Source of the DNA: Paenibacillus sp. FSL H8-0079
GTDB taxonomy: Bacteria > Bacillota > Bacilli > Paenibacillales > Paenibacillaceae
Reading direction: 5' to 3'
Assembly (NCBI RefSeq): GCF_037991315.1
Contig: NZ_CP150300.1
Location: 6,634,001-6,698,000 of the forward strand
Length of the DNA: 64,000 bases
A program made the translations under genes and the position numbers. Below the pieces are notes generated by a model, which saw only the letters and a program-made list of their open reading frames with translations, did no database searches and had not been told where the DNA came from. Below are positions 1 to 64,000 of this stretch, piece after piece; position 1 is the first letter of the stretch; each line of letters starts with the position of its first letter.

Positions 1-1
1 G

Positions 2-145
2 ACCAGTAACAGTGGGGCAATTTCATTAAAGTTTGAACCACAATACGGGAAACCTATCATCTATAAATATGCTACTAAGTGGACGTTAAGATCAAGATCA
101 GATAGAGAGCCGCGTGATGTGCAGCTCTTTTTGTTCTCCAAGTAA
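2..145 (+). CDS. possible 3' end of a CDS cut by the window edge
   Basis: One forward frame is open from the window edge to a TAA at 143-145 and gives a plausible C-terminus of 47 residues ending FLFSK. The product is not recognised. A terminator-like hairpin (105-132) lies inside this frame, so the true stop of the upstream gene could instead be the TAA at 7-9 in another frame. Without the upstream sequence this cannot be settled. Confidence 0.3.
   Translation, partial: TSNSGAISLKFEPQYGKPIIYKYATKWTLRSRSDREPRDVQLFLFSK
105..132 (+). terminator. intrinsic terminator
   Basis: The arms AGAGC (106-110) and GCTCT (124-128) flank a loop that can pair further, and are followed by a T run. It most likely ends the transcript entering from the left edge. 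Confidence 0.5.
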
Positions 146-235
146 TCTGATAGTTTAATCATTAACAGGGAGAGGTCCATTAGCATTAAATGACACTTTC
201 GAATTTCTAATTGCTCTCCAATATTTCAGGGGTAA

Positions 236-904
236 CTAATTCTTATTTCGTTTGTTAACTTCAATCGCAATGAATTCCGGCAAATAATTGGGAGTACAGC
301 CCTTTGATACCATTTCACCTTTATAAAGGCCCGTTATCTCACCTAGTTTAATACAACGTGCACGATACTTTTCATCAAAAATGCCTATCCAGGCTGCGGT
401 GAAATTCATAGCCCATTGAACTTCCGGTTCCTCCTTCGTAATGTTAGCTTCTATTGTAGATAGTAAGTCTTCTTTGTTATCAGGCGGCGTTTGCCCAGTC
501 CATCTCAATCGCGCTTGATAATACCAGAAAACTCGCCTTTGAAGAACAGAAGGGCTATTTTCCCATGACTCTATCAATGCAATTGTCTTCTTGTCTTTGG
601 TGAGCTGATTAGCCATTAACCAATCCATCAAGTTATTTCGCTCATCAAAAGTGTGCGTCTGCATATCCTCATCCAGCCTATTTAGCACTTCTTGTGAAAG
701 AAGTTTTTTATCCATAATTAAGATTGCTAATAGTCTGGGTAAAAACGCTTCGGTTGACCAAAGTTCCATCGCTAGTTTGTGATCTTTTTTTATGTCCTTG
801 GCGATTTTTCGTAAGTCGCCTAGCTTAGTTTTACTATTGATCTGTTGTAGAATGTTTTCTGCGTTTGAAGAGAATTTCATTTCTGTACTTTTATTATTAT
901 TCAT
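236..904 (-). CDS. DNA alkylation repair (AlkD-like) HEAT-repeat protein
   Basis: This 222-residue protein is predicted to be all-helical, with the tandem helical pattern of the AlkD/AlkC DNA alkylation repair family (HEAT-like repeats gripping duplex DNA and removing alkylated purines). Family-like stretches are LGDLRKIAKDIKK near residue 30, LWSTEAFLPRLLAI, and VLQRRVFWYYQARLRW in the middle. The start at 904 is chosen because GGAG lies 9 bases upstream; an in-frame TTG at 913 would leave no room for a ribosome binding site. Assignment rests on remembered family character, not on an alignment. The gene stands alone, divergent from the next one. Confidence 0.7.
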   Translation of the reverse strand: MNNNKSTEMKFSSNAENILQQINSKTKLGDLRKIAKDIKKDHKLAMELWSTEAFLPRLLAILIMDKKLLSQEVLNRLDEDMQTHTFDERNNLMDWLMANQLTKDKKTIALIESWENSPSVLQRRVFWYYQARLRWTGQTPPDNKEDLLSTIEANITKEEPEVQWAMNFTAAWIGIFDEKYRARCIKLGEITGLYKGEMVSKGCTPNYLPEFIAIEVNKRNKN

Positions 905-1121
905 TTGATACAACTCCTTTATTAAAGCGCTATTTCATAATTGTCCTGGGTGCAATATATCAATAACTTAATTTCGTTATAAGTATTATTGCATCTATTC
1001 TCCCATACCAATCCTTCTCGCAGCAAGATAAGCTTATTTTCATATATTGACAATTAAATGTGTTAGACTACTAAAAGAAGAATTGCCGATCTATACTAAA
1101 CGTCGTTAGAAAGGAAACCAC

Positions 1122-2096
1122 ATGAATAGTTCCTTGAAGCAACGAATGAAATCATTATTAGCACCAGCGTTCCCCGGTGGAATCATAACCATTCTTATAT
1201 TTTATCTTGATTACTTCCAATTCGAACTTGTTGAAAAGTTTCTACTTTTTGCGGCTTTCGTCATTGTACCTCTTGTGATTCTACTTTTGAACCATGACGC
1301 AAAGAATAAACATCAACGACTGATTTATGCCGCTATGAAATGGCTTCAATTTCCCGCCGCGCTTCTTACCCTGGCCTCGGTAATGAGTAGTAAGATGTGG
1401 GGGTTAGAAAGTACGGAAATTCCAGGGATTCTTTCTCTTGGATGGCTACTGTTCACACTGTTGCTCGGCATCTATGGCTTGACCACGATTGTGATTTCTA
1501 AAGGAAAAGCAGCGGAAATAGCGATTGGCGCTGGGCTCATTTACTTTTTTATCGGGGGCATTTGGTTTACCTTATATCAATCTCAATTGAACCTTTTCCA
1601 AGCTAATCCTGCAACGCACGCATTAAGCTCGGTTCACTTTCATTTTTCATCTGCGATCGTGCCGATTTTTATTGGTGCACTGGGACGCATCATGACGAAG
1701 AAAAGCTGGTATCCCTGGGTTGTTGCCATTGATATCATCGGACCAATCTTGATTGCTATTGGTATGATTTTCTCCAAGCCAATTGAATATATTGGTGTCA
1801 CTCTGTTCGCCTGCAATATTGTGGTTTACACCGCTTATCTCCTGGCTTATTTGAGGAAAAACGCTTTGGATATAAAGGCAGCCTTCTTCTTGGGCCTTTC
1901 TTGCCTAGCCTTTTACACGGTTGTTATCATTTCCATCTTCTATCCGTTACTGAAAAATATGTACTCCTTAACCATACTCAATTTTATTCCCATTTATGGA
2001 TCGTTGCATGCGTTTGGTTTTGTCTTATGTGGACTAATTGGTTGGGTGTTTATGGTCGACTTCATTAAGGAAAAGACTAGCCAATCGGCTTCATAG
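1122..2096 (+). CDS. YndJ-like integral membrane protein
   Basis: A 324-residue polytopic membrane protein with about nine or ten hydrophobic segments and short loops. The segment SSVHFHFSSAIVPIF near residue 170, with two histidines in a membrane helix, resembles the Bacillus YndJ family, whose function is unknown. The start has AAAGGA eight bases upstream. It is followed by a separately translated HEAT-repeat gene 91 bases downstream and may share its transcript. Confidence 0.6.
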   Translation: MNSSLKQRMKSLLAPAFPGGIITILIFYLDYFQFELVEKFLLFAAFVIVPLVILLLNHDAKNKHQRLIYAAMKWLQFPAALLTLASVMSSKMWGLESTEIPGILSLGWLLFTLLLGIYGLTTIVISKGKAAEIAIGAGLIYFFIGGIWFTLYQSQLNLFQANPATHALSSVHFHFSSAIVPIFIGALGRIMTKKSWYPWVVAIDIIGPILIAIGMIFSKPIEYIGVTLFACNIVVYTAYLLAYLRKNALDIKAAFFLGLSCLAFYTVVIISIFYPLLKNMYSLTILNFIPIYGSLHAFGFVLCGLIGWVFMVDFIKEKTSQSAS

Positions 2097-2187
2097 GAGT
2101 AGTTTAGTCAGGTTCGTGCTATAATAGTGATCACATAAATAACATTCATCATTCTGCCGAGATGGCGATGATTAAGGAGATTGAATT

Positions 2188-2640
2188 TTGACGAACAACC
2201 ATGATACTGGAGCAGTGAACGAACTACCGGAAAACTTTGAAGAGCTCAAACGAGCGGCTAATCGGACGTCAAGCTGGAAAGACAGACTAAATGCGGTGAA
2301 TGAATTGGGGAACTGGGATACAGCCACTACCATTAAGTTGCTACAGCATGTTTTGAAAAATGATCAAGTGTTCCAGGTGCGTGAAGCCGCATATTCCAAG
2401 CTGAAGCAGTTGGATGAAGATGTTCAAATGCCTGCCAAAAACAAAGGCGAGCTGTTTAAAGGTACTAACAAAATTTTGCTGCGAATCAAAAAAAGCCTTC
2501 CTGAAGGTCACACATTTGAGGAATTCAAGGAAAAACTGCAAAAGACACGTCTGGATCTCTATGATACTTACGAGGGCGACAAAGATGCTGAATTCGACTC
2601 CTGGCTCCATGGAATTTGGGAGACACTAGGCAGAAGATAA
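2188..2640 (+). CDS. small HEAT-repeat protein
   Basis: A 150-residue soluble protein. Residues about 15-75 form two helical repeats of HEAT type (RLNAVNELGNWDTATTIKLL, then VREAAYSKLKQL), normally a protein-interaction scaffold. The C-terminal half is charged and helical and is not recognised. Translation starts at TTG, seven bases after a strong AAGGAGA. A strong terminator follows at 2671. No specific partner can be named. Confidence 0.7.
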   Translation: MTNNHDTGAVNELPENFEELKRAANRTSSWKDRLNAVNELGNWDTATTIKLLQHVLKNDQVFQVREAAYSKLKQLDEDVQMPAKNKGELFKGTNKILLRIKKSLPEGHTFEEFKEKLQKTRLDLYDTYEGDKDAEFDSWLHGIWETLGRR

Positions 2641-2670
2641 CCGCCGTTCACCGTATAATAGTTGAATACC

Positions 2671-2706
2671 AAGCCACTCCATCAATGGAGTGGCTTCTTT
2701 ATTTCT
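2671..2706 (+). terminator. terminator of the YndJ-like/HEAT gene pair
   Basis: A perfect 12-bp stem (2671-2682 with 2685-2696) with a two-base loop, followed by a T-rich tail, 30 bases after the HEAT gene stop. Confidence 0.85.
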
Positions 2707-2776
2707 TCAGCGTCACCTCCATCAGATGTGGGGTTATTTTTTCTCTAAAAAAGTCACCACTGCAAACTGATCTGAC

Positions 2777-2824
2777 AAAAAAACGCCCTGTCTACTGATT
2801 CTTAAAAATCAGTAAACAAAGCGC
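2777..2824 (-). terminator. terminator of the aldehyde dehydrogenase gene
   Basis: On the minus strand an imperfect hairpin with inner arms TACTGATT/AATCAGTA and outer GC pairs is followed by seven T residues. It lies about 70 bases past the stop of the dehydrogenase. Confidence 0.7.
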
Positions 2825-2891
2825 AAGTTAGAGCCTAAATTCAATTTCACATGTACATTCCTGTACGATGCAAAGTTGTGTACTATAAGAT

Positions 2892-4382
2892 TTACTCTGG
2901 TATATAAGGAAGATCCAATGTCTTCGGAACGTTGATGACATGTTTTTCTGTATATGTGCGGATACCTTCCGCGCCATATTCACGGCCAATACCAGATTGC
3001 TTGAAGCCACCGAAAGGAAAGCGAACGTCGAGCCCCTGCACAGCAGCGGTATTGATCATTGTCGTTCCAGCTTCGAGTTGACGTGCGACGGAGATGGCAT
3101 CCTCTTCTTTCCCCCACACAGAACTCGTCAATCCATATATGCTTTCATTGTGTAGATGAATAACCTGCTCTTCATCGTCAAATGGCAGAATCGGAACCGT
3201 AGGACCAAACTGTTCCTCCACCACAATCGGATCATGAACATCGCAACCCAAAACAAGTGTAGGTTGTAAGAAGTAACCTTGCTCAAACAGCTTCTGATCC
3301 AGAATTTTCCCAAGAGGAATGACTTTAGCCCCGCGCTTTTGCGCATCTTCCACCAAACCAAGCACATAATCCTTCTGCTTCAGGTTATTAACCGGGCCTA
3401 CCGTCGTATTTGAATCAAAGGGATCACCAATTCGAATCCAGCGATTTGCCGCCTCTATATATTTTTCCACAAACTCATCATAAATAGAACGGTGTACATA
3501 CACACGTTTGGCGATCATACAGATCTGTCCTGTTGTCAGAAAATTAGAAATGACAATCCGGCGCATTGCTCGCTCATCATGAACATCAAAGCTTTCCAAG
3601 AAAATCGCCGCATCATTGCCACCAAGCTCAAGCGTCATATCCTTAATCGTTTCCGAAGCCGCTTTGATAATATGCTTAGCGGTCGCGGTTCCACCTGTGA
3701 AAGCGATCTTTGTCACATGAGGATTCGTGGTCAGTTCAACGCCAACATCCGCATCACCATGAACGACATTGATCACACCAGCCGGGAACTCACTCGCAAT
3801 TATCTCTGCAACCTTCGCTGCCGCCAGTGGCGCATATGGACTTGGTTTAAGCACAATCGTGTTGCCCGCAAGTAAGGCAGGAGCAATCTTAATCGTAGAT
3901 AAAGCAATGGGATAGTTCCATGGACTAATCGCTGCCACCACACCAATTGGATCATAGGAAAGAATGGTTTTACCATTCTCATGCTCTTTGATCTCTTCCT
4001 GTAGAGCCGATTTGGCTTCATTACAAGCAAACTCCATCCACATTAACGAAACATAAATTTCACCGTGTGCATCATACAGGGGCTTGCCATGCTCTCTGGA
4101 CAGCAAATGTACAATTTCATTCTCAGAAGCTCTAATCTTCTCGATCGCCTTGCGCATCATCATAATGCGTTCATCAATGGAGGTCTGCTTCCATGTTTTA
4201 AAAGCTCCCGCCGCCGCTTCAATCGCTTCAACCGCTTGTTCTTTCGTAGTGACAGGGAAATAGCCTACGATCTCAGTTGGGTTTGTCGGATTCTCTTTTG
4301 CTACCTGCGAAAGGGATTTTACATTCTGACCATTAATGAACGCTTCAACTATAATTGTCTCTTGGTCTGCTTGGATCGTCAT
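2892..4382 (-). CDS. NAD(P)-dependent aldehyde dehydrogenase
   Basis: A 496-residue member of the aldehyde dehydrogenase superfamily, oxidising an aldehyde to its acid with NAD(P)+. Seen in order: the SPWNYP motif of the cofactor domain near residue 155, KPSPYAP, the catalytic glutamate in LELGGNDAAI (about 250), the catalytic cysteine in TTGQICM (about 290), and the FPFGGFKQSGIGRE region near the C-terminus. The family resemblance is to succinate-semialdehyde or benzaldehyde dehydrogenases; the substrate cannot be deduced. GGAGG lies nine bases before the ATG. It follows the MetE-like gene by 28 bases on the same strand, so the two are probably co-transcribed. Confidence 0.9.
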   Translation of the reverse strand: MTIQADQETIIVEAFINGQNVKSLSQVAKENPTNPTEIVGYFPVTTKEQAVEAIEAAAGAFKTWKQTSIDERIMMMRKAIEKIRASENEIVHLLSREHGKPLYDAHGEIYVSLMWMEFACNEAKSALQEEIKEHENGKTILSYDPIGVVAAISPWNYPIALSTIKIAPALLAGNTIVLKPSPYAPLAAAKVAEIIASEFPAGVINVVHGDADVGVELTTNPHVTKIAFTGGTATAKHIIKAASETIKDMTLELGGNDAAIFLESFDVHDERAMRRIVISNFLTTGQICMIAKRVYVHRSIYDEFVEKYIEAANRWIRIGDPFDSNTTVGPVNNLKQKDYVLGLVEDAQKRGAKVIPLGKILDQKLFEQGYFLQPTLVLGCDVHDPIVVEEQFGPTVPILPFDDEEQVIHLHNESIYGLTSSVWGKEEDAISVARQLEAGTTMINTAAVQGLDVRFPFGGFKQSGIGREYGAEGIRTYTEKHVINVPKTLDLPYIPE

Positions 4383-4410
4383 TTTGAATCCCCTCCGTTA
4401 TTTAGATGGA

Positions 4411-5496
4411 TTAATTCCAAACTTCTTCTGCAATTTCCTTCACATAACGAAGTTTACGCCATTGTTGTTCTTCCGTTAAAATATTGCCTTCTTCTGTAGA
4501 CGAAAAGCCACATTGTGGGCTCAAACAAAGTTGCTCAAGTGGTACATAGGTTGCCGCCTCCGCAATCCGAGCTTTAATGTTTTCTTTATCCTCTAACTCG
4601 CCTGTTTTCGATGTGAGTAAACCAAGCACGATTTTCAAATCTTTTCGATTCACATATTTTAATGGCTCGAAACCACCTGAACGCTCATCATCAAATTCTA
4701 AAAATAATCCATCTACCTTTAAACCTCCAAAGATAATTTCAGAAGCGTACTCGTAACCACCCGTTGAGAAATAGTTCGATTTATAGTTACCACGACAAAT
4801 ATGCATCGTCACAACTAAATCTGCCGGTTTATGAGCCAAAGATTCATTAATCATTCGCTGCATCGTTTTCAACTCTTCCGCCGGTTTCAGACCTTTAGCA
4901 CGTAGCTTATCGTGACCAGCGTCTGAGAATAGGTCTGCCCAAGCTGTATCATCTAATTGCAGATATCGACATCCCGCATCATAGAACGCTTGAATTGCTT
5001 TTTGATACGCCGCAATCGTATCCTGAAGGAATTGCTCTCGGTCCGTATAGATATTAGCGTCATTTTCCAATCGATATAGAAGCATGTTGGGACTTGGAAT
5101 GGTCTGTTTCGCCACAGCGTCACCTGCATGCTTTTTCAAAAACTCAAAATCCTCAACAAAGGGATGACTCGAGAAATCGACTTTACCAACAACACGAATC
5201 CCACCCTTGCGCGTTTGCATATTGTGGAATTTTGGTCCATCTATTTGCTCATACAACTCTACGCCATCCAAGCCGCCCAGAAAATCAAAATGCCACCAGC
5301 TTCTACGGAATTCACCATCCGTAACTGCCAATACGCCATTTTCCTTTTGCTTTTCAATAATTCGAATAATCTCTTTATCTTCCACAGCTCTTAATTCTTC
5401 ATATGTGATGTTACCTGATTTATATTGTTCACGTGCCTGACTTAAATCTGCAGGACGTAGAAAGCTACCTACATGATCATTACGAAATGGTATCAT
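4411..5496 (-). CDS. MetE-like (YxjG/YxjH type) cobalamin-independent methyltransferase
   Basis: A 361-residue protein of the short MetE C-terminal-domain family (YxjG/YxjH in Bacillus), thought to move a methyl group from a folate to a homocysteine-type thiol. Visible are the N-terminal RNDHVGSFLRP, TDGEFRRSWWHFDFLGGLDG around residue 60, the substrate-binding LQLDDTAWADL (about 180), HICRGNYKSNY with a likely zinc cysteine near 235, and LSPQCGFSSTEEG with the second cysteine near 330. It is much shorter than full MetE (about 750 residues) and lacks the N-terminal half, as usual for this subfamily. AAGGAGA precedes the ATG. No S-box riboswitch was seen upstream, only hairpins. Confidence 0.85.
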   Translation of the reverse strand: MIPFRNDHVGSFLRPADLSQAREQYKSGNITYEELRAVEDKEIIRIIEKQKENGVLAVTDGEFRRSWWHFDFLGGLDGVELYEQIDGPKFHNMQTRKGGIRVVGKVDFSSHPFVEDFEFLKKHAGDAVAKQTIPSPNMLLYRLENDANIYTDREQFLQDTIAAYQKAIQAFYDAGCRYLQLDDTAWADLFSDAGHDKLRAKGLKPAEELKTMQRMINESLAHKPADLVVTMHICRGNYKSNYFSTGGYEYASEIIFGGLKVDGLFLEFDDERSGGFEPLKYVNRKDLKIVLGLLTSKTGELEDKENIKARIAEAATYVPLEQLCLSPQCGFSSTEEGNILTEEQQWRKLRYVKEIAEEVWN

Positions 5497-5564
5497 AACT
5501 ATTTCTCCTTCTAACTTTTTAGTCTAATGAGTATAGCATGATGAAAAGGAATGCTTGTTATATG

Positions 5565-5591
5565 AAAAAAGCATGGCTAGTCATAGCTTTT
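5565..5591 (-). terminator. terminator-like hairpin in the leader of the MetE-like gene
   Basis: On the minus strand AAAAGC-TATG, a five-base loop, CCAT-GCTTTT and further T residues form a factor-independent terminator about 70 bases before the MetE-like start codon. It either stops read-through from upstream or acts as an attenuator. A second minus-oriented inverted repeat (5621-5628 with 5643-5650) lies just upstream of it. Confidence 0.5.
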
Positions 5592-5668
5592 AACAATAGC
5601 TAAAAGACGTTAATATGCAAAAATCCACAACCTCATATGGTAGTGGATTTAGGGTGGAGCAAAGTGCA

Positions 5669-5773
5669 GTGGTCATGATGATAATCTCATTATGTTTAAT
5701 ATTACTACTATTTATGATAGGGTTCACCGTATCGGTTGAAGAGCGAAAGTTGAAATTAAAATTAAAACATTAG
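5669..5773 (+). CDS. possible small membrane peptide
   Basis: A 32-34 residue frame starting at GTG 5669 or ATG 5675, with GGTGGAG nine bases before the GTG. It encodes a single hydrophobic helix (SLCLILLLFMIGFTVSV) followed by a lysine-rich tail, a layout typical of small membrane peptides. There is no homology evidence, so the call rests on the ribosome binding site and composition only. Confidence 0.35.
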   Translation: MVMMIISLCLILLLFMIGFTVSVEERKLKLKLKH

Positions 5774-5915
5774 GTATCTTTTAATTTTATATGAAAAAAT
5801 ACACTTTTAGTCAATTTGGTACTTTTTTAATTTAAATAGTTAAAAAATCCTAGGGAGGATTTTCTATATTTATGTCGAAAATAATCCATATTACCTAAAT
5901 ATGGAGGTCTGCCAG
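5774..5915 (+). promoter_or_regulatory. leader of the PRTase-like gene with hairpin and short upstream frame
   Basis: This very AT-rich leader contains a perfect 8-bp stem with a four-base loop (5844-5863). The loop and right arm hold AGGGAGGA, a good ribosome binding site. Fourteen bases downstream a nine-codon frame, ATG 5872 to TAA 5898 (MSKIIHIT), ends just before the GGAGG (5903-5907) of the main gene. A translation-linked control is possible but unproven. No clear -35/-10 pair was chosen because many AT-rich candidates exist. Confidence 0.35.
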
Positions 5916-6950
5916 ATGTTAAGCGTTGAAACTGAGTTCGAAGAACTAATTAATGACATTGTAAGTACAACTAAAGACTATAAGAATGGAAAAGTTATGA
6001 ATGCAAAACATGTAACAAAATGGATTGAGCAATTCCATCCAGATATTCGTTTGACAATTTTACAAGAAATGAGCCACATTCTGAAGAAACACTACGTTTC
6101 TAAGAAAGCTACAGCTGATTTCATGGAAAAACTCCTAAATAAACATGAAATTGTTGGTGACTTTATTACCAACCACTCTACTGTACATTTTTTAGATATC
6201 CAAAGAAATGGACAAAGTCAGAAAGACTTATTGGAACTACTTGCTGAAGTAATGGAAGATAAATTTGATATCAAACTTTCAGTTTGTGGCCTACAGCCAA
6301 AAACATACGTATATTTTGATGATTGTATTTTTTCTGGAAATACACTGCTTCGTGATATGGAAATATGGGTTAATCAAAATCAAATCAAAAATGTCACTGT
6401 ACATTTTGTTTCTCTAGCAATGTATAATGGTAGTCGTAAGTATCTAGACGATAAACTTAAAGAATTATTTAAAGACAAAAATGTGAAATTTGAAATTTGG
6501 AGAATACATGAGTTTGGTAATAAGGCTTGGGAGAAAGTAAACTATCAGTGCTTATGGCCTACCGAACCCACAGTTAAAGATGAGCATGTACAAAATTTTC
6601 AAACATATATTGAGGAGCTGCGCAAAGAAAATGGACGTCAAAATAAATTTCCTCTTTTTCGTCCAGCAGACCAGTTTACGGCAGAAGCCCTATTTACAAC
6701 TAAAGAAGCACGTGAAGTGGTAGAACAAGCTTTCCTTAAGCATGGTTCACACATTTTCTCATTCAGAAATAACGATAGTTTCAAACCTATGGGATACTCA
6801 TATTTTTTAAGCACAGGATTTGGCTCCTTATTTGTAACCTATCGTAACGTTGCAAATAATAGTCCTCTTGTACTATGGTGGGGAGATCCTACGCAGGGTT
6901 ATCCTCTTAACCAATGGTATCCTCTTTTCCCTAGGAGTGTTAATCAGTAA
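5916..6950 (+). CDS. phosphoribosyltransferase-like protein (PRTase-CE type, conflict-associated)
   Basis: A 344-residue protein, start at ATG 5916 because GGAGG sits eight bases upstream. The central YVYFDDCIFSGNTLLRDM (about residues 135-152) matches the PRPP-binding loop of type I phosphoribosyltransferases, with hydrophobic strand, two acidic residues, then SGNT instead of the usual TG-T. Upstream helices and the strand VHFLDIQRNG fit a Rossmann-like core; the C-terminal third (GYSYFLSTGFGSLFVTYRN, then LWWGDPTQGYP) is unassigned. This resembles the PRTase-CE group noted in comparative genomics as a conflict-system component. It is 21 bases upstream of a NADAR gene on the same strand, implying joint action on NAD/ADP-ribose or PRPP-derived nucleotides. 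Base composition is much more AT-rich than the core genes. Confidence 0.65.
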   Translation: MLSVETEFEELINDIVSTTKDYKNGKVMNAKHVTKWIEQFHPDIRLTILQEMSHILKKHYVSKKATADFMEKLLNKHEIVGDFITNHSTVHFLDIQRNGQSQKDLLELLAEVMEDKFDIKLSVCGLQPKTYVYFDDCIFSGNTLLRDMEIWVNQNQIKNVTVHFVSLAMYNGSRKYLDDKLKELFKDKNVKFEIWRIHEFGNKAWEKVNYQCLWPTEPTVKDEHVQNFQTYIEELRKENGRQNKFPLFRPADQFTAEALFTTKEAREVVEQAFLKHGSHIFSFRNNDSFKPMGYSYFLSTGFGSLFVTYRNVANNSPLVLWWGDPTQGYPLNQWYPLFPRSVNQ

Positions 6951-6971
6951 GGAATTGGAGGACTGATTCTC

Positions 6972-7628
6972 TTGTCCACGCATGAAATAAAAATATACTC
7001 TAGAGAGACTTCAATTGTTTTCAAAAAAACTAAGGAACCATTTGGCACTATGTCCAACATGGCTCCTGGTTTTCCACTACTAATCAATGGAGTTAAGATT
7101 TTAACATCTGAGGCATTATATCAAGCTTGCCGATTCCCCCACAAACCCGACGTTCAAAGGGAAATCATAAAACAAATTAGCCCTATGACTGCAAAAATGA
7201 AGAGCAAACCACATCGGAATGAGTCAAGGCAAGATTGGTTTGAAGCAAGAATTTCTATAATGCGATGGTGTTTGAGATTGAAGTTGTACCAAAATTGGTT
7301 TAAATTTTCAGAGGAATTAAAAAATACAAAAGGACTACCCATAGTAGAGGAGTCGCATAAAGATTCTTTTTGGGGAGCAATCCCTGATGAAGATAATAAT
7401 AATTTATTTGGTACGAATGCTTTAGGCAGATTACTCATGGAATTAAGAGAAGAAGCAATACATGCAGATTACGAAATTGCATTGGTTAATCCGCCTAATA
7501 TAGATAATTTCCTTTTGTATGGAAAACCAATAGGAACAATAAAATGTATCTTGAACAAAAATATAATGACGCATGAATATAAAAAGCCTAAGTTTGAGGT
7601 TGAGCAAACATTTTTATTTGATGATTGA
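6972..7628 (+). CDS. NADAR domain protein (YbiA-like, ADP-ribose-related hydrolase)
   Basis: A 218-residue protein beginning at TTG with TTGGAGGA ten bases upstream. Family landmarks of NADAR (YbiA/DUF1768) are present in order: FGTMSNM near residue 25, TSEALYQACRF (conserved glutamate, about 48), RQDWFEARISIMRWCLRLKLYQN (about 80-100), IVEESHKDSFWGA (about 125) and NALGRLLMELRE (about 150). Studied NADAR proteins cleave N-glycosidic or ADP-ribosyl bonds; some reverse guanine ADP-ribosylation as antitoxins of DarT toxins, others act on riboflavin intermediates. Here no DarT is visible; the partner is the PRTase-like gene. Roughly 45-60 residues at the C-terminus extend past the core. A hairpin follows at 7694. 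Confidence 0.8.
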   Translation: MSTHEIKIYSRETSIVFKKTKEPFGTMSNMAPGFPLLINGVKILTSEALYQACRFPHKPDVQREIIKQISPMTAKMKSKPHRNESRQDWFEARISIMRWCLRLKLYQNWFKFSEELKNTKGLPIVEESHKDSFWGAIPDEDNNNLFGTNALGRLLMELREEAIHADYEIALVNPPNIDNFLLYGKPIGTIKCILNKNIMTHEYKKPKFEVEQTFLFDD

Positions 7629-7693
7629 ATACCAGTTAATTGTTATTGCTAAAATAGACTTACTACATTGTTTTTAATTCCTCTAAACAAAAA

Positions 7694-7735
7694 CAAATTA
7701 ACTATTCCCTTTAACTTTAGGGAATAGTTAATTTG
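7694..7735 (-). terminator. terminator between convergent NADAR and XRE-ImmA genes
   Basis: A perfect 17-bp stem (7694-7710 with 7719-7735) with an eight-base loop. The minus-strand flank is rich in T, so it serves the XRE-ImmA operon; it may also stop the opposing NADAR transcript. Confidence 0.85.
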
Positions 7736-7802
7736 TCCGAACATTATATTGATAAATCATACGACTATGCCTTGGCCAAAAACGCTCTTTTTTTATTTCT
7801 TA

Positions 7803-8987
7803 TCAGTTGGCAGATTCTCTAGTTTTCGAGTCCAACTTATCTTTTATACTCACAATATTCCCAGAATAAGATACTTCTGTTTTTAAATATCCTTCTTCTA
7901 ATCCAAGTAGTTCCTCTACTTCTTCACGAAGTAAGCTCAATCCATATTGTTGCGATAGTTTCTGCATAAATGTATCCCCGGATATATAATCATTCTCAAT
8001 TAATAGCTCTACAGCTTGCTTCATAGAAACTGGATCTCTTAAGTCTTTGACATCATCTAAGGGTTCTTTAGTTCTCCAACCTTTGTTACTTATAGAACGT
8101 TGCATATACTGATAAGTACCTTCATTTATAGCACCAAGTTTATAAGCACGCATAACCATTGCACCGATAGAGACAGACCACTTTTTCTTAAGCAACTTAT
8201 AATACATAAGATCATTTGGATGAATGGACACATCTCTTAGAAAACTTTCCTTAGGTAGAAGAAACGCTGCTGCAAAATCATTTGCTTCTTGCTCTATCTG
8301 TTTAAACTCTTCCTTACTCAAATCATCAATATTTAAATACGGGTCATGAAGGACTTTATGACCTAATTCATGAGCTACATCGAATTGGCGTCTGTAAAAA
8401 GACTTCTTATCATTCCCCAAAACAATTGAATAATATTGTTTCCCATTTACAACATGTTGTGAACCGAAAGCATCAATTGACTTTTTACCTAACATTAATG
8501 ATGAAATCACAAACCCTTTGGTCTCAAGCAAGTAAATAATATCCTTTATTGGCTTATCTTCAAGAGACCACGCTTCTCTGACCTTTTCAGCAATTTCTTC
8601 AACTCTTTCAGTATCCTGATCTGAGAAATCAGGTACATCGAGTTCAGGAAAATCTACGTATTCTTCAAGCAAAGCACGGATAATTGTTAGATATTTGACA
8701 CGATCATAATGCATTTCTCTTTCTTTTTTTCCTGTACTCAGTAACGATCGAAAATATGTGCTGCCTGTTTTAACTTCAACAGAGGTCTCATAGAAATACT
8801 CTTTAGGAAACTTCAATATCCTAGTCAGGGTCAGCAAGGCATCTAGATTAGGAACTGCCTTGTCATTTTCATATTTTGAAATCATCTGCTTACTAACACC
8901 TAATTCGGCCGCTAAATCTGTAATTGTTAAGCCACGGTAAATTCTACCCTCCCTTAACCTTGAACCATTAAACTGTCTTTGAATCAT
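7803..8987 (-). CDS. XRE-type HTH regulator fused to ImmA/IrrE metallopeptidase
   Basis: A 394-residue protein with two parts. Residues about 10-65 form a helix-turn-helix of the Xre/lambda-repressor type (GLTITDLAAELGVSKQMISKYEND). The middle (about 170-260) is an ImmA/IrrE peptidase domain with the zinc motif HELGHKVLH and a downstream glutamate in EQEANDFAAAFLLP. Such fusions bind DNA and cleave a repressor or partner after a stress signal, often in mobile elements and phage-defence or toxin-antitoxin loci. GGAGG precedes the ATG. It lies 29 bases after its upstream partner gene on the same strand. Confidence 0.85.
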   Translation of the reverse strand: MIQRQFNGSRLREGRIYRGLTITDLAAELGVSKQMISKYENDKAVPNLDALLTLTRILKFPKEYFYETSVEVKTGSTYFRSLLSTGKKEREMHYDRVKYLTIIRALLEEYVDFPELDVPDFSDQDTERVEEIAEKVREAWSLEDKPIKDIIYLLETKGFVISSLMLGKKSIDAFGSQHVVNGKQYYSIVLGNDKKSFYRRQFDVAHELGHKVLHDPYLNIDDLSKEEFKQIEQEANDFAAAFLLPKESFLRDVSIHPNDLMYYKLLKKKWSVSIGAMVMRAYKLGAINEGTYQYMQRSISNKGWRTKEPLDDVKDLRDPVSMKQAVELLIENDYISGDTFMQKLSQQYGLSLLREEVEELLGLEEGYLKTEVSYSGNIVSIKDKLDSKTRESAN

Positions 8988-9016
8988 TGAAAAATTCCTC
9001 CTTATATTGAGGAATG

Positions 9017-9778
9017 TTAGCTGTTATTTTCCTCTTTTTTATTCGCTTTATCCAGTTTTTTTGTCGGAATTTGTTGATCGAACTGTTCCTTGAGTTTCTT
9101 TACCGACTGTTTGACTTTTGGTATAACCTCCATGTCACCCTTATTCTCCTCTGGAGTAATAGTCAAATCACTATAATCATCCATAGTCACATACATAGAC
9201 CAATTCACTTTATCAATTAGCTCAAAATAACGATTGAATAAACGTGCTTCTACTCCAACCATTTTTTTCTCAACTTCTTGAGCTACTACAAATATTACTT
9301 GATTCACTAAAGGATATTTCTCGCCAAGTATCTTCTGTACTTCCATAAGTCTCTTAGTTTCGTAATCCTCAGTTAAAGTAGTACCAAACAAAGATAACTG
9401 TTTCTCCTCAAATTCCAAAGGTCCGCTGTTTATAGAAACAAAAGCATGAAAATAATGAATCTTATCCTTACCAAAGTTTTTTATCACTTTTTCCAAATTT
9501 TTTTCTTTTGAAAAGATGTATAGACTTCCTGTATCAGTATCTAAAACACAAATGAAAGTCCAGATGCCTCTTCTTTTTGTAACAACAGCCATATTATTAC
9601 TTAGAGCCGCTTGTTTTATACGATTAAACCGTATATCCCATGCTCCCCCATTCTTAAAATTCCCAGTTTCCATGTCGTACTCTTGCTTTATTTCACTGAT
9701 AACACCTTCTGTACTTTCAGTAAAAGATTTAACTAATAATTCAGCTTGCTCACCTTGCAATCCTACTTGATTTAGCAT
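9017..9778 (-). CDS. unknown protein paired with XRE-ImmA (possibly DUF5986-like)
   Basis: A 253-residue protein, start at ATG 9778 with GGAG five bases and GGAGG ten bases upstream. The N-terminal 130 residues look like an alpha/beta fold (WDIRFNRIKQAALSNN, then GIWTFICVLDTDTGSLYIFSKEKN); the C-terminal part is charged with a lysine-rich tail ending KKEENNS. It recalls a Bacillus family (DUF5986) seen beside XRE-ImmA genes, but this is from memory. It is first in the two-gene unit with the ImmA-type regulator, so it could be the toxin, sensor or substrate controlled by it. AT-rich, like its neighbours. Confidence 0.55.
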   Translation of the reverse strand: MLNQVGLQGEQAELLVKSFTESTEGVISEIKQEYDMETGNFKNGGAWDIRFNRIKQAALSNNMAVVTKRRGIWTFICVLDTDTGSLYIFSKEKNLEKVIKNFGKDKIHYFHAFVSINSGPLEFEEKQLSLFGTTLTEDYETKRLMEVQKILGEKYPLVNQVIFVVAQEVEKKMVGVEARLFNRYFELIDKVNWSMYVTMDDYSDLTITPEENKGDMEVIPKVKQSVKKLKEQFDQQIPTKKLDKANKKEENNS

Positions 9779-10012
9779 TATCACTCCACCTCCAAAGCAC
9801 ATACAGATTTATTTAATCTTAATGATACTACAAAATTTAATAAAAAGTAAACCATAAAGTACATATTATATAAAAATACATTATCCATACTTGTTATTCG
9901 AACATACATACAACGAATATATAGCTTCAGCAATCACTGTAAACGAATTAACGGTTTAACAATAATAGATGATGAAATACAAGTCCACAAAAAAGAGCGA
10001 CCCATACATCAA

Positions 10013-10309
10013 GTGCGGGTCGCCCTAACATTTGAGGAAGGAGAAACAGTAAACCCTTTTTACGACGGTACAGATTTATTCGTAACCATAGGTGAGGACA
10101 ACATCCAATTTACGTTGGAAAAAGACTGGGCTGATTGGCCTCCAGCTATTGAAGGAAGTCCTAATGAGTTCGCGCTGGGCTGGGTTTCGGAACTGGCTGT
10201 ATCATTCTATGTTTCAGCAGAAGCTCTTTCAGTAGCCGAAGCTAACAACCATCCACGCTATAGTAATAACCCACAAAGTAACAGCCATCAGGAGGAATCA
10301 GAAAAATGA
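10013..10309 (+). CDS. unknown 98-residue protein, duplicated at 13.6 kb
   Basis: A GTG-initiated frame of 98 residues, probably one beta-rich domain (FYDGTDLFVTIGEDNIQF). The GTG sits inside an inverted repeat (GCGACCC, 9997-10003, with GGGTCGC, 10017-10023) and has no convincing ribosome binding site, while the frame stays open about 160 bases upstream without an ATG. It may therefore be the 3' part of a longer, truncated gene. A second copy with the same reading frame lies at 13577-13945. Its stop overlaps the next start (ATGA). Confidence 0.5.
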   Translation: MRVALTFEEGETVNPFYDGTDLFVTIGEDNIQFTLEKDWADWPPAIEGSPNEFALGWVSELAVSFYVSAEALSVAEANNHPRYSNNPQSNSHQEESEK

Positions 10310-10584
10310 TCGACCTGACATCTGATATGCAGTTCACTACCTTAATCCAAACCAATGCACTTCCTACAGACTGTATTACTTTCATCCACGATTACATGCA
10401 TCAACTTCGCAATGCACATGAAGAAGAAGCCTTCCCTTCACCCGGTCAATGGTACTTCATCCTGGAAACTACCGATCGCTCACTCCCATCCAACTCGACG
10501 GAGCTGCCTTCTCCTGTTCGGCGGGTACGTATTACCCCGAATACATCGAACAATACACTTGTAACAATCAATACACTTTCATAG
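10306..10584 (+). CDS. unknown 92-residue protein, coupled to the preceding gene
   Basis: The ATG overlaps the previous stop codon (ATGA) and is preceded by AGGAGGA, so translation is likely coupled. The product is a soluble 92-residue protein with a helical N-terminal half (IHDYMHQLRNAHEEE) and a short strand region (PVRRVRITPN). It is not recognised. No copy of it follows the degenerate duplicate at 13.6 kb. Confidence 0.5.
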   Translation: MIDLTSDMQFTTLIQTNALPTDCITFIHDYMHQLRNAHEEEAFPSPGQWYFILETTDRSLPSNSTELPSPVRRVRITPNTSNNTLVTINTLS

Positions 10585-11028
10585 GTGAATTATCCCTTTT
10601 TATATAAATAAATTGCGCTTGCAAACATGCATCATCTTTACCAAACAAGCCACAGAGCCACGTTTCTTATTTTGTACGTACCCGCACTTTTCTCATATAC
10701 TAGGCTAAAGATTTATAAACTCTTTGCCTATTGAGAACGGTATCGGCAAACAGAAGAAGTTAGCGCCATTGCCATCAATTCACCAAAACCACAACGTCTA
10801 GGATTGAATCTAGCGTACTAATAAATGACTTTAATGAGTATGTAATAAGATATGCCGACACTTTTTATTCCTATCATATCGAATTATGTAAATAAAAAGG
10901 ATTATTTGTATTGTTTTGTAGAATGTATATACAATATACCACAAAGTATTGTATAAAATAAGAAGCGCTTAAATAACTGGGTTATAATCCAAAATTTAAT
11001 AAAATAAGTTATTTGGAGGAACTCTTCT
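10585..11028 (+). other. intergenic region upstream of the secreted-peptide gene
   Basis: No gene is supported here. The second half becomes very AT-rich and contains several TATACAAT-like hexamers near 10925-10945, a possible promoter region for the gene at 11029. The GGAGGA ribosome binding site of that gene lies at about 11013-11019. Confidence 0.4.
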
Positions 11029-11514
11029 GTGAAATTTAAGAAAATCATTGCATCTACTTTAGCTGCGGGAATTTTAATGGGGGCTTTATCTGTTCCAGTA
11101 ACAGTTATGGCTAGCCCAGCTCCTTTGAAAACCGTTTCTGTATCAAGTTCTACACTAAATGGAAGTAGTGTTTCAACAATACCTTACAACAAAGTTTCAA
11201 ACACAGGTATTGTAGTTCCAACTGCACAGAATAATGGAGATGTAAGTACTCAAAATCTCATTTCTAACGTTATAAAAAAGGCTATAACTGGTGCACTCCG
11301 CTACGGTGGGGACTATTTAGGTAAGCTTCTTTCAAAGCTGAGCCCTTCAGCTGGCAACTATGTAATAAAATATTCCGGAAAAATCGCTGACTTCTTGGAT
11401 TCTATTACAAATTGGCAAGAAAATATTATTGCATCCGGACTTGTAGGTATCGGAGTACCACCAGCAGAAGCATATGAAATTGCAAAATACATCGTTTGGC
11501 TAGCAGGACTCTAA
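11029..11514 (+). CDS. secreted peptide precursor, possibly antimicrobial
   Basis: GTG start with TTGGAGGA ten bases upstream; 161 residues. Residues 1-28 are a clear Sec signal peptide (KKII, hydrophobic core, cleavage after VMA-S). A Ser/Thr-rich spacer follows to about residue 75. The C-terminal 85 residues are amphipathic to hydrophobic (IKKAITGALRYGGDYLGKLL, IIASGLVGIGVPPAEAYEIA) and end in VWLAGL. The layout resembles exported bacteriocins or SDP-type killing factors whose mature part inserts into membranes. The next gene encodes a multi-pass membrane protein, a plausible immunity protein. No cysteine bridge or GG-leader is seen. Confidence 0.55.
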   Translation: MKFKKIIASTLAAGILMGALSVPVTVMASPAPLKTVSVSSSTLNGSSVSTIPYNKVSNTGIVVPTAQNNGDVSTQNLISNVIKKAITGALRYGGDYLGKLLSKLSPSAGNYVIKYSGKIADFLDSITNWQENIIASGLVGIGVPPAEAYEIAKYIVWLAGL

Positions 11515-11606
11515 AATTACTTAAAATTGAATCAAAATATACTTCATTAGAGGTATATTTTGATTCAAAAAAATACCGCAACTAAGAAATGGAATAAGGA
11601 GAAAAC

Positions 11607-12155
11607 ATGAACTCAACACATTGGCTTGTCATACTTGTAATATTTATCATTATGTTACTCGCTCTAAATCTAATAATTAATTACACTAGCCGTAAAGATA
11701 AGGAAAATCCACCTTCTTTGAAGGTAAAGATATGGCTAGTTCCAGTGCTGGCTTCTTTAATCATCTTGCCTGTAGCCATTTTCACTACACTGTATAGTAT
11801 GTTTTTCTATAATTTCGGAAAAGCTAGTGGCTTTATATATTTTAATCAATTTGGAGATATCATTGTTTTTTCCGTACTTATTATTATTGGCTTTCTTATT
11901 TTTGAAACTCTAATTCATCCAATTATCGTTACTGTCTTAAATTACGGATTGAAGAGACAGGTATCTGTATATACTCGTAACTCTATTACACTTATTATGG
12001 ACAGCTTAATTATTTACATTTTAGCTTCTAGCTTTAATGGTATTTATATCTTAGATTACTGGTCTGCTCTCTCAATATCAGTTTTCTATCATATTATAGA
12101 TTGGGGATTAACGCTGATTTTCAAATTTGGTAAAAAGTTAAACAGAAAGAAATAA
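11607..12155 (+). CDS. multi-pass membrane protein, candidate immunity protein
   Basis: A 182-residue, very hydrophobic protein with five likely transmembrane segments (about residues 7-27, 45-67, 88-110, 127-147, 150-170) and a lysine-rich C-terminus. AAGGAG precedes the ATG. It lies 92 bases after the secreted-peptide gene; the hairpin-like AT repeat between them (11537-11568) could reduce read-through and make the membrane protein less or separately expressed. The immunity role is inferred only from this context. Confidence 0.5.
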   Translation: MNSTHWLVILVIFIIMLLALNLIINYTSRKDKENPPSLKVKIWLVPVLASLIILPVAIFTTLYSMFFYNFGKASGFIYFNQFGDIIVFSVLIIIGFLIFETLIHPIIVTVLNYGLKRQVSVYTRNSITLIMDSLIIYILASSFNGIYILDYWSALSISVFYHIIDWGLTLIFKFGKKLNRKK

Positions 12156-12450
12156 TTTAAGTATTTAATAAATTCAAAACATTCTTAGAATAATCTGATG
12201 ATGGTCCTCTTTTAAAAGCAGGAGAATACATTTCAGTTTATTGCTAAAACCAAAATTTAGCCATACTGATTATTAACCTAAATTTCATACAATTCTCATT
12301 CTGAGTTTGGACGTGCCTGATATAGCTTTGCGGCTCTCTTTATCGCATCAAACTTTTCTCACATTGTATAAATCTATAAGCATCGAATCATGCACTTTCC
12401 CCCTATAACCTCCCCTATCAGAAAATCAAATCACTATATCAGGTATTCAG

Positions 12451-12790
12451 TTATCTCCTATCGCATAGCCGAATGCGAAAAATAACTATATTATCTTTTC
12501 TGACCACACCTGCAGTCATGCCCTCGTATCCAGCTGTAAAAACTTCTCTTACCCCCACAGTGATCTTTTCATTTAACATGCTCTCGTCTGCCGAATTTAC
12601 CTTTATATAATCGATAATGATCTCAGAGTATAGTTGGCTTCCGTTGCTAATTCCAGTTAAATCATACTATTACTTGCAGTTCACGAAGATATGTGATACC
12701 TGAGCCGAGCATTGAACCCAATACCAATATGCATGGTATCATTCACACGCACATATTAGATCTATTTGAAAACATCCATATTATAATTAG
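12451..12790 (-). pseudogene. remnant of an unrecognised gene
   Basis: A coherent coding fragment reads on the minus strand from about 12664 to a TAA at 12451 (includes SQLYSEIIIDYIKVNSADES and VREVFTAGYEGM). Just upstream the same strand continues in another frame (GSMLGSGITYLRELQVIV) and meets stops, so at least one frameshift is present, and no start is seen. It reads as the C-terminal part of an exported or membrane-anchored protein, now broken. Confidence 0.45.
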
Positions 12791-12854
12791 AATATAGTGT
12801 AAATTTGTAATAAACAAAGTTTCATTTTTATATCATACCTTTGAATAATAATGA

Positions 12855-12897
12855 TGGAGGTATAAATAGATGAAAAAATCGCACAGAAAACTCTAAT
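12855..12897 (+). pseudogene. orphan gene start (RBS, ATG and eight codons)
   Basis: GGAGG (12855-12859) followed ten bases later by an ATG gives MKKSHRKL and then a TAA. It looks like the beginning of a secreted-protein gene whose remainder was lost at the junction with the opposing truncated gene ending at 12902. Confidence 0.3.
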
Positions 12898-12901
12898 CAC
12901 T

Positions 12902-13366
12902 CTAAGCAGTAGTCTGAAGGGATTCAGCGAGACTTTTGGTCTCTGCGTTATTAAATGTAATCGCAACTCCCCACCAATAAGGATTACTAAACACAAACGG
13001 TGTAACAATTTGAATACCACTACTATTAACTTGCCCATTGATGGCAGCATTTAAGTTTTTTACTCCAATGGAGAATTGATTGTAAATTTCTTCATCTATA
13101 ACTTCTTTTGCAGCTGGATCAAGGTGATATAAGTTATCCGAACCTTTGTTTATGTAAGGCGCCATTGCTTCCGCAGAATCAAAAATCTTCTTAGAAAACT
13201 CTTCTTCGCCTAATACCATTGTCTTCTTAGTAACATTGAAATCACTATTTGGAAGTTCAATCGAAGGTGAAGGAGTAGCTGCCGAAGCAGATACGACTGG
13301 CGCCAAAGATGAAATAGCCAAAATAATACAAAGAGCAGCGGATATTATTCTTACCTTTTTATTCAA
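12902..13366 (-). CDS. secreted protein with WWG motif, apparently C-terminally truncated
   Basis: TTG start with GGAGG eight bases upstream; 154 residues. The first 29 residues are a signal peptide ending VSASA. The mature part has the pattern AEAMAPYINKGSDNLYHLDP, then VIDEEIYNQFSIGVKNLN and NPYWWGVAITFNNAETKSLA, seen in secreted Bacillus/Paenibacillus proteins of unknown, possibly bacteriocin-like, function. Those relatives, as I recall them, continue for another 50-70 residues with a hydrophobic segment; here the frame stops at LQTTA and runs into an unrelated orphan gene start. The gene is probably broken. Confidence 0.5.
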   Translation of the reverse strand: MNKKVRIISAALCIILAISSLAPVVSASAATPSPSIELPNSDFNVTKKTMVLGEEEFSKKIFDSAEAMAPYINKGSDNLYHLDPAAKEVIDEEIYNQFSIGVKNLNAAINGQVNSSGIQIVTPFVFSNPYWWGVAITFNNAETKSLAESLQTTA

Positions 13367-13576
13367 ATTTATTCCTCCTAAAGTATATTTATGTTACATT
13401 TTGTGTTCTAAATCAAAATACACAGAATATAAACCACATTTTGTTAAAAATCTATTTTATGTAATTTATAACATGTAAATGTAATAATAATAGAGTCACC
13501 ATTACACTCAATTCAGAAGACATCCATTCCTATAGTTCGGGAATAGGATGATACTCGGGAGTTACTGCACTACTCA

Positions 13577-13945
13577 AATTAACGCTCTAAGCCAAAAGGG
13601 AAAGCGTTTATCCCATATTAGGACGGCACAGAATTTGTTGTAACAAGGGGTGAAGACAACATCCAATTTACGCTGGAAAAAGATTGGGTAGATGGACCTC
13701 CAACTATCGAAGGAAGTCCCATTGAGTTCGCGCTGGGTTGGGTATCAGAGCTAGCTGAACCATTCTATGTTTCACCCGAAGCACTTGCAGCAGCCGAGGC
13801 TAACAACCATCCAAGTTATAGTAATAACCAACCGTCCGCAGGAGTAGTACATCCGAGTAATCTTCTCGCCATCCTTCCACCGATTGACTGTGCGGCTGGC
13901 GGTCTTAATGTATTAACTCATTCCTCATACTTCGAAAGCTTATAG
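13577..13945 (+). pseudogene. degenerate copy of the gene at 10013
   Basis: The frame DGTEFVVTRGEDNIQFTLEK onward matches the 98-residue protein of 10013-10309 nearly residue for residue over about 75 codons with no indel. A TAG at 13619-13621 replaces the TAC of the other copy (PY-stop-DGT versus FYDGT) and no start codon is found. The copy continues past the homologous part to TAG 13943-13945 with a different C-terminus. It is a nonsense-broken paralogue, showing duplication within the island. Confidence 0.75.
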
Positions 13946-14554
13946 CCATTTCTTTAACAGTACTTAAGCGATCTTCAATATTTGCATCTAAACCTTTAAA
14001 ATTAATACTCAGTTCTCAAATATGAAAGAAGCATCAGCTTTATTCGATGACTATTACGAGGGTATTGATAATGTAAGGTGGGATTTGCGAACTATGAAGT
14101 GCGACATGAAATTTACGCACTCACTCAGATGGTGATTTTTTTACTTTGTGGAAAGAAACATGGAAATGGAATCTATAGTAAGAGTCAAGCGGTTAATGAA
14201 TTTTTGCATAGCTTGTACACTCAAGTACTCACTAATTTCATCTACTGCAATACCCATAATATCGACCCCCAATGTTTACTTTGAAGACAGAAAAGACTCC
14301 CCCTTTGCATGGAAAAGCTCCTAATTATGTGCCGAGCACTATAAAAAACTTGTAATATTAGGACAGCCCGGTACAACCAGACGCCACATCACTAACCATT
14401 GTTGCCCATACAGTTTCACACGTAACAATCAGAATATGAAACAATTTAAATCTTGTATTTATCACGGGCACTTCCCCCTTAATTTGGCTTTTGCAATTTA
14501 CTTTATCAATGAGGTAGCGCATAGCAACAAGCAAGACAACAGAAACAATGGTTA
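13946..14554. other. zone of gene remnants
   Basis: No intact gene is supported. Short coding-like fragments are visible: minus strand around 13900-14010 (INFKGLDANIEDRLSTVKEM, stop at about 13914), plus strand 14021-14134 (MKEASALFDDYYEGIDNV), and minus strand 14140-14275 (GIAVDEISEYLSVQAMQKFI). None is long enough or framed well enough to call. They suggest several decayed island genes. Confidence 0.4.
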
Positions 14555-14625
14555 TCGGTGGTAGGGATTCGAACCCTAACAGTACTGCCACTCTCCTAAT
14601 ATTACGAGTATTTTTCATAATATCG
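14554..14625 (-). other. tRNA 3'-end-like sequence (T-arm and acceptor strand)
   Basis: On the minus strand TAGGG-TTCGAAT-CCCTA forms a perfect T-arm with the invariant TTC-A loop, followed by CCACCGATAACC in the place of a tRNA 3' strand. No matching 5' acceptor strand, D-arm or anticodon arm is found upstream, so it is not a complete tRNA. It may be a decayed tRNA or a duplicated tRNA 3' end left by an integrated element. Confidence 0.45.
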
Positions 14626-14632
14626 GCAATAA

Positions 14633-14661
14633 AGTATATCGTCAAGATATATCCTTGTCAA
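14633..14661 (-). promoter_or_regulatory. near-consensus sigma-A promoter
   Basis: On the minus strand TTGACA (14656-14661), a 17-base spacer and TATACT (14633-14638). It lies 15 bases past the rlmH stop and points into the tRNA-like sequence at 14554-14625, with no protein gene following. Confidence 0.6.
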
Positions 14662-14675
14662 TCCGAAATTTCGCC

Positions 14676-15155
14676 CTATTTGTGGTACGGTTCCCCCCGA
14701 TTTATCTTCACCGCGCGATAAATCTGCTCCACCAGGACCAGCCGCATAAGCTGATGCGGCAGGGTCATGCGCCCGAAGCTCAAGCGCTGCTTCGCGCGGC
14801 GCAATACCTCATCGGAGAGCCCATGGCTTCCTCCGATGACAAACACGACATGGCTCGTCCCATACGTGCCGAGCTTGTCGATCTCCATTGCCAGCTCTTC
14901 GGAACTCCAGAGTTGGCCATCCAAAGCGAGCGCGACGACATGCGCCTCGCTCTTCACATGCGCGAGGATGCGTTCGCCCTCGCGCTCTTTCACCGCCCGA
15001 ACCTCAGCTTCGCTCAGGGTATCGGGCGCCTTTTCGTCTGCGACCTCGATCATCTGAAACTTGATGTACGGGGCGAGCCGCTTGGCATATTCCTGAATGC
15101 CCAGCGTGAGATACTTTTCCTTCAATTTGCCTACGCCAATAATCTGAATAAACAT
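14676..15155 (-). CDS. rlmH: 23S rRNA (pseudouridine1915-N3)-methyltransferase RlmH
   Basis: A 159-residue SPOUT methyltransferase that methylates pseudouridine 1915 of 23S rRNA on the assembled 70S ribosome. Family marks: N-terminal [30 protein letters not shown], the knotted SAM-binding [13 protein letters not shown] (about residue 105), and the C-terminal [15 protein letters not shown] ending RGEPYHK. Length matches the family (159 in Bacillus). GGAGG lies 11 bases before the ATG. Position next to the htrA/wal cluster is conserved in Bacillales. GC-rich compared with the island to its left. Confidence 0.97.
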
Positions 15156-15506
15156 AACAATCCATTCCTCCTAAATTATCTTACTTGCGCAATATTCTAT
15201 AAGTAAGATGCTTCATCGCATCGTTCGTTCCAACTGTAGTATACCTATACTACACATTTCTCCAAATTCTAACGAACCACACACACCTTATTCAGCCTCA
15301 TTTCGGCTCCTTTAAAATCTAACGAATCTGAAACACGCTATCCCAGTCAAAATGAACACTTCCCACCTCTCTTGAGGCCATTTCAGTAATATAACGTGTC
15401 TACGATTCGTTAGATTTCAACCAGGCGGTATTTGCCACGAATAAGCCCCGTCAGGTTCGTTAGAGTTACTCGGCCGGTCCCTACCCACATCGCTGCCCAC
15501 AAACAC
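15156..15506. repeat. intergenic region with repeated TCTAACGAA/TTCGTTAGA cores
   Basis: The nine-base core CTAACGAA with flank appears twice forward (near 15278 and 15319) and twice inverted (GATTCGTTAGA near 15397, GGTTCGTTAGA near 15459). Such TAACGAA-rich intergenic repeats are frequent in Paenibacillus genomes as I recall; their function is unknown. No gene is supported here. Confidence 0.5.
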
Positions 15507-15529
15507 AAAAAGAGCGCTCATCACGCTCT
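15507..15529 (-). terminator. terminator of the CxxH/CxxC gene
   Basis: Arms AGAGCG (15511-15516) and CGCTCT (15524-15529), followed on the minus strand by a T run. It lies about 100 bases after the small gene's stop. Confidence 0.6.
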
Positions 15530-15624
15530 CCTTGGCTTCTTGCTGTGATGTTCATACCGGATGGAAAGTCAGCCTGAAGCACCACCTTAAGTCACGCCTC
15601 CAGCCATCTAAGTCCTACAGTACG

Positions 15625-15792
15625 CTAAACGACGAGGAATTCCGCGTGCTGTTCGCACTCAGCGCACTTCGCAGGCGGGTCCCAGTCGGCAAATTCCGTC
15701 TCCTTCAGATCAACGATATCTGGAGCGTCCTCATACTCATCAACAAACATGTCGATGGCAATGTCCACGTGTTCTTTGCATACAACGTACAT
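15625..15792 (-). CDS. CxxH/CxxC protein (BA_5709 family)
   Basis: A 55-residue protein from ATG 15792, with AAAGGA ten bases upstream. It shows the two metal-type motifs that name the family: CKEH at residues 5-8 and CAEC at 43-46, joined by an acidic middle (DMFVDEYEDAPDIVDLKETE) and DWDPP. Members are small, probably zinc-binding, of unknown role, and are typically found beside rlmH in Bacillales, as here. Easily missed because of its size. Confidence 0.85.
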   Translation of the reverse strand: MYVVCKEHVDIAIDMFVDEYEDAPDIVDLKETEFADWDPPAKCAECEQHAEFLVV

Positions 15793-15965
15793 CCGTTATG
15801 CATCCTTTCTGTAACCAGCTATGTTCCCGATTCACAACCGCGTATCCCATTACAGGATAGCCACTTCTCAGTTCTATCACACCTGCCACCGAAAAGAAAC
15901 CCCCAGCCCTAATTTATCGTGCCCAACCTACACCAAACCTCTCCATTCGCCGTAAAAGAACACAA

Positions 15966-16014
15966 AAAGCATCCCTTCCAGATACCTCCACGGTACCCTG
16001 AAAAGAATGCTCCT
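15966..16014 (-). terminator. terminator of the lipoprotein gene
   Basis: On the minus strand GAGCATTCTTTTCAG pairs with CTGGAAGGGATGCTTTT, then T residues; it directly follows the stop at 16028. Confidence 0.65.
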
Positions 16015-16027
16015 TAATCCATGCTCT

Positions 16028-16552
16028 TTACTTCAATCCCGACTGCGCCTTCGTCAACAGCTTCCCGCCTTGAAAAGCAATAACGGCATTGGCACCATTG
16101 CCGGCTGTGCCTTTATAGTTGTAAACAACCATGTTCTCCGCTTCACTCAGCGCTTCACCTTCGCCGCCAAGGATCTCAATGACATCTTCTACCGACATGC
16201 CAACCTCAAGCTTCTCATACTGGGCAAATGTAATCAGCACCCCATCGCCTTTCCCGGCCGATCCGTTGTTTCCCGATACTACAGGTGTTTGACCACCTGC
16301 TTCACCTACCGCAATCACATTTGTACTCAGCTCACTCAACTTGGCCTCAAGCTCTGCGATCTTTTGCTCCTGCTCACTGCTCTTGGCTCCCTGCTCCACC
16401 AGTTTCTTCTCAAGTCCTGCAATCTTCTCTTGCAGAGCACTTGTATCTACAGCAGCTCCTGTTGTAACTACCTCAGATCCACAGGCAGATAGCATAAACA
16501 GGGACAGCGCCAAGCTCGTTCCCCCAAGCATCTTTTTCCTCAACCGTTTCAT
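16028..16552 (-). CDS. coiled-coil lipoprotein with SmpA/BLIP-like C-terminal domain
   Basis: Start taken at ATG 16552 (AAGGGG nine bases upstream); 174 residues. A lipoprotein signal peptide ends in the lipobox LSAC at about residue 24, so the protein is anchored to the outer membrane face. Residues about 35-75 form a heptad coiled coil (LQEKIAGLEKKLVEQ). A glycine/serine linker leads to a 70-residue domain with YEKLEVGMSVEDVIEILGGEG and VVYNYKG, the pattern of small SmpA/OmlA or BLIP-like folds (also DUF3862). Role unknown; cell-envelope function is inferred from location beside HtrA. Confidence 0.7.
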   Translation of the reverse strand: MKRLRKKMLGGTSLALSLFMLSACGSEVVTTGAAVDTSALQEKIAGLEKKLVEQGAKSSEQEQKIAELEAKLSELSTNVIAVGEAGGQTPVVSGNNGSAGKGDGVLITFAQYEKLEVGMSVEDVIEILGGEGEALSEAENMVVYNYKGTAGNGANAVIAFQGGKLLTKAQSGLK

Positions 16553-16778
16553 TGTAAATACCCCTTCCAATGTGAAATAAAATCAGATCGACAAACAGAT
16601 GTTATTTGCATCAGCGACCGTCTCCAACATATTGACAACAGTTTACCACAGCCCGAGTCTGATGTATCTGCTCCTTTGGCTCCGGGTCTAACTGATCATA
16701 GGAACATTAAAATGGTTAATCTACTCATTTACTGTCGAACGAACTCGTCCACCCATAGCATAATACTGAACCAACAAC

Positions 16779-16812
16779 TAAAAAAGAGTGGTCAGTTGAT
16801 CTGATCACTCTT
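16779..16812 (-). terminator. terminator of the HtrA gene
   Basis: A 12-bp stem with one mismatch (16784-16795 with 16801-16812), five-base loop, and a minus-strand T run. Confidence 0.8.
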
Positions 16813-16868
16813 CTAGCATTCCCTATTTCAATCCACGCAACAGTAAAGGCTCGCTTGTTGAACTTCCC

Positions 16869-18146
16869 TTACTCCGGTTTATCCGTCAGCTTCACCGATA
16901 CCTTCTCAGCTTTGCCATCCCGGTAGAAAGTCACTTCAATTGTATCCCCAATCTTCTTCTGATCGTACAGATACTTCCGCAGATCCAGCGTCGAGGTAAT
17001 TTTTTGTCCGTCAAATTCCGTAATGACATCATTCAGCTTCATGCCCGCTTCGGATGCCGGACCGGACGCTTCCAGCACAACCACACCGCTATCCACGTGA
17101 GATGGCAACTTCAGATCCTTACGCTGCTCGTCATCCAGTGGTGCATAAGGGTTACTCAGATCCACCGTGTACACGCCCAGATATGGACGAGATACTTTGC
17201 CGTTTAGTAGCAGGGAATCGACCGTTCTCATCACTTCATTCATCGGAATGGCGAAGCCGAGACCTTCGACGCCCGTATCCGAGATCTTCATCGTATTGAT
17301 GCCGACCACTTTACCGTTCAGATCGACCAAAGCACCACCGCTATTACCTTCATTAATCGCCGCATCCGTCTGGATCACGTTTTGCTCCCAGTCGTACACC
17401 CCGTCCTGATTAATCGATACAGGCAGGATACGATCCGTGTAACTGACAATACCGGATGTCAGCGTACCACCCAGACCGAGCGGGTTACCGATCGCTAGCA
17501 CCGTTTGACCGCGTTGAAGTTTGCTGGAATCGCCGATCTCCGCCACTGCACCCAGCCCTTTGTCTTCTGCAGATAGTACAGCTATGTCACTCACACGGTC
17601 TTTACCGACCAGCTTCGCTTTATGAGTCTCCCCGTCCACGGTCACAATCTCCAGATCACTCGCACCCTCCACCACATGGTGGTTAGTCATGATGTAGGCC
17701 TTGCCATCTTCCTTCTTGAAAATGACCCCTGAGCCCAGCGCCGAATCTTCCATCGACAGACTGCTACCCGTTTTATGGTTCACAATGCTCACCACCGAAG
17801 GACGAACATGGGCTGCCGCTTGAATAATCCGGTCGTATGGATCAGCTGCCTGTGCTGTCTGTGCACCGCCTCCACCACCGTTGCCTGTAGCATTCGCCAG
17901 CGGTAATGAAGCGGGCTGTGTAATGAAGCTAAACAGCGTGACGGTCACGATGGAACTGATCACCGAGCTGATCACGGCTACCTTGACTGTGGAACTGATT
18001 CCCGTACGCGATCTGCGCGGATTGCTCCAGCGGTCGCGTCCACGTGCCCTGCCTCCAGGGCGGATGATCTGAAGTTTGCCTTTCTGTTCAGGTTCGGCGC
18101 GTCTTGATACTTTGGTTGAATAAAAATCGTCTCCAAACAATCCCAT
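16869..18146 (-). CDS. HtrA/DegP-type membrane-anchored serine protease
   Basis: Start at ATG 18146 (GGGGAGAGG seven bases upstream) gives 425 residues. A basic cytoplasmic segment is followed by one transmembrane helix (about residues 60-82), a glycine-rich linker, a trypsin-like domain and a C-terminal PDZ domain. The catalytic triad is visible: His in TNHHVVEGA, Asp in VSDIAVL, Ser in NEGNSGGALVD. The PDZ begins near RPYLGVY and includes GPASEAGMKLNDVI. It acts outside the membrane in envelope protein quality control and corresponds to YycK/HtrC of the wal region. Unlike in Bacillus it is separated from walJ by about 870 bases with an opposing small gene. Confidence 0.93.
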   Translation of the reverse strand: MGLFGDDFYSTKVSRRAEPEQKGKLQIIRPGGRARGRDRWSNPRRSRTGISSTVKVAVISSVISSIVTVTLFSFITQPASLPLANATGNGGGGGAQTAQAADPYDRIIQAAAHVRPSVVSIVNHKTGSSLSMEDSALGSGVIFKKEDGKAYIMTNHHVVEGASDLEIVTVDGETHKAKLVGKDRVSDIAVLSAEDKGLGAVAEIGDSSKLQRGQTVLAIGNPLGLGGTLTSGIVSYTDRILPVSINQDGVYDWEQNVIQTDAAINEGNSGGALVDLNGKVVGINTMKISDTGVEGLGFAIPMNEVMRTVDSLLLNGKVSRPYLGVYTVDLSNPYAPLDDEQRKDLKLPSHVDSGVVVLEASGPASEAGMKLNDVITEFDGQKITSTLDLRKYLYDQKKIGDTIEVTFYRDGKAEKVSVKLTDKPE

Positions 18147-18864
18147 CGTGATCCTCTCCCCTTCGTTGTCACGCATCAAGACCCTGACTGCCGCCTAAGT
18201 TGTCGCATGGATCAACGATGGAGTTCTCACATACACCACTCCGCCAACAGATGAACCTTCCGATCGCTGTTACTCACAAATTTTTTTGATCCCCTCTTCC
18301 AAGGTGAAAATTTGTTCCTAAAGGCGAACACTCTGTTTCTTCAGGTTTCTTCTGTCGTCTTCGTTACGTGAAGACTCCAACGCTTTCCCATGCTTTTTTG
18401 CATTTTTATAAAATGGTCTTGCATATCGCCGCATCCCGGCATCAACTCAGGATACAGCGTCTATGTACAACAGAACGGACACGCCATTCTGTAAGTGACT
18501 CTATCAATCATGCTCTCGCATTCTATGACATGCCATTTCACACGCAAAACAGCCAAAATCACAATGCTCCTCATATACTAAACACGCCAAATCACAAAAA
18601 GTTGCATAATTACGAAAATTAACGCAAATTTCCGCTATAACGCGTTTAACAATAAAGGTCCATACTATCTATCACCACAAAAACCGGTTCGCTAAGCGTC
18701 GTTTTGGCCATTTTGAAGAAACTTTTTCACCCTTACATGGTCACAGGTTCAGCATACACGCCTTATCACACAAATGTTAGCGGCAAAAAGAGGAATGTTT
18801 TCCACTCATCCTGACTACAATAATAGTAAAAGACAATTCGAAGCTTCATAGAGGAGGATGTAAC
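18147..18864. other. intergenic region upstream of htrA and of the 70-residue gene
   Basis: About 700 bases without a supported gene. It must hold the divergent promoters for the protease gene and for the gene at 18865. No clear hairpin, repeat or riboswitch was recognised. Confidence 0.4.
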
Positions 18865-19077
18865 ATGGATCGCACACGTACACTCACAGCCATGGATGAA
18901 GTTCATATGGCGGCCAAGCTGGCCGATCTCAAGGATGAACACTATCGCAATACCCTTGCACTCAGTACCATCATCGAACTGCTTATTGATAAAGGCATCC
19001 TAACCCGTGAGGAAGTCGAGCGCAAAGCCGCCGAACTGGACAGCTTTATGGCTCACCCACCCTATCCCATGGCGTAG
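18865..19077 (+). CDS. conserved-looking small protein, unknown function
   Basis: A 70-residue protein with a perfect AGGAGG eight bases before the ATG. It is mostly helical (DEVHMAAKLADLKDEHYRNT, then TLALSTIIELLIDKG and LTREEVERKAAEL). Similar short proteins occur in Paenibacillus as I recall, without known role. Its 3' end overlaps the 3' end of walJ by 32 bases on the opposite strand, so the two mRNAs are complementary at their ends and no terminator separates them. Confidence 0.75.
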   Translation: MDRTRTLTAMDEVHMAAKLADLKDEHYRNTLALSTIIELLIDKGILTREEVERKAAELDSFMAHPPYPMA

Positions 19078-19852
19078 GACGGTCGTAATACGTATCACAG
19101 AGTTTGAACTCATGATCCTGATAAAAGCAACCACGGCTCTCCATCGCGTCGCGCACGGTCATTTTCGCCAAGTCCATCATATTATGATCCCGGCTAAGAT
19201 GTGCCAGATACGTGCGCTTGATGCGTCCATTCATCAGTTCACTAAGCGCTGCACCTGCTGCTTCGTTCGACAAATGCCCAATGTCGCTCAAAATCCGGCG
19301 CTTGGTGTTCCACGGATAACGCCCCATACGCAGCAATTCGACATCATGGTTCGCCTCCAGCACCAGCACGTCAGAATCGGAGATGGCATCGCGAACCTTG
19401 TCGCTCATGTACCCTAGATCCGTTGCAACAGACAGCTTCTCACTGCCGTCATCGAACGTATACCCTACAGGCTCAGCCGCATCATGCGAGATCCCGAAGG
19501 ACTCCACGCGCAGTGACCCAAAATCATGCTTTTCACCTGTTTCAAATACCCTCCGGTTTTCCTCTGGAATCGCCCCAACTGACTTCTCCAGGGCCGCCCA
19601 CGTATTCAGATTCGCATAGATTGGTAAATTATATTTCCGAGACATCGCGCCTAGTCCTTTAATGTGATCGGAATGTTCATGTGTAACCAGAATCCCGTCC
19701 AGTTCTGCCCCAGAAATCTCCCTTTCCTGAAACAGTGCATCCAATCGCTTCGCACTCAGACCCGCGTCTATCATGAGAGAGGTACCCCCATGTTGTATGA
19801 CCGTGGCATTGCCTGTCGAACCGCTGGATAACACGGTAAAATATATCCCCAT
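19046..19852 (-). CDS. walJ: WalJ (YycJ) metallo-beta-lactamase-fold hydrolase
   Basis: A 268-residue MBL-fold protein, last gene of the wal operon. Metal ligands are seen in THEHSDH (about residues 57-63), GISHDAAEPVG (about 120), SVATDLGYMSD and the later LEANHD. WalJ/YycJ is proposed to be an exonuclease-type MBL enzyme linked to coordination of cell division and DNA repair. It begins six bases after the walI stop. GGAG lies nine bases before the ATG. Its 3' end overlaps an opposing gene. Confidence 0.95.
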   Translation of the reverse strand: MGIYFTVLSSGSTGNATVIQHGGTSLMIDAGLSAKRLDALFQEREISGAELDGILVTHEHSDHIKGLGAMSRKYNLPIYANLNTWAALEKSVGAIPEENRRVFETGEKHDFGSLRVESFGISHDAAEPVGYTFDDGSEKLSVATDLGYMSDKVRDAISDSDVLVLEANHDVELLRMGRYPWNTKRRILSDIGHLSNEAAGAALSELMNGRIKRTYLAHLSRDHNMMDLAKMTVRDAMESRGCFYQDHEFKLCDTYYDRPTPWDRVGEP

Positions 19853-19858
19853 AACGCA

Positions 19859-20602
19859 TTACTCCCCTGGTTTGTCTGTCTTGGGACTGAATACATCCCC
19901 ACTGATGCCCTGCACGTACAACACTTCGCCACTTTCCAGCACGAACCGCCATGCCGGCATCGCTACCTGTATATCTGAATTGAACAACTGGCCGTAATAG
20001 CCCAGCTGAATATCTTTGACAATTGCATCATTTGGCAAAAAGTTCTCGATCAGCGTTCCCAGCGCCTTCGACGCCGGAAGCACCTGCTGATCGCTCTCCT
20101 CTGCAGTCGTAATCCGCACCGGAGTCTGACGGTAACCCGTTATTTTCTGGTCGCTGTAGAATAGCTCCAGACTCACATTAAAGAGCGGCCATTTGCCATC
20201 CACCAGTGGGTGAAGCACAAAAGCCCCATCCTCGGCCATCAGCTGATCCAGCCGGAATGTCCCGATCTGTGGAATCTCACCCTGCAACGCATCCTCCAGC
20301 TCACTCTGCGAGAAGATCAACTTGCTATCTACAGGCTGTTCCAGTTCCATATCCACGCCAGCCTTGTCCTCTTCAATGAACTCATAGGACAACTTCGGCA
20401 ACTTCGGCGTTTCGTTCGGAATCGGAGCTAACACCTGGATACCCTTCTCTTCCATCGCCTGCTGTGTATTATCTGCCAGTGAGGTGAAGTCCAGATTGGC
20501 TCCGGCCGTCTCCCGCGCATCCATCCAGATCTGGTATCCCAGCACCAGATTGAGCAGCAGAAAGGCATAGATCAACACATTTTTCGCCCGTCCCCAATCC
20601 AA
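19859..20602 (-). CDS. walI: WalI (YycI) regulator of WalK
   Basis: The start is placed at TTG 20602 because a perfect GGAGG (20611-20615) lies eight bases upstream and the resulting MDWGRAKNVLIYAFLLLN matches the short cytoplasmic start of YycI proteins; a longer frame to 20644 lacks such a site. This gives 247 residues: one N-terminal transmembrane helix (about 9-27) and an extracellular domain of repeated beta sheets. WalI and WalH form a membrane complex that modulates the WalK kinase. A gap of about 115 bases separates it from walH. Confidence 0.92.
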   Translation of the reverse strand: MDWGRAKNVLIYAFLLLNLVLGYQIWMDARETAGANLDFTSLADNTQQAMEEKGIQVLAPIPNETPKLPKLSYEFIEEDKAGVDMELEQPVDSKLIFSQSELEDALQGEIPQIGTFRLDQLMAEDGAFVLHPLVDGKWPLFNVSLELFYSDQKITGYRQTPVRITTAEESDQQVLPASKALGTLIENFLPNDAIVKDIQLGYYGQLFNSDIQVAMPAWRFVLESGEVLYVQGISGDVFSPKTDKPGE

Positions 20603-20717
20603 AACATTCACCTCCGCCCATTTAATAAAAGCAACTAAGGTCACGCTGGCCCACTCCGTTATCGCGTGACCCTACATCTCGCTCGGATATCGAGTGACTC
20701 CGCTACCCTACAACCCA

Positions 20718-21998
20718 TCAAGAAACGGTAGTTTCCTCCCCGTTTCCGAATCGAATAACCCATACCGGGATTAGCTTCAACCCATCCTCAATCGTAGAAG
20801 GACGATATGCCGGGTACACGTCCACCACCTGGCGATTCTCACCTGCTACCTTTTTAATCAGAGCCTGAAGCTTCTCCCCACCAGGTAATTTGACCGATTT
20901 CTTTGTCTCTGTGCCTTCGTTCAGGTATTGCAGCGATCGTTCGTAGCTGGATACCGTCTCCTGCTGCATCTCCATACTGATCGTGCCGAAGCGGAACTGC
21001 ATGGAATCCATAATCGGATAACTGCCGTAGTACTGCTGGAATTCAAGCTGTGTCTTGCTGTCGGCGGTCTCCAGCATCATGCGCGACCTGCCTTTCCAGC
21101 CGCCATGCTGATTCACAAAATCAACCGCAGACAGCGCATCCTTCGCGGGGTCAATCTGCCCCGCAGGCGGTGCCGCCGGATCGGTGTAGCTGATCCAGCG
21201 CTGTTCCTGTTTCACCTGCAGGCTACGTTTACTATCCGTGTAGATCTCCGATCCATCTTTTTCCCGAATATTCCGGGTCATACTTGGATCGAAGAACAGA
21301 CTACGCTGCATCTGCTCAACAGTGAATTGACCTGTTGGCACATCCGCCTCAATCGTCTCCAGAGCTTCCGCCGGGATATAATACCCGCCATCCATCAACG
21401 TATATGGCGTCCAGTTCGTACCAAAGTCTACATGCTGCTGCACGTCTTGTACTGTCAGGTCCGCCTGCGTTGCTTCGTATACCACGTCTCCCTTGGCGCT
21501 GAAGAACAGCGCATGGGCCTTCGTTTCATTTTTGGCCGTATAGATCGAGATTCGGTTAATCGTCTCCCCTTGGAATAAGGAATCCGTCCCGAGCCTCATC
21601 ACCCGCTGTAACAATGCGACGGGAATACCTTCTTTGAACGATAGCTCAAACCCAGGGTTCTCCTTGCGAATCTGATCCCAGTTCACCGATTGCACACTAC
21701 GGCGCTGAAAATCATCGAACGCTCGCCCCTGTAACCGTGAATAGATCAACTGATAGAACGTATTGCCGGGGTAAAACACCGTATGTTTATCCTCGCCCAA
21801 ATGAATAATCATCTGATCAGGAAAGATTAATTCTTCAATATTACGTTCCTGACCCATATTTTCCGTCTTCACATAGTTCGTCTCTGACGTCACAATAGAA
21901 TCCCCGCCTCCGGGCAAACGGTAGATCAGGAAATAACTCTGCACCAGACTAGCTACGACAAGGGTAGCGAGCACCAGGGATTTAATCCGTTCCTTCAC
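20718..21998 (-). CDS. walH: WalH (YycH) regulator of WalK
   Basis: GTG 21998 is preferred as start (AAGGGGGTGA eight bases upstream) over the GTG at 22007; it gives 426 residues. One N-terminal transmembrane segment (SLVLATLVVASLVQSYFLIY) anchors a large extracytoplasmic region with the YycH signature (EELIFPDQMIIHLGEDKHTV and NQHGGWKG). It acts with WalI to control WalK. The start lies inside the 3' end of walK, so translation is coupled. Confidence 0.94.
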   Translation of the reverse strand: MKERIKSLVLATLVVASLVQSYFLIYRLPGGGDSIVTSETNYVKTENMGQERNIEELIFPDQMIIHLGEDKHTVFYPGNTFYQLIYSRLQGRAFDDFQRRSVQSVNWDQIRKENPGFELSFKEGIPVALLQRVMRLGTDSLFQGETINRISIYTAKNETKAHALFFSAKGDVVYEATQADLTVQDVQQHVDFGTNWTPYTLMDGGYYIPAEALETIEADVPTGQFTVEQMQRSLFFDPSMTRNIREKDGSEIYTDSKRSLQVKQEQRWISYTDPAAPPAGQIDPAKDALSAVDFVNQHGGWKGRSRMMLETADSKTQLEFQQYYGSYPIMDSMQFRFGTISMEMQQETVSSYERSLQYLNEGTETKKSVKLPGGEKLQALIKKVAGENRQVVDVYPAYRPSTIEDGLKLIPVWVIRFGNGEETTVS

Positions 21999-23832
21999 GG
22001 TGCTCACCCCCTTCCTCGCGCATCGGCAGTGTGAACGTTACTGTCGTGCCCACGTCCACCTCAGACTCCAGCGAGATGCTCCCATCATGCGCCTTCACAA
22101 TTTCCCGGGCAATGGAGAGTCCCAGCCCTGTGCCTCCCATACTGCGGGAACGAGCCTTGTCCACCCGATAAAACCGCTCAAAAATACGATCCAGATCGCG
22201 CTGTGGAATACCCATTCCGGTATCCGATACCGAGATGGCAAGTGCATGCTCATCACTGCGTCTAGCGGCAATTGTAATGGTGCCGCCTTCCAATGTATAT
22301 TTCAACGCATTGGACACGACATTATCCAGCACCTGATCAATCTGGTCGCGATCCAGCGGAACAGCCGGAATATCATTTTCCACAGACAGCACAGGTTGAA
22401 TATCCTTCTGATGCATCTGGAACGAGAATCGATCCGTCACTTCCTCCAGCATTTCCAGAATGTCGGTTGGCTGCTTGCGCAGTAAAGCTTCTTTGGAATC
22501 CAGCCGAGATAGATGCAGTAGATCCGTAACCAGCCTGATCATTCGCTCCGTCTCGTTCTGAATAACACCAACGAAACGACCAGCAAGCTGTGTATCTTCC
22601 AATGCACCGTCATCCAGCGCTTCCGCGTAACTCTTGATCGTGGTCAGAGGTGTCCGCAGCTCATGGGATACATTGGCCACGAATTCACGTCGGGATGCTT
22701 CAAGTTCTTCCTGCTCAGTGACATCCTGAAGTACGGCAATGGTTCCCGTGATACCCAACTCGCGCCGATGAACCGGAGTGAACGTCATGCGAATGACCAC
22801 AGGCTCTTCTTGTCCCGCAGGTGCGATCTGCAGCAGCGTTGAACCAGTAAACCCACTCGCGAGAGCTTCCGCATCCTCCGGATCAATGCCGAGCAATATG
22901 GCAAAATGCCTTCCTTCAATATCTGCAGGGCGCATGCCCAGAATACTGCTGGCACGGCGGTTCACCAGAATGACTTTACCATACTCATCCGTGGCTACCA
23001 CACCATCACTCATATTGGTCAGAATGGAGGTCAGCTTCTCCTTCTCCTCTTCATTCTGCGAGAGTGCATCACGGAGCCTACTAGTCATATAGTTAAAAGC
23101 CCGACTGAGCTGACCAATCTCATCCGTGCCGAATACAGGTGTCTGCTGATCAAAGTTACCTTCTGCGACCGCTGTCGCTCTCCGGGTCACTTCCTTAATC
23201 GGCTGCGTGATCGTATGGGACAGGATCACGCCAAGCACCGCCGTTAACACCAAGGCAATCAGAATGCCGGAGATAAAGATTTTGTTGATTCCCTCCATCG
23301 TGGAATACAGCTCGTTCATGGATGCCGCGATGTAGACCGCGCCAATGATCTTGCCGCCGGACAGCACCGGCTTGGCGACGACCTTTTTGCGAACATTATC
23401 CTCGTCCACGATATATTCCTCATTGTCCCGAATGCCTTGCAGCGCACGGCTGACGACGGTCTGGGTGTTTTTGCGCCCGACATAGTCCGAATGTGAACTT
23501 AGCGAGGTCGTCAGTACTTTGCCGCTGGCATCCAGCACCTGAATCTCGGCACCGTTAATGTTGAACAGATTGTTCACCAGCACACGCAGATTTTCCGTTT
23601 TGTCCTCGCCAGCCTCTGCTTCTCCACCCGCCATCGTCTCCCCCACGAGAACCGATAGCATCTCCGCACGGGCCTGCAGATCTTCCGTAAAGTTGCTCGT
23701 CAGTGAGTTCTTCATCGCGCTCACAAAATAAACGCCGATCAATTGCATCGCAATCAGAATCAGCAGTACATAGATAATTATCAATTTCGCCTGAATCGTT
23801 CGGAAGAACGAGAATCGCGCGAATCGGCCCAT
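21982..23832 (-). CDS. walK: WalK sensor histidine kinase
   Basis: A 616-residue membrane histidine kinase of the essential WalKR cell-wall system. Domain order: transmembrane helix 1 (about 13-33), extracellular Cache-like domain, helix 2 (about 180-203), HAMP (ITQPIKEVTRRATAVAEGNF), PAS (about 265-375), HisKA with the phosphorylated His in ANVSHELRTPL (about 388), and HATPase with N box DNVVSNALKYT, GMGIP and GTGLGLSIA. The ATG overlaps the walR stop by one base. The pentad of wal genes is co-directional, as in Bacillus. Confidence 0.97.
   Translation of the reverse strand: MGRFARFSFFRTIQAKLIIIYVLLILIAMQLIGVYFVSAMKNSLTSNFTEDLQARAEMLSVLVGETMAGGEAEAGEDKTENLRVLVNNLFNINGAEIQVLDASGKVLTTSLSSHSDYVGRKNTQTVVSRALQGIRDNEEYIVDEDNVRKKVVAKPVLSGGKIIGAVYIAASMNELYSTMEGINKIFISGILIALVLTAVLGVILSHTITQPIKEVTRRATAVAEGNFDQQTPVFGTDEIGQLSRAFNYMTSRLRDALSQNEEEKEKLTSILTNMSDGVVATDEYGKVILVNRRASSILGMRPADIEGRHFAILLGIDPEDAEALASGFTGSTLLQIAPAGQEEPVVIRMTFTPVHRRELGITGTIAVLQDVTEQEELEASRREFVANVSHELRTPLTTIKSYAEALDDGALEDTQLAGRFVGVIQNETERMIRLVTDLLHLSRLDSKEALLRKQPTDILEMLEEVTDRFSFQMHQKDIQPVLSVENDIPAVPLDRDQIDQVLDNVVSNALKYTLEGGTITIAARRSDEHALAISVSDTGMGIPQRDLDRIFERFYRVDKARSRSMGGTGLGLSIAREIVKAHDGSISLESEVDVGTTVTFTLPMREEGGEHREGTD
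22100..22113. promoter_or_regulatory. possible Noc-binding-like site inside walK
   Basis: ATTTCCCGGGCAAT differs at one position from the Bacillus NBS consensus (ATTTCCCGGGAAAT). One match of this kind could be chance; it is noted because noc is encoded in the window. Confidence 0.2.
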
Positions 23833-24554
23833 TATATCCCCACGCTTTTGGCACTGCGCACGAGATAACCGAGCCCGCGGCGAGTCAGAATCGTTTCCGG
23901 TTTGCTCGGATTCTCCTCAATCTTCTCACGCAGACGACGGATCGTGACATCCACGGTACGTACATCGCCGAAATATTCATATCCCCATACTGCTTGCAGC
24001 AGATGTTCCCGTGTCATAACCTTGCCGGAATGCTTCGCCATATAATAGAGAAGTTCATATTCACGGTGGGTCAGATCGAGAGGTTCTCCGCCTTTGTAAG
24101 CCGTATACATGTCCATATCAAAAGCCAGATCAAAAAGTCTCATGACCTGCTTCTCTTCGTCTTCATGCGCTTCTGCCGTAATCGCAAGCTTTTGCCGTCT
24201 GCGCATCTGTGCCTTCACCCTTGCAAGCAGCTCACGCGTACTGAATGGCTTCGTCACGTAATCATCCGCACCCAATTCGAGCCCGAGCACCTTGTCGATC
24301 TCGCCATCTTTGGCGGTAAGCATGATGATCGGCATCTCCAGATGAGCGCGCACCTCACGGCAGACATCCATACCGTCCTTGCCCGGGAGCATCAGATCCA
24401 GCAGCATCAGATCCGGTTTCTCGGATAACGCCAGTTCAACCGCACGAATACCATCGAATGCACAGATGACCTCGTACCCCTCTTTTTCCAAATTAAACTT
24501 CAGAATGTCCGCGATGGGCTGTTCATCGTCCACCACCAAAATCTTCCCCTGCAT
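23832..24554 (-). CDS. walR: WalR response regulator
   Basis: A 240-residue OmpR/PhoB-type response regulator, partner of WalK and essential controller of autolysins in Firmicutes. Receiver domain: acidic pair VVDDE, phospho-acceptor Asp in [10 protein letters not shown] (about residue 53), conserved Lys in YVTKPFS. C-terminal winged helix with [15 protein letters not shown] and [13 protein letters not shown]. It is the first gene of the wal operon; the upstream 250 bases hold no other gene and must carry its promoter. Confidence 0.98.
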
Positions 24555-24749
24555 CGGCTAAGTTCACCCCTATATCCTACTTAATCCGCGTTAGCGTCTA
24601 TATCTCTCTTCTATGTTTAGCTTGTACCAAGCCTGCTTGATTTGGTTCTCTAGTTTGTTGTTTATACTCTCTAGTTTAACATACCTGAAGCACCGTCACA
24701 TCCCGATCGGAGGGTTGGAAGGTCTTTCATCTGAAAATATTTTACAGCA

Positions 24750-24785
24750 GCAAAAAACAAGGCCAGCATCATAGCCAACCTTGCT
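24750..24785 (-). terminator. terminator of the M23 peptidase gene
   Basis: On the minus strand GCAAGG-TTGGC pairs with GCC-TTG-type sequence around a nine-base loop, followed by six T residues, just past the stop at 24802. Confidence 0.65.
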
Positions 24786-24801
24786 CTCACTTTAGCTTAT
24801 A

Positions 24802-26334
24802 TTAGTTCAAATACGTCATTGGATTCTCCGCTGTGCCGTTCTTCAGGATCTCGAAGTGCAGATGGGTTCCAGTCGAGCGTCCTGTGTTGCCCATAACGCC
24901 GATGCTTTCCCCTTTTTCAACCACTTGTCCAACCTTCACACCGATGCTATCCAGATGACCATACAATGTTTCATATCCGTTACGATGGTTAATAATGATG
25001 ACATTACCATAGCCACTCTTCTGTCCTGCAAAAGTAACCACGCCTTCGTCAGATGATTTCACATCCCGGTTACCTACCAGATCGACCCCTTTATGTTGAC
25101 GACCCCAACGCTGTCCAAAGCTGCTGCTCATCGTTGCATTCGATACCGGCCAAGCAAATTCACCTGAGCCCTCACCAACGACTTTTGTTCCACTAAGAAC
25201 CACTTCGGTTACGGCGACTTTGATCACTTCCTGGCCAAGCCACTCTTCCTGAACGACTTCACCATTTTCTTTCGTTATACGATACTGCATATTTTTCAGA
25301 CCGCTTTGACCTGGACGCACGACTTTGGTTGTGCCTGCTTTCAGATCAGGACTTTTTCGAACTTCCACTTGCGGTTTAATCTCAATCTGTTCAACCACCT
25401 GCTCCACCGATTTAACCGTTACTGCTGGTTTAGGCACGGTCAGGGTCAGTTCGTCTCCAATTTGAAGCGATGTTTCCTTGATGCCCGGATTATGCTGGCG
25501 AATCTCACTTTGTGTAATTTCATACTTGGAAGCGATCGAAGAGATCGTATCTCCTTCACGAACCACATAAGTTACAGGCGCGTCTTTACCAACGGTTAAC
25601 GCTTTAACCGCCTCGGACACATCCCATATTTTGTTTGGATCAGCCTTCACCACATCCGTCGCTACTTCTTCCTTGATACCTACCGACTTCAGGGTTGTAC
25701 TCGGTCCCTCGTCTTTCTTCGAGGAGTTAGCCGATACCGACTTCGTCTTTAGCGAACTTCGCACTGCCGATGCCGATATGTACTTATTCTGCACTTGTTC
25801 CAGGATCGCATCAGCTGTTGCCTGATCCTTCACAATGCCAATGACTTCACCGTCTACCTTAAGCTCCACACCTTTGGCATAAGCTGTCAGCATGTCGCCT
25901 AGTTTATCTAGCGTTTCGTCACTGTTCACTTCAGGTTTGTACGCTTTTACCGTTTCGGTTGTGATGCCATCCGTGTTCAGCACCATTTCTGCATCCGGAT
26001 ATTTATGTTGATATTCCTCAGTTTTGTCTGTAAAGAGTTGTTGTAGCTGTGCTTCATCTGTAATGGTACCAATCTCGCTACCTTTAACCATCACTTTATA
26101 GTAAGGTACCGTATTTGCAGTAACATATTGTTTGCCTGCGAATCCGATCGATGCCGCGATGAACACACCGCATGCTGCTGTAATGATCCATTTGCGCGAG
26201 GCCAGAACGCGCTTCTTATTCACACTGAAGGTGGACATGCTCATGTTGTTTTTGTCTTCGGCCGTCCGGTTTTCCCCGGATTGTTCGTGTACCCGGTCTT
26301 TGCCCGGTTGGCGTATGCCTCTGAAACCTTTCAT
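24802..26334 (-). CDS. M23 peptidase with LysM and G5-type domains
   Basis: A 510-residue exported cell-wall enzyme. A basic N-terminus precedes one membrane or signal helix (about residues 48-67). Residues 260-310 are a LysM domain (YVVREGDTISSIASKYEI). A G5-like strand region follows (SVEQVVEQIEIKPQVEVRKS, then a second beta stretch), then the peptidase M23 domain with zinc ligands in QHKGVDLVG and the HLHFE motif near the end. It likely cleaves peptidoglycan cross-links. GGAGAG precedes the ATG. Its position directly ahead of walR suggests a WalR target, but no WalR box was verified. Confidence 0.92.
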   Translation of the reverse strand: MKGFRGIRQPGKDRVHEQSGENRTAEDKNNMSMSTFSVNKKRVLASRKWIITAACGVFIAASIGFAGKQYVTANTVPYYKVMVKGSEIGTITDEAQLQQLFTDKTEEYQHKYPDAEMVLNTDGITTETVKAYKPEVNSDETLDKLGDMLTAYAKGVELKVDGEVIGIVKDQATADAILEQVQNKYISASAVRSSLKTKSVSANSSKKDEGPSTTLKSVGIKEEVATDVVKADPNKIWDVSEAVKALTVGKDAPVTYVVREGDTISSIASKYEITQSEIRQHNPGIKETSLQIGDELTLTVPKPAVTVKSVEQVVEQIEIKPQVEVRKSPDLKAGTTKVVRPGQSGLKNMQYRITKENGEVVQEEWLGQEVIKVAVTEVVLSGTKVVGEGSGEFAWPVSNATMSSSFGQRWGRQHKGVDLVGNRDVKSSDEGVVTFAGQKSGYGNVIIINHRNGYETLYGHLDSIGVKVGQVVEKGESIGVMGNTGRSTGTHLHFEILKNGTAENPMTYLN

Positions 26335-26713
26335 GATTCTCTCCTTTTCAGCACTTCTCAGTTCGCATTTCTGTCAAGACATCACCCATCGTGTCTATCC
26401 CATGCTAGTTGAATAATATATTTGGGTGTCCGCAAAATCAGGACTTTAGCTGCGCTCTTAAAAGTGTCAAAATTTTAACCTTTTATCACACCCGTATACT
26501 TTAACACAGGTTTTACACTCATTTCAACTTTACGTGTCACACCGCAAAACCACGCCCCGCTTGGTTTCCCTGAATTATCCATAAGATAGCACGACTGGTC
26601 CATCACCCATTATGCCTCAACATCGGCTGTACTATGTACTTTTATTCGCAATTTAAGACTAGGTTCTAAGACCCACTGAAATATGCTTTCTTTTTCATAA
26701 AAATACAAATAAA
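26335..26713. other. intergenic region upstream of the M23 peptidase gene
   Basis: No gene is supported. The part next to 26334 is expected to hold the peptidase promoter; a WalR-type direct repeat (TGTWAH-N5-TGTWAH) was looked for and not convincingly found. Confidence 0.3.
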
Positions 26714-26744
26714 ATCCCCCATCAGATCAGCTCTGATAGAGGAT
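26714..26744 (-). terminator. terminator of the low-complexity membrane-anchored gene
   Basis: A 13-bp stem including wobble pairs (26714-26726 with 26732-26744) around a five-base loop; T-rich tail on the minus strand. Confidence 0.7.
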
Positions 26745-26808
26745 TACGTAAACGAAATCAGGAACCATTAGATCATCTCCAATAGTCTAATAGCTTGCTT
26801 TGCCTATC

Positions 26809-27576
26809 TTATTCTGTCTGCAGTACTTCCATCAGGTTGTCGTACTCTTCACTGGTCAGGTACTTCGAGATCACCTGTTCAATCTCGCGCAGTTCCTGTT
26901 CTGTTAGGCCGCCTTCCATGGCGCCTGAGATCTGCTGCATTTCTTTCTGCGGTAGCTTGTTCATAAGTAAGCTGAAGATCCGTTCTTTCTCCTCTACAGG
27001 CAGCTTATCCTTCGCTCCTGTGATATCATCCGGCGATACGACAATGGCATCATTACCTGAAGGAGCACTACCGCTGGTCGCTCCGGTTCCGTTCCCCGAA
27101 GCTGAGCCACTCCCCTGTGCTGTTCCAGATTCATTACCTGTGCCGCTATCCGACCCATTGCCTGCATTCACGCCTGAGTTCGAACCTGCGGTCGAATCTG
27201 TACCTGAGCCTTCTCCTGCTCCCTCGCCTGAGCTGGCCCCCTGGGACCCACTGTTGCCTTTATCTACGCCAGATTCACCGCCTTCCGACCCGTTTCCCAT
27301 AACTGAAACAGCATCTTCCGGAACCTGCTCTTCGTCCGCTCCTGTCGGCTGATCTGTTGTGCCATTTCCTGATTTGTTCCCCTCACTGGTTTTACCACCC
27401 AATGCACCCTGGAACATGGCGGTTAATCCCATGGGTTGACCTTCCCACTGAATATTGAAACTCGCGAGTAGCGATTTCGCATAGGACTGTACAATTAATC
27501 CGGTCGTGAGCAGTGTCAGTGAACTGACCAGCAACACGGTTAGCACGATTTTGACAAACCACACAAGCAACTTCAT
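26809..27576 (-). CDS. membrane-anchored protein with Gly/Ser/Asn-rich linker
   Basis: A 255-residue protein: one N-terminal transmembrane helix (about residues 4-30), a segment with QWEGQPMGLTAMFQGALGG, then about 115 residues of low-complexity Gly/Ser/Asn/Thr sequence, and a helical C-terminal domain (residues about 185-255, EKERIFSLLMNKLPQKEMQQ and LTSEEYDNLMEVLQ). GGAGGGAG precedes the ATG. The linker would project the C-terminal domain outside the membrane. Function unknown; a spore-coat or envelope role is only a guess. Confidence 0.7.
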   Translation of the reverse strand: MKLLVWFVKIVLTVLLVSSLTLLTTGLIVQSYAKSLLASFNIQWEGQPMGLTAMFQGALGGKTSEGNKSGNGTTDQPTGADEEQVPEDAVSVMGNGSEGGESGVDKGNSGSQGASSGEGAGEGSGTDSTAGSNSGVNAGNGSDSGTGNESGTAQGSGSASGNGTGATSGSAPSGNDAIVVSPDDITGAKDKLPVEEKERIFSLLMNKLPQKEMQQISGAMEGGLTEQELREIEQVISKYLTSEEYDNLMEVLQTE

Positions 27577-27689
27577 TCCGTTCTCTCCCTCCGATTATCC
27601 CACCCGTCTAGCATGCGCATGCTGGGGTCTGTGACTCTACTGTTAACCAGTATTGACGGAAATCTCGGGATTATATCCAAAAAACATAC

Positions 27690-27735
27690 AAAAAAACCTC
27701 CAGTCATCGCTATAAAAGCAACAACTGGAGGTTTT
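27690..27735 (-). terminator. terminator of purA
   Basis: Perfect 12-bp arms (27693-27704 and 27724-27735) around a 19-base loop; on the minus strand followed by seven T residues. It sits about 65 bases past the purA stop. Confidence 0.85.
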
Positions 27736-27798
27736 ACTGCCTGAGTCGGCAGAGTATCCTATTTTATAATTCAAGAAACAATCTATCTATTTCTTTGA

Positions 27799-29157
<1,359 letters not shown>

Positions 29158-29256
29158 TTACGCAATAAACCGACTGAGAAGCGTGCTAACGGACAGTAAA
29201 AATCTCCTTCCGTTACATTCAAGGGAAGGTTTGCGCTGCTTTAACGCAGCAGTATT

Positions 29257-29285
29257 AGTGTACCAGTACCCTTTTTCAAAGTCAA
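29257..29285 (-). promoter_or_regulatory. sigma-A promoter of purA
   Basis: On the minus strand TTGACT (29280-29285), a 17-base spacer, TACACT (29257-29262). It points at purA and is directly downstream of the PurR box pair. Confidence 0.7.
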
Positions 29286-29289
29286 ATCA

Positions 29290-29333
29290 AATGGCGAACA
29301 ATTAGATATAGTACAACTGTAATGTTCGGGATT
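29290..29333. promoter_or_regulatory. inverted pair of PurR boxes
   Basis: Two PurBox half sites face each other: AATGGCGAACAAT (29290-29302, plus strand) and, on the minus strand, AATCCCGAACATT (29321-29333), about 18 bases apart. This matches the Bacillus PurR operator (CCGAAC core in inverted orientation) and lies just upstream of the purA -35 box, so adenine/PRPP-responsive repression is likely. Confidence 0.7.
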
Positions 29334-29351
29334 TACCCACTATTTCGACAC

Positions 29352-29400
29352 AAAAAACCGGAGACTACAGTCCAAGCTTGCTTGACTGCTATCACCGGTT
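29352..29400 (-). terminator. terminator of dnaB
   Basis: On the minus strand AACCGG and an inner imperfect stem (GCAGTC with GACTG) close with CCGGTT, followed by six T residues, about 130 bases past the dnaB stop. Confidence 0.7.
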
Positions 29401-29529
29401 CAAGGATTCCCATTTCCATACGAATCTATATCTGGTATTTATATCACATGTTTAAATCCAGTTACGCTAATGGTTGATCTTCGGGACAGACGATTTTTCT
29501 TCCTGATCGAAGCCGTCAGCACCTGTCCG

Positions 29530-30891
29530 TTACATCGCGAAGGCGTCATTGTGCGCCCTCTCGTAATTGACGAATTTATTAAAGTTTTTCAGGAAGACCA
29601 GTTCCACCGTACCTACCGGACCATTACGCTGTTTCGCGATAATGATCTCGATAATATTTTTCTTCTCGGTCTCCTGGTTGTAGTAGTCATCCCGGTACAG
29701 GAACGCTACGATGTCCGCATCTTGCTCGATCGAACCCGATTCCCGCAAGTCACTCATCATCGGACGTTTATCCTGACGTTGCTCTACACCCCGGCTCAGC
29801 TGGGACAAGGCAATAACCGGAACTTCCAGTTCCCGGCCAATCTGTTTCAGTGTACGTGAAATCTCGGATACCTCTTGTTGACGGTTCTCCCCTGCTTTAC
29901 CCCGTCCACTAATCAGTTGAAGATAGTCGATCAGGATCATGCCAAGGCCTTTCTCTTTCTTCAGACGACGGCATTTGGCACGAATATCTGCTACGGTAAT
30001 GCCTGGCGTATCATCTATAAAGATGTTGGCTTCTGACAATGCTGCAATACCCATCGTCAGCTTCTGCCAGTCTTCATCACCTTTAAAGTCACCCATACGC
30101 ATAACGCTTGCATCCAGGTTGGCTTCCGCACAGATCATACGTTGCACCAGCTGGGCGGCTGACATCTCCAGACTGAAGATGGCTACCGTCTCCTGGGCAC
30201 GAATAGCCACGTTCTGAGCGATATTCAGGGCGAACGCCGTCTTACCTACGGAAGGACGGGCCGCTACAATAATCAAGTCACTGCGCTGGAATCCGGCAGT
30301 CATTTTGTCCAGATCGATAAATCCGGACGGAATGCCCGTCGTTGTTCCCTTGTTCTGATGTAGGGTTTCTACACGATCAAATACTTCCATCAGTACGTCC
30401 TGAATGGCTATAAAACCACTACTAGAGCGACGGTTGGAAATCTCCAGAATGCGACGCTCAGCTTCTCCGAGCATGGCAACAACATCTTCGCCGCCTGTAT
30501 ATCCTTCGCTCACGATCTGTGTTGCCGTACGAATCAGGCGACGCAGCATCGATTTCTCTTCAATAATCTGAGCGTAATAGTCTACGTTCGCGGCTGTAGG
30601 TACACCATGAGCCAGCTTTGCCAGATAACTAACGCCGCCGATGTCCTCCAACTCACCTTTATCCTTCAGAAGCGAAGTCAGTGTCACGAGGTCAATCGGT
30701 TGATTTCCCTCACCAAGCTGGATCATCGCTTCAAAGATTAATTGATGGGGCTTATCATAGAAATCCTCGGTTTGCACCCGTTCCATCGCTGTAATCAGGG
30801 CTTCGCCCTGCAACAGGATTGCACCCAGCACGGCCTGTTCGGCTTCCAGGTTCTGCGGGGGAATCCGGTCGAATAACATTTCGCCGCCCAT
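29530..30891 (-). CDS. dnaB: replicative DNA helicase DnaB (DnaC in Bacillus)
   Basis: A 453-residue hexameric helicase that opens the fork ahead of DNA polymerase III. The N-terminal domain starts LFDRIPPQNLEAEQAVLGA. The RecA-like ATPase has Walker A in AARPSVGKTAFALNI (about residue 210), FSLEMSAAQL, Walker B in MILIDYLQLI, and the arginine-finger region near SDLRESGSIEQDADIV. GGAAGAG precedes the ATG, which lies two bases after the rplI stop, so gdpP-rplI-dnaB are one transcription unit as in other Bacillales. Confidence 0.98.
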   Translation of the reverse strand: MGGEMLFDRIPPQNLEAEQAVLGAILLQGEALITAMERVQTEDFYDKPHQLIFEAMIQLGEGNQPIDLVTLTSLLKDKGELEDIGGVSYLAKLAHGVPTAANVDYYAQIIEEKSMLRRLIRTATQIVSEGYTGGEDVVAMLGEAERRILEISNRRSSSGFIAIQDVLMEVFDRVETLHQNKGTTTGIPSGFIDLDKMTAGFQRSDLIIVAARPSVGKTAFALNIAQNVAIRAQETVAIFSLEMSAAQLVQRMICAEANLDASVMRMGDFKGDEDWQKLTMGIAALSEANIFIDDTPGITVADIRAKCRRLKKEKGLGMILIDYLQLISGRGKAGENRQQEVSEISRTLKQIGRELEVPVIALSQLSRGVEQRQDKRPMMSDLRESGSIEQDADIVAFLYRDDYYNQETEKKNIIEIIIAKQRNGPVGTVELVFLKNFNKFVNYERAHNDAFAM

Positions 30892-30892
30892 C

Positions 30893-31336
30893 TTACTCTT
30901 CCGTTACCTGTACCTTCAAGGTTGCCTTCACTTCAGGGTGAATCTTGACAGTTACTTGTGTTACGCCGAGTGTACGAATAGGCTCGTCCAGCTCAATTTT
31001 GCGTTTGTCTACTTTCAGACCCTTTTTAGACAAAGCTTCTGCGATTTGTTTGCTGGTAATGGCGCCGAACAGACGACCACCTTCGCCGGACTTGGCTTTC
31101 AGTTCAGTCACTTCTGCTTCCAGCTTCTTCGCGAGTGCTTCCGCTTCTGCTTTCTCTTCCTGCTTGATTCTTTCTTCAGCAGCTTTCTGGTTGTCCAGTG
31201 TCTTCATGTTGCCATCCGTTGCTGGACGTGCGATTCCCCGTGGCAACAGGAAGTTCTGTGCGTAGCCCTCAGATACTTCTTTCACTTGCCCTTTCTTACC
31301 TTGACCCTTCATATCTTTTATAAAAATGACTTTCAT
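30893..31336 (-). CDS. rplI: 50S ribosomal protein L9
   Basis: A 147-residue ribosomal protein that binds domain V of 23S rRNA. The N-terminal domain begins MKVIFIKDMKGQGKKGQVKE and includes GYAQNFLLPRGIA; a long helix (KAAEERIKQEEKAEAEALAK) joins it to the C-terminal domain (GRLFGAITSKQIAEAL). Its ATG overlaps the gdpP stop by four bases. GAGGGG lies upstream inside gdpP. Confidence 0.98.
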   Translation of the reverse strand: MKVIFIKDMKGQGKKGQVKEVSEGYAQNFLLPRGIARPATDGNMKTLDNQKAAEERIKQEEKAEAEALAKKLEAEVTELKAKSGEGGRLFGAITSKQIAEALSKKGLKVDKRKIELDEPIRTLGVTQVTVKIHPEVKATLKVQVTEE

Positions 31337-33324
31337 TCGAACAGCCCCTCTTCCTTTTCGATTTCAGCCAGTACATTCGTCAGCCGTTTTTCTGCCTCTC
31401 CAAGCGTTCCTTCAAGCTGCACGGCAGCATTCGTCAAATGTCCGCCACCGCCCAGTCGTTCCATGACAACCTGAACATTCATGCGCCCCAGCGATCTCGC
31501 GCTGATGCCAATCAGTCCATCCGGACGCTCACTAATCACAAATGAAGCGACCACATCAGTCATGTTCAGCAATGTGTCCGCCACTTGGGCGATCATCATC
31601 TGTGGAATCTTGCTGCCAGGGTCCGTGACCGCCAGCGCAATGTTCCCGTATACCATTTTAGCATGCTTTATGATTTCTGCCTTAGCAATATATTCTGACA
31701 GATCCTCTTTCATCAACCGCTGGACCATAATGGTATCCGCACCGCTACGACGCAAGAAGCCTGCTGCTTCGAACGTTCTGGACCCGGTGTGCAATGCAAA
31801 ATGCTTCGTATCCATCGTAATTCCGGCTAGTAGAGCCGTAGCTTCGAGCGGAGTGAATTGTACCTTGTCATGAATATATTGCAAGAGCTCCGTTACCAGC
31901 TCCGCAGCTGAGGACGCGTAAGGCTCCAGATAGATCAACACAGCATCATTGATGAACTCTTCACCCCGACGATGGTGATCCACAACTACAACACGGGTTG
32001 CAGACTGTACCAGTTTCGGCTCCATTGTCATGGAGGCCTTATGCGTATCCACCACAACCAACAGCGTGTGCTCGGTCATCATCTGGGTTGCCTGTTCCGG
32101 TGAAACAAATGCTTTGGACAACTTCTCGTCCTTGTTCACCTGCTCCATCATGCGTTCAATGGATGGATTAATTCCATCCAGAACAATTCGCGCTTCCACA
32201 TTGTATAGACTGGCCGCTTTCCAAACCCCGATGGATGCGCCGATCGCATCCATATCCGGAATTTTGTGGCCCATGATGAGCACCCGATCGCTCTCCTGCA
32301 TCAGATCACGCAGCGCATGAGCAATAACCCGGGCTCTGACCCGTGTACGTTTCTCCACGGCGTTGGACTTGCCGCCATAGAAAGACAGGCGTTGCCCAGA
32401 CTTCACAGCAGCCTGATCGCCACCACGTCCAAGTGCCATATCCAGACTTGACTGTGCCAGTTCGCCCATCTCGCTGATGCTATCCGATCCAAACGCCAGT
32501 CCTACACTGAGTGTCATTGGCACCTTGAGGTCAGCAGTCATCTCCCGAACTTCATCCAAAATGACAAATCGGCTCTGCTCCAGCTCCTGCAAAGACTTAT
32601 GATTCAGCATCAACAGATACCGATCAGAAGACAGACGGCGCAGGTACACTTCGTACCGCTTCGCCCATGACGTAATCTCGCTGGTCACACGGGCAATCAG
32701 CGCTGTACGCTGCTGGTCGTCCATGCCCTGGGCAGCCTCGTCCAGATTATCCAGAACGAGAATACCCAATGCAAGGCGTTCATTTTCATATTTATCACGA
32801 AGAATGGCCAGCTCCGTAATCTCGTATACATATACATACCGCTCCTGCGGGTTATGAATAACTCCATAATGCCGATCATCCAACTGGAATTCGTCATGGA
32901 ACTCCTTGGATGAATGTTCCTTGGTCCCATCCTTCTTCTCTTTAGGTTGAGGAAGTTTGGGAAACAAATTAGGTAGCGGATTGCCTACCAATGTCTTCTC
33001 CTGGAACATCTCCGCGACAAAGCGGTTATGCCACTCTACCGTACGATCTTCGCTGTACAGCACAATTCCGAATGGAAGCATGCTGACCGCTTCCCCTTCC
33101 ATTCGTTTGATCCGAATGGACAGGCCATTAATGTAGTCATTAAGCTCACGGCGGAACGCGAGCTCCGCCTTAATCATGACGATTCCCAACGCCGAAGCCA
33201 GTATCAGACTAATCAAACCAAGCGTCCAGTTATAGATGGTAACGAACATCACGAGCAACAGCAGCAGTATGAACGCCCATACGGTATAGTAGCCGTGCCA
33301 GCGTTTCTTCAGAAATTTAGGCAT
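31333..33324 (-). CDS. gdpP: cyclic-di-AMP phosphodiesterase GdpP (YybT)
   Basis: A 663-residue membrane enzyme that hydrolyses c-di-AMP and so tunes potassium, osmotic and cell-wall homeostasis. Two transmembrane helices (about residues 12-52), a degenerate PAS domain (about 85-145), a degenerate GGDEF domain (about 175-310), then DHH (MGHKIPDMDAIGAS, VVDTHKASM, VVVDHHRRG) and DHHA1 with GGGGHLTNAAVQLEG. GGTGA precedes the ATG. It follows the yybS-like gene by 11 bases. Confidence 0.96.
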   Translation of the reverse strand: MPKFLKKRWHGYYTVWAFILLLLLVMFVTIYNWTLGLISLILASALGIVMIKAELAFRRELNDYINGLSIRIKRMEGEAVSMLPFGIVLYSEDRTVEWHNRFVAEMFQEKTLVGNPLPNLFPKLPQPKEKKDGTKEHSSKEFHDEFQLDDRHYGVIHNPQERYVYVYEITELAILRDKYENERLALGILVLDNLDEAAQGMDDQQRTALIARVTSEITSWAKRYEVYLRRLSSDRYLLMLNHKSLQELEQSRFVILDEVREMTADLKVPMTLSVGLAFGSDSISEMGELAQSSLDMALGRGGDQAAVKSGQRLSFYGGKSNAVEKRTRVRARVIAHALRDLMQESDRVLIMGHKIPDMDAIGASIGVWKAASLYNVEARIVLDGINPSIERMMEQVNKDEKLSKAFVSPEQATQMMTEHTLLVVVDTHKASMTMEPKLVQSATRVVVVDHHRRGEEFINDAVLIYLEPYASSAAELVTELLQYIHDKVQFTPLEATALLAGITMDTKHFALHTGSRTFEAAGFLRRSGADTIMVQRLMKEDLSEYIAKAEIIKHAKMVYGNIALAVTDPGSKIPQMMIAQVADTLLNMTDVVASFVISERPDGLIGISARSLGRMNVQVVMERLGGGGHLTNAAVQLEGTLGEAEKRLTNVLAEIEKEEGLFE

Positions 33325-33335
33325 GACTCATCACC

Positions 33336-34247
33336 CTATCGTTTTGATTTCGATATTGCCTCACGAAGCGGGAACGCCAGATCGATAATTCCGATAATCC
33401 GAAGCGGACCAATGAAGAAGACCGCAACCGCCAGGAAATACGGTATAACCGGATTCCATTTCTTTGTATGTGAGAGAAAGAAGAAGAAGCCGATCGCTTG
33501 AATCATGAAGCCCAGATTAATTAACGGCGACAGATTCATGGCAATCATGGTCCAGTACGTTCCATCACTTTGTCTAGATATTACTTCGATCAACAAGGCG
33601 AGGAAATAATACCAGATCAATGCACGCGGCATACGCCACTCTCTCGCTGGTGGAAGCTTCGACACCGTCACACCCATCACGTTCAGGATCGGACGAGCAA
33701 TAACGTGTGTGATGAAGGCCATTACCATCGATGTAACAACGAGGGCAAAAGGAATCATAAGCTGCGTTTGTTTGGCAACATCCTCGGTCATCTCAGGCGT
33801 CCATGCAAACCCGTTGATCATCTGATTAGATGTATTCGTTAACGGTTCAATGGTCAGTCTGACCACATCTTCAATGTAGCTGGACAAGTCGAATTGGAAA
33901 ATGACACTGCCGACCAAGAGCAACAATAAGTATTCTGCCAGCATCGTGCCACTTCCCGCCATAAGCGTGAACAGGGCCGATTTACGTGTTTTATACGCGT
34001 GACCCATAACGAGCGCAGGCAGGGTAAAGATAAGCAATAGCAGCAGATAGATCGGATGGAATATCACCAAAATAACGGCCACTGGCACGAGATGCCATAT
34101 AAATGATTTTAAAGATAATGAAGCATACAAAATAACTCCCGGAATCATCATAAAAAATATGGCAAGTACCGATAAAGGAGTTAACAGCGAAAGTAGCAGG
34201 AGCAGATAGACTGCACTCCAAACAGCTGATTTAAAGCTAAATTTCAA
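33336..34247 (-). CDS. YybS-like DUF2232 membrane protein
   Basis: A polytopic membrane protein of about 303 residues with eight or so hydrophobic segments, the position and size of YybS (DUF2232) next to gdpP in Bacillales. Marks include LPPAREWRMPRALIWYYFLA and MIQAIGFFFFLSHTKKW near the end. The start is uncertain: TTG 34247 has GAGGTG six bases upstream, whereas GTG 34256 overlaps the preceding stop. Function unknown; an energy-coupling or membrane-biogenesis role has been guessed for the family. Confidence 0.85.
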   Translation of the reverse strand: MKFSFKSAVWSAVYLLLLLSLLTPLSVLAIFFMMIPGVILYASLSLKSFIWHLVPVAVILVIFHPIYLLLLLIFTLPALVMGHAYKTRKSALFTLMAGSGTMLAEYLLLLLVGSVIFQFDLSSYIEDVVRLTIEPLTNTSNQMINGFAWTPEMTEDVAKQTQLMIPFALVVTSMVMAFITHVIARPILNVMGVTVSKLPPAREWRMPRALIWYYFLALLIEVISRQSDGTYWTMIAMNLSPLINLGFMIQAIGFFFFLSHTKKWNPVIPYFLAVAVFFIGPLRIIGIIDLAFPLREAISKSKR

Positions 34248-34252
34248 CAAAT

Positions 34253-34555
34253 TCACCTCTTACGCATATGATCTTCTAGCGCGGAAATATCCTGGTACCA
34301 GTCTTCAAGCTGGTGACCTTCCTGTTTATGCTTTTTCAACTTCTCAACAAGCAGTGCATCCAGATCCTTGAAAGGAATACCGAGCCTGCGGCCCAATATG
34401 TAACTACTCATAATCAAACTGGCAAGACTGTCCCCGATTCGAGTTGTACTGCCTTCCCATAACGCCTTGAATAATCGGGATACCTGATCAAGTACTTCGG
34501 TTTTAAGCCATTCAATCACTTTAGCGCGTTTGGCTACATCCAGTTCTTTAGGCAT
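34253..34555 (-). CDS. MazG-like family protein
   Basis: A 100-residue helical protein beginning MPKELDVAKRAKVIEWLKTE and containing LWEGSTTRIGDSLASLIMSSYILGRR split by helices, as in the MazG-like family (PF12643) of Firmicutes. These are related to all-alpha NTP pyrophosphatases, but the usual EExxE metal motif is not obvious here, so catalysis is doubtful. Its 3' end overlaps the start region of the yybS-like gene, so it heads the operon that continues into gdpP, rplI and dnaB. Confidence 0.75.
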   Translation of the reverse strand: MPKELDVAKRAKVIEWLKTEVLDQVSRLFKALWEGSTTRIGDSLASLIMSSYILGRRLGIPFKDLDALLVEKLKKHKQEGHQLEDWYQDISALEDHMRKR

Positions 34556-34819
34556 TTGGCGAAAGTCACTCTCCCCCGAAAAAGCTTTATTCTCGATTAT
34601 AGCATAAAAAGAGGGCCCGCAAAATTACCCCAAAAAGCGGAGAAGTTCTCCGAAACTGATGTCAGGTACTTATGCGGAGTCCTCCGTACATCCAATCGAC
34701 ATATATACTTGTAAAAAAACTTCGAATGCGCCCTTGGTTCAGGACTTCTTAAGTTTAACATGATACCGGACGGCTGTGATTATCCCTGCTGTCACAATAA
34801 TGTTTATATTCGTTACGGC

Positions 34820-35245
34820 TTACTTGGCCTTAATCGATTCTTTGGCTACAATGCCTTCGCAGTACTCAATAATCTGACTCCGTCTGACAATACCAATGAA
34901 CCGTTCCATATCATCCACCACAGGAACAAAGTTCTGAACTTTGGCCAGATTAATCAGGTCTTCCATATTGGCGTCAATGGACACGGGCTTAATATCCAGG
35001 CGAAGCGGAACGTCTTTGAGCAAGAACTTTGAAGCGTTTTCAAATGAAATCTTTCCCTCGGCATTCTTCATATACCACAGTAAGTCGCCTTCGGTAACCG
35101 TACCAATGTATTTGCCTTCCTTATTCAAAATGGGCACCGCCGTAAACCGATGATACTCCATCCGTTCCAACGTTTGCCGCAGCGTAGAATCCGACGTCAC
35201 GCACGTAACCTCTTGTTTGGGCAGCAAAAAAAATGCGATGTTCAT
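34820..35245 (-). CDS. CBS-domain protein
   Basis: A 141-residue protein made of two CBS motifs (about residues 10-60, LRQTLERMEYHRFTAVPIL with GKYIGTVTEGDLLW, and 85-140, DLINLAKVQNFVPVVDDMER with FIGIVRRSQIIEY). Stand-alone CBS pairs bind adenine nucleotides and act as energy or c-di-AMP sensors; its proximity to gdpP is suggestive but unproven. GGAGG lies a little far (12 bases) from the ATG, with AAGGG closer. Confidence 0.88.
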   Translation of the reverse strand: MNIAFFLLPKQEVTCVTSDSTLRQTLERMEYHRFTAVPILNKEGKYIGTVTEGDLLWYMKNAEGKISFENASKFLLKDVPLRLDIKPVSIDANMEDLINLAKVQNFVPVVDDMERFIGIVRRSQIIEYCEGIVAKESIKAK

Positions 35246-35356
35246 ACCCTTACGTATCCTCCTTGTGAATTTCTTCGTTCAACTTATCTCGCTCAACTTA
35301 TATTATACGGATCAGAACGCAGGATGTTCCAAAAGGATCATGGATCTCACTACAAA

Positions 35357-35392
35357 GAAAAAAACAGCAGCCCGCGAATAAACGTACTGCTG
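35357..35392 (-). terminator. terminator of the LCP gene
   Basis: Arms CAGCAG (35365-35370) and CTGCTG (35387-35392) with additional inner GC pairing, then seven T residues on the minus strand. Confidence 0.65.
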
Positions 35393-35428
35393 ATTGTGGT
35401 CTACAACAAACCATCGGTATGGAATTGA

Positions 35429-36463
35429 TTATTCAATCATTTGCCGGTCAGGGATCATTACTTCACCGGCTGGGGTCGATTGATCCATCCAGTTGTTAAT
35501 CAGCTCTTTGGCATATTGGACATCTTTCTCGTCAGCCTGACCATAATAGATACCGTCTTTTTTCATCCCTTCACCCAGAATGGTGAAGCTTGAAATCTGT
35601 GGTTTCTCCTGAGTAAGTACTTGTTTAGCCAGATCAATAATGAAAGAAGCTCGCATATCCGTCTGGAAGCTGTCTCCCATGATCTGAATCAATTCCGGAA
35701 TTTTGGCGATTTGATTCAAATTCAGCATCTCATTCGCCATCGCGTTCAGGAAAATCTGCTGCCTCTTGGTACGATTAAAATCGCTATCCTCACGGTATCT
35801 TACATAATACAGTGCTTCCTGCCCGTCATAGATCGGCTTACCACCTTCAATCGTGAATTTCACGTGATCCGGATTCTTGTTCACAATGTCCTCATCAATT
35901 GGCAGTTTTACACCACCAAGCGCATCAACCACTTTTTTGATTCCGTCGAAGTTGATCGTTGCATAATAACCCACATCAGCATCAAGGAATTTCTCCACCG
36001 TATTGATGGACATATTCTCCCCACCAAAAGCATAGGCATGCGCCAACTTATCATAATCATCTTCGCCATCCTTGTTGGCATCCCGTCCTACAATCTGCAC
36101 ATACGTATCACGTGGAATCGATACCAGAAGCACACGGGATTCCTTCGGACGTACTACAGCATAGATGACGGTATCGGAACGTCCACGCGTTTTCTCATAG
36201 GCGCGTTTGTCCGAACCGAGCAGTAACACGGAGAATGGTTCCTTACGGTATACCGTTGGATCAGGCGTGTTGTTGCCTTCTTGCGGTACATAAGAACGGG
36301 ATAACTGATCTTCTACCGAACCGGCGAGAAACAGATCAAATGCCGCTACAGCCAGCTGCTGACGGAACAAATAACCTCCGATTAACAAAACAACAAGTGA
36401 AACGAGCGTTATATATAGGCCTTTTCTTCTTTTCTTCTTCTTATCCTTAGTTCTGCTTTTCAT
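35429..36463 (-). CDS. LytR-CpsA-Psr (LCP) family ligase
   Basis: A 344-residue membrane protein: a lysine/arginine-rich cytoplasmic start, one transmembrane helix (about 17-37) and an extracellular LCP domain. LCP marks: LLLGSDKRAYEKTRGRSDTV (about 80-100), SIPRDTYVQI, KLAHAYAFGG, RYREDSDFNRTKRQQ. These enzymes move teichoic acids or other polymers from lipid carriers to peptidoglycan. GAAGGA lies before the ATG. A lone gene with its own terminator. Confidence 0.93.
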   Translation of the reverse strand: MKSRTKDKKKKRRKGLYITLVSLVVLLIGGYLFRQQLAVAAFDLFLAGSVEDQLSRSYVPQEGNNTPDPTVYRKEPFSVLLLGSDKRAYEKTRGRSDTVIYAVVRPKESRVLLVSIPRDTYVQIVGRDANKDGEDDYDKLAHAYAFGGENMSINTVEKFLDADVGYYATINFDGIKKVVDALGGVKLPIDEDIVNKNPDHVKFTIEGGKPIYDGQEALYYVRYREDSDFNRTKRQQIFLNAMANEMLNLNQIAKIPELIQIMGDSFQTDMRASFIIDLAKQVLTQEKPQISSFTILGEGMKKDGIYYGQADEKDVQYAKELINNWMDQSTPAGEVMIPDRQMIE

Positions 36464-36630
36464 CCATTGATTCCTTCTTCACTGTCAAAATGATAATCCA
36501 TAATACCAATTAAACGTCTGGGATGCCTTGTGACTCGGTGTTCTATGAAGTTTTCTCTCTCTGGCATCAAGACACCGCTTACGCTCGTTCTATTGTAATC
36601 ATTGCGGGAAGATGAAAAGTTACAATCCGG

Positions 36631-37385
36631 TTAAATTGAAAAGAACAGCGACTCCTTTTTGGGATGACAGATTGTCAAACAAAGTGCGAGTTCCTCTGCA
36701 AAAGATTCGTCAGCGGTTCCCCAACCCAAGCATTTTCGTGGTCTGTGGTTAAATAGATCTAGTGAACCAGCAAAATAAACGTGCAGGTCATGGCTTGTTT
36801 CCAGATTGGCATAACATGCAAACTCTTTTCCCCGATCAGCCCTGACTGTGAAAAAAGTACCTGTAGGATACTGTGAGATGGCTACACCAAGTGCAATTTC
36901 CATAGACAAAGCCGTGCGATCAGACATGAGAATCGCGGTATCCAGTTCCCTGTGCCCAAACGTTTCAAGGGAACGAACCTCTTTGGGGCGATCCGAAATT
37001 GATCTGCCGATCGCGAATTTACCGCGAGTTTCTATGGGCTTCTTAGGCTTCCCTTTGTGTCGAAGGACCTGTTCGTGCCTCGAACCAGACGCCCAGTGTA
37101 GAGTCAGCGAAAGAAGGTTTTAAAGGAGACCAACGGCAAGCCTTCAATGCGGAAACGTTCCGTAATTTGTTCCGGAGACCACGTCGCCTGAAGTTTTTCC
37201 TCCAAGGTAATAGCGGTGACTTCGGACCATTTACCGGGTGAGATCGAAGCTTTACGACGCTCCTAAGCGCTCTGAGCCTGTTCTGCATGATAGGGTTGCG
37301 ATGAAGTAGCCTGTCCAATTCACGACAAATCGTTGAAGGATACCTTACTAATTCTTTTGCGTGGCTCCTAAACTTTGACCTTACC
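36631..37385 (-). pseudogene. degenerate IS30-family transposase
   Basis: Reading across frames on the minus strand gives IS30 transposase segments in order: ATWSPEQITERFRIEGLPLV, then SFKTFFRWLY, GRLVRGTNR, a catalytic-core piece (FGHRELDTAILMSDRTALSM), TVRADRGKEFACYANLET, HVYFAG, then LFNHRPRKCLGW. There are several frameshifts and stops, and an internal deletion joins HVYFAG directly to the LFNHRPRK block, removing the stretch that normally holds the last catalytic Glu. It cannot move. Confidence 0.8.
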
Positions 37386-37425
37386 GATGGAGAATTTCTA
37401 GCTTGCTGCGCTCAATTAGCTGTCC

Positions 37426-37640
37426 TCACATAGTTTCTCTTTTCCAGACGACGAAAGTGTCCTGTAATAAGTGCAGCAGCACAACCCGAATGCCCGGATC
37501 AAGGATTTGAGACAGACCTTCAGTCAAACTGAAGATATCATTTGGGAAACGGAAACCACCGCCACTAGATACATATTGTCGGAGCACTTCTGGTAGCGCT
37601 CTCATGACCGTTGCCAAGAGGCCGCTCTTAATGTTTGGTA
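37426..37640 (-). pseudogene. fragment of an MFS exporter C-terminus
   Basis: The frame LPEVLRQYVSSGG, DIFSLTEGLSQI, DPGIRVVLLHLL aligns with PPEMLEQYASGG, DVSSLTEGLSQI, PDEGIRDVLLQAV of the intact MFS gene at 40415-42001. The rest of the transporter is missing. It shows that a second, related exporter gene or a duplicated piece was destroyed beside the IS30 remnant. Confidence 0.7.
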
Positions 37641-37762
37641 TCCAGGTTGGAGAAGGGGTGAGTCAGAAAGTCGATAGCTGACAGCAACTTTCAAGTTACA
37701 GATAGTAAGTATTCAAAAAAATATACGACTAACCCCTAGAATTTTCAAGGAATTAGTCGTAG

Positions 37763-38050
37763 TTAATAATTCATTTCTACATGTCTTAATTTGATTAAGG
37801 CGTTTTTAATTGTTTGGAGTAACATTATGATTGCCCCACTTACTAATAAACACAATGATATTAGGATACAGAGAATCACAACTAACAGAGAAACGGATTG
37901 AATAAAACTTAGAATATCAGTCAACCTTATTAAAGGAGTGTTTAATAGAATAGTAACTTCTGCATTTGTAGGAAAAAATATAATAGCAATGATGTTTAAA
38001 ATAAAATAAATTAGTGTGTATATAAATGCACCAATCATCCCATAGCGCAT
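37763..38050 (-). CDS. small membrane protein
   Basis: A 95-residue protein with two strong hydrophobic stretches (about residues 5-27, 45-80) and a charged C-terminus. No good ribosome binding site is visible; expression may be coupled to the gene ending 14 bases upstream. It belongs to a row of three small membrane proteins downstream of a broken E1-like enzyme gene. Function unknown. Confidence 0.5.
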   Translation of the reverse strand: MRYGMIGAFIYTLIYFILNIIAIIFFPTNAEVTILLNTPLIRLTDILSFIQSVSLLVVILCILISLCLLVSGAIIMLLQTIKNALIKLRHVEMNY

Positions 38051-38064
38051 AAACTTATCATAAT

Positions 38065-38250
38065 TTATGCTTGAAAAAACATGCTACTCCCTAATATTAT
38101 TAATAAACCCCCGATTAGCATACAAAAAGATTGCCATTGATCCTCAAGCACCAGACGATTAGTCATAATAATAAGAAGCGGCATAACCATACTTAATGAT
38201 AAAAAAAGTTTTAGCTTCGTGTTTTCTTGTAAATAAATAATACGGTGCAT
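38065..38250 (-). CDS. small membrane protein
   Basis: A 61-residue frame from ATG 38250 with two hydrophobic helices (KLFLSLSMVMPLLIIMTNRL and CMLIGGLLIILGSSMFF). The frame is open far upstream, where it reads into the E1-like remnant, so the exact start is uncertain. It overlaps the 3' end of the next upstream gene by 40 bases in another frame, suggesting coupling. Not recognised. Confidence 0.45.
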   Translation of the reverse strand: MHRIIYLQENTKLKLFLSLSMVMPLLIIMTNRLVLEDQWQSFCMLIGGLLIILGSSMFFQA

Positions 38251-38399
38251 AAAAGAATTGTTATTACTATCCCCAGTCCCACTGCTAGAGGAGCGACTTG
38301 GATTCCTTTTCTGTCCAGATGCCTTGCGTAAAAAACTCCAAAAACCGTTAGTATTGGTATAAACATCGATAGAATCAGTATTATCGCATTTTTGTTCAT
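38211..38399 (-). CDS. small membrane protein with strong RBS
   Basis: A 62-residue protein from ATG 38399; GGAGG (38409-38413) lies nine bases upstream. Two transmembrane helices (AIILILSMFIPILTVFGVFY and APLAVGLGIVITILLCTVLF) are joined by a short basic loop, and the protein ends KKTRS. The ribosome binding site is embedded in the end of the E1-like remnant, implying that both once formed an operon. Function unknown; a transport or immunity accessory of a peptide locus is possible. Confidence 0.6.
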   Translation of the reverse strand: MNKNAIILILSMFIPILTVFGVFYARHLDRKGIQVAPLAVGLGIVITILLCTVLFIYKKTRS

Positions 38400-38861
38400 C
38401 TTTATTTTCCTCCTTATTATTACCACATATATCACAAGAATCATTTCTATAAATAATTTGAGTTTTCCATCTCGAAAACTCCGAATCATAAAATGCCATT
38501 GATCCCGCTGATGTTACTGGTCCCCAATCAATAAGAATTTTCAAACATTCTAAAGCTTTTTACGAAGCTATTATTCCAGTTAATGGGGCAATAGTGCCTC
38601 CTTTACCTGCTCTTCTCTTAAAAGGAATTTCAGTGGAGTTACAAGCAGCGCATGGGGTTTTTATTAGGTATGTAGGTTGGGCCGTATACTCCTATATAGT
38701 CAATAAATCCGCCACTTATATAAGGTATTTTTTTATCCACACACACCTTATTAACCCATGAATAAGATTCAACTGGGGTATCTATTGCTTTTACAACGAT
38801 ATCACATTCTTGAATAACCTCATCTACATCATCAATGTATTTATTTTCATGTTTATAGTAT
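38400..38861 (-). pseudogene. broken ThiF/HesA/MoeB (E1-like) adenylyltransferase
   Basis: On the minus strand the sequence reads VIQECDIVVKAIDTPVESYS, KKIPYISGGFIDYIG, then after a frameshift CAACNSTEIPFKRRAGKGG, IAPLTGIIAS, a stop, and GPVTSAGSMAFYDSEF with CDICG. This is the C-terminal half of a ThiF/HesA-type enzyme, including its zinc cysteines (CAAC and CDIC). The 5' part is cut off exactly where the IS4 element begins. E1-like enzymes adenylate C-termini in cofactor and peptide-antibiotic pathways, so the locus may be a lost peptide-modification cluster. Confidence 0.7.
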
Positions 38862-40369
38862 TAACTCAACTTTCGCACCTGAGATATTGACTTAAACCTT
38901 TGCGGGCGTAAGAGAATTCAAATGAATCTCCTTCTATTGACAAAAAAACACCTCGCTTGTTTGGTAATATGGAAGTGTCGAGCAACCATACCAACAAGAA
39001 AGGTGTGTAACTTATGTTACAACAACATTCCCTATCTGAACAGTCCCGTTTCTCCAAACTTTTTGCGACGCTTCGCATTGGGAAATCTCTACGAAACGCT
39101 GGTATTTCTAAATCTTTTGGTCTTTCCAGTTTAGCCATTTTTCGAATCGTGTTTTCGTTGGTTTTGAAGGAAAGAATTGGTTTCGCATTCTGGAAAGTGA
39201 CCGCGGAGCTGACCTGCCAGGAAAAGATGTTGTCTATCGATTCTTAAATCAATCTTCTTTTGCCTGGCGGCGATTTTTGCAGACGTTAAGTCTTCAGATT
39301 GTTCGCTATTTTGAATCGCTCATTTCCTCCCAACGCGTGCGTGTATTTATCGTTGACGATTCGGTACTTAGCCGAAACCGGAGTAAAAAAGTAGAGCTGC
39401 TCGCACGTGTGTTTGACCACTCTACAGGCAAATTCACGAAGGGATATACCATGCTCACGCTTGGCTGGTCTGACGGTTTTAGCTTTGCTCCGCTAGATTT
39501 TGTCATGCTGTCCTCAGCCAAAATAGCGAATCGTCTATGCGAAATGGCTTCCCACCTTTCCAGACGTAGCCACGGGTACAAACGCCGAATAGAGGCTTTT
39601 TCCCGCAAGCCAGATGCGGTTGTGAGCTTGCTGGACCAAGCTTTGCATGCAGGATTCACAGCTGACTATGTGCTGATGGATAGCTGGTTTACGCAAGCGC
39701 CACTGCTTCGGGAGCTCACGGACAGAGGTCTTCCTGTCATTGGAATGATCAAGGAATTAAAGCAGCGATATGTCTTACAAGGAAAGCAAATGACCCTACG
39801 TGAAGTGTTTCAAACCCTGCCCAAATCGGATTCGAAAGAAGTCAAAGGTGCCGTAATTGTACACACTGCATGCGGTCTGCAAGTGAAGCTTGTTTTTGTC
39901 CGCAATCGGAATAAAAAGCGGGAATGGCTCGCCATTTTAAGTAAGGATATGACGTTGGATTCAGTAGAAGTCGTACGAATCTACGGCATGCGTTGGAGTA
40001 TTGAAACCTTTTTTAAAGTTACCAAAAGCTACTAGAAATTGGGAACCGAATTTCAAGGTCGTTCCTTTGACCAATTGATTAGCCATACAACGATTGTATT
40101 CAGTCGTTATTTAGCCATGGAATACGAACGGCGTAAATCCAGTGATGATCGGACTCTCGGTGGACTCTTCTTCCTTTTTGCTGATGAAGTTCGAGATCTG
40201 GACTTTCAAACCGCGCTTCAACAACTGATGACTTTATTTCTTGAAATGGCAGAGGCAAAAACGAAAAAGAAAAAAACATCTGTTTTTTGTCAACTACACG
40301 ACTGGATCGCTGGTTTACCCAACTATATCAAGGGTTTGTTTGGAGATTTGAGCTGCGAAAGTTGAGTTA
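38862..40369 (+). mobile_element. IS4-family insertion sequence (inactive)
   Basis: The 1508-base element has perfect 16-bp terminal inverted repeats (38862-38877 and 40354-40369, TAACTCAACTTTCGCA and its complement), with partial pairing beyond. It encloses a single transposase gene that is frameshifted and nonsense-mutated. No clear target duplication was seen at the ends. It interrupts the E1-like gene. Confidence 0.85.
39014..40365 (+). pseudogene. IS4-family transposase, frameshift plus nonsense
   Basis: The DDE core is intact in sequence: first Asp in FIVDDSVLSRNRSKK, second in DYVLMDSWFTQAP, and the YREK signature YGMRWSIETFFKVTK. The N-terminal piece (39014 onward) changes frame near 39160-39170, after which the reading continues as VGFEGKNWFRILE. 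A TAG at 40033-40035 replaces what should be a leucine codon (KSY-stop-KLGTEFQGRSFD). Total length would be about 450 residues. Confidence 0.85.
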
Positions 40370-40414
40370 GTTACAAAAGGTACACTGTTCTCTTCATTTT
40401 CACACGCTATCGCA

Positions 40415-42001
40415 TCAGTTTGTAGATGTACTTTCCACATGATGGCTTTTCTCTTTTTGGCGCAGACGTCCTGTTATAAGCGCAGCCACCAGCGTAAGCA
40501 CACTGAATACGACCGCAGACCAGAATAGACCATTGTAACCCTGACCTGTCGTTTGATGCACTGCCTGGAGCAACACATCACGGATACCTTCATCAGGAAT
40601 TTGGGACAGGCCCTCTGTCAGACTGGAGACATCACTTCCCGATGCTCCACCCGAGGCATATTGCTCAAGCATCTCCGGCGGCACCTGAATTCCTTTATCA
40701 GCGAACCCTGTCTGAATGTTGGAGCCCAGATTAATAAAAGAACGTGCCAGGAATCCGGCGAAAATCGTAGGCGCAATAGCCATAGCCATCTGGCGAAATA
40801 ACGAACTGGTCGCTACCGCGATGCCTTTGTTGTTCTCCCCCGCCTGTTCCGTGACAAGTACGTTAACTGGCGCACCGAGCATCATGCCGAAGCCGATACC
40901 TACGAGCGTACTCGCGATGACAAATTGCCAGATATGCTCTACCCATAGCGGGAACAGCAGGAATCCAATGGCGGATAGTAGCCCCGCAACCGATAACGTC
41001 CAGATTGGCCCTTTGCGGTCAACGAGGTATCCACCTCCGCCTGCCCCAATGCCGGATGCCAGCGCGAGCGGAGTAAACCAGTACCCGGAGGCCGTATTGG
41101 ATACGCCAAGATATTGCTCAACAAATCCGGGAATAAAGATCACTGAGGCCAGAATGGCTCCAGAGAAAAAGGCAATCAGCAACGTCCACCGAAAGGAAGC
41201 GATGCCTAGAAGCTGTGTCGATACAACAGGTTCACGTTCAGATCCTTCCAGTCTTTTTTCCATGAAGTAAAAGAGCACCAGAATGATCACACCTGCCAAG
41301 AAGAAACCGTAGAACATCGGTGATCCCAGGCTTTGAAGCATGTTCACACCGTCCAGATTGCTGAAGCTATACATTAAACTGAGTACACCCAACGTTAGAA
41401 CAGCAATGCCGCTCCAGTCCACTGCTGCACGATTCAGTTCCTGCTCTTCCTGAATAAATCGAATACCTGCTATGAATAGCAGAATGGCGATAGGCACGTT
41501 AATCAGGAATAACCAATGCCAGTTGCCAGTCAGATCCAGTATAAAAGCACCGACATTGGGTCCCAAGATAGCGGCAACACCATTCATCCCTCCAAGCAGA
41601 CCCAAGGCTGTACCTTGTCGCTCCGCCGGGAACTTGCTTAATACGTATGAGCTGGCAATGATAAAAATCCCACCACCGCCCAAAGCTTGAATGACGCGAG
41701 CGATCAGGAAGAAGGTAAACGATGTGCTTAGCGCGACCAGCAGCGAACCAATTCCGAACAACGCCACTTCAATCAAAAATAGTTTCTTGCGACCATAACG
41801 GTCCGACAGCTTGCCCGCAATAGGAACACTCACCGCAAGTCCAAGCGTGTAGAGCGTAATCGTCCACGCTCCCCACGTTGGTGACACACCAAACGATGCA
41901 TTTAAGGTGGTCAGTGACGAGGTGATGATCCCATTATCCAGCGCAGCCATAAATACCCCTATGGCAAACAGGATCAGCGGCCATTTCATTTGTTTTTGCA
42001 T
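40415..42001 (-). CDS. MFS multidrug exporter, DHA2 (14-TM) family
   Basis: A 528-residue proton-driven exporter of the EmrB/QacA type with 14 predicted membrane helices. Motif A is visible as GKLSDRYGRKKLF (about residue 60) and motif C-like sequence GLLGGMNGVAAILGPNVGAF near 140. A 40-residue insert in the last loop (PPEMLEQYASGGASG) is duplicated as a fragment at 37.5 kb. ATG 42001 is chosen with GGAGG nine bases upstream. Substrate unknown; drug or metabolite efflux is usual. Confidence 0.93.
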   Translation of the reverse strand: MQKQMKWPLILFAIGVFMAALDNGIITSSLTTLNASFGVSPTWGAWTITLYTLGLAVSVPIAGKLSDRYGRKKLFLIEVALFGIGSLLVALSTSFTFFLIARVIQALGGGGIFIIASSYVLSKFPAERQGTALGLLGGMNGVAAILGPNVGAFILDLTGNWHWLFLINVPIAILLFIAGIRFIQEEQELNRAAVDWSGIAVLTLGVLSLMYSFSNLDGVNMLQSLGSPMFYGFFLAGVIILVLFYFMEKRLEGSEREPVVSTQLLGIASFRWTLLIAFFSGAILASVIFIPGFVEQYLGVSNTASGYWFTPLALASGIGAGGGGYLVDRKGPIWTLSVAGLLSAIGFLLFPLWVEHIWQFVIASTLVGIGFGMMLGAPVNVLVTEQAGENNKGIAVATSSLFRQMAMAIAPTIFAGFLARSFINLGSNIQTGFADKGIQVPPEMLEQYASGGASGSDVSSLTEGLSQIPDEGIRDVLLQAVHQTTGQGYNGLFWSAVVFSVLTLVAALITGRLRQKEKSHHVESTSTN

Positions 42002-42171
42002 CACATGTTACCTCCCGATCAGATCTTAAATTCAGTATCGTACAGTTGGTTTGGTACATATATATTAAACCGAATTGAATAATAATGACTCACTGGTCAT
42101 TTTAAAACAAAAGAAATCCATATGTCAATTTAATAATATGGTTATCTGACTCATTTTACCTCTGATCCAAT

Positions 42172-42217
42172 AAAATAAAGCTGCCCACAGATTCGGTTGA
42201 ACCTGCGGGACAGCCCT
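42172..42217 (-). terminator. terminator of the S9 peptidase gene
   Basis: On the minus strand GGGCTGTCCCGCAGGTTC, a four-base loop and GAATCTGTGGGCAGCTT form a long imperfect stem followed by TTATTTT. Confidence 0.7.
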
Positions 42218-42230
42218 CATATCTAACGAA

Positions 42231-44648
42231 CTATGGCTGCATCAGATGACGATTCAGGAATTTCTCAATCGCACGGTACAGATCAAGCTGATTCTCCACG
42301 TTTGCGAAGCCATGACCTTCATTGGTCTTTAACATATATGGCACATCGACTCCACGCTTGCGTAATGCTTCAACGATCTGGTCTGACTCGGCTTGTTTGA
42401 CACGTGGATCATTAGCGCCCTGAACCACAAATAATGGAGCCTTCATCTGATCGATGTGGAAGAGTGGTGAAATGGCTGTTAACAGTTCCTTGTCCTTCTC
42501 AGGATCTCCTACACGTTCATAGAACATGCTGCGCTCCGATTCCCAGTAAGGTGGCAGTGAATCCAGAAGCGTGAAAATGTTGGAAGGTCCGACATAGCTA
42601 ATACCAGCAGCATAGACGTCCGGTGTGAATGCTAGTCCTGCCAGAGCCGCGTATCCGCCGTAAGATCCACCATAGATCGCTACGCGCTTCGGATCAACCG
42701 TTCCCTCTGCAACCAGCCAGTTCACGCCGTCTGTGAGATCATTCTGCATGGCTTTACCCCACTCTTTATTACCTGCATCCAAGAATTCCTTACCGTACCC
42801 CGTAGAGCCACGGAAGTTCACCTGTAGAACGGCATAGCCGCGACTTGCCAGGAATTGAATCTCAGGATTGAAGCCCCATGAATCACGAGCCCAAGGACCA
42901 CCATGTGGAACAACAACCAGTGGCAAGTCGGAAGCCTTCGCTCCTTGAGGCAGTGTCAGATAACCATGAAGGGTTAGACCGTCACGTGACTTATACGTAA
43001 TGGGCTTCATGTCCGACATTTGGCTCTCATCAATCCAAGGTGCAGCGTCAGCCAGCTTATCGAGTTTGCCTGTTTTGGAATCATAGAAATAATACGTACC
43101 CATCGTTTTGTCGTTATAGGCTACAAACAGTACCTGGCCTTCCTCGCTTGCATTGCTAATGCTAACTTCCTTGCCTGGTACTTTCGCTTTGATATCCTGC
43201 ATTAACGTTTTGAACTCTTGATCAAAGAATTCATAGTTCACTTTGTCTGTCTCATACACAGCAGCGAGAATGGTTCCCTTTTCTTTGGAAGGGATGAAGC
43301 TGCTTACATCCACATCTTTATTTTCATAAACGGTTTTGGTTACCTTCTTGCTGCTTGGACTGTACTCTACAATTGCCGTTTTATCTCGCTCCAAGTTGGA
43401 TACAGCATAAATGTTTTTATTATCGTACGTGAACATGACTGGAGCAAAAGTCTCTCCCAGCTTCGTAGTCAGTAGCGGCTCAAACGGCTGATTCTCTGAT
43501 TCACGATACAGTAACGAAGACACATTTCCATCGCTGGATACAGCCACACGAATTTTACCTTCGTGATCCGTCAGCCAGCCCGTAATATTGCCTGGATTCT
43601 CTGCCGCAAGCACAGCCTCTCCTGTCTTGATATTAATACGGTATACGTCGAAGATGCGTGGATCACGCTTGTTCATACCTACCAGAATCTCATCCGGGAT
43701 ATTCTCAAGCGGATCTACCAGGATGGCTCTTGTGTTAGGATACGGCGTCAGATCCTTGCTGTTTTTACCATCGATATCCGTAACATACAAGTGATAATTC
43801 TCATCCCCTGCCTTATCTTGCACGTAGAGCAGCTTGTCATTGGTTGCCCATGCAAATCCTGCGATGTTACGTTCTGTTTCGCTCGTAATGCGTACAGGCT
43901 TATCCTGACCGTTTGCGGTAACTACGATATTCATGCGATTGTTCCATGGCTCCAGGTAAGCGAGATGATTACCATCCGGCGACATCTGGAACCCTGCCTG
44001 AGCCGGCTGTTTGAAGAAGTCCTCCAGCGGTGTAAGTCCCTCTGACTTCACATCGAGTCCGAGCGCAAGATACAGCGCATCTGCGAATTCGCCATGAGTC
44101 ACCGATTGTTTGGCGTTAAATGCGCTACCTTCGATAATAAAATGCTGCTTAACCCGTGCGGCGTCATTCGCATGCACAGCTGGAATCTGATCGGAATCGC
44201 TGTATACTACCTGGATTCCGTTATCCTTCAGTTCGAATGCACGCGTGAACAACGATGCCATTTGTGCACGTGTAAGTGGTGCATCCGGTGCATAGCCTTT
44301 GGCCTTCCCTTGAATGAGCCCACCTTGCTTCAGAGCGTAGATGGCAGGCGCAGCTTCATTCTCCGGCAATACATCTGCGAAACCTGTAAGTGATGCAGGC
44401 TCATCCAGTTTAAGTACACGTTGCAGAATGACTGCCGCTTCGGCACGAGTGATCGGAGTCGTTAATTCTGTGATTTCATCTATGTATCCCAGTTGCTGTA
44501 GTGTCTGCGTAGCCTTGGATGCGATGGCTTCCGAGACTGCCGCTGTTGGTTTTACGGCTTCTGCCGCCTGTACAGCTGGTTGAATCAGTGCAATGGACAT
44601 GGCCATGGTAAGCGTGAGAGCGTATACCTTTTTGCTAATCGCGTTCAA
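42231..44648 (-). CDS. S-layer-anchored S9 family (acyl)aminopeptidase
   Basis: An 805-residue exported protein starting at TTG with GGGGGAAA upstream. A signal peptide ends near AVQA-AEA (residue 28). Residues about 45-195 are two or three S-layer homology repeats ([39 protein letters not shown]). Residues 220-560 are a beta-propeller of the prolyl-oligopeptidase class, and the C-terminal alpha/beta hydrolase carries Ser in [11 protein letters not shown] (about 665), Asp in [10 protein letters not shown] and His in NEGHGFAN. It would clip short peptides at the cell surface, fitting the nearby oligopeptide importer. S9 enzymes are usually cytoplasmic, so the SLH fusion is notable. Confidence 0.9.
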
Positions 44649-44769
44649 ACGATTTCCCCCTTTAAAGTGAATTACATAATAATATGGAATTATACGTAAG
44701 TCATTTTACCATGATTAACCACGAGATAACAGCGAGAAGAGTCTCCTTGATGATATCCATGTTCGCACA

Positions 44770-45660
44770 TTATTTTGAACCCGAAAATCCATAGTTGAAC
44801 AACTTACGTGTCTCCACAAAACGCCCTTCACGAGTATCTGTTCCAAATACAACGGAGATCAGTCTTTTGCCATCACGTTCAGCTGTCCCAACAAAATGAT
44901 ATCCGGAATCCTCATCATACCCGGTCTTCAATCCGTCATTCCCATCGTAAGCATACGGCCCACCAATGGAGGACAACATCCAGTTCGTGTTACTCATGTA
45001 CATTCCTTTTTGATGCATCGATACTTGCATTTGACTGGAGACTCTTAAGATCTCGGGATGGTTATTCAACAGATGTCGCGCAAGCTTGCACGCATCTATA
45101 GCCGTCATTAAGGTCTGCCCTTGTATTTCCGTCGGTCGGTTAGGACCAAGCAGCTTTTCACTGAGACCCGTAGAATTTGTGAATTGTGTATCCTCAGACA
45201 GTCCAATCTGAGTTGCTTTTTGGTTCATTTGTTGCACAAACTTATGCTCTGTACCACTGATATGTTCAGCCAGAGCAACCGCTGCATCATTTGCTGAATA
45301 GACAGCTACAATCTGGAATAAATCCTTTACTGTTAATTGCTCACCCTGTTTCAGGGTCAGTTGACTGCCCCCAACCGAACTGGCGTACAGACTCACATTC
45401 ACAAGATCATCCCAGCTTATATCTCCATTAATCACAGCTTCCATCACAAGCAGTTCTGTCATCAACTTACTGACGCCTGCCGGAGCAATCTCTTCTGAGC
45501 CGTTAAAATCCATTAAGATCTGTTCAGAGTTCATATCCATCAATACAGCAGATTCAGCTTTAATTCCCGGTTTGCCTACCAGCATGTCCGGTTTCACACC
45601 CAAATATATAATGAGCAGCAGAGCCAGCAGCATACCTGCCCGTTTCCACCATTTTTTCAT
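44770..45660 (-). CDS. PBP5-like D-Ala-D-Ala carboxypeptidase homologue lacking the catalytic Ser
   Basis: A 296-residue secreted or membrane-anchored protein of peptidase family S11 with one N-terminal helix (about 9-24). Of the three penicillin-binding motifs, SxN (YSANDAA) and KTG (GLKTGYDEDSGYHF) are intact, but the SxxK box reads IAPAGVSKLMT where relatives have PASxxK: the nucleophilic serine is Gly (codon GGC, one base from AGC). The domain is also short, lacking the C-terminal PBP5 beta domain. It is either an inactive relative with a binding role or a recent null allele. GAGGTGA precedes the ATG. Confidence 0.85.
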   Translation of the reverse strand: MKKWWKRAGMLLALLLIIYLGVKPDMLVGKPGIKAESAVLMDMNSEQILMDFNGSEEIAPAGVSKLMTELLVMEAVINGDISWDDLVNVSLYASSVGGSQLTLKQGEQLTVKDLFQIVAVYSANDAAVALAEHISGTEHKFVQQMNQKATQIGLSEDTQFTNSTGLSEKLLGPNRPTEIQGQTLMTAIDACKLARHLLNNHPEILRVSSQMQVSMHQKGMYMSNTNWMLSSIGGPYAYDGNDGLKTGYDEDSGYHFVGTAERDGKRLISVVFGTDTREGRFVETRKLFNYGFSGSK

Positions 45661-45754
45661 AAGATAATCACCTCTTACCTATATAGACGAAGTGAAGAGG
45701 CATTTTGTCTGCACTTTTTTGAAAAAAAGTTAAATTTTTTTTATTTTTTGGTTA

Positions 45755-45809
45755 CAAAAAAAACATGAACCCCATACACCCATGCCAGAGTGTACAGAAT
45801 CCATGTTTT
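45755..45809 (-). terminator. terminator of the oligopeptide transporter operon
   Basis: Arms AAAACATG (45760-45767) and CATGTTTT (45802-45809) enclose a large loop that can pair internally; the minus-strand flank is T-rich. Confidence 0.55.
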
Positions 45810-45912
45810 GAAAGACACTTTTGTTCATTCTCCCAAGAGAATTCTTCATGATAATCTAGCAACCGACTTCTTAAAGGACCCCAATCCTTACAGTTGCTAA
45901 TTTAAGAATGTA

Positions 45913-47739
45913 TTACTCAGCTACAACTGCTTTGTCTGCATTGACTTGCAGGTCGCTTAGATAAACGCCTGTTCCATCTCCGATTGCATAGTTCAGCACA
46001 CGTTTGTTAACCGGTGCTACAACTGCACGATACAGTGTTGGGAATACAGGAACTTCATCTACCATGTATTGCTGCCATTGATTGTAGATCTCTTTACGCT
46101 TGTCTACATCGAACGCTTCAGCAGATACACCTTGTGCCAGCAATTTGTCGTTTTCTTCGCTAGAGAATCTAGAGAAGTTATACAGTGCATCACGGCCGTA
46201 CAGACCAGATGGATCTACATCAATACCAACGCCCCATGCTGCTTGATACACATCAACGTTCGGATCATCTTTACCTGAGTTACCTACACGGTCATAGAAG
46301 CTGTTGAACTCAACCATTTCCAGGTTTACTTTCAAACCAATAGCAGCCCATGATTGAACATAATATTGAGCCAGTGGTTGTGCAATATCTCCACCCGTCA
46401 TAGATACAAAGTTGATTTCGAGTGGTGTTCCATCCGGATTGGTACGGAATTCACCATCCAGTTTGTAACCAGCTTCTTCAAGCAATGCTTTCGCTGCTTC
46501 TGGATCATACGTTACACCCGGATTGTTGGAATCATGGAACTCTGGGTGAGACGGCGGAATCAGAGTTGTAGCATTCCAACGCAAACCGTTGTAGAAACGT
46601 TTACCTACTTGATCGTTATCTACAGCCATCCACATTGCTTTACGCAGGTTTTTGTCACCCATTTTTGCTTCAGCATTACTTTCAACTTTTCCGTTTTCTT
46701 CATCCCACGTACCCAGTTTGAAACCGATGTACGTATAAGCACGATCGATTGCGCCCAGGAATTCTACGTTGGACAGGTTAGCATTGTCTTTGTATTGATC
46801 TGTCGGGAATGCATCTACAAGGTCTACCCCGCCAGATTTCAGTTCTTGAACAACCGTTGTCGGGTTGATAACTTTCAGAGTCACTTTGTCCAGTTTTGGA
46901 GCTCCACGCCAGTAGTCTTCGTTCTTAACATAAGTTACAGACTCACCCGGAGTGATGACATCCACTTTAAATGGACCAAAACCAATTGGTTTTTCACGTA
47001 CTTCTTTGGAAGAAGACATTTTCGCTACATCCATATCTCCGAAGATATGTTTAGCAAGTGGATACGTCCATACGCCACCTGTCAGCAGGGACGGAGTGGA
47101 TTCTTTATACGTAATGCTGATTTGTTTGTCGCTCAGCACTTCAATACCCGAGATTGTTTTTGCTGTTCCCGCATGGAATTCTTCCATACCTACTATGCTA
47201 GTAAAGTTGGAGTCATAACGTGGACCATCATACGCTTTGTTACCAATAACCTCATAAGCAAATTGCAGATCTTCAGCCGTTACCGGCTTGCCATCATGCC
47301 AGTTTACATTGTCACGAATGGTCAGTGTAAATGTTTTTCCATCTTCAGACGTCTCATATGTTGCTGCACCATCATTGGTGTACACATAGTCTTTGTCCCA
47401 TGTAAGTAATGGCTCATCGAACCATTGCAGTACCTGAACATCCGGGTTACCGGAATAGAAGTTGTAGTTCAGTGTACCTTCAAAAGCAGTATCCGATACA
47501 AGTCCGAATGTAATCGATCCACCTTCGATCGCAGTACCTTCATTCGTTTTGACATTGTTGAAGTCTTCAATGGAGTAAACGCCCTCTTCATTAGCAGGTT
47601 TTTCCTCTGTTTTTCCCTCTTCTGTGTTTGTAGTTGGAGCTGGAGTAGCTGCTTCTTTCTCCGAGCATGCTGCGAGCACCAATACAAAGACCAGCATCAT
47701 CGTGAAAAATAGTCCCCGTGAAAATAATCCCTTTTTCAT
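45913..47739 (-). CDS. oligopeptide ABC transporter, substrate-binding lipoprotein
   Basis: Start at ATG 47739, with GGGAGG eight bases upstream; 608 residues. Lipobox LAAC near residue 25 anchors it outside. A Thr/Glu-rich linker precedes a family 5 solute-binding domain (SBP_bac_5) with NVNWHDGKPVTAEDLQFAYE, GFGPFKVD and KALLEEAGY. It binds peptides and delivers them to the permease. It is last in the operon D-F-B-C-A, an order of the App/Opp type. Large size and sequence resemble AppA/OppA but the exact peptide range is unknown. Confidence 0.92.
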   Translation of the reverse strand: MKKGLFSRGLFFTMMLVFVLVLAACSEKEAATPAPTTNTEEGKTEEKPANEEGVYSIEDFNNVKTNEGTAIEGGSITFGLVSDTAFEGTLNYNFYSGNPDVQVLQWFDEPLLTWDKDYVYTNDGAATYETSEDGKTFTLTIRDNVNWHDGKPVTAEDLQFAYEVIGNKAYDGPRYDSNFTSIVGMEEFHAGTAKTISGIEVLSDKQISITYKESTPSLLTGGVWTYPLAKHIFGDMDVAKMSSSKEVREKPIGFGPFKVDVITPGESVTYVKNEDYWRGAPKLDKVTLKVINPTTVVQELKSGGVDLVDAFPTDQYKDNANLSNVEFLGAIDRAYTYIGFKLGTWDEENGKVESNAEAKMGDKNLRKAMWMAVDNDQVGKRFYNGLRWNATTLIPPSHPEFHDSNNPGVTYDPEAAKALLEEAGYKLDGEFRTNPDGTPLEINFVSMTGGDIAQPLAQYYVQSWAAIGLKVNLEMVEFNSFYDRVGNSGKDDPNVDVYQAAWGVGIDVDPSGLYGRDALYNFSRFSSEENDKLLAQGVSAEAFDVDKRKEIYNQWQQYMVDEVPVFPTLYRAVVAPVNKRVLNYAIGDGTGVYLSDLQVNADKAVVAE

Positions 47740-47758
47740 GAACCTTTCCTCCCTTTTT

Positions 47759-48664
47759 TTAACCTCTTCTTTGTCTTGCATCAGTCGCACGCTTTAGGGC
47801 TTGACCGACATTATTTATACTCAACATCAATACCAGGATCAGCACCGATGCGGGTAGCCATATCCACCATCTGGATTCCAGGGTTTGCGGATTACGTGCA
47901 TAACTTACGAGTGTTCCAAGACTGGGTGTGCTTTCGGGAAAACCAAACCCGAGGAAAGATAACCCTGATTCGAGGCCAATGTTGGCAGCGAGATTCAATG
48001 TCATCGTTACGATGATAATGGAGCTCAGATTCGGAAGAACCTGTGAGAGCATAATCTTCAGATGAGAAGAGCCCAATGTTTTTGAAGCTTTTACATAGTC
48101 CAGCTCCCGTTCCTGTAATGCTTTGGAGCGGATTAGTCTGGCAATACCCATCCAGAGAAATGCCGTCATGATTAGAGAGAACGAGATGATATTGTATTTC
48201 GGTACTGCTGTAACAAACGCAATAACAATCATCAGCATTGGAAGGATCATGAAGAAGTCAACAACACGCATAAACAGGTTGTCAATCATTCCACCGAAAT
48301 AACCGGATAAAAGGCCAATTAAGATACCTATGAAGCCAGTCATTAACGTTACGATAATTCCAATGCTCAGCGAGTTACGTGTACCGATGACCAGTTGGCC
48401 GAATACATCACGACCTCCATAGTCTGTTCCAAGCCAATATTTCGCGGATGGCGGTTCATATAAGGCAAACAGATCCACGCGTACGATATCATCCTGATTC
48501 AGAATGAGAGACGTGCCATATACCAGCAACATGACCAAGCCCAAGAAAATGAGCGAGATTAGTGCCACCTTATCTCTGACAAGCTCCCTCCATAAAATAT
48601 TTAAGCTAGAGGGGCTTTTATCAACCTTTTGTGAAGTTACAACTACCTCGTTGGCCTTGCTCAT
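47759..48664 (-). CDS. oligopeptide ABC transporter permease (OppC/AppC type)
   Basis: A 301-residue inner-membrane permease with six helices and an N-terminal extension typical of OppC. The cytoplasmic EAA-type loop reads ALQERELDYVKASKTLGSS (about 180), and GTDYGGRDVFGQLV is the OppC signature. GGGGTGA precedes the ATG. It sits 29 bases downstream of the OppB-type gene and 19 bases before the binding-protein gene. Confidence 0.93.
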   Translation of the reverse strand: MSKANEVVVTSQKVDKSPSSLNILWRELVRDKVALISLIFLGLVMLLVYGTSLILNQDDIVRVDLFALYEPPSAKYWLGTDYGGRDVFGQLVIGTRNSLSIGIIVTLMTGFIGILIGLLSGYFGGMIDNLFMRVVDFFMILPMLMIVIAFVTAVPKYNIISFSLIMTAFLWMGIARLIRSKALQERELDYVKASKTLGSSHLKIMLSQVLPNLSSIIIVTMTLNLAANIGLESGLSFLGFGFPESTPSLGTLVSYARNPQTLESRWWIWLPASVLILVLMLSINNVGQALKRATDARQRRG

Positions 48665-48693
48665 CTTGTTTTCACCCCGAAATCTTCAAGTTC

Positions 48694-49656
48694 TTACTTG
48701 ATCCGTATACGTGGATCTACAATTCCTAGAATTATGTCAGACAGCAATGCCCCGAGAATGGAGGCTACGCCATATAACAATACGAGTGCAGTCACAACGC
48801 TGAAGTCACGCAATGAGATGGAACTCAGGAACAACTGCCCCATACCTGGATAACTGAATATGCTTTCGATAAATACCGTACCTCCGATAAGTCCTGTGAT
48901 CTCATATCCGAAGAATGCAGCGATAGGTAATAGCGAGTTCCTCAAGATATGTCTGTTGTAGATCCGGGATTCCGAGGCACCTTTGGCTCTCGCAGTAATA
49001 ACGAATTCCTTATGCTTGATATCAATGATCTCACTACGCAAATATTGAACGGTAGATACCGTTGTAATCAGTGCCATGGATAGTGCTGGTAATAACAGAT
49101 GGTAGAACTTGCTCATGACGTAGCTGAATGTGCCTGGTGTAAGTCCAGGTGCAACACTTCCTCCTGTCGGGAACCAGCCGAAGTGGAATCCGAAGATCCA
49201 TACCATCACCAGTGCGAAGATAAACAACGGTGCAGCAAAGCCCAGGTAGGTGTAACCCGTGATCAACCGGTCAGACCAGGTATCGTTGTAACGACCACTG
49301 ATGATACCCAGTGGAATCGCGATCAGGTAAGTCAGCACAAGTGTCGCCAGTGCAAGCCAGAATGTGTTTGCTACACGCTGACCAATCAGGTCAGTAACCG
49401 GCATTTTGAAGCGGAAGGATTGTCCAAAATCACCTTGTACGGCGTTTTTGATCCAGTCCCAATATTGCACGTACCAGGGATTATTCAATCCCAATCTCTC
49501 TCGCTGGGCTTCCAATGCTTTGGGATCAACGCTTGGATCAAGCAATCCGGTTAACGCGTCGCCCGGCATGGCCTTGGCCATCAGAAAGACCAAAAGACTT
49601 AGTAAAAAAATCTGAGGGATCATTATGATAATTCTGCGTACTATCGTTTTCCACAT
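48694..49656 (-). CDS. oligopeptide ABC transporter permease (OppB/AppB type)
   Basis: A 320-residue permease starting MWKTIVRRIIIMIPQIFLLS, with six helices. EAA loop: DIKHKEFVITARAKGASES (about 220). The region FGQSFRFKMPVTDLIGQRV and the C-terminal YPGMGQLFLSSISLRD are family marks. It pairs with the OppC-type protein to form the channel. The ATG lies seven bases after the stop of the OppF-type gene. Confidence 0.94.
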   Translation of the reverse strand: MWKTIVRRIIIMIPQIFLLSLLVFLMAKAMPGDALTGLLDPSVDPKALEAQRERLGLNNPWYVQYWDWIKNAVQGDFGQSFRFKMPVTDLIGQRVANTFWLALATLVLTYLIAIPLGIISGRYNDTWSDRLITGYTYLGFAAPLFIFALVMVWIFGFHFGWFPTGGSVAPGLTPGTFSYVMSKFYHLLLPALSMALITTVSTVQYLRSEIIDIKHKEFVITARAKGASESRIYNRHILRNSLLPIAAFFGYEITGLIGGTVFIESIFSYPGMGQLFLSSISLRDFSVVTALVLLYGVASILGALLSDIILGIVDPRIRIK

Positions 49657-49663
49657 ATGGCCT

Positions 49664-50596
49664 TCAACCTTTCTGAGGTAGAGCTACTCGGTGAGTATCG
49701 GAAATGGATTTGAGCGAGTATGCAAGCCCTTCCTCATCAAAGAAATTTCGGTATGAATGTTCATACTCCGTTTTGACCTGTTGACGGAAGGCTACCATTT
49801 CCTCTCGTTTGGTTGGGTCCATATCCGGAATGGCTGCAATAAGACGTTTGGTGTAGATGTGCTGCGGATTCTCAAAAATATCATTCGTTGTTCCCTGTTC
49901 CACATATCGACCTTTATACATAATCCCAATCTCATCACACATATGGCGGATGATGCCGAGATCATGACTGATGAACAGGTACGTCAGATTCAGTTCTTTT
50001 TGAATTTCCTGCATAAAATTGAGTACTTGGGCCTGTACCGATACATCCAGTGCAGATACAGGTTCATCAGCAATGATCAGCTTCGGTTTTAGTGCAATAG
50101 CACGTGCAATGCCGATCCGTTGACGCTGCCCGCCTGAGAATTCATGGGGATATTTGTAGATTGATTCCGGACTCAGACCAACCTTTTCAAGTAATTCTCT
50201 TACTTGTCTTTTCTCCTCGGTAGCTGTCAGACGCTCATAGTTACGAAACGGCTCAGCGATGATATCGATAACCCGCTTCTTGGGATTCAGTGATGAATAT
50301 GGATCTTGAAAGATCATTTGTACATCCCGTTGAAGCTGCCTGTTCTTCCGTCGCTCGGTAGCCAGATTCTTACCGTTAAACAGGATCTTTCCATCAGTGA
50401 CATGATTCAGCCCAATAATGGCTCTTCCTGTGGTTGTCTTGCCTGAACCGGATTCACCAACCAAACCGTAGGTCTGTCCTTGTTCAATGGAGAAGCTAAC
50501 ACCATCAACAGCCTTTACACTGCCAATTTCCCGTTTGAGCAATCCACCGCGAATCGGAAAATGTATCTTGAGTCCTTCTACTTCGAGTAATGCCAT
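49664..50596 (-). CDS. oligopeptide ABC transporter ATPase (OppF/AppF type)
   Basis: Start at ATG 50596 with CCTCC complement (GGAGG) ten bases upstream; a longer frame to 50794 lies inside the preceding gene and is not needed. 310 residues. Walker A GESGSGKTTTGRA, signature SGGQRQRIGIARAIA, Walker B LIIADEPVSALDVSVQ, H-loop FISHDLGIIRHM. The C-terminal OppF-type extension (KRLIAAIPDMDP) is present. It energises uptake with the OppD-type subunit. Confidence 0.95.
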   Translation of the reverse strand: MALLEVEGLKIHFPIRGGLLKREIGSVKAVDGVSFSIEQGQTYGLVGESGSGKTTTGRAIIGLNHVTDGKILFNGKNLATERRKNRQLQRDVQMIFQDPYSSLNPKKRVIDIIAEPFRNYERLTATEEKRQVRELLEKVGLSPESIYKYPHEFSGGQRQRIGIARAIALKPKLIIADEPVSALDVSVQAQVLNFMQEIQKELNLTYLFISHDLGIIRHMCDEIGIMYKGRYVEQGTTNDIFENPQHIYTKRLIAAIPDMDPTKREEMVAFRQQVKTEYEHSYRNFFDEEGLAYSLKSISDTHRVALPQKG

Positions 50597-50600
50597 TATG

Positions 50601-51599
50601 TTATTCCTCCTCAGCTTGGTCAGGGAAATGAAAGTGCTGGTAACAGGTACACCGTACATAGTGGCCTGGCGCAATTTCATGCATCTGTGGGTTCTCTTCA
50701 TGAGCCGAATCACTAATCCATGGAATTCGGGCTTTGAATCTGCACCCTTTGCGAGGAAGATTTTTGAGTGAAGGCACGATGCCTTGGATGACATGCAATT
50801 TGGATCCTTCTTCAGATAGGGTGGGAATCGAGTTCAACAGTGAACGTGTATACGGATGCTTCGCATCATTCATCAGTGTGAAGATATCTGCGATTTCAAC
50901 AATTTCTCCTGCATACATAACTGCAACGCGATCAGCCATCTCGGCTACGACACCCAGGTCATGTGTAATCAGAATAATGCCTGCGTTAATTTCGTTCTTC
51001 AGATCACGGATCAGCTCCAGAATCTGTAGTTGAATCGTAACGTCAAGCGCCGTCGTAGGTTCATCGGCTATGAGTAGTTCTGGTTTGTTGGCAATCGCGA
51101 TGGCAATGACAATTCTCTGTCTCATACCACCAGATAATTCGTGGGGATACTGCTTGTATATTTGTTCGGGACGTGGAATCCCTACCTGATTCAATAAGTG
51201 AATAACCTTTTCTCTCTTCTCTCTGGAAGACAGCTTGGACTGATGAAGTGTAAGAATCTCTTCAATCTGTTCACCAATAATCATTAGAGGATTTAGTGCG
51301 GACAATGGGTCTTGAAAAATCATGCCCATTTCTTTGCCGCGTAGCTTGTTCAACTTGCTTGGGGAGATGTTGGCAATATCTTGTCCTTTATAGAGAATCT
51401 GGCCTTCAATTTTTGCTTTGTTATGCAAACCCATAAGAGAGAATGCAAAAGCACTTTTGCCTGACCCGGATTCGCCTACAATCGCCAACACTTCATTTTT
51501 CTTCACCTTAAGGTTAACGTGATCCACTGCTGCGTAATAGTCATCTTCAATTCTGAATGATGTTGTTAGATTTCTGACTTCCAATAGCTCTGTATTCAA
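50601..51599 (-). CDS. oligopeptide ABC transporter ATPase (OppD/AppD type)
   Basis: First gene of the operon. The start is set at TTG 51599 because AGGGTGAT lies just upstream and the product begins MNTELLEVRNLTTSF; a GTG at 51608 is the alternative. About 332 residues. Walker A GESGSGKSAFAFS, signature LSGGMRQRIVIAIAIA, Walker B LLIADEPTTALDVTIQ, H-loop LITHDLGVVAEM. The C-terminal region has a Cys-containing motif (KGCRFKARIPW, then RCTCYQHFHF) seen in OppD-type proteins that may bind an iron-sulfur cluster. Confidence 0.93.
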   Translation of the reverse strand: MNTELLEVRNLTTSFRIEDDYYAAVDHVNLKVKKNEVLAIVGESGSGKSAFAFSLMGLHNKAKIEGQILYKGQDIANISPSKLNKLRGKEMGMIFQDPLSALNPLMIIGEQIEEILTLHQSKLSSREKREKVIHLLNQVGIPRPEQIYKQYPHELSGGMRQRIVIAIAIANKPELLIADEPTTALDVTIQLQILELIRDLKNEINAGIILITHDLGVVAEMADRVAVMYAGEIVEIADIFTLMNDAKHPYTRSLLNSIPTLSEEGSKLHVIQGIVPSLKNLPRKGCRFKARIPWISDSAHEENPQMHEIAPGHYVRCTCYQHFHFPDQAEEE

Positions 51600-52259
51600 A
51601 TCAATCACCCTAACCCCATAATTTCCGTAGATTGTATTCGTGTGTAGAAGAATGCATCCACTGTATATTTCCAAGTTCTTGAAGATAACGAACAATAGCT
51701 TATACAAAATACCAAATCTTTAGGAGAAACAAGTTTAAGAGACTTTTATTTAGACCATTGGTCAATTAATGTTGATAAATCCTAGCGGAATTATATTACA
51801 AAATAATTAATGTAATCATACGTGTAATTTTATCTGACGTCAATGCTTATTTTGAGATTTTTGGTATAAATGTTTTTTATACCACAGATTTGGATATTAG
51901 TAATATTATAAAGGTATATGGCAAGGGGTTTGAGAGATTTTGTCCTACTTTTAACTATGAGGTGTATATGATCAAATAATCATTTCAATATATACATTAC
52001 ATAATAGTTACATAAGATGTATATGTATATGTTGTAGTCAGTAGGAAAATTAAAATTAATGCGAGGTAAATGTTATATATTTTAGTTTTAACTATTCTCA
52101 ATCGATAGCTTAACTCTATTTAATCGGAGCCATTATTCTTACATTTGATATAATAAGTTCGACCAAAGTAAAAAATCTAGTTATTATAGTATAGTTTCAT
52201 TTATTTGCTGATGTAAAGACCAAATTGTCATCTTTTATCATTTATTTTACAAAAGAAAG
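51600..52259. other. AT-rich intergenic region upstream of the oligopeptide operon
   Basis: About 660 bases with no supported gene, far more AT-rich than the flanks. It must carry the operon promoter (a TTGACC near 51770 on the minus strand is a candidate -35, but no convincing -10 at 17 bases was found). Remaining sequence shows no clear repeat. Confidence 0.35.
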
Positions 52260-52287
52260 AAAAAAGCCCTGCAAAATGCAGAGCTTT
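52260..52287 (-). terminator. terminator of the M15 peptidase gene
   Basis: Arms AGCCCTGCA (52265-52273) and TGCAGAGCT (52277-52285) with a short A loop and a minus-strand T run. Confidence 0.85.
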
Positions 52288-52326
52288 TCTAATATTTATT
52301 CATATAAGTGTATATTAAGTACATTT

Positions 52327-52920
52327 TTATTGAGAGTCTGGAGGTCTTTTACCTCGTTTTAACTCATTGATACTCAAACCAAAATCCATCTGCAAGTGAG
52401 GATAGTCCGGAAAGTTAGCCCAGTCACCACCCCAAGTGAAACCCAACTCTTTCGCGAGATCCACGACTTCCATCCAGTCTGCCTTGCCATTCCCGTTATC
52501 ATCCCGTTCCATATCCCACACCACATCACCCTCAGGCGTTCTCAGTGCAAAATCAATAGCTAATCCATAGTTATGATATGATTCACCACCACGCGCATTC
52601 GTAACGATACTGCCTGTACTTGAGCGTCCTTGGTTAAATAGTGCATCTTGCTCCTCGGAACTTCGGTAGCCGTGGGTTATAACAATCTCTATTCCACGTC
52701 TGGCTGCCTTACGTACCAATAATTCCTCATTCTCTGCTACCACAGGATGAAGGCCGGTGATCGGCACAGCATCTTGAAGCGTTGTTCCTGGCCACATATT
52801 ATCTATATCACCTTTTTGCTGTAACCATACATATATAATGGAAAGTAAAAGAGTAGCTACAATCCAGGTTTTTAGACTTTTCCTTTTTCTCTGCTTGCCT
52901 TTACGTTGTGATGTATTCAT
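52327..52920 (-). CDS. M15 family D,D-/L,D-carboxypeptidase (VanY/CwlK-like)
   Basis: Start at ATG 52920 with AGGAG five bases upstream; 197 residues. One N-terminal membrane helix (about 20-38) and an extracellular M15 zinc peptidase domain: YRSSEEQDALFNQG, the metal motif SYHNYGLAIDFAL (His and Asp) and the second metal His in PDYPHLQMDFG, with WGGDW before it. It trims peptide stems of peptidoglycan. A calcium-type DNGNGKADW insertion lies between the two metal motifs. Single-gene unit. Confidence 0.9.
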   Translation of the reverse strand: MNTSQRKGKQRKRKSLKTWIVATLLLSIIYVWLQQKGDIDNMWPGTTLQDAVPITGLHPVVAENEELLVRKAARRGIEIVITHGYRSSEEQDALFNQGRSSTGSIVTNARGGESYHNYGLAIDFALRTPEGDVVWDMERDDNGNGKADWMEVVDLAKELGFTWGGDWANFPDYPHLQMDFGLSINELKRGKRPPDSQ

Positions 52921-53084
52921 ATCCACTCCTGATGTTTATTCTGAAATAAACAGCTATTCATGCTGCCTGACCTTTTCAGTAGATTAGACTCTATTATAAT
53001 TCATTTGAGCCTTGAATGCCTCTATCACCACAGTATTGGATTCTCTGATTTATCAGATTGTATACATTATTTCCAATTATACAT

Positions 53085-53117
53085 ACAAAAAAGCAGCCGG
53101 CTATAAGCCGGCTGCTT
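53085..53117 (-). terminator. terminator of the rpsF-ssb-rpsR operon
   Basis: A perfect 11-bp stem (53091-53101 with 53107-53117) and a minus-strand T run, 20 bases past the rpsR stop. Confidence 0.9.
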
Positions 53118-53137
53118 CGTATGCAAGCTGAGTAAAA

Positions 53138-53410
53138 CTACTCAGTTGTGTATGGCAATAATGCGATTTGACGGGAGCGTTTAATTGCAATCGTCAGAGC
53201 ACGTTGATATTTAGCGCTAGTACCTGTTACACGGCGTGGCAAAATTTTTCCACGTTCGCTGATAAATTTACGAAGCAAGTCCGTATCTTTATAATCGATG
53301 TGAGTAATTTTGTTAGCTGTGAAGAAGCACACTTTACGACGTTTATTACGGCCGCCACGACGTGCCGGTCTTTTATCGTTGTCTCCGCCTTCTCTTTGCT
53401 TGAAGCCCAT
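53138..53410 (-). CDS. rpsR: 30S ribosomal protein S18
   Basis: A 90-residue basic protein that pairs with S6 on the platform of the 30S subunit. Core: [21 protein letters not shown], then [20 protein letters not shown] and [19 protein letters not shown]. The Gly/Arg-rich N-terminal extension is common. The single Cys after KV is the zinc-type position of C-minus variants. Last gene of the operon. Confidence 0.98.
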
Positions 53411-53468
53411 GCTTTTCAGTCCTTTCCTATCATGTAACCCATATCTCCTAAGAGAATATCAGCTCATG

Positions 53469-53954
53469 TTAAAATGGCAAATCATCATCCGATATATCAA
53501 TCGGTTTTCCGTCATCGGAAAAAGGATCCTGATTGTTGCTACGCGAATTATTGTTATTGTTCGCGCGTCCGCCGCCTCCATAAGAAGGCTCTTCACGCAT
53601 TGGTTGCCCACCGCCGCCACCGCTATTATCACGGTTAGCTGACTCCAAGAAACGGACATTATCGGCAATGACTTCGGTCACGTATACACGTTTTCCTTCG
53701 TTATTCTCGTAGTTCCGTACTTGAATGCGTCCTTCGACTGCAGCCAGGCGTCCTTTGCGCAAGTAGTTCGCACAGGTCTCGGCAAGCTGTCTCCAGGTTA
53801 CGACCGGAATGAAATCGGCTTCCTTTTCTCCCCCTTGGCTTGTAAACGGTCTGTCCACTGCCAAAGTAAATTGCGTAACTGCTACTCCTGCTGGAGTGTA
53901 ACGCAACTCAGGATCCCGGGTTAACCGTCCGATCAGAATGACACGGTTCAACAA
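53469..53954 (-). CDS. ssb: single-stranded DNA-binding protein
   Basis: A 161-residue SSB with the OB fold ([20 protein letters not shown], then TFTSQGG region and [18 protein letters not shown]) and a glycine/asparagine-rich tail ending DDDLPF, the acidic tip that binds partner proteins. It starts at TTG with GGAGGGG eight bases upstream. It lies between rpsF and rpsR as usual. Confidence 0.98.
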
Positions 53955-54002
53955 TGTAATCCCCTCCTTCAGAGCGTATTGGTGCGTTAATCACGAGTAG
54001 TC

Positions 54003-54296
54003 TTAAGCAGACTTAACGTCGTTGGTAATGAGATAACGAATTACTTCGTCAGAAATCTTCATGAGACGCTCAAGTTCAGTTACAACTGCTGGTTCAGCAG
54101 TGAAATGTACCAGAACATAAAAACCATCACGGAATTTCTTGATCTCATACGCAAGACGGCGTTTACCCATAACGTCGTGAGCTGTAACTTCACCACCGCC
54201 GTTGGAGATGATGCCTTGGAATTTATCGACTGTAGCTTGAACAACTTCTTGCTCAATGTCAGGACGAATAATGTACATCACTTCATATTTGCGCAT
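54003..54296 (-). CDS. rpsF: 30S ribosomal protein S6
   Basis: Start at ATG 54296 (MRKYEVMYIIRPDIEQEVVQ) with AAGGAGG upstream; 97 residues. The ferredoxin-like fold is apparent, with GGGEVTAHDVMGKRRLAYEI and HFTAEPAVVTELERLMKISD. First gene of the rpsF-ssb-rpsR operon. The leader between 54297 and 54360 includes a CTCAA/TTGAG hairpin but no verified S6:S18 site. Confidence 0.98.
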   Translation of the reverse strand: MRKYEVMYIIRPDIEQEVVQATVDKFQGIISNGGGEVTAHDVMGKRRLAYEIKKFRDGFYVLVHFTAEPAVVTELERLMKISDEVIRYLITNDVKSA

Positions 54297-54498
54297 AATT
54301 TTCACCTCCTTATGGACTCTGGCCCTCAATCTAGGTTGAGAGCAAGGAACGAGCACAAACTCGAACTATATTAATATAACAAATACCGAGTCAAAGTGCA
54401 AGCAAACGTTCCCTGTACATATTGGCACATGATCACCCCGGCAATGGAGCACACTACAGATGCAACAATGTAACATATTCTGCAGAGGAGGTTTTATC

Positions 54499-54693
54499 AT
54501 GGGTGAAAAAACCGAGTTTGAGCCCGGAGACAAAGCACCAAATGATGGAGAGTACACGGAAGTCGGGGAAAAAAGCTTTGTCTCGGAAATTCAGAACCCG
54601 AAGCGGGTAACGCTGCAAAAAGGCGAAGCTTTTCCCGAGACAAGCAATCATAATCGCAAGTGGAAGAAGCTAACCAAAGCCCGCGTCCACTAA
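54499..54693 (+). CDS. YjzC-like small protein
   Basis: A 64-residue protein from ATG 54499, with GAGGAGG nine bases upstream. It begins MGEKTEFEPGDKAPNDGEYT and has NPKRVTLQKGEAFPETSNHN and RKWKKLTKA, the pattern of the YjzC family (PF14168) of spore-forming Bacillales, unknown function. Divergent from rpsF. Confidence 0.85.
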   Translation: MGEKTEFEPGDKAPNDGEYTEVGEKSFVSEIQNPKRVTLQKGEAFPETSNHNRKWKKLTKARVH

Positions 54694-54955
54694 TCGCAAT
54701 ACCTTTTTTCAAGATCCATGTATATAAAACGGAATAAAGCACATAATACAATCAGGCGGTGCACGAGAGAGGTGTGGTTCCGTTGGACAACGAAGCCGAT
54801 CATTCGCTGTTGGAGATTCATCACGTAATTTAAGAAGCAAGTGGTTATGTGTTATAAGGCCCTTCGTCTGAAGCACACGTATTGCTACGTGCAGTACACC
54901 AGGTTTCTGATTGTTACGACCGATTGTTTCCTAACAAACAAATGCACCGCCGGAT
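54694..54955 (+). other. region ahead of an orphan terminator
   Basis: No gene is firmly supported. A 36-38 residue Cys-rich frame (GTG 54841 or ATG 54847 to TAA 54953) ends right at the terminator but lacks a good ribosome binding site. The hairpin-forming GCACACGTATTGCTACGTGC (near 54881) lies inside it. A small RNA is an alternative reading. Confidence 0.3.
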
Positions 54956-54977
54956 AAAGAGCCCTTCGGGGCTCTTT
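54956..54977 (+). terminator. strong orphan terminator
   Basis: AAAGAGCCC-TTCG-GGGCTCTTT with a UUCG tetraloop and following T residues, plus orientation. The nearest upstream plus-strand gene (YjzC-like) ends 260 bases earlier. Confidence 0.85.
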
Positions 54978-55060
54978 ATTTTTCGTTTAAGAAGTACTGA
55001 TCCAGCTAATATCAAAAATCAAATACATGTTCATTTTGTATTCAATATAACGGTAAACAA

Positions 55061-55090
55061 AAGAAGACTTCCCTAATGGAAAGTCTTCTT
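55061..55090 (-). terminator. terminator of tRNA-Ser
   Basis: A perfect 10-bp stem AAGAAGACTT (55061-55070) with AAGTCTTCTT (55081-55090), T-rich on both sides; 50 bases past the tRNA 3' end. Confidence 0.75.
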
Positions 55091-55140
55091 ATCTATCTTT
55101 TTATTGAACTCAATGTGTATTGAGTAAATTGTAAATGAAG

Positions 55141-55233
55141 TGGCGGAAAGGGTGGGATTCGAACCCACGCACGCTGTGACACGCCTAACTGATTTCGAGT
55201 CAGCCCCCTTGGGCCTCTTGGGTACCTTTCCGC
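55141..55233 (-). tRNA. tRNA-Ser (anticodon CGA)
   Basis: A 93-nucleotide class II tRNA. Acceptor GCGGAAA pairs with TTTCCGC; the gene-encoded CCA is at 55141-55143. The anticodon arm GCTGA-CTCGAAA-TCAGT gives anticodon CGA (reads UCG). A long variable arm follows and the T-arm is GTGGG-TTCGAAT-CCCAC. Confidence 0.96.
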
Positions 55234-55334
55234 AGCAATATTGATTATAGCATGATCATTTACAGAACGCAACACCCATACGGAGCCTGCATGTAAACGT
55301 TATTTTGAGTACCTAATTCCGAATCATTCCAAGG

Positions 55335-55544
55335 TCAGGATTCAGTGGAATCTTCCGCTGAGCGGAGTACCTTCTTCATGTTTTTCTCAAATTTTGCTCT
55401 TGGAATCAACACACTATGTTTACATCCAACACACTTGATCCGAATATCCATACCCATTCGAATGATCTCCATCTCATTACTGCCACAGGGATGCTGCTTC
55501 TTCATCTGCACGATATCCCCAAGCTGGAAACTTTTACGCTCCAC
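55335..55544 (-). CDS. DUF951 (YyzM-like) protein
   Basis: A 69-residue protein, GTG start at 55544 with GAGGGGG about nine bases upstream (upstream in-frame ATGs at 55553 and 55562 are alternatives). Family marks: ERKSFQLGDIVQMKKQHPCG and IIRMGMDIRIKCVGCKHSV, a CxxC zinc-type motif, and LIPRAKFEK. DUF951 proteins sit beside the parABS genes and are of unknown function. It overlaps the mscS 3' end by 11 bases. Confidence 0.9.
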   Translation of the reverse strand: MERKSFQLGDIVQMKKQHPCGSNEMEIIRMGMDIRIKCVGCKHSVLIPRAKFEKNMKKVLRSAEDSTES

Positions 55545-56475
55545 CTGTGCCATCCCCCTCATCTTTCTCCAAAGCTACAGCCTGTTCCAGTGCTGCTTGA
55601 TTACTCATCTCATGATACTCCAGCGTTTTTTTTACATCTCCCTGAATCTGACGTTCCACCGAAGCACGAGAGTTAGGCATACATTCAGCCACAATTCGCA
55701 CCACATACTCTGACGTAGACATCGACTGTACACCGAGCACATCTGGCACCTTCACAATATTTAGATCACGCTCTTCAATCCCAACCAAAGATTTCTTCAC
55801 CAGGTGTACAGACTCATCGAGACTCAAGTCCGCCTTCATCGGAATATCCACTACAGCTAGCGAATTCGACATGGAGTAGTTCGTTACACTTGCAATCGCC
55901 CCGTTCGGGATAATGTGCACCTCACCTTGCCAGCTAACCAGTTTGGTAGTTCTAAGTCCGATCACCTCAACCGTTCCCTTGTAGGTTCCCGTCTGAATAA
56001 CATCCCCCACAGCGAATTGATCCTCCAGTATAATGAAGAAACCCGTAATAACATCCTTGACCAAACCCTGTGCACCGAAACCAATGGCAAGCCCCAGCAC
56101 ACCGGCACTCGCCAGTAGCGGCCCAACTTGGATATTGATCTCAGATAACAGTAGCAGAATCATAATAAAATTACATGTTATGGAGGTCGCATTTTTCAGC
56201 AGTTCCCCTACAGTTACGAATCTGCGCGGATTCACGCGAATCTTGCCTTCCTGCTTGCGTTCCATGGAACGATCTATAATTCGATATACTACCTTAATGA
56301 CAATACGGGTGATGATAAAAATAATGATGATCCTGATTGAGCTGAACATGATGTTAAGCCACATATCGGGATCTGCAATTTTGTTCCAGAGTTGATCTGT
56401 CCAACGAAGAGCTTCACCCACGGCCGCTACCGCACCGCGACCACCAATCCCTTGAACAAATTGAAATGGCAACAT
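55534..56475 (-). CDS. MscS-type mechanosensitive channel
   Basis: A 313-residue membrane channel that releases solutes on hypo-osmotic shock. Three transmembrane helices (about residues 42-62, 90-110, 118-140); the pore helix region LLASAGVLGLAIGFGAQGLV and KDVITGFFIILEDQFAVGDV are MscS signatures, followed by the cytoplasmic beta/alpha domain. GAGAGATGATAG precedes the ATG. The C-terminus is acidic. It is followed by DUF951 and preceded by DUF3343 in one run. Confidence 0.95.
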   Translation of the reverse strand: MLPFQFVQGIGGRGAVAAVGEALRWTDQLWNKIADPDMWLNIMFSSIRIIIIFIITRIVIKVVYRIIDRSMERKQEGKIRVNPRRFVTVGELLKNATSITCNFIMILLLLSEINIQVGPLLASAGVLGLAIGFGAQGLVKDVITGFFIILEDQFAVGDVIQTGTYKGTVEVIGLRTTKLVSWQGEVHIIPNGAIASVTNYSMSNSLAVVDIPMKADLSLDESVHLVKKSLVGIEERDLNIVKVPDVLGVQSMSTSEYVVRIVAECMPNSRASVERQIQGDVKKTLEYHEMSNQAALEQAVALEKDEGDGTGGA

Positions 56476-56489
56476 CTATCATCTCTCCT

Positions 56490-56753
56490 CTACATCGGTA
56501 TGTTATCATAGCTGTCTTCTGTTTTGAAATAGAGGCCTCGGATCTCTACGAACTCATTACGAATGATCTTTTGCACTCGCTCCAGATCCTCTTTTGGAAA
56601 CTGGATACATAGTGCACAACCTGCTGTAATTTCTTTTGGCGTAGGGAACAAGTCGATCTCTATCTCGGCAAACTCCAGCAACATTTCAGCACGCAGTGCC
56701 TGCTGAGTTGAATCAAACGCAATCAGCATCCAATCGTTAATCCATTCGTCCAT
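56490..56753 (-). CDS. DUF3343 protein (putative Se/S carrier-like)
   Basis: An 87-residue protein with the DUF3343 pattern: LIAFDSTQQALRAEMLLEFA, PTPKEITAGCALCIQF with the conserved Cys in TAGCAL. The family has been proposed to carry sulfur or selenium between enzymes; a cysteine desulfurase-like gene lies about 1.3 kb away. AAGGAG precedes the ATG. Confidence 0.85.
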   Translation of the reverse strand: MDEWINDWMLIAFDSTQQALRAEMLLEFAEIEIDLFPTPKEITAGCALCIQFPKEDLERVQKIIRNEFVEIRGLYFKTEDSYDNIPM

Positions 56754-56870
56754 GTCCGGCTCCTTTCGCTATACGTCCAACCCTAGAGAAAAAGCTTGTC
56801 CTCGTGAAGTATAAAACGCTCTACCTTTCCATATACTGTTACTACTATTCCAAGGGAAAGGATAGATCCT

Positions 56871-57476
56871 ATGAATCCTACTTCGCGTTCCTTTTCATCA
56901 CAAGATATGACCAGTTTGAAAATCCCCCATACCGATCCAGGCATACACTCAGCCATTACCCATCGTTTAATGTTTCATCTCTATAAAGCCCATTCTCTGC
57001 AAAATGTAGTGATCGTCTGCATCGGCACAGATCGCTCAACAGGCGACTGTCTTGGTCCTCTGGTCGGATCAGCTCTTTCCAAGTGGGACAGCCCTTTATT
57101 CCATTTGTATGGTACCTTGGATGAACCAGTCCATGCGATGAACCTTCAAGATACTCTCCACAACATACAGAAAACACACCATAACCCTTATGTGATTGGC
57201 ATTGACGCCTGTCTTGGACAGTCATCCAGTGTAGGATGCATTCAAGTCGTGAATGGTCCACTCAAACCAGGCGCGGGGGTAAATAAAGAATTACCGCCGG
57301 TCGGCGATATCCATCTGACAGGTATCGTTAACGTCGGCGGCTTTATGGAGTACTTTGTTCTACAGAACACGCGGCTCAGTCTCGTTATGCGCATGTCCGA
57401 GATTATATCCAGCAGTCTATACTCGGCCATCCGGGAATGGCATACACGTTCTACTCTGCTTGCTGTGCCAGAGTAA
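56871..57476 (+). CDS. YyaC-type spore protease-like protein
   Basis: A 201-residue protein of the YyaC family, related to germination protease Gpr and hydrogenase maturation proteases. Marks: VVIVCIGTDRSTGDCLGPLVG (conserved Asp residues, about 46-66), YGTLDEPVHAMNL, VIGIDACLG, and LPPVGDIHLTGIVN. In spore formers it is made in the forespore; the substrate is not known. AAAGGA precedes the ATG. Convergent with the DUF4446 gene, overlapping by 26 bases. Confidence 0.92.
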   Translation: MNPTSRSFSSQDMTSLKIPHTDPGIHSAITHRLMFHLYKAHSLQNVVIVCIGTDRSTGDCLGPLVGSALSKWDSPLFHLYGTLDEPVHAMNLQDTLHNIQKTHHNPYVIGIDACLGQSSSVGCIQVVNGPLKPGAGVNKELPPVGDIHLTGIVNVGGFMEYFVLQNTRLSLVMRMSEIISSSLYSAIREWHTRSTLLAVPE

Positions 57477-57951
57477 TAGCTTCCTTTTCCTCTGGGGACA
57501 GAGTGTATGCGGACTCTCCCCCTTTAAGAGGTTTTGCATATACGTAAGAACCATCGCGGTTATATATCCCCGTAAGAATCATGCCATCCTGGCTATCATT
57601 AATCATGGCCATCGAGAAGCTTAGATCACTGCCATGCTCTCCATAAGCATTGTATCTTTTCACGCCAACTTTACCTTGAATGCGGGTCAGCTTTTGCATG
57701 ACAACTTGCAGCTGATTCGTTTGCAGTTTGTGTTCATCCTCAATGCTGTCCATCTGAATTTTCAGATTAATGAGCAGCGATTCCAGGTCCTCTACTCCAC
57801 TGCCAGCCATCATGGCTTCATATTTACGTTTAAACTTTCGTAACTTTGCCCCTTGAGCAATACTCACAATCAGCAAGATCACCGTAAGTAATGCCATTCC
57901 GCCAATAATCCATAACAGCTGTTCCAGAATCAGCTCGTTTAATTCAGCCAT
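57451..57951 (-). CDS. DUF4446 membrane protein
   Basis: A 166-residue protein: one N-terminal helix (about 12-32), a coiled coil (SGVEDLESLLINLKIQMDSI) and a conserved beta C-terminal domain (KVGVKRYNAYGEHGSDLSFS, GMILTGIYNRDGSYVYAKPL). This is the DUF4446 family typically found beside the parAB genes of Firmicutes. GAGGGG precedes the ATG. Its 3' end overlaps yyaC. Confidence 0.9.
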   Translation of the reverse strand: MAELNELILEQLLWIIGGMALLTVILLIVSIAQGAKLRKFKRKYEAMMAGSGVEDLESLLINLKIQMDSIEDEHKLQTNQLQVVMQKLTRIQGKVGVKRYNAYGEHGSDLSFSMAMINDSQDGMILTGIYNRDGSYVYAKPLKGGESAYTLSPEEKEAITLAQQAE

Positions 57952-58090
57952 GTAATTGCAACTACCCCTCTATATTTTTGATCAGATTAACGTCTGTCTT
58001 TATTATTATCATTCATTATAAATCAACCCGATATTCATCAGATTAATCATGCAGCTCTGTACCAAATGAGTTCGCCATTTCAACTCTAAA

Positions 58091-59251
58091 CTAGTCTTTG
58101 TCTACCTGTGTCAACTCCAACACTGCCTTAACGAGTGTATCCACATGTTCTCTGGTCGAATTGTACCCCACACTGGCCCTTACCGCTCCAGTAGCGGTTG
58201 TACCAGCAGATTCGTGTGCAAGCGGTGTGCAATGAAAACCAGAGCGAACCGCAATTCCATAATTCCGATCTAATCGGAAGGCGAGTTGTGCTGGATCATA
58301 CCCATCCACAGTAAAGGATACTAATCCGGTACGTGGCTGTCCAATCTCTGGACCGAGCATTCGAATGCCCTTAACGGATGACAACCCATCCATCATATGT
58401 TGGGTCAACTCCCACTCATGTTGGTAGATGAGCGCTGGTGTCATCTCAAGTACATGCTTCACACCCGCATTCAGTCCTGCAATCCCAACGGTATTCGGCG
58501 TCCCCGCTTCATACCGATCAGGACGCACCTTCGGCTGCTCCAGCGCTTCTGACTGACTTCCTGTTCCTCCATGAAGTAAAGGCTCTATATCGAGCTCAGG
58601 AGCAATGTACAAGCCTCCTGTCCCCTGAGGACCAAGCAATCCCTTGTGTCCCGGGAATGCAAGCATATCAATATTCAGTTGTTGTACATTCACAGGCATA
58701 ACCCCAGCACTTTGAGCTGCATCTACCAACAAGATCGCTTGATGTTTACGACACAGGAGCGAAATTTCACCAATAGGAAGAATACTGCCAAGCAGATTGG
58801 AACTATGTGTACATACCACTAATCTGGTATTCGAACGAAACATACGTTCCATTAGCTTCAGATCAATAGCTCCCGCAGCATTAACAGGTACATAATCAAT
58901 CTCCACATTTCGGAGTCTGCGCATATACTCTAGTGGTCGTCTGACTGAGTTATGTTCCGCCATGGTGGCAATCACATGATCGCCTTCCTTGAGCGAACCT
59001 TGAATAGCCAGATTTAGCGCTTCTGTCGTATTCGATCCGAATGCAATATCATTCGCATTCTTAATACCAAAAATATTAGATATAGATCTTCTGGCCTCGA
59101 ACAGTACACGACTTGCCTGAACAGCCATCCGGTGACTGCCTCTGCCAGGATTGGCTCCTGCAATCTCCAGTGCACTCAGCATCGCATCACCGACAGCAGG
59201 TGGTTTCGGCCAAGATGTTGCTGCATGATCTAGATAGATAACTCCCTCCAC
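58091..59251 (-). CDS. cysteine desulfurase-like class V aminotransferase
   Basis: A 386-residue PLP enzyme of the NifS/Csd type (the EF2568 subgroup). Start GTG with GAGGTGG seven bases upstream. Marks: YLDHAATSWPKP at the N-terminus, AEHNSVRRP, VDAAQSAG, the PLP-binding Lys in FPGHKGLLGPQGTG (about 205), and the active Cys in RSGFHCTPLAHES (about 345). It would release sulfur from cysteine. It is adjacent to the segregation genes in Firmicutes. A DUF3343 protein nearby may be a sulfur acceptor. Confidence 0.93.
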   Translation of the reverse strand: MEGVIYLDHAATSWPKPPAVGDAMLSALEIAGANPGRGSHRMAVQASRVLFEARRSISNIFGIKNANDIAFGSNTTEALNLAIQGSLKEGDHVIATMAEHNSVRRPLEYMRRLRNVEIDYVPVNAAGAIDLKLMERMFRSNTRLVVCTHSSNLLGSILPIGEISLLCRKHQAILLVDAAQSAGVMPVNVQQLNIDMLAFPGHKGLLGPQGTGGLYIAPELDIEPLLHGGTGSQSEALEQPKVRPDRYEAGTPNTVGIAGLNAGVKHVLEMTPALIYQHEWELTQHMMDGLSSVKGIRMLGPEIGQPRTGLVSFTVDGYDPAQLAFRLDRNYGIAVRSGFHCTPLAHESAGTTATGAVRASVGYNSTREHVDTLVKAVLELTQVDKD

Positions 59252-59315
59252 CTTACAACCACCTCTGTCCCATTAATTAATTATTCGCCTGCACATACTG
59301 CACATCTAACTCTGT

Positions 59316-59365
59316 AAAAAAAGAATGACATATCGTTTCTCCATGGTACAGAGGCGATATGTCAT
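59316..59365 (-). terminator. terminator of soj-spo0J
   Basis: An 11-bp perfect stem (59325-59335 with 59355-59365) with a 19-base loop and a minus-strand T run; 47 bases after the spo0J stop. Confidence 0.8.
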
Positions 59366-59411
59366 GACATGAGTAAGCCCCGCATGTTGTTATGAATCAT
59401 CGATCCGACTA

Positions 59412-60257
59412 TTATTGTAACAATTCCAATAGCCGTTCCAGATCCTGTTGACTGTAGTAGTTGAGCTCAATTTTACCTTTATCTTTGTTGTGCTTAATTT
59501 TCACTGTTGTTTTGAAACGTTCACGCAGTGATTCTTCCACCGTATCAATGAATGGATCTTTCTTCTTCAACTTCGATTTGGCTTTAGCCTCACCCGTTTT
59601 GGAACGATCCAGTTGTTGAACAGCTTCCTCCAACTCACGGACACTCCATTGCTGGTCAATGGTTTGTTTGGCAAGTTGCTTCACCATAACCTCATCTTTA
59701 ACACCCACGATCGCACGTGCATGTCCCATAGATAATGTTCCACGTGAAACATGGTCTTTTACTTCTTCCGGCAATGATAACAGACGCAAGAAGTTAGCAA
59801 TGTGAGAACGTGATTTACCAACTTTTACAGACAACTCTTCTTGAGTCAACGCGAATTGGTCCATTAACCCTTGATAAGCAACTGCAACTTCCATGGCATT
59901 CAGATTCTCCCGTTGCAGATTCTCGATCAATGCAATCTCCATTACCTGCTGATCACTGAAATTGCGGACTACAGCGGGTACGGTGGCATTACCACAATAT
60001 TGCGAAGCTCTGAACCGCCGTTCTCCGGCAATAATCTCATAACCTCGCAATACAGGACGTACAATAATGGGTTGTATGACACCATGCTGCCGAATGGACT
60101 CAGCCAGTTCATGTATTGCGCCCTCATCAAATACCTTACGCGGTTGATAGGGGTTAGCCCGCAGTTGACTAATCGGGATTTCTACGACTTTATCATCGTC
60201 ATTAATTGAAAGCGAAGGAATGAGGGCATCAAGACCTTTTCCAAGCCGCTTACTCAT
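59412..60257 (-). CDS. parB: chromosome partitioning protein ParB (Spo0J)
   Basis: A 281-residue ParB. N-terminal CTP-binding region with NPYQPRKVF, then [12 protein letters not shown] and [17 protein letters not shown]; the helix-turn-helix LSVKVGKSRSHIANFLRLLSLP that reads parS; a lysine-rich linker; and a C-terminal dimerisation domain. It slides on DNA as a CTP-gated clamp and recruits SMC. Start ATG with AAGGAAGTG upstream, overlapping the soj stop by eight bases. It contains an imperfect parS itself. Confidence 0.97.
   Translation of the reverse strand: MSKRLGKGLDALIPSLSINDDDKVVEIPISQLRANPYQPRKVFDEGAIHELAESIRQHGVIQPIIVRPVLRGYEIIAGERRFRASQYCGNATVPAVVRNFSDQQVMEIALIENLQRENLNAMEVAVAYQGLMDQFALTQEELSVKVGKSRSHIANFLRLLSLPEEVKDHVSRGTLSMGHARAIVGVKDEVMVKQLAKQTIDQQWSVRELEEAVQQLDRSKTGEAKAKSKLKKKDPFIDTVEESLRERFKTTVKIKHNKDKGKIELNYYSQQDLERLLELLQ
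59736..59751. promoter_or_regulatory. parS-like site inside parB
   Basis: TGTTCCACGTGAAACA differs at one base from the parS consensus TGTTTCACGTGAAACA. The Bacillus spo0J gene also holds a parS, so this is probably functional. Confidence 0.75.
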
Positions 60258-61011
60258 AAGAAATCACTTCCTTTGCGAGCTCTAAATAAACTTCCGCCCC
60301 TCTTGACCGAGGGTCATACGTGATAATCGATTGACCATGAGATGGTGCTTCGCTAAGCCGTACGTTACGCGGAATAATCGTTTGATATACTTTTTGTTGA
60401 AAATACTTCTTCACTTCTTCAATAACCTGTATCCCCAGATTGGTCCGTGCATCAAACATCGTCAGCAATACCCCTTCAATCTGCAGGGATGTATTCAGAT
60501 GTTTTTGTACCAGACGAACCGTATTAAGCAACTGGCTTAATCCTTCAAGTGCATAGTACTCACACTGAATCGGAATGATCACCGAATCGGAAGCGGTTAA
60601 CGAATTGATCGTCAACATACCAAGAGAAGGTGGGCAATCGATCAGTATGTAATCATAGTTTTTTTTCACCATGGCGAGTGATTTTTTCAGGCGAACTTCC
60701 CGTGATATCGTGGAAACCAATTCAATCTCGGCTCCGGCAAGCTGAATCGTTGCAGGTATGATATGAAGGCCTTCAATCTGAGTCTCCACAATCGCTTCTT
60801 GAGGAGGAACCTCATTAATAATGACATCATATATACAATTAGCCACATCTGCTTTATTGATTCCGACTCCGCTGGTTGTATTCCCCTGAGGGTCAATATC
60901 GACAAGCAATACTCTTTTCCCGAGTGAAGCCAGTCCTGCACCCAAGTTAACAGATGTCGTCGTTTTCCCCACACCGCCCTTTTGATTTGCTACGGCCATA
61001 ATCTTAGACAA
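60250..61011 (-). CDS. parA: chromosome partitioning ATPase ParA (Soj)
   Basis: A 253-residue ParA. Deviant Walker A at the N-terminus (QKGGVGKTTTSVN), Walker A' ILIDCPPSLGMLT (about 120), and the C-terminal basic face (PRNVRLSEAPSHGQS). It begins at TTG with GAGGTGA upstream. With ParB it forms the nucleoid-bound segregation system and regulates DnaA. Co-directional with noc and rsmG. Confidence 0.97.
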   Translation of the reverse strand: MSKIMAVANQKGGVGKTTTSVNLGAGLASLGKRVLLVDIDPQGNTTSGVGINKADVANCIYDVIINEVPPQEAIVETQIEGLHIIPATIQLAGAEIELVSTISREVRLKKSLAMVKKNYDYILIDCPPSLGMLTINSLTASDSVIIPIQCEYYALEGLSQLLNTVRLVQKHLNTSLQIEGVLLTMFDARTNLGIQVIEEVKKYFQQKVYQTIIPRNVRLSEAPSHGQSIITYDPRSRGAEVYLELAKEVISYE

Positions 61012-61021
61012 TTACTTCACC

Positions 61022-61165
61022 TCAAATAAAATAGGAGTCTTTTCTTGTAGGTTGTGAGATATTGTTAACAAAAAGCAGGCGACTATCGTCCACACAAACA
61101 ACAACTACCGTTCCATCAATATACCGTTCTTTAAAAATTTCAAGCCTGACTTGATTTATAGACAT
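61022..61165 (-). CDS. possible 47-residue protein between noc and parA
   Basis: ATG 61165 to TGA 61022 encodes a hydrophobic-strand-rich peptide (IDGTVVVVCVDDSRLLFVNN). The frame is open upstream into the noc end (AYGGNEPLF) and lacks a good ribosome binding site, and its start lies in the tail of the noc terminator. The composition looks coding, but it may be a relic or chance. Confidence 0.3.
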   Translation of the reverse strand: MSINQVRLEIFKERYIDGTVVVVCVDDSRLLFVNNISQPTRKDSYFI

Positions 61166-61187
61166 AAAAAGCGGCTCATTGCCGCCA
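61165..61187 (-). terminator. terminator of noc
   Basis: GCGGC (61171-61175), five-base loop, GCCGC (61181-61185), then TTTTTATG on the minus strand, 13 bases past the noc stop. Confidence 0.75.
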
Positions 61188-61197
61188 TAAGCTTCAA

Positions 61198-62016
61198 TTA
61201 TTTGCGTTTTGGAATATGGATAACGATCTCGTAATGATCCTCATGGTCTGCTTCTTTTGTTTTGATGTCCAGACCAGAGCCAGTTACCATATCAATGGAT
61301 TGGCGAATTGTATTAAGTGCAAGTCTTACGTCCTTAGTAAAGGAAACACGTCTAGATTTTTTAATCTTGGAAGATTCCTTGTAAAAGGCCACACGTGCCT
61401 CTGTCTGTTTCACATTCAATTCTTTTTCAATAATCTCACCGAGCAACTTCATCTGCAGTTCTTCCGTATCGAGAGAAAGTAATGCTCTTGCATGCCGTTC
61501 AGAAATTTTGCGTTCCATCAATGCAGCCTTAATGCCTTCCGGAAGCTGTAACAACCGAATTTTGTTGGCGATGGTTGACTGGCTTTTGCCGAGTCGTTGT
61601 GCAAGACTTTCCTGTGTCAGTTGATGCAAGTCGATCAGTTTCTGATAAGCGACGGCTTCTTCAATGGAGGTCAATCCTTCACGCTGCAAGTTCTCAATCA
61701 ATGCAATGGATGCGGCCTGAGAGTCGTTGAATTCACGCACAATGGCTGGAATCGTATCCAAACCCAGTTTTCGAACTGCACGCCAGCGACGTTCCCCGGC
61801 AATAATCTCATATGATCCATTTCGCACGCGAACGACAATAGGCTGAATTACGCCATGTGTTTTGATCGTCTGCAACAACTCATCAATTTTATCATCATCA
61901 AAAATAGTACGGGGTTGATATGGGCTGCTCACAATTTCATTAACCGGAATCTGTTTGATCTCATCTCCGTTATTGCGCTCCGCCAAACCAAACAACTTCG
62001 AAAATTGTTCTTTCAT
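61198..62016 (-). CDS. noc: nucleoid occlusion protein Noc
   Basis: Start at ATG 62016 ([26 protein letters not shown] eleven bases upstream, and CGGA very close); 272 residues. ParB-family: [39 protein letters not shown], helix-turn-helix [20 protein letters not shown]. The N-terminal amphipathic stretch fits membrane binding of Noc. It blocks Z-ring assembly over the nucleoid. Distinguished from ParB by position and the N-terminus. Confidence 0.95.
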
Positions 62017-62440
62017 TCCGCAGATTACCACCTAGTTTCGTAATAGCTCCCACAATCTTTGCAGGTGCTTCTTATTCAATAAACGACCCTTCAATTGCAT
62101 CGTTCTTGGAATAAGTTTTGCCTTTCATAACGCTTCCTGTCATGCAACACTGAACGCGTATCCATCTATCTATACATATACTCTATGATCGCTGTAACCC
62201 AGGATCGGATACTTCTATTCTATCATCTTTTCTATCATAATCCTATGCTTACCTATTCTTTAAACTCTGCTTATTTTCCTGCTTTTTCTTTGTGAATATT
62301 GGAAATATGGCGACTTGTACACATATAATTCTTGAAAATGTTCATGAGTTACTTCGCGTTGAATTGATCATTACGCATGATTAAAGAGATATGTAATAGG
62401 AAGTATCCGTGATGTTGATCCAGTCCTCTATTTCAGAAAA
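62017..62440. other. intergenic region between noc and rsmG
   Basis: No gene is supported. It must contain the noc promoter. The right end holds the rsmG terminator with its parS core. Confidence 0.3.
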
Positions 62441-62478
62441 CAAAAAAAAGAAGATGTTTCACGTGAAACATCTTCTTT
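62441..62478 (-). terminator. rsmG terminator built on a parS palindrome
   Basis: A perfect 32-base palindrome (62447-62462 with 62463-62478) followed on the minus strand by nine T residues. Its central 16 bases (62455-62470) are a perfect parS. Confidence 0.85.
62455..62470. promoter_or_regulatory. perfect parS site
   Basis: TGTTTCACGTGAAACA, identical to the Bacillus parS consensus bound by ParB. It lies 55 bases past rsmG and 440 bases upstream of noc. Confidence 0.95.
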
Positions 62479-62532
62479 ATCTATCGCTAAAATTATATTT
62501 AGTTTTGACTACCTTCAAAAACCCTCATCCAA

Positions 62533-63255
62533 CTATACCAGTGGAGTCTTCATTGGAGTGCCTGGCTTACGCGGATACTTATAAGGTGTCTTATCAAATT
62601 TCTGGATCAGGATGATATGGCGCTCTGATTCTTCAACCGGCAGTTGGAAAGGGTGAACAGCTTTTACCCGTCCTTTCAGCTGATTGAAGCTAAACTCCGC
62701 TTCCTTCATTTCCTCACGTGGGTCTCCGCCCTTCATCGCAGCGAACATTCCACCTTTGCGAACAAACGGAAGACAGAATTCATTCAGTACAGCCAGCTTG
62801 GCTACTGCACGCGCCGTAACGAGATCGTAACTGTCACGATACCCTTCTTTGCGTCCGATCTCTTCAGCACGTCCATGGACCAACTCCACGTCTGTCAGGC
62901 CAAGGATATCTACCACATGCTGTAGAAAACCAATACGTTTATTCAATGAGTCTATGATCGTCAGCTCGATGTGTGGGAAACAGATTTTCAGGGGCAATCC
63001 CGGAAAACCCGCTCCTGATCCAATGTCAGCAAGCTTAATCACTTTGGTCATGTCAGTATAAAAAGCCAGCGATACCGAATCATAGAAATGCTTGGTATAT
63101 ACTTGCTCCCGATCCGTTATGCCCGTCAGATTCATCTTTTCATTCCAGGATACCAGTTCCTGATAATACAGTTCGAATTGCTCCAACTGGAGTTCGCCCA
63201 GCTCTAATCCATGTTTCTTTAAGCGCCGCTGCAGTTGCTGTTGAATATCGTCCAT
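62533..63255 (-). CDS. rsmG: 16S rRNA (guanine527-N7)-methyltransferase RsmG (GidB)
   Basis: A 240-residue SAM-dependent methyltransferase acting on G527 of 16S rRNA. Marks: YYQELVSWNEKMNLTGITDR, SAM loop LADIGSGAGFPGLPLKI (about 76-92), SLNKRIGFLQHV, VTARAVAKLAVLNEFCLP. Loss in other bacteria gives low-level streptomycin resistance. Its ATG overlaps the mnmG stop by one base. AAGGGG precedes it. Confidence 0.97.
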   Translation of the reverse strand: MDDIQQQLQRRLKKHGLELGELQLEQFELYYQELVSWNEKMNLTGITDREQVYTKHFYDSVSLAFYTDMTKVIKLADIGSGAGFPGLPLKICFPHIELTIIDSLNKRIGFLQHVVDILGLTDVELVHGRAEEIGRKEGYRDSYDLVTARAVAKLAVLNEFCLPFVRKGGMFAAMKGGDPREEMKEAEFSFNQLKGRVKAVHPFQLPVEESERHIILIQKFDKTPYKYPRKPGTPMKTPLV

Positions 63256-64000
63256 TATTGTCCCCTTGCTGCGGTTACACGGTTATAATGCTCCAGGTAG
63301 ACCAGCAGAATGGAGATGTCGGCAGGAGTAACTCCAGCAATACGAGAAGCCTGACCAATCGAGATTGGACGAATCGTAGTGAGCTTCTGCTTGGCTTCCA
63401 TAGCAAGACCATGAATCTCATCATATACGATGGTGTCCGGAATTTTCTTTTTCTCCATCTTTTGCAAACGTTCCACGTGGATCAATTGTTTCTCAATATA
63501 ACCCGCATATTTAATTTGTATTTCCACTTGTTCTTTCATATCTGCTGTCAGTTCTACCTCAGATGGTGAGAGCTGTTCAATCAGTTCATACCCCAGCTCC
63601 GGGCGACGCAGCAAGGTAAGCAACGTACTTCCATCCTGAATAGGTGTAGATCCGTACTCTTCCAGCTTTGCGTTCACTTCAACTGGGCGAGCTTTAGCCA
63701 CTTTCAGACGCGCGACTTCCTGCTCGACTTTCGCCTTTTTATCCAGGAATTTCGCATAACGCTCTTCAGGGATCAGGCCAATGTCATGTCCGATTGCCGT
63801 CAAACGCATGTCTGCATTATCATGGCGAAGCAACAGGCGATACTCGGCACGTGAAGTCAACAGACGATAAGGTTCATTCGTACCCTTTGTTACCAGATCA
63901 TCAATCAGCACACCAATATATCCTTGCGAACGATCAAGCACAATCGGCTCTTTGTCTTGTACTTTGCGTGCTGCATTAATGCCGGCCATAACGCCTTGTC
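63255..64000 (-). CDS. mnmG: tRNA uridine 5-carboxymethylaminomethyl modification enzyme MnmG (partial)
   Basis: The C-terminal 248 residues of MnmG (GidA); the gene continues past the right window edge (the frame reads [13 protein letters not shown] to the end). Marks: [78 protein letters not shown]. With MnmE it modifies U34 of certain tRNAs. First gene seen of the rsmG run. Confidence 0.97.

Follow-up and report, generated by a model that had tools for sequence, protein, structure and literature searches.

A PRTase-NADAR gene pair of the DS32 anti-phage family on a Paenibacillus genomic island, with a candidate clamp-binding tail on the NADAR protein

The stretch of DNA analyzed here (64,000 nucleotides, hereafter the window) carries a phosphoribosyltransferase-like (PRTase-CE) gene followed by a NADAR gene. 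Judged from its sequences, this pair is a further member of the catalogued DS32 defense family, and an anti-phage role is predicted for it by family membership. The NADAR protein ends in a motif of the type that binds the bacterial sliding clamp, and related NADAR proteins are fused to subunits of restriction-modification systems, two features absent from the original prediction for this locus. We tentatively propose, with a probability of roughly 0.4, that the pair is an operon on a mobile defense island in which the PRTase would be a toxic effector and the NADAR protein its eraser or gate, docked at the clamp of the host.

The gene pair and its distribution

The features of the pair are as follows:

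5903 to 5907, forward strand: Shine-Dalgarno sequence GGAGG of the PRTase gene, read from the sequence
5916 to 6950, forward strand: PRTase-CE gene (DS32 subunit 1), with ATG start at 5916 and stop at 6950, 344 amino acids
6318 to 6344, forward strand: PRPP-loop motif DDCIFSGNT, residues 135-143 of the PRTase
6957 to 6962, forward strand: Shine-Dalgarno sequence GGAGGA of the NADAR gene, read from the sequence
6972 to 7628, forward strand: NADAR gene (DS32 subunit 2), with TTG start at 6972 and stop at 7628, 218 amino acids
7605 to 7619, forward strand: QTFLF, a candidate sliding-clamp-binding motif near the NADAR C-terminus, residues 212-216, matching QxxLF

The genes are adjacent on the same strand, with the PRTase first and 21 bases between them, which is the DS32 arrangement (the list of open reading frames begins the PRTase frame at 5901, 15 bases before the ATG). 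It had been predicted that a gene with a phosphoribosyltransferase loop is followed at this distance by a NADAR gene and that both are AT-rich; coordinates and composition are confirmed, with a G+C content of 0.341 in each gene versus 0.456 in the remaining window (0.348 for the island). Profile searches, which the prediction had called for, assign the first protein to Pfam PRTase-CE (176.6 bits, cut-off 27) and the second to NADAR (81.3 bits, cut-off 35.1). NCBIfam provides equivalog models for both DS32 subunits, NF053875 ("phosphoribosyltransferase-like anti-phage protein," DS32_1) and NF053876 ("NADAR family anti-phage protein," DS32_2), and the window proteins score 333.2 bits (cut-off 250) and 272.8 bits (cut-off 240), respectively. 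Both proteins thus fall, above the cut-offs, within an anti-phage family that is already catalogued, and the pair itself cannot be called new. The DS32 of NCBIfam is very probably the DS-32 of the DefensePredictor screen (PMC13092281), in which 42 of 94 cloned E. coli transcription units were protective. The equation is based on naming, because the string "DS-32" is absent from the main text as far as it was available; there, PRTase is mentioned in a figure legend and NADAR domains in one passage. In the literature searched, we found no mechanism for DS32.

The first gene product is a type I phosphoribosyltransferase whose PRPP-loop motif is intact; its Pfam family also includes the effectors of type III-A retrons. 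The loop sequence fits hhhhDDxxx[ST]Gxx, which we take to be the PRPP-loop pattern of type I enzymes (VYFDDCIFSGNT), and D135, D136, and G141 are invariant across 32 aligned sequences; an invariant DD would not in itself prove catalysis. The AlphaFold model supports the type I fold, as had been expected of the first protein, and its best structural matches are PRTases of nucleotide salvage and biosynthesis; a search of solved structures by sequence returned nothing at E < 1. A type I fold points to PRPP rather than NAD. The original description had made the pair a DarT-free variant of an NAD-linked defense system; no DarT-like gene was recognized among the neighbors scanned, so the NAD link found no direct support. 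The second gene encodes a YbiA-type NADAR protein, placed in the NADAR superfamily both by sequence and by the fold of its AlphaFold model. Judged by conservation, E126 is a candidate for its catalytic glutamate.

PRTase and NADAR are nearly inseparable. Of 120 fetched loci, 117 have a NADAR gene immediately following the PRTase on its strand, and the conservation of the pair in other genomes, on which the prediction depended, is thereby borne out. These loci were picked by PRTase patterns and contain some near-copies (e.g., L022, L085, L086); they comprise the window's own locus, two from relatives, 80 from a genome scan (the best 80 of 173), 34 from viral contigs, and three from plasmid records. 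The three loci without a full NADAR are L003 (19.5 bits, under the family cut-off, with an internal stop), L037 (whose contig stops directly behind the PRTase), and L067 (a partial NADAR at a contig end). The DS32_1 cut-off was exceeded in three of 394 genomes of the window's family, its own included, and one genome of the window's species gave no match above it. By tblastn (E 1e-5), the PRTase matched three of 72,556 plasmid records. A phage-borne origin was considered and rejected, the same search having matched 0 of 50,697 phage records; the 34 PRTase relatives on viral contigs include some that are perhaps prophages. An E. coli pair (L232) scores above both DS32 cut-offs (310.9 and 259.8 bits) and belongs to a lambdoid prophage, where it is flanked by replication gene P on one side and the nin genes on the other. 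The same prophage also has a DUF3037 plus HipA-kinase pair (L232 2727-4300), an architecture likened to DS-6 (PMC12548924).

The island at rlmH

The pair had been described as lying in an accessory island beside an XRE-ImmA regulator, and we could identify both:

5697 to 14675 (limits approximate), no strand: AT-rich accessory island of ~9 kb, between a methionine-synthase-like gene and rlmH, absent from congener G025
5698 to 5726, no strand: candidate attachment-site duplication at the left border, a degenerate copy of the 3' end of rlmH that resembles the G025 junction
7803 to 8987, reverse strand: RmrA, the XRE plus ImmA-type (M78) antitoxin of RosmerTA, convergent to the pair (PADLOC RmrA, 588.3 bits; Pfam HTH_3 and Peptidase_M78)
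9017 to 9802, reverse strand: RmrT (DUF5986), the partner of RmrA (PADLOC RmrT, 262.3 bits; Pfam DUF5986)
14676 to 15155, reverse strand: open reading frame at the island border, presumably rlmH, named from its protein; the same DNA lies at the border in four relatives

The regulator is thus one component of RosmerTA, a described family of phage-defense toxin-antitoxin systems (PMC10440598). Between 5500 and 14675, the PRTase-NADAR pair, RmrA, and RmrT are the sole proteins reaching 200 amino acids, and none is a reverse transcriptase. The island also contains a direct repeat of 237 bases (10038-10274 and 13596-13832, 81% identity). Separately, 11029-12155 encodes a 161-amino-acid protein with a signal-peptide-like start and then a 182-amino-acid membrane-like protein, possibly a secreted peptide and its partner; neither has a significant Pfam match.

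Comparison with relatives is consistent with insertion at the 3' end of rlmH, which is the integration site of staphylococcal SCC elements. The site is nearly empty in G025, where the equivalents of window positions 5696 and 14676 are ~50 bases apart, and holds other cargo in G684, G677, and G011. Over 29 bases, the left-border copy and the G025 junction on the rlmH side are 93% identical. The window's own rlmH end (14676-14700) has this copy as its best second match in the window, at 17 of 25 bases, which is weak alone, the best matches in 20 shuffles being 14-17; a general repeat search listed no repeats at the island borders. We credit the copy for its position, for the likeness to the G025 junction, and for second copies in G684 (L261 2452) and G677 (L262). 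A search of the window's genome for large serine recombinases (PF07508) came back empty.

At the same rlmH site, G684, which belongs to the same species, carries a type III-A retron (L261 2910-6712) consisting of a reverse transcriptase (RT_III-A, 409.5 bits), a PRTase-CE protein (PRTase_III-A, 174.6 bits), and a third protein of 293 amino acids. One hotspot in one species hence hosts two different PRTase-CE systems. A hairpin near 5635-5716 of L261 may be part of the retron noncoding RNA; Rfam gave only two sub-threshold matches there (miRNA, on both strands).

The NADAR tail and the NADAR fusions

The window NADAR has a 59-residue tail whose final residues are FEVEQTFLFDD. For clamp binding in bacteria, the consensus is QL[S/D]LF, or more broadly QxxLF, with critical positions 1, 4, and 5 (PMC12309361), and C-terminal motifs of a similar kind are also used for clamp binding by unrelated transposases (PMC4549789). 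As in sliding-clamp ligands, the motif falls in a segment that appears flexible: in the AlphaFold model, residues 204-211 have pLDDT below 50, and the mean over the last block is 51. The last residues of the host's own PolC are NQLSLF, and those of the DS32 NADAR from E. coli are GQSLSLF; in the four closest relatives within alignment A2, the Q, L, and F are kept and the intervening residues vary. The window's genome encodes a second NADAR, which lacks a clamp-type tail. These sequences suggest that the tail is a docking peptide for the DNA-replication ring, which would hint at the place where DS32 acts. A literature search, which tests such absence weakly, returned no report of a clamp motif or an HsdS fusion in NADAR proteins.

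Any of four clamp-type patterns occurs in 91 of 117 PRTase-linked NADAR tails (shuffles: mean 11.8, maximum 22 in 300 rounds), a count that overstates independence, since linked NADARs are kin; among 18 representatives at <70% domain identity, 11 have the motif (shuffles: mean 1.1, maximum 5). Only three of 94 control NADARs carry it, and all three (L131, L218, L219) are DS32-like, but the poverty of the controls partly reflects a lack of room: most have no tail, the median length being eight residues versus 48 in unfused linked NADARs. L218 and L219 are DS32-like NADARs on viral contigs that end in GQIDIFGG, with no PRTase match within the 8.5 kb fetched. Within the last 10 residues, a penta- or delta-type motif is present in 38 of 61 unfused linked NADARs versus one of 1286 background ORFs, and strict QxxLF in 17 of 61 versus none of 1286, where the background consists of the other reading frames of at least 150 amino acids in the loci (the longest non-overlapping frames rather than annotated genes). 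The motif is not universal: it is absent from 23 of the 61 unfused NADARs (in its strict form from 44) and from all five HmaB-fused ones. The delta-type pattern taken separately (20 of 117 versus 0.5 in shuffles) is post hoc, having been defined after the tails were viewed, and many of its rows are near-copies; hexapeptides of the form Q..[LM].[FL] show no enrichment (2 of 117 linked tails, shuffle mean 6.7). Among the 120 database NADARs listed, the anchor used was present in 110, and 46 of these, irrespective of PRTase adjacency, have a motif.

In fused NADARs, the motif is found in the linker of 40 out of 56. Split by hand, these amount to 37 of 39 HsdS fusions, three of three ImmA fusions, and none of five HmaB fusions, eight cyanobacterial fusions, or one other; six of the eight cyanobacterial proteins carry QL[SP]L[LI] close to the very end, as read from their printed ends. 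NADAR is fused to the type I specificity subunit HsdS in 39 loci (L017, L055, L068, and 36 more); PADLOC Specificity_I scores L055 at 313.9 bits and L017 at 284.1 bits, and L055 shows no HsdS domain by Pfam. Homology to L055 and L017, with near-copies included, places HsdM upstream in 38 of these 39 loci and HsdR downstream in 37; in 15, HsdM and the PRTase are separated by a GmrSD-type gene. The HsdS-fused form is mostly HsdM-(GmrSD)-PRTase-NADAR~HsdS-HsdR, a PRTase-NADAR module embedded in a type I restriction system. In L081 (3519-14562), the order is HmaA-PRTase-NADAR~HmaB-HmaC, with the module inside an Hma-type system. Paenibacillus relatives also have C-terminal NADAR extensions (L005, L013, L002, L241). 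By Pfam, that of L005 is an ImmA-type (M78-like) domain, and those of G010 and Paenibacillus polysaccharolyticus L013, whose tail starts are identical, resemble it. This is the domain type of the window's RmrA, there a separate next gene.

Possible mechanisms and comparison with known systems

In the mechanism that we favor, the PRTase, when unleashed, would transfer PRPP-derived ribose phosphate onto a nucleic-acid base, or otherwise spend PRPP, and the NADAR protein would serve as its eraser or gate by cutting the N-glycosidic adduct. With its QxxLF tail on the host sliding clamp, the NADAR would clear adducts from freshly replicated host DNA. Such clearing would not reach phage DNA that is replicated without this clamp or, for the HsdS-fused forms, lacks host methyl marks; that DNA would be damaged, or the cell would be shut down. 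We assign the roles in this way because the fusions aim the NADAR and not the PRTase at DNA, because published NADARs remove guanine adducts in DNA and some are antitoxins (PMC11125620), and because retrons and the DprA-associated system, neither of which involves a NADAR, have PRTase proteins as their probable effectors (PMC12548924, PMC9122126); the mode of action of such effectors was called unknown in 2022 (PMC9122126). Together, the motif in the tail and the fusions to HsdS and HmaB would point to a concrete site at which DS32 acts, namely host DNA where the replication clamp sits, and would link the module with restriction-modification. Were this true, it would explain how a DNA-modifying toxin could spare its host. 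In its most specific version, which we regard as a long shot, DS32 would be a form of immunity with a writer and an eraser, to our knowledge not described before: the PRTase would write marks of PRPP-derived ribose phosphate on DNA or RNA, and these would be erased, from self DNA only, by a NADAR on the host sliding clamp or on the methylation-reading HsdS of a type I restriction system. Self and non-self would then be told apart by the replication machine or the methyl pattern of the DNA.

The substrate of DS32 may be other than DNA, given that NADARs also cleave small metabolites. The PRTase could drain PRPP or make a toxic nucleotide or signal on infection, with the NADAR degrading the product. 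This fits the nucleotide-salvage and biosynthesis enzymes that head the structural matches of the PRTase, as well as NADARs described as acting on riboflavin intermediates (PMC9503650). We consider it rather doubtful, though the best placed of the alternatives: recurrent HsdS and HmaB fusions and a clamp-type motif are hard to square with a purely soluble substrate, and the window NADAR scores 69.4 bits with the riboflavin-intermediate N-glycosidase model TIGR02464, below the cut-off of 73.7 that some other DS32 NADARs (L005, L081, L120) pass.

The roles could also be reversed, with the NADAR as effector. As a clamp- or HsdS-guided N-glycosidase, it would strip bases or modifications from phage DNA, and the PRTase would recycle or sense the freed base. 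NADARs are indeed N-glycosidases, the fusions direct them rather than the PRTase to DNA, and the clamp motif would put them at forks. We nevertheless find this arrangement unlikely, considering that the published NADARs take off adducts, some of them as antitoxins, and that PRTase-CE proteins are probable effectors in systems without any NADAR. Finally, that QxxLF is a docking peptide for the PRTase partner rather than a clamp motif is improbable: the motif does track PRTase linkage (91 of 117 linked NADARs versus three of 94 controls, those three DS32-like), but QTFLF agrees with clamp consensus positions 1, 4, and 5 and with the end of the host PolC, and L218 and L219, which share one tail and count as one case, retain QIDIFGG with no PRTase match nearby.

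The pair can be set against known systems. YbiA and the riboflavin-intermediate N-glycosidases share the NADAR fold with the window protein, which differs in falling below the TIGR02464 cut-off, in its long tail with QxxLF, and in its PRTase partner. In the DarT1-NADAR and YarT-YbiA toxin-antitoxin systems (PMC11125620), a NADAR is likewise encoded beside a putative transferase and removes a ribosyl adduct; the neighbors of the window NADAR are PRTase-CE and RmrA instead of a DarT-type ADP-ribosyltransferase. Type III-A retrons and the DprA-PRTase system (PMC12548924, PMC9122126) share a PRTase as probable effector, with Pfam PRTase-CE membership checked for one retron (L261), whereas the window has a NADAR and no recognized reverse transcriptase or DprA. 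A direct sequence link between the window PRTase and that of the L261 retron was sought and rejected (BLAST E 1.6, hhalign probability 2%), the two having only the Pfam family in common; as their pairwise likeness is undetectable, a shared function would be a family-level one. The E. coli DS32 pair has both subunits above the curated cut-offs in the same order and adjacency, and the window proteins are 27% (PRTase) and 43% (NADAR) identical to its copies; the E. coli pair resides in a prophage, and that of the window in an island of a Gram-positive chromosome.
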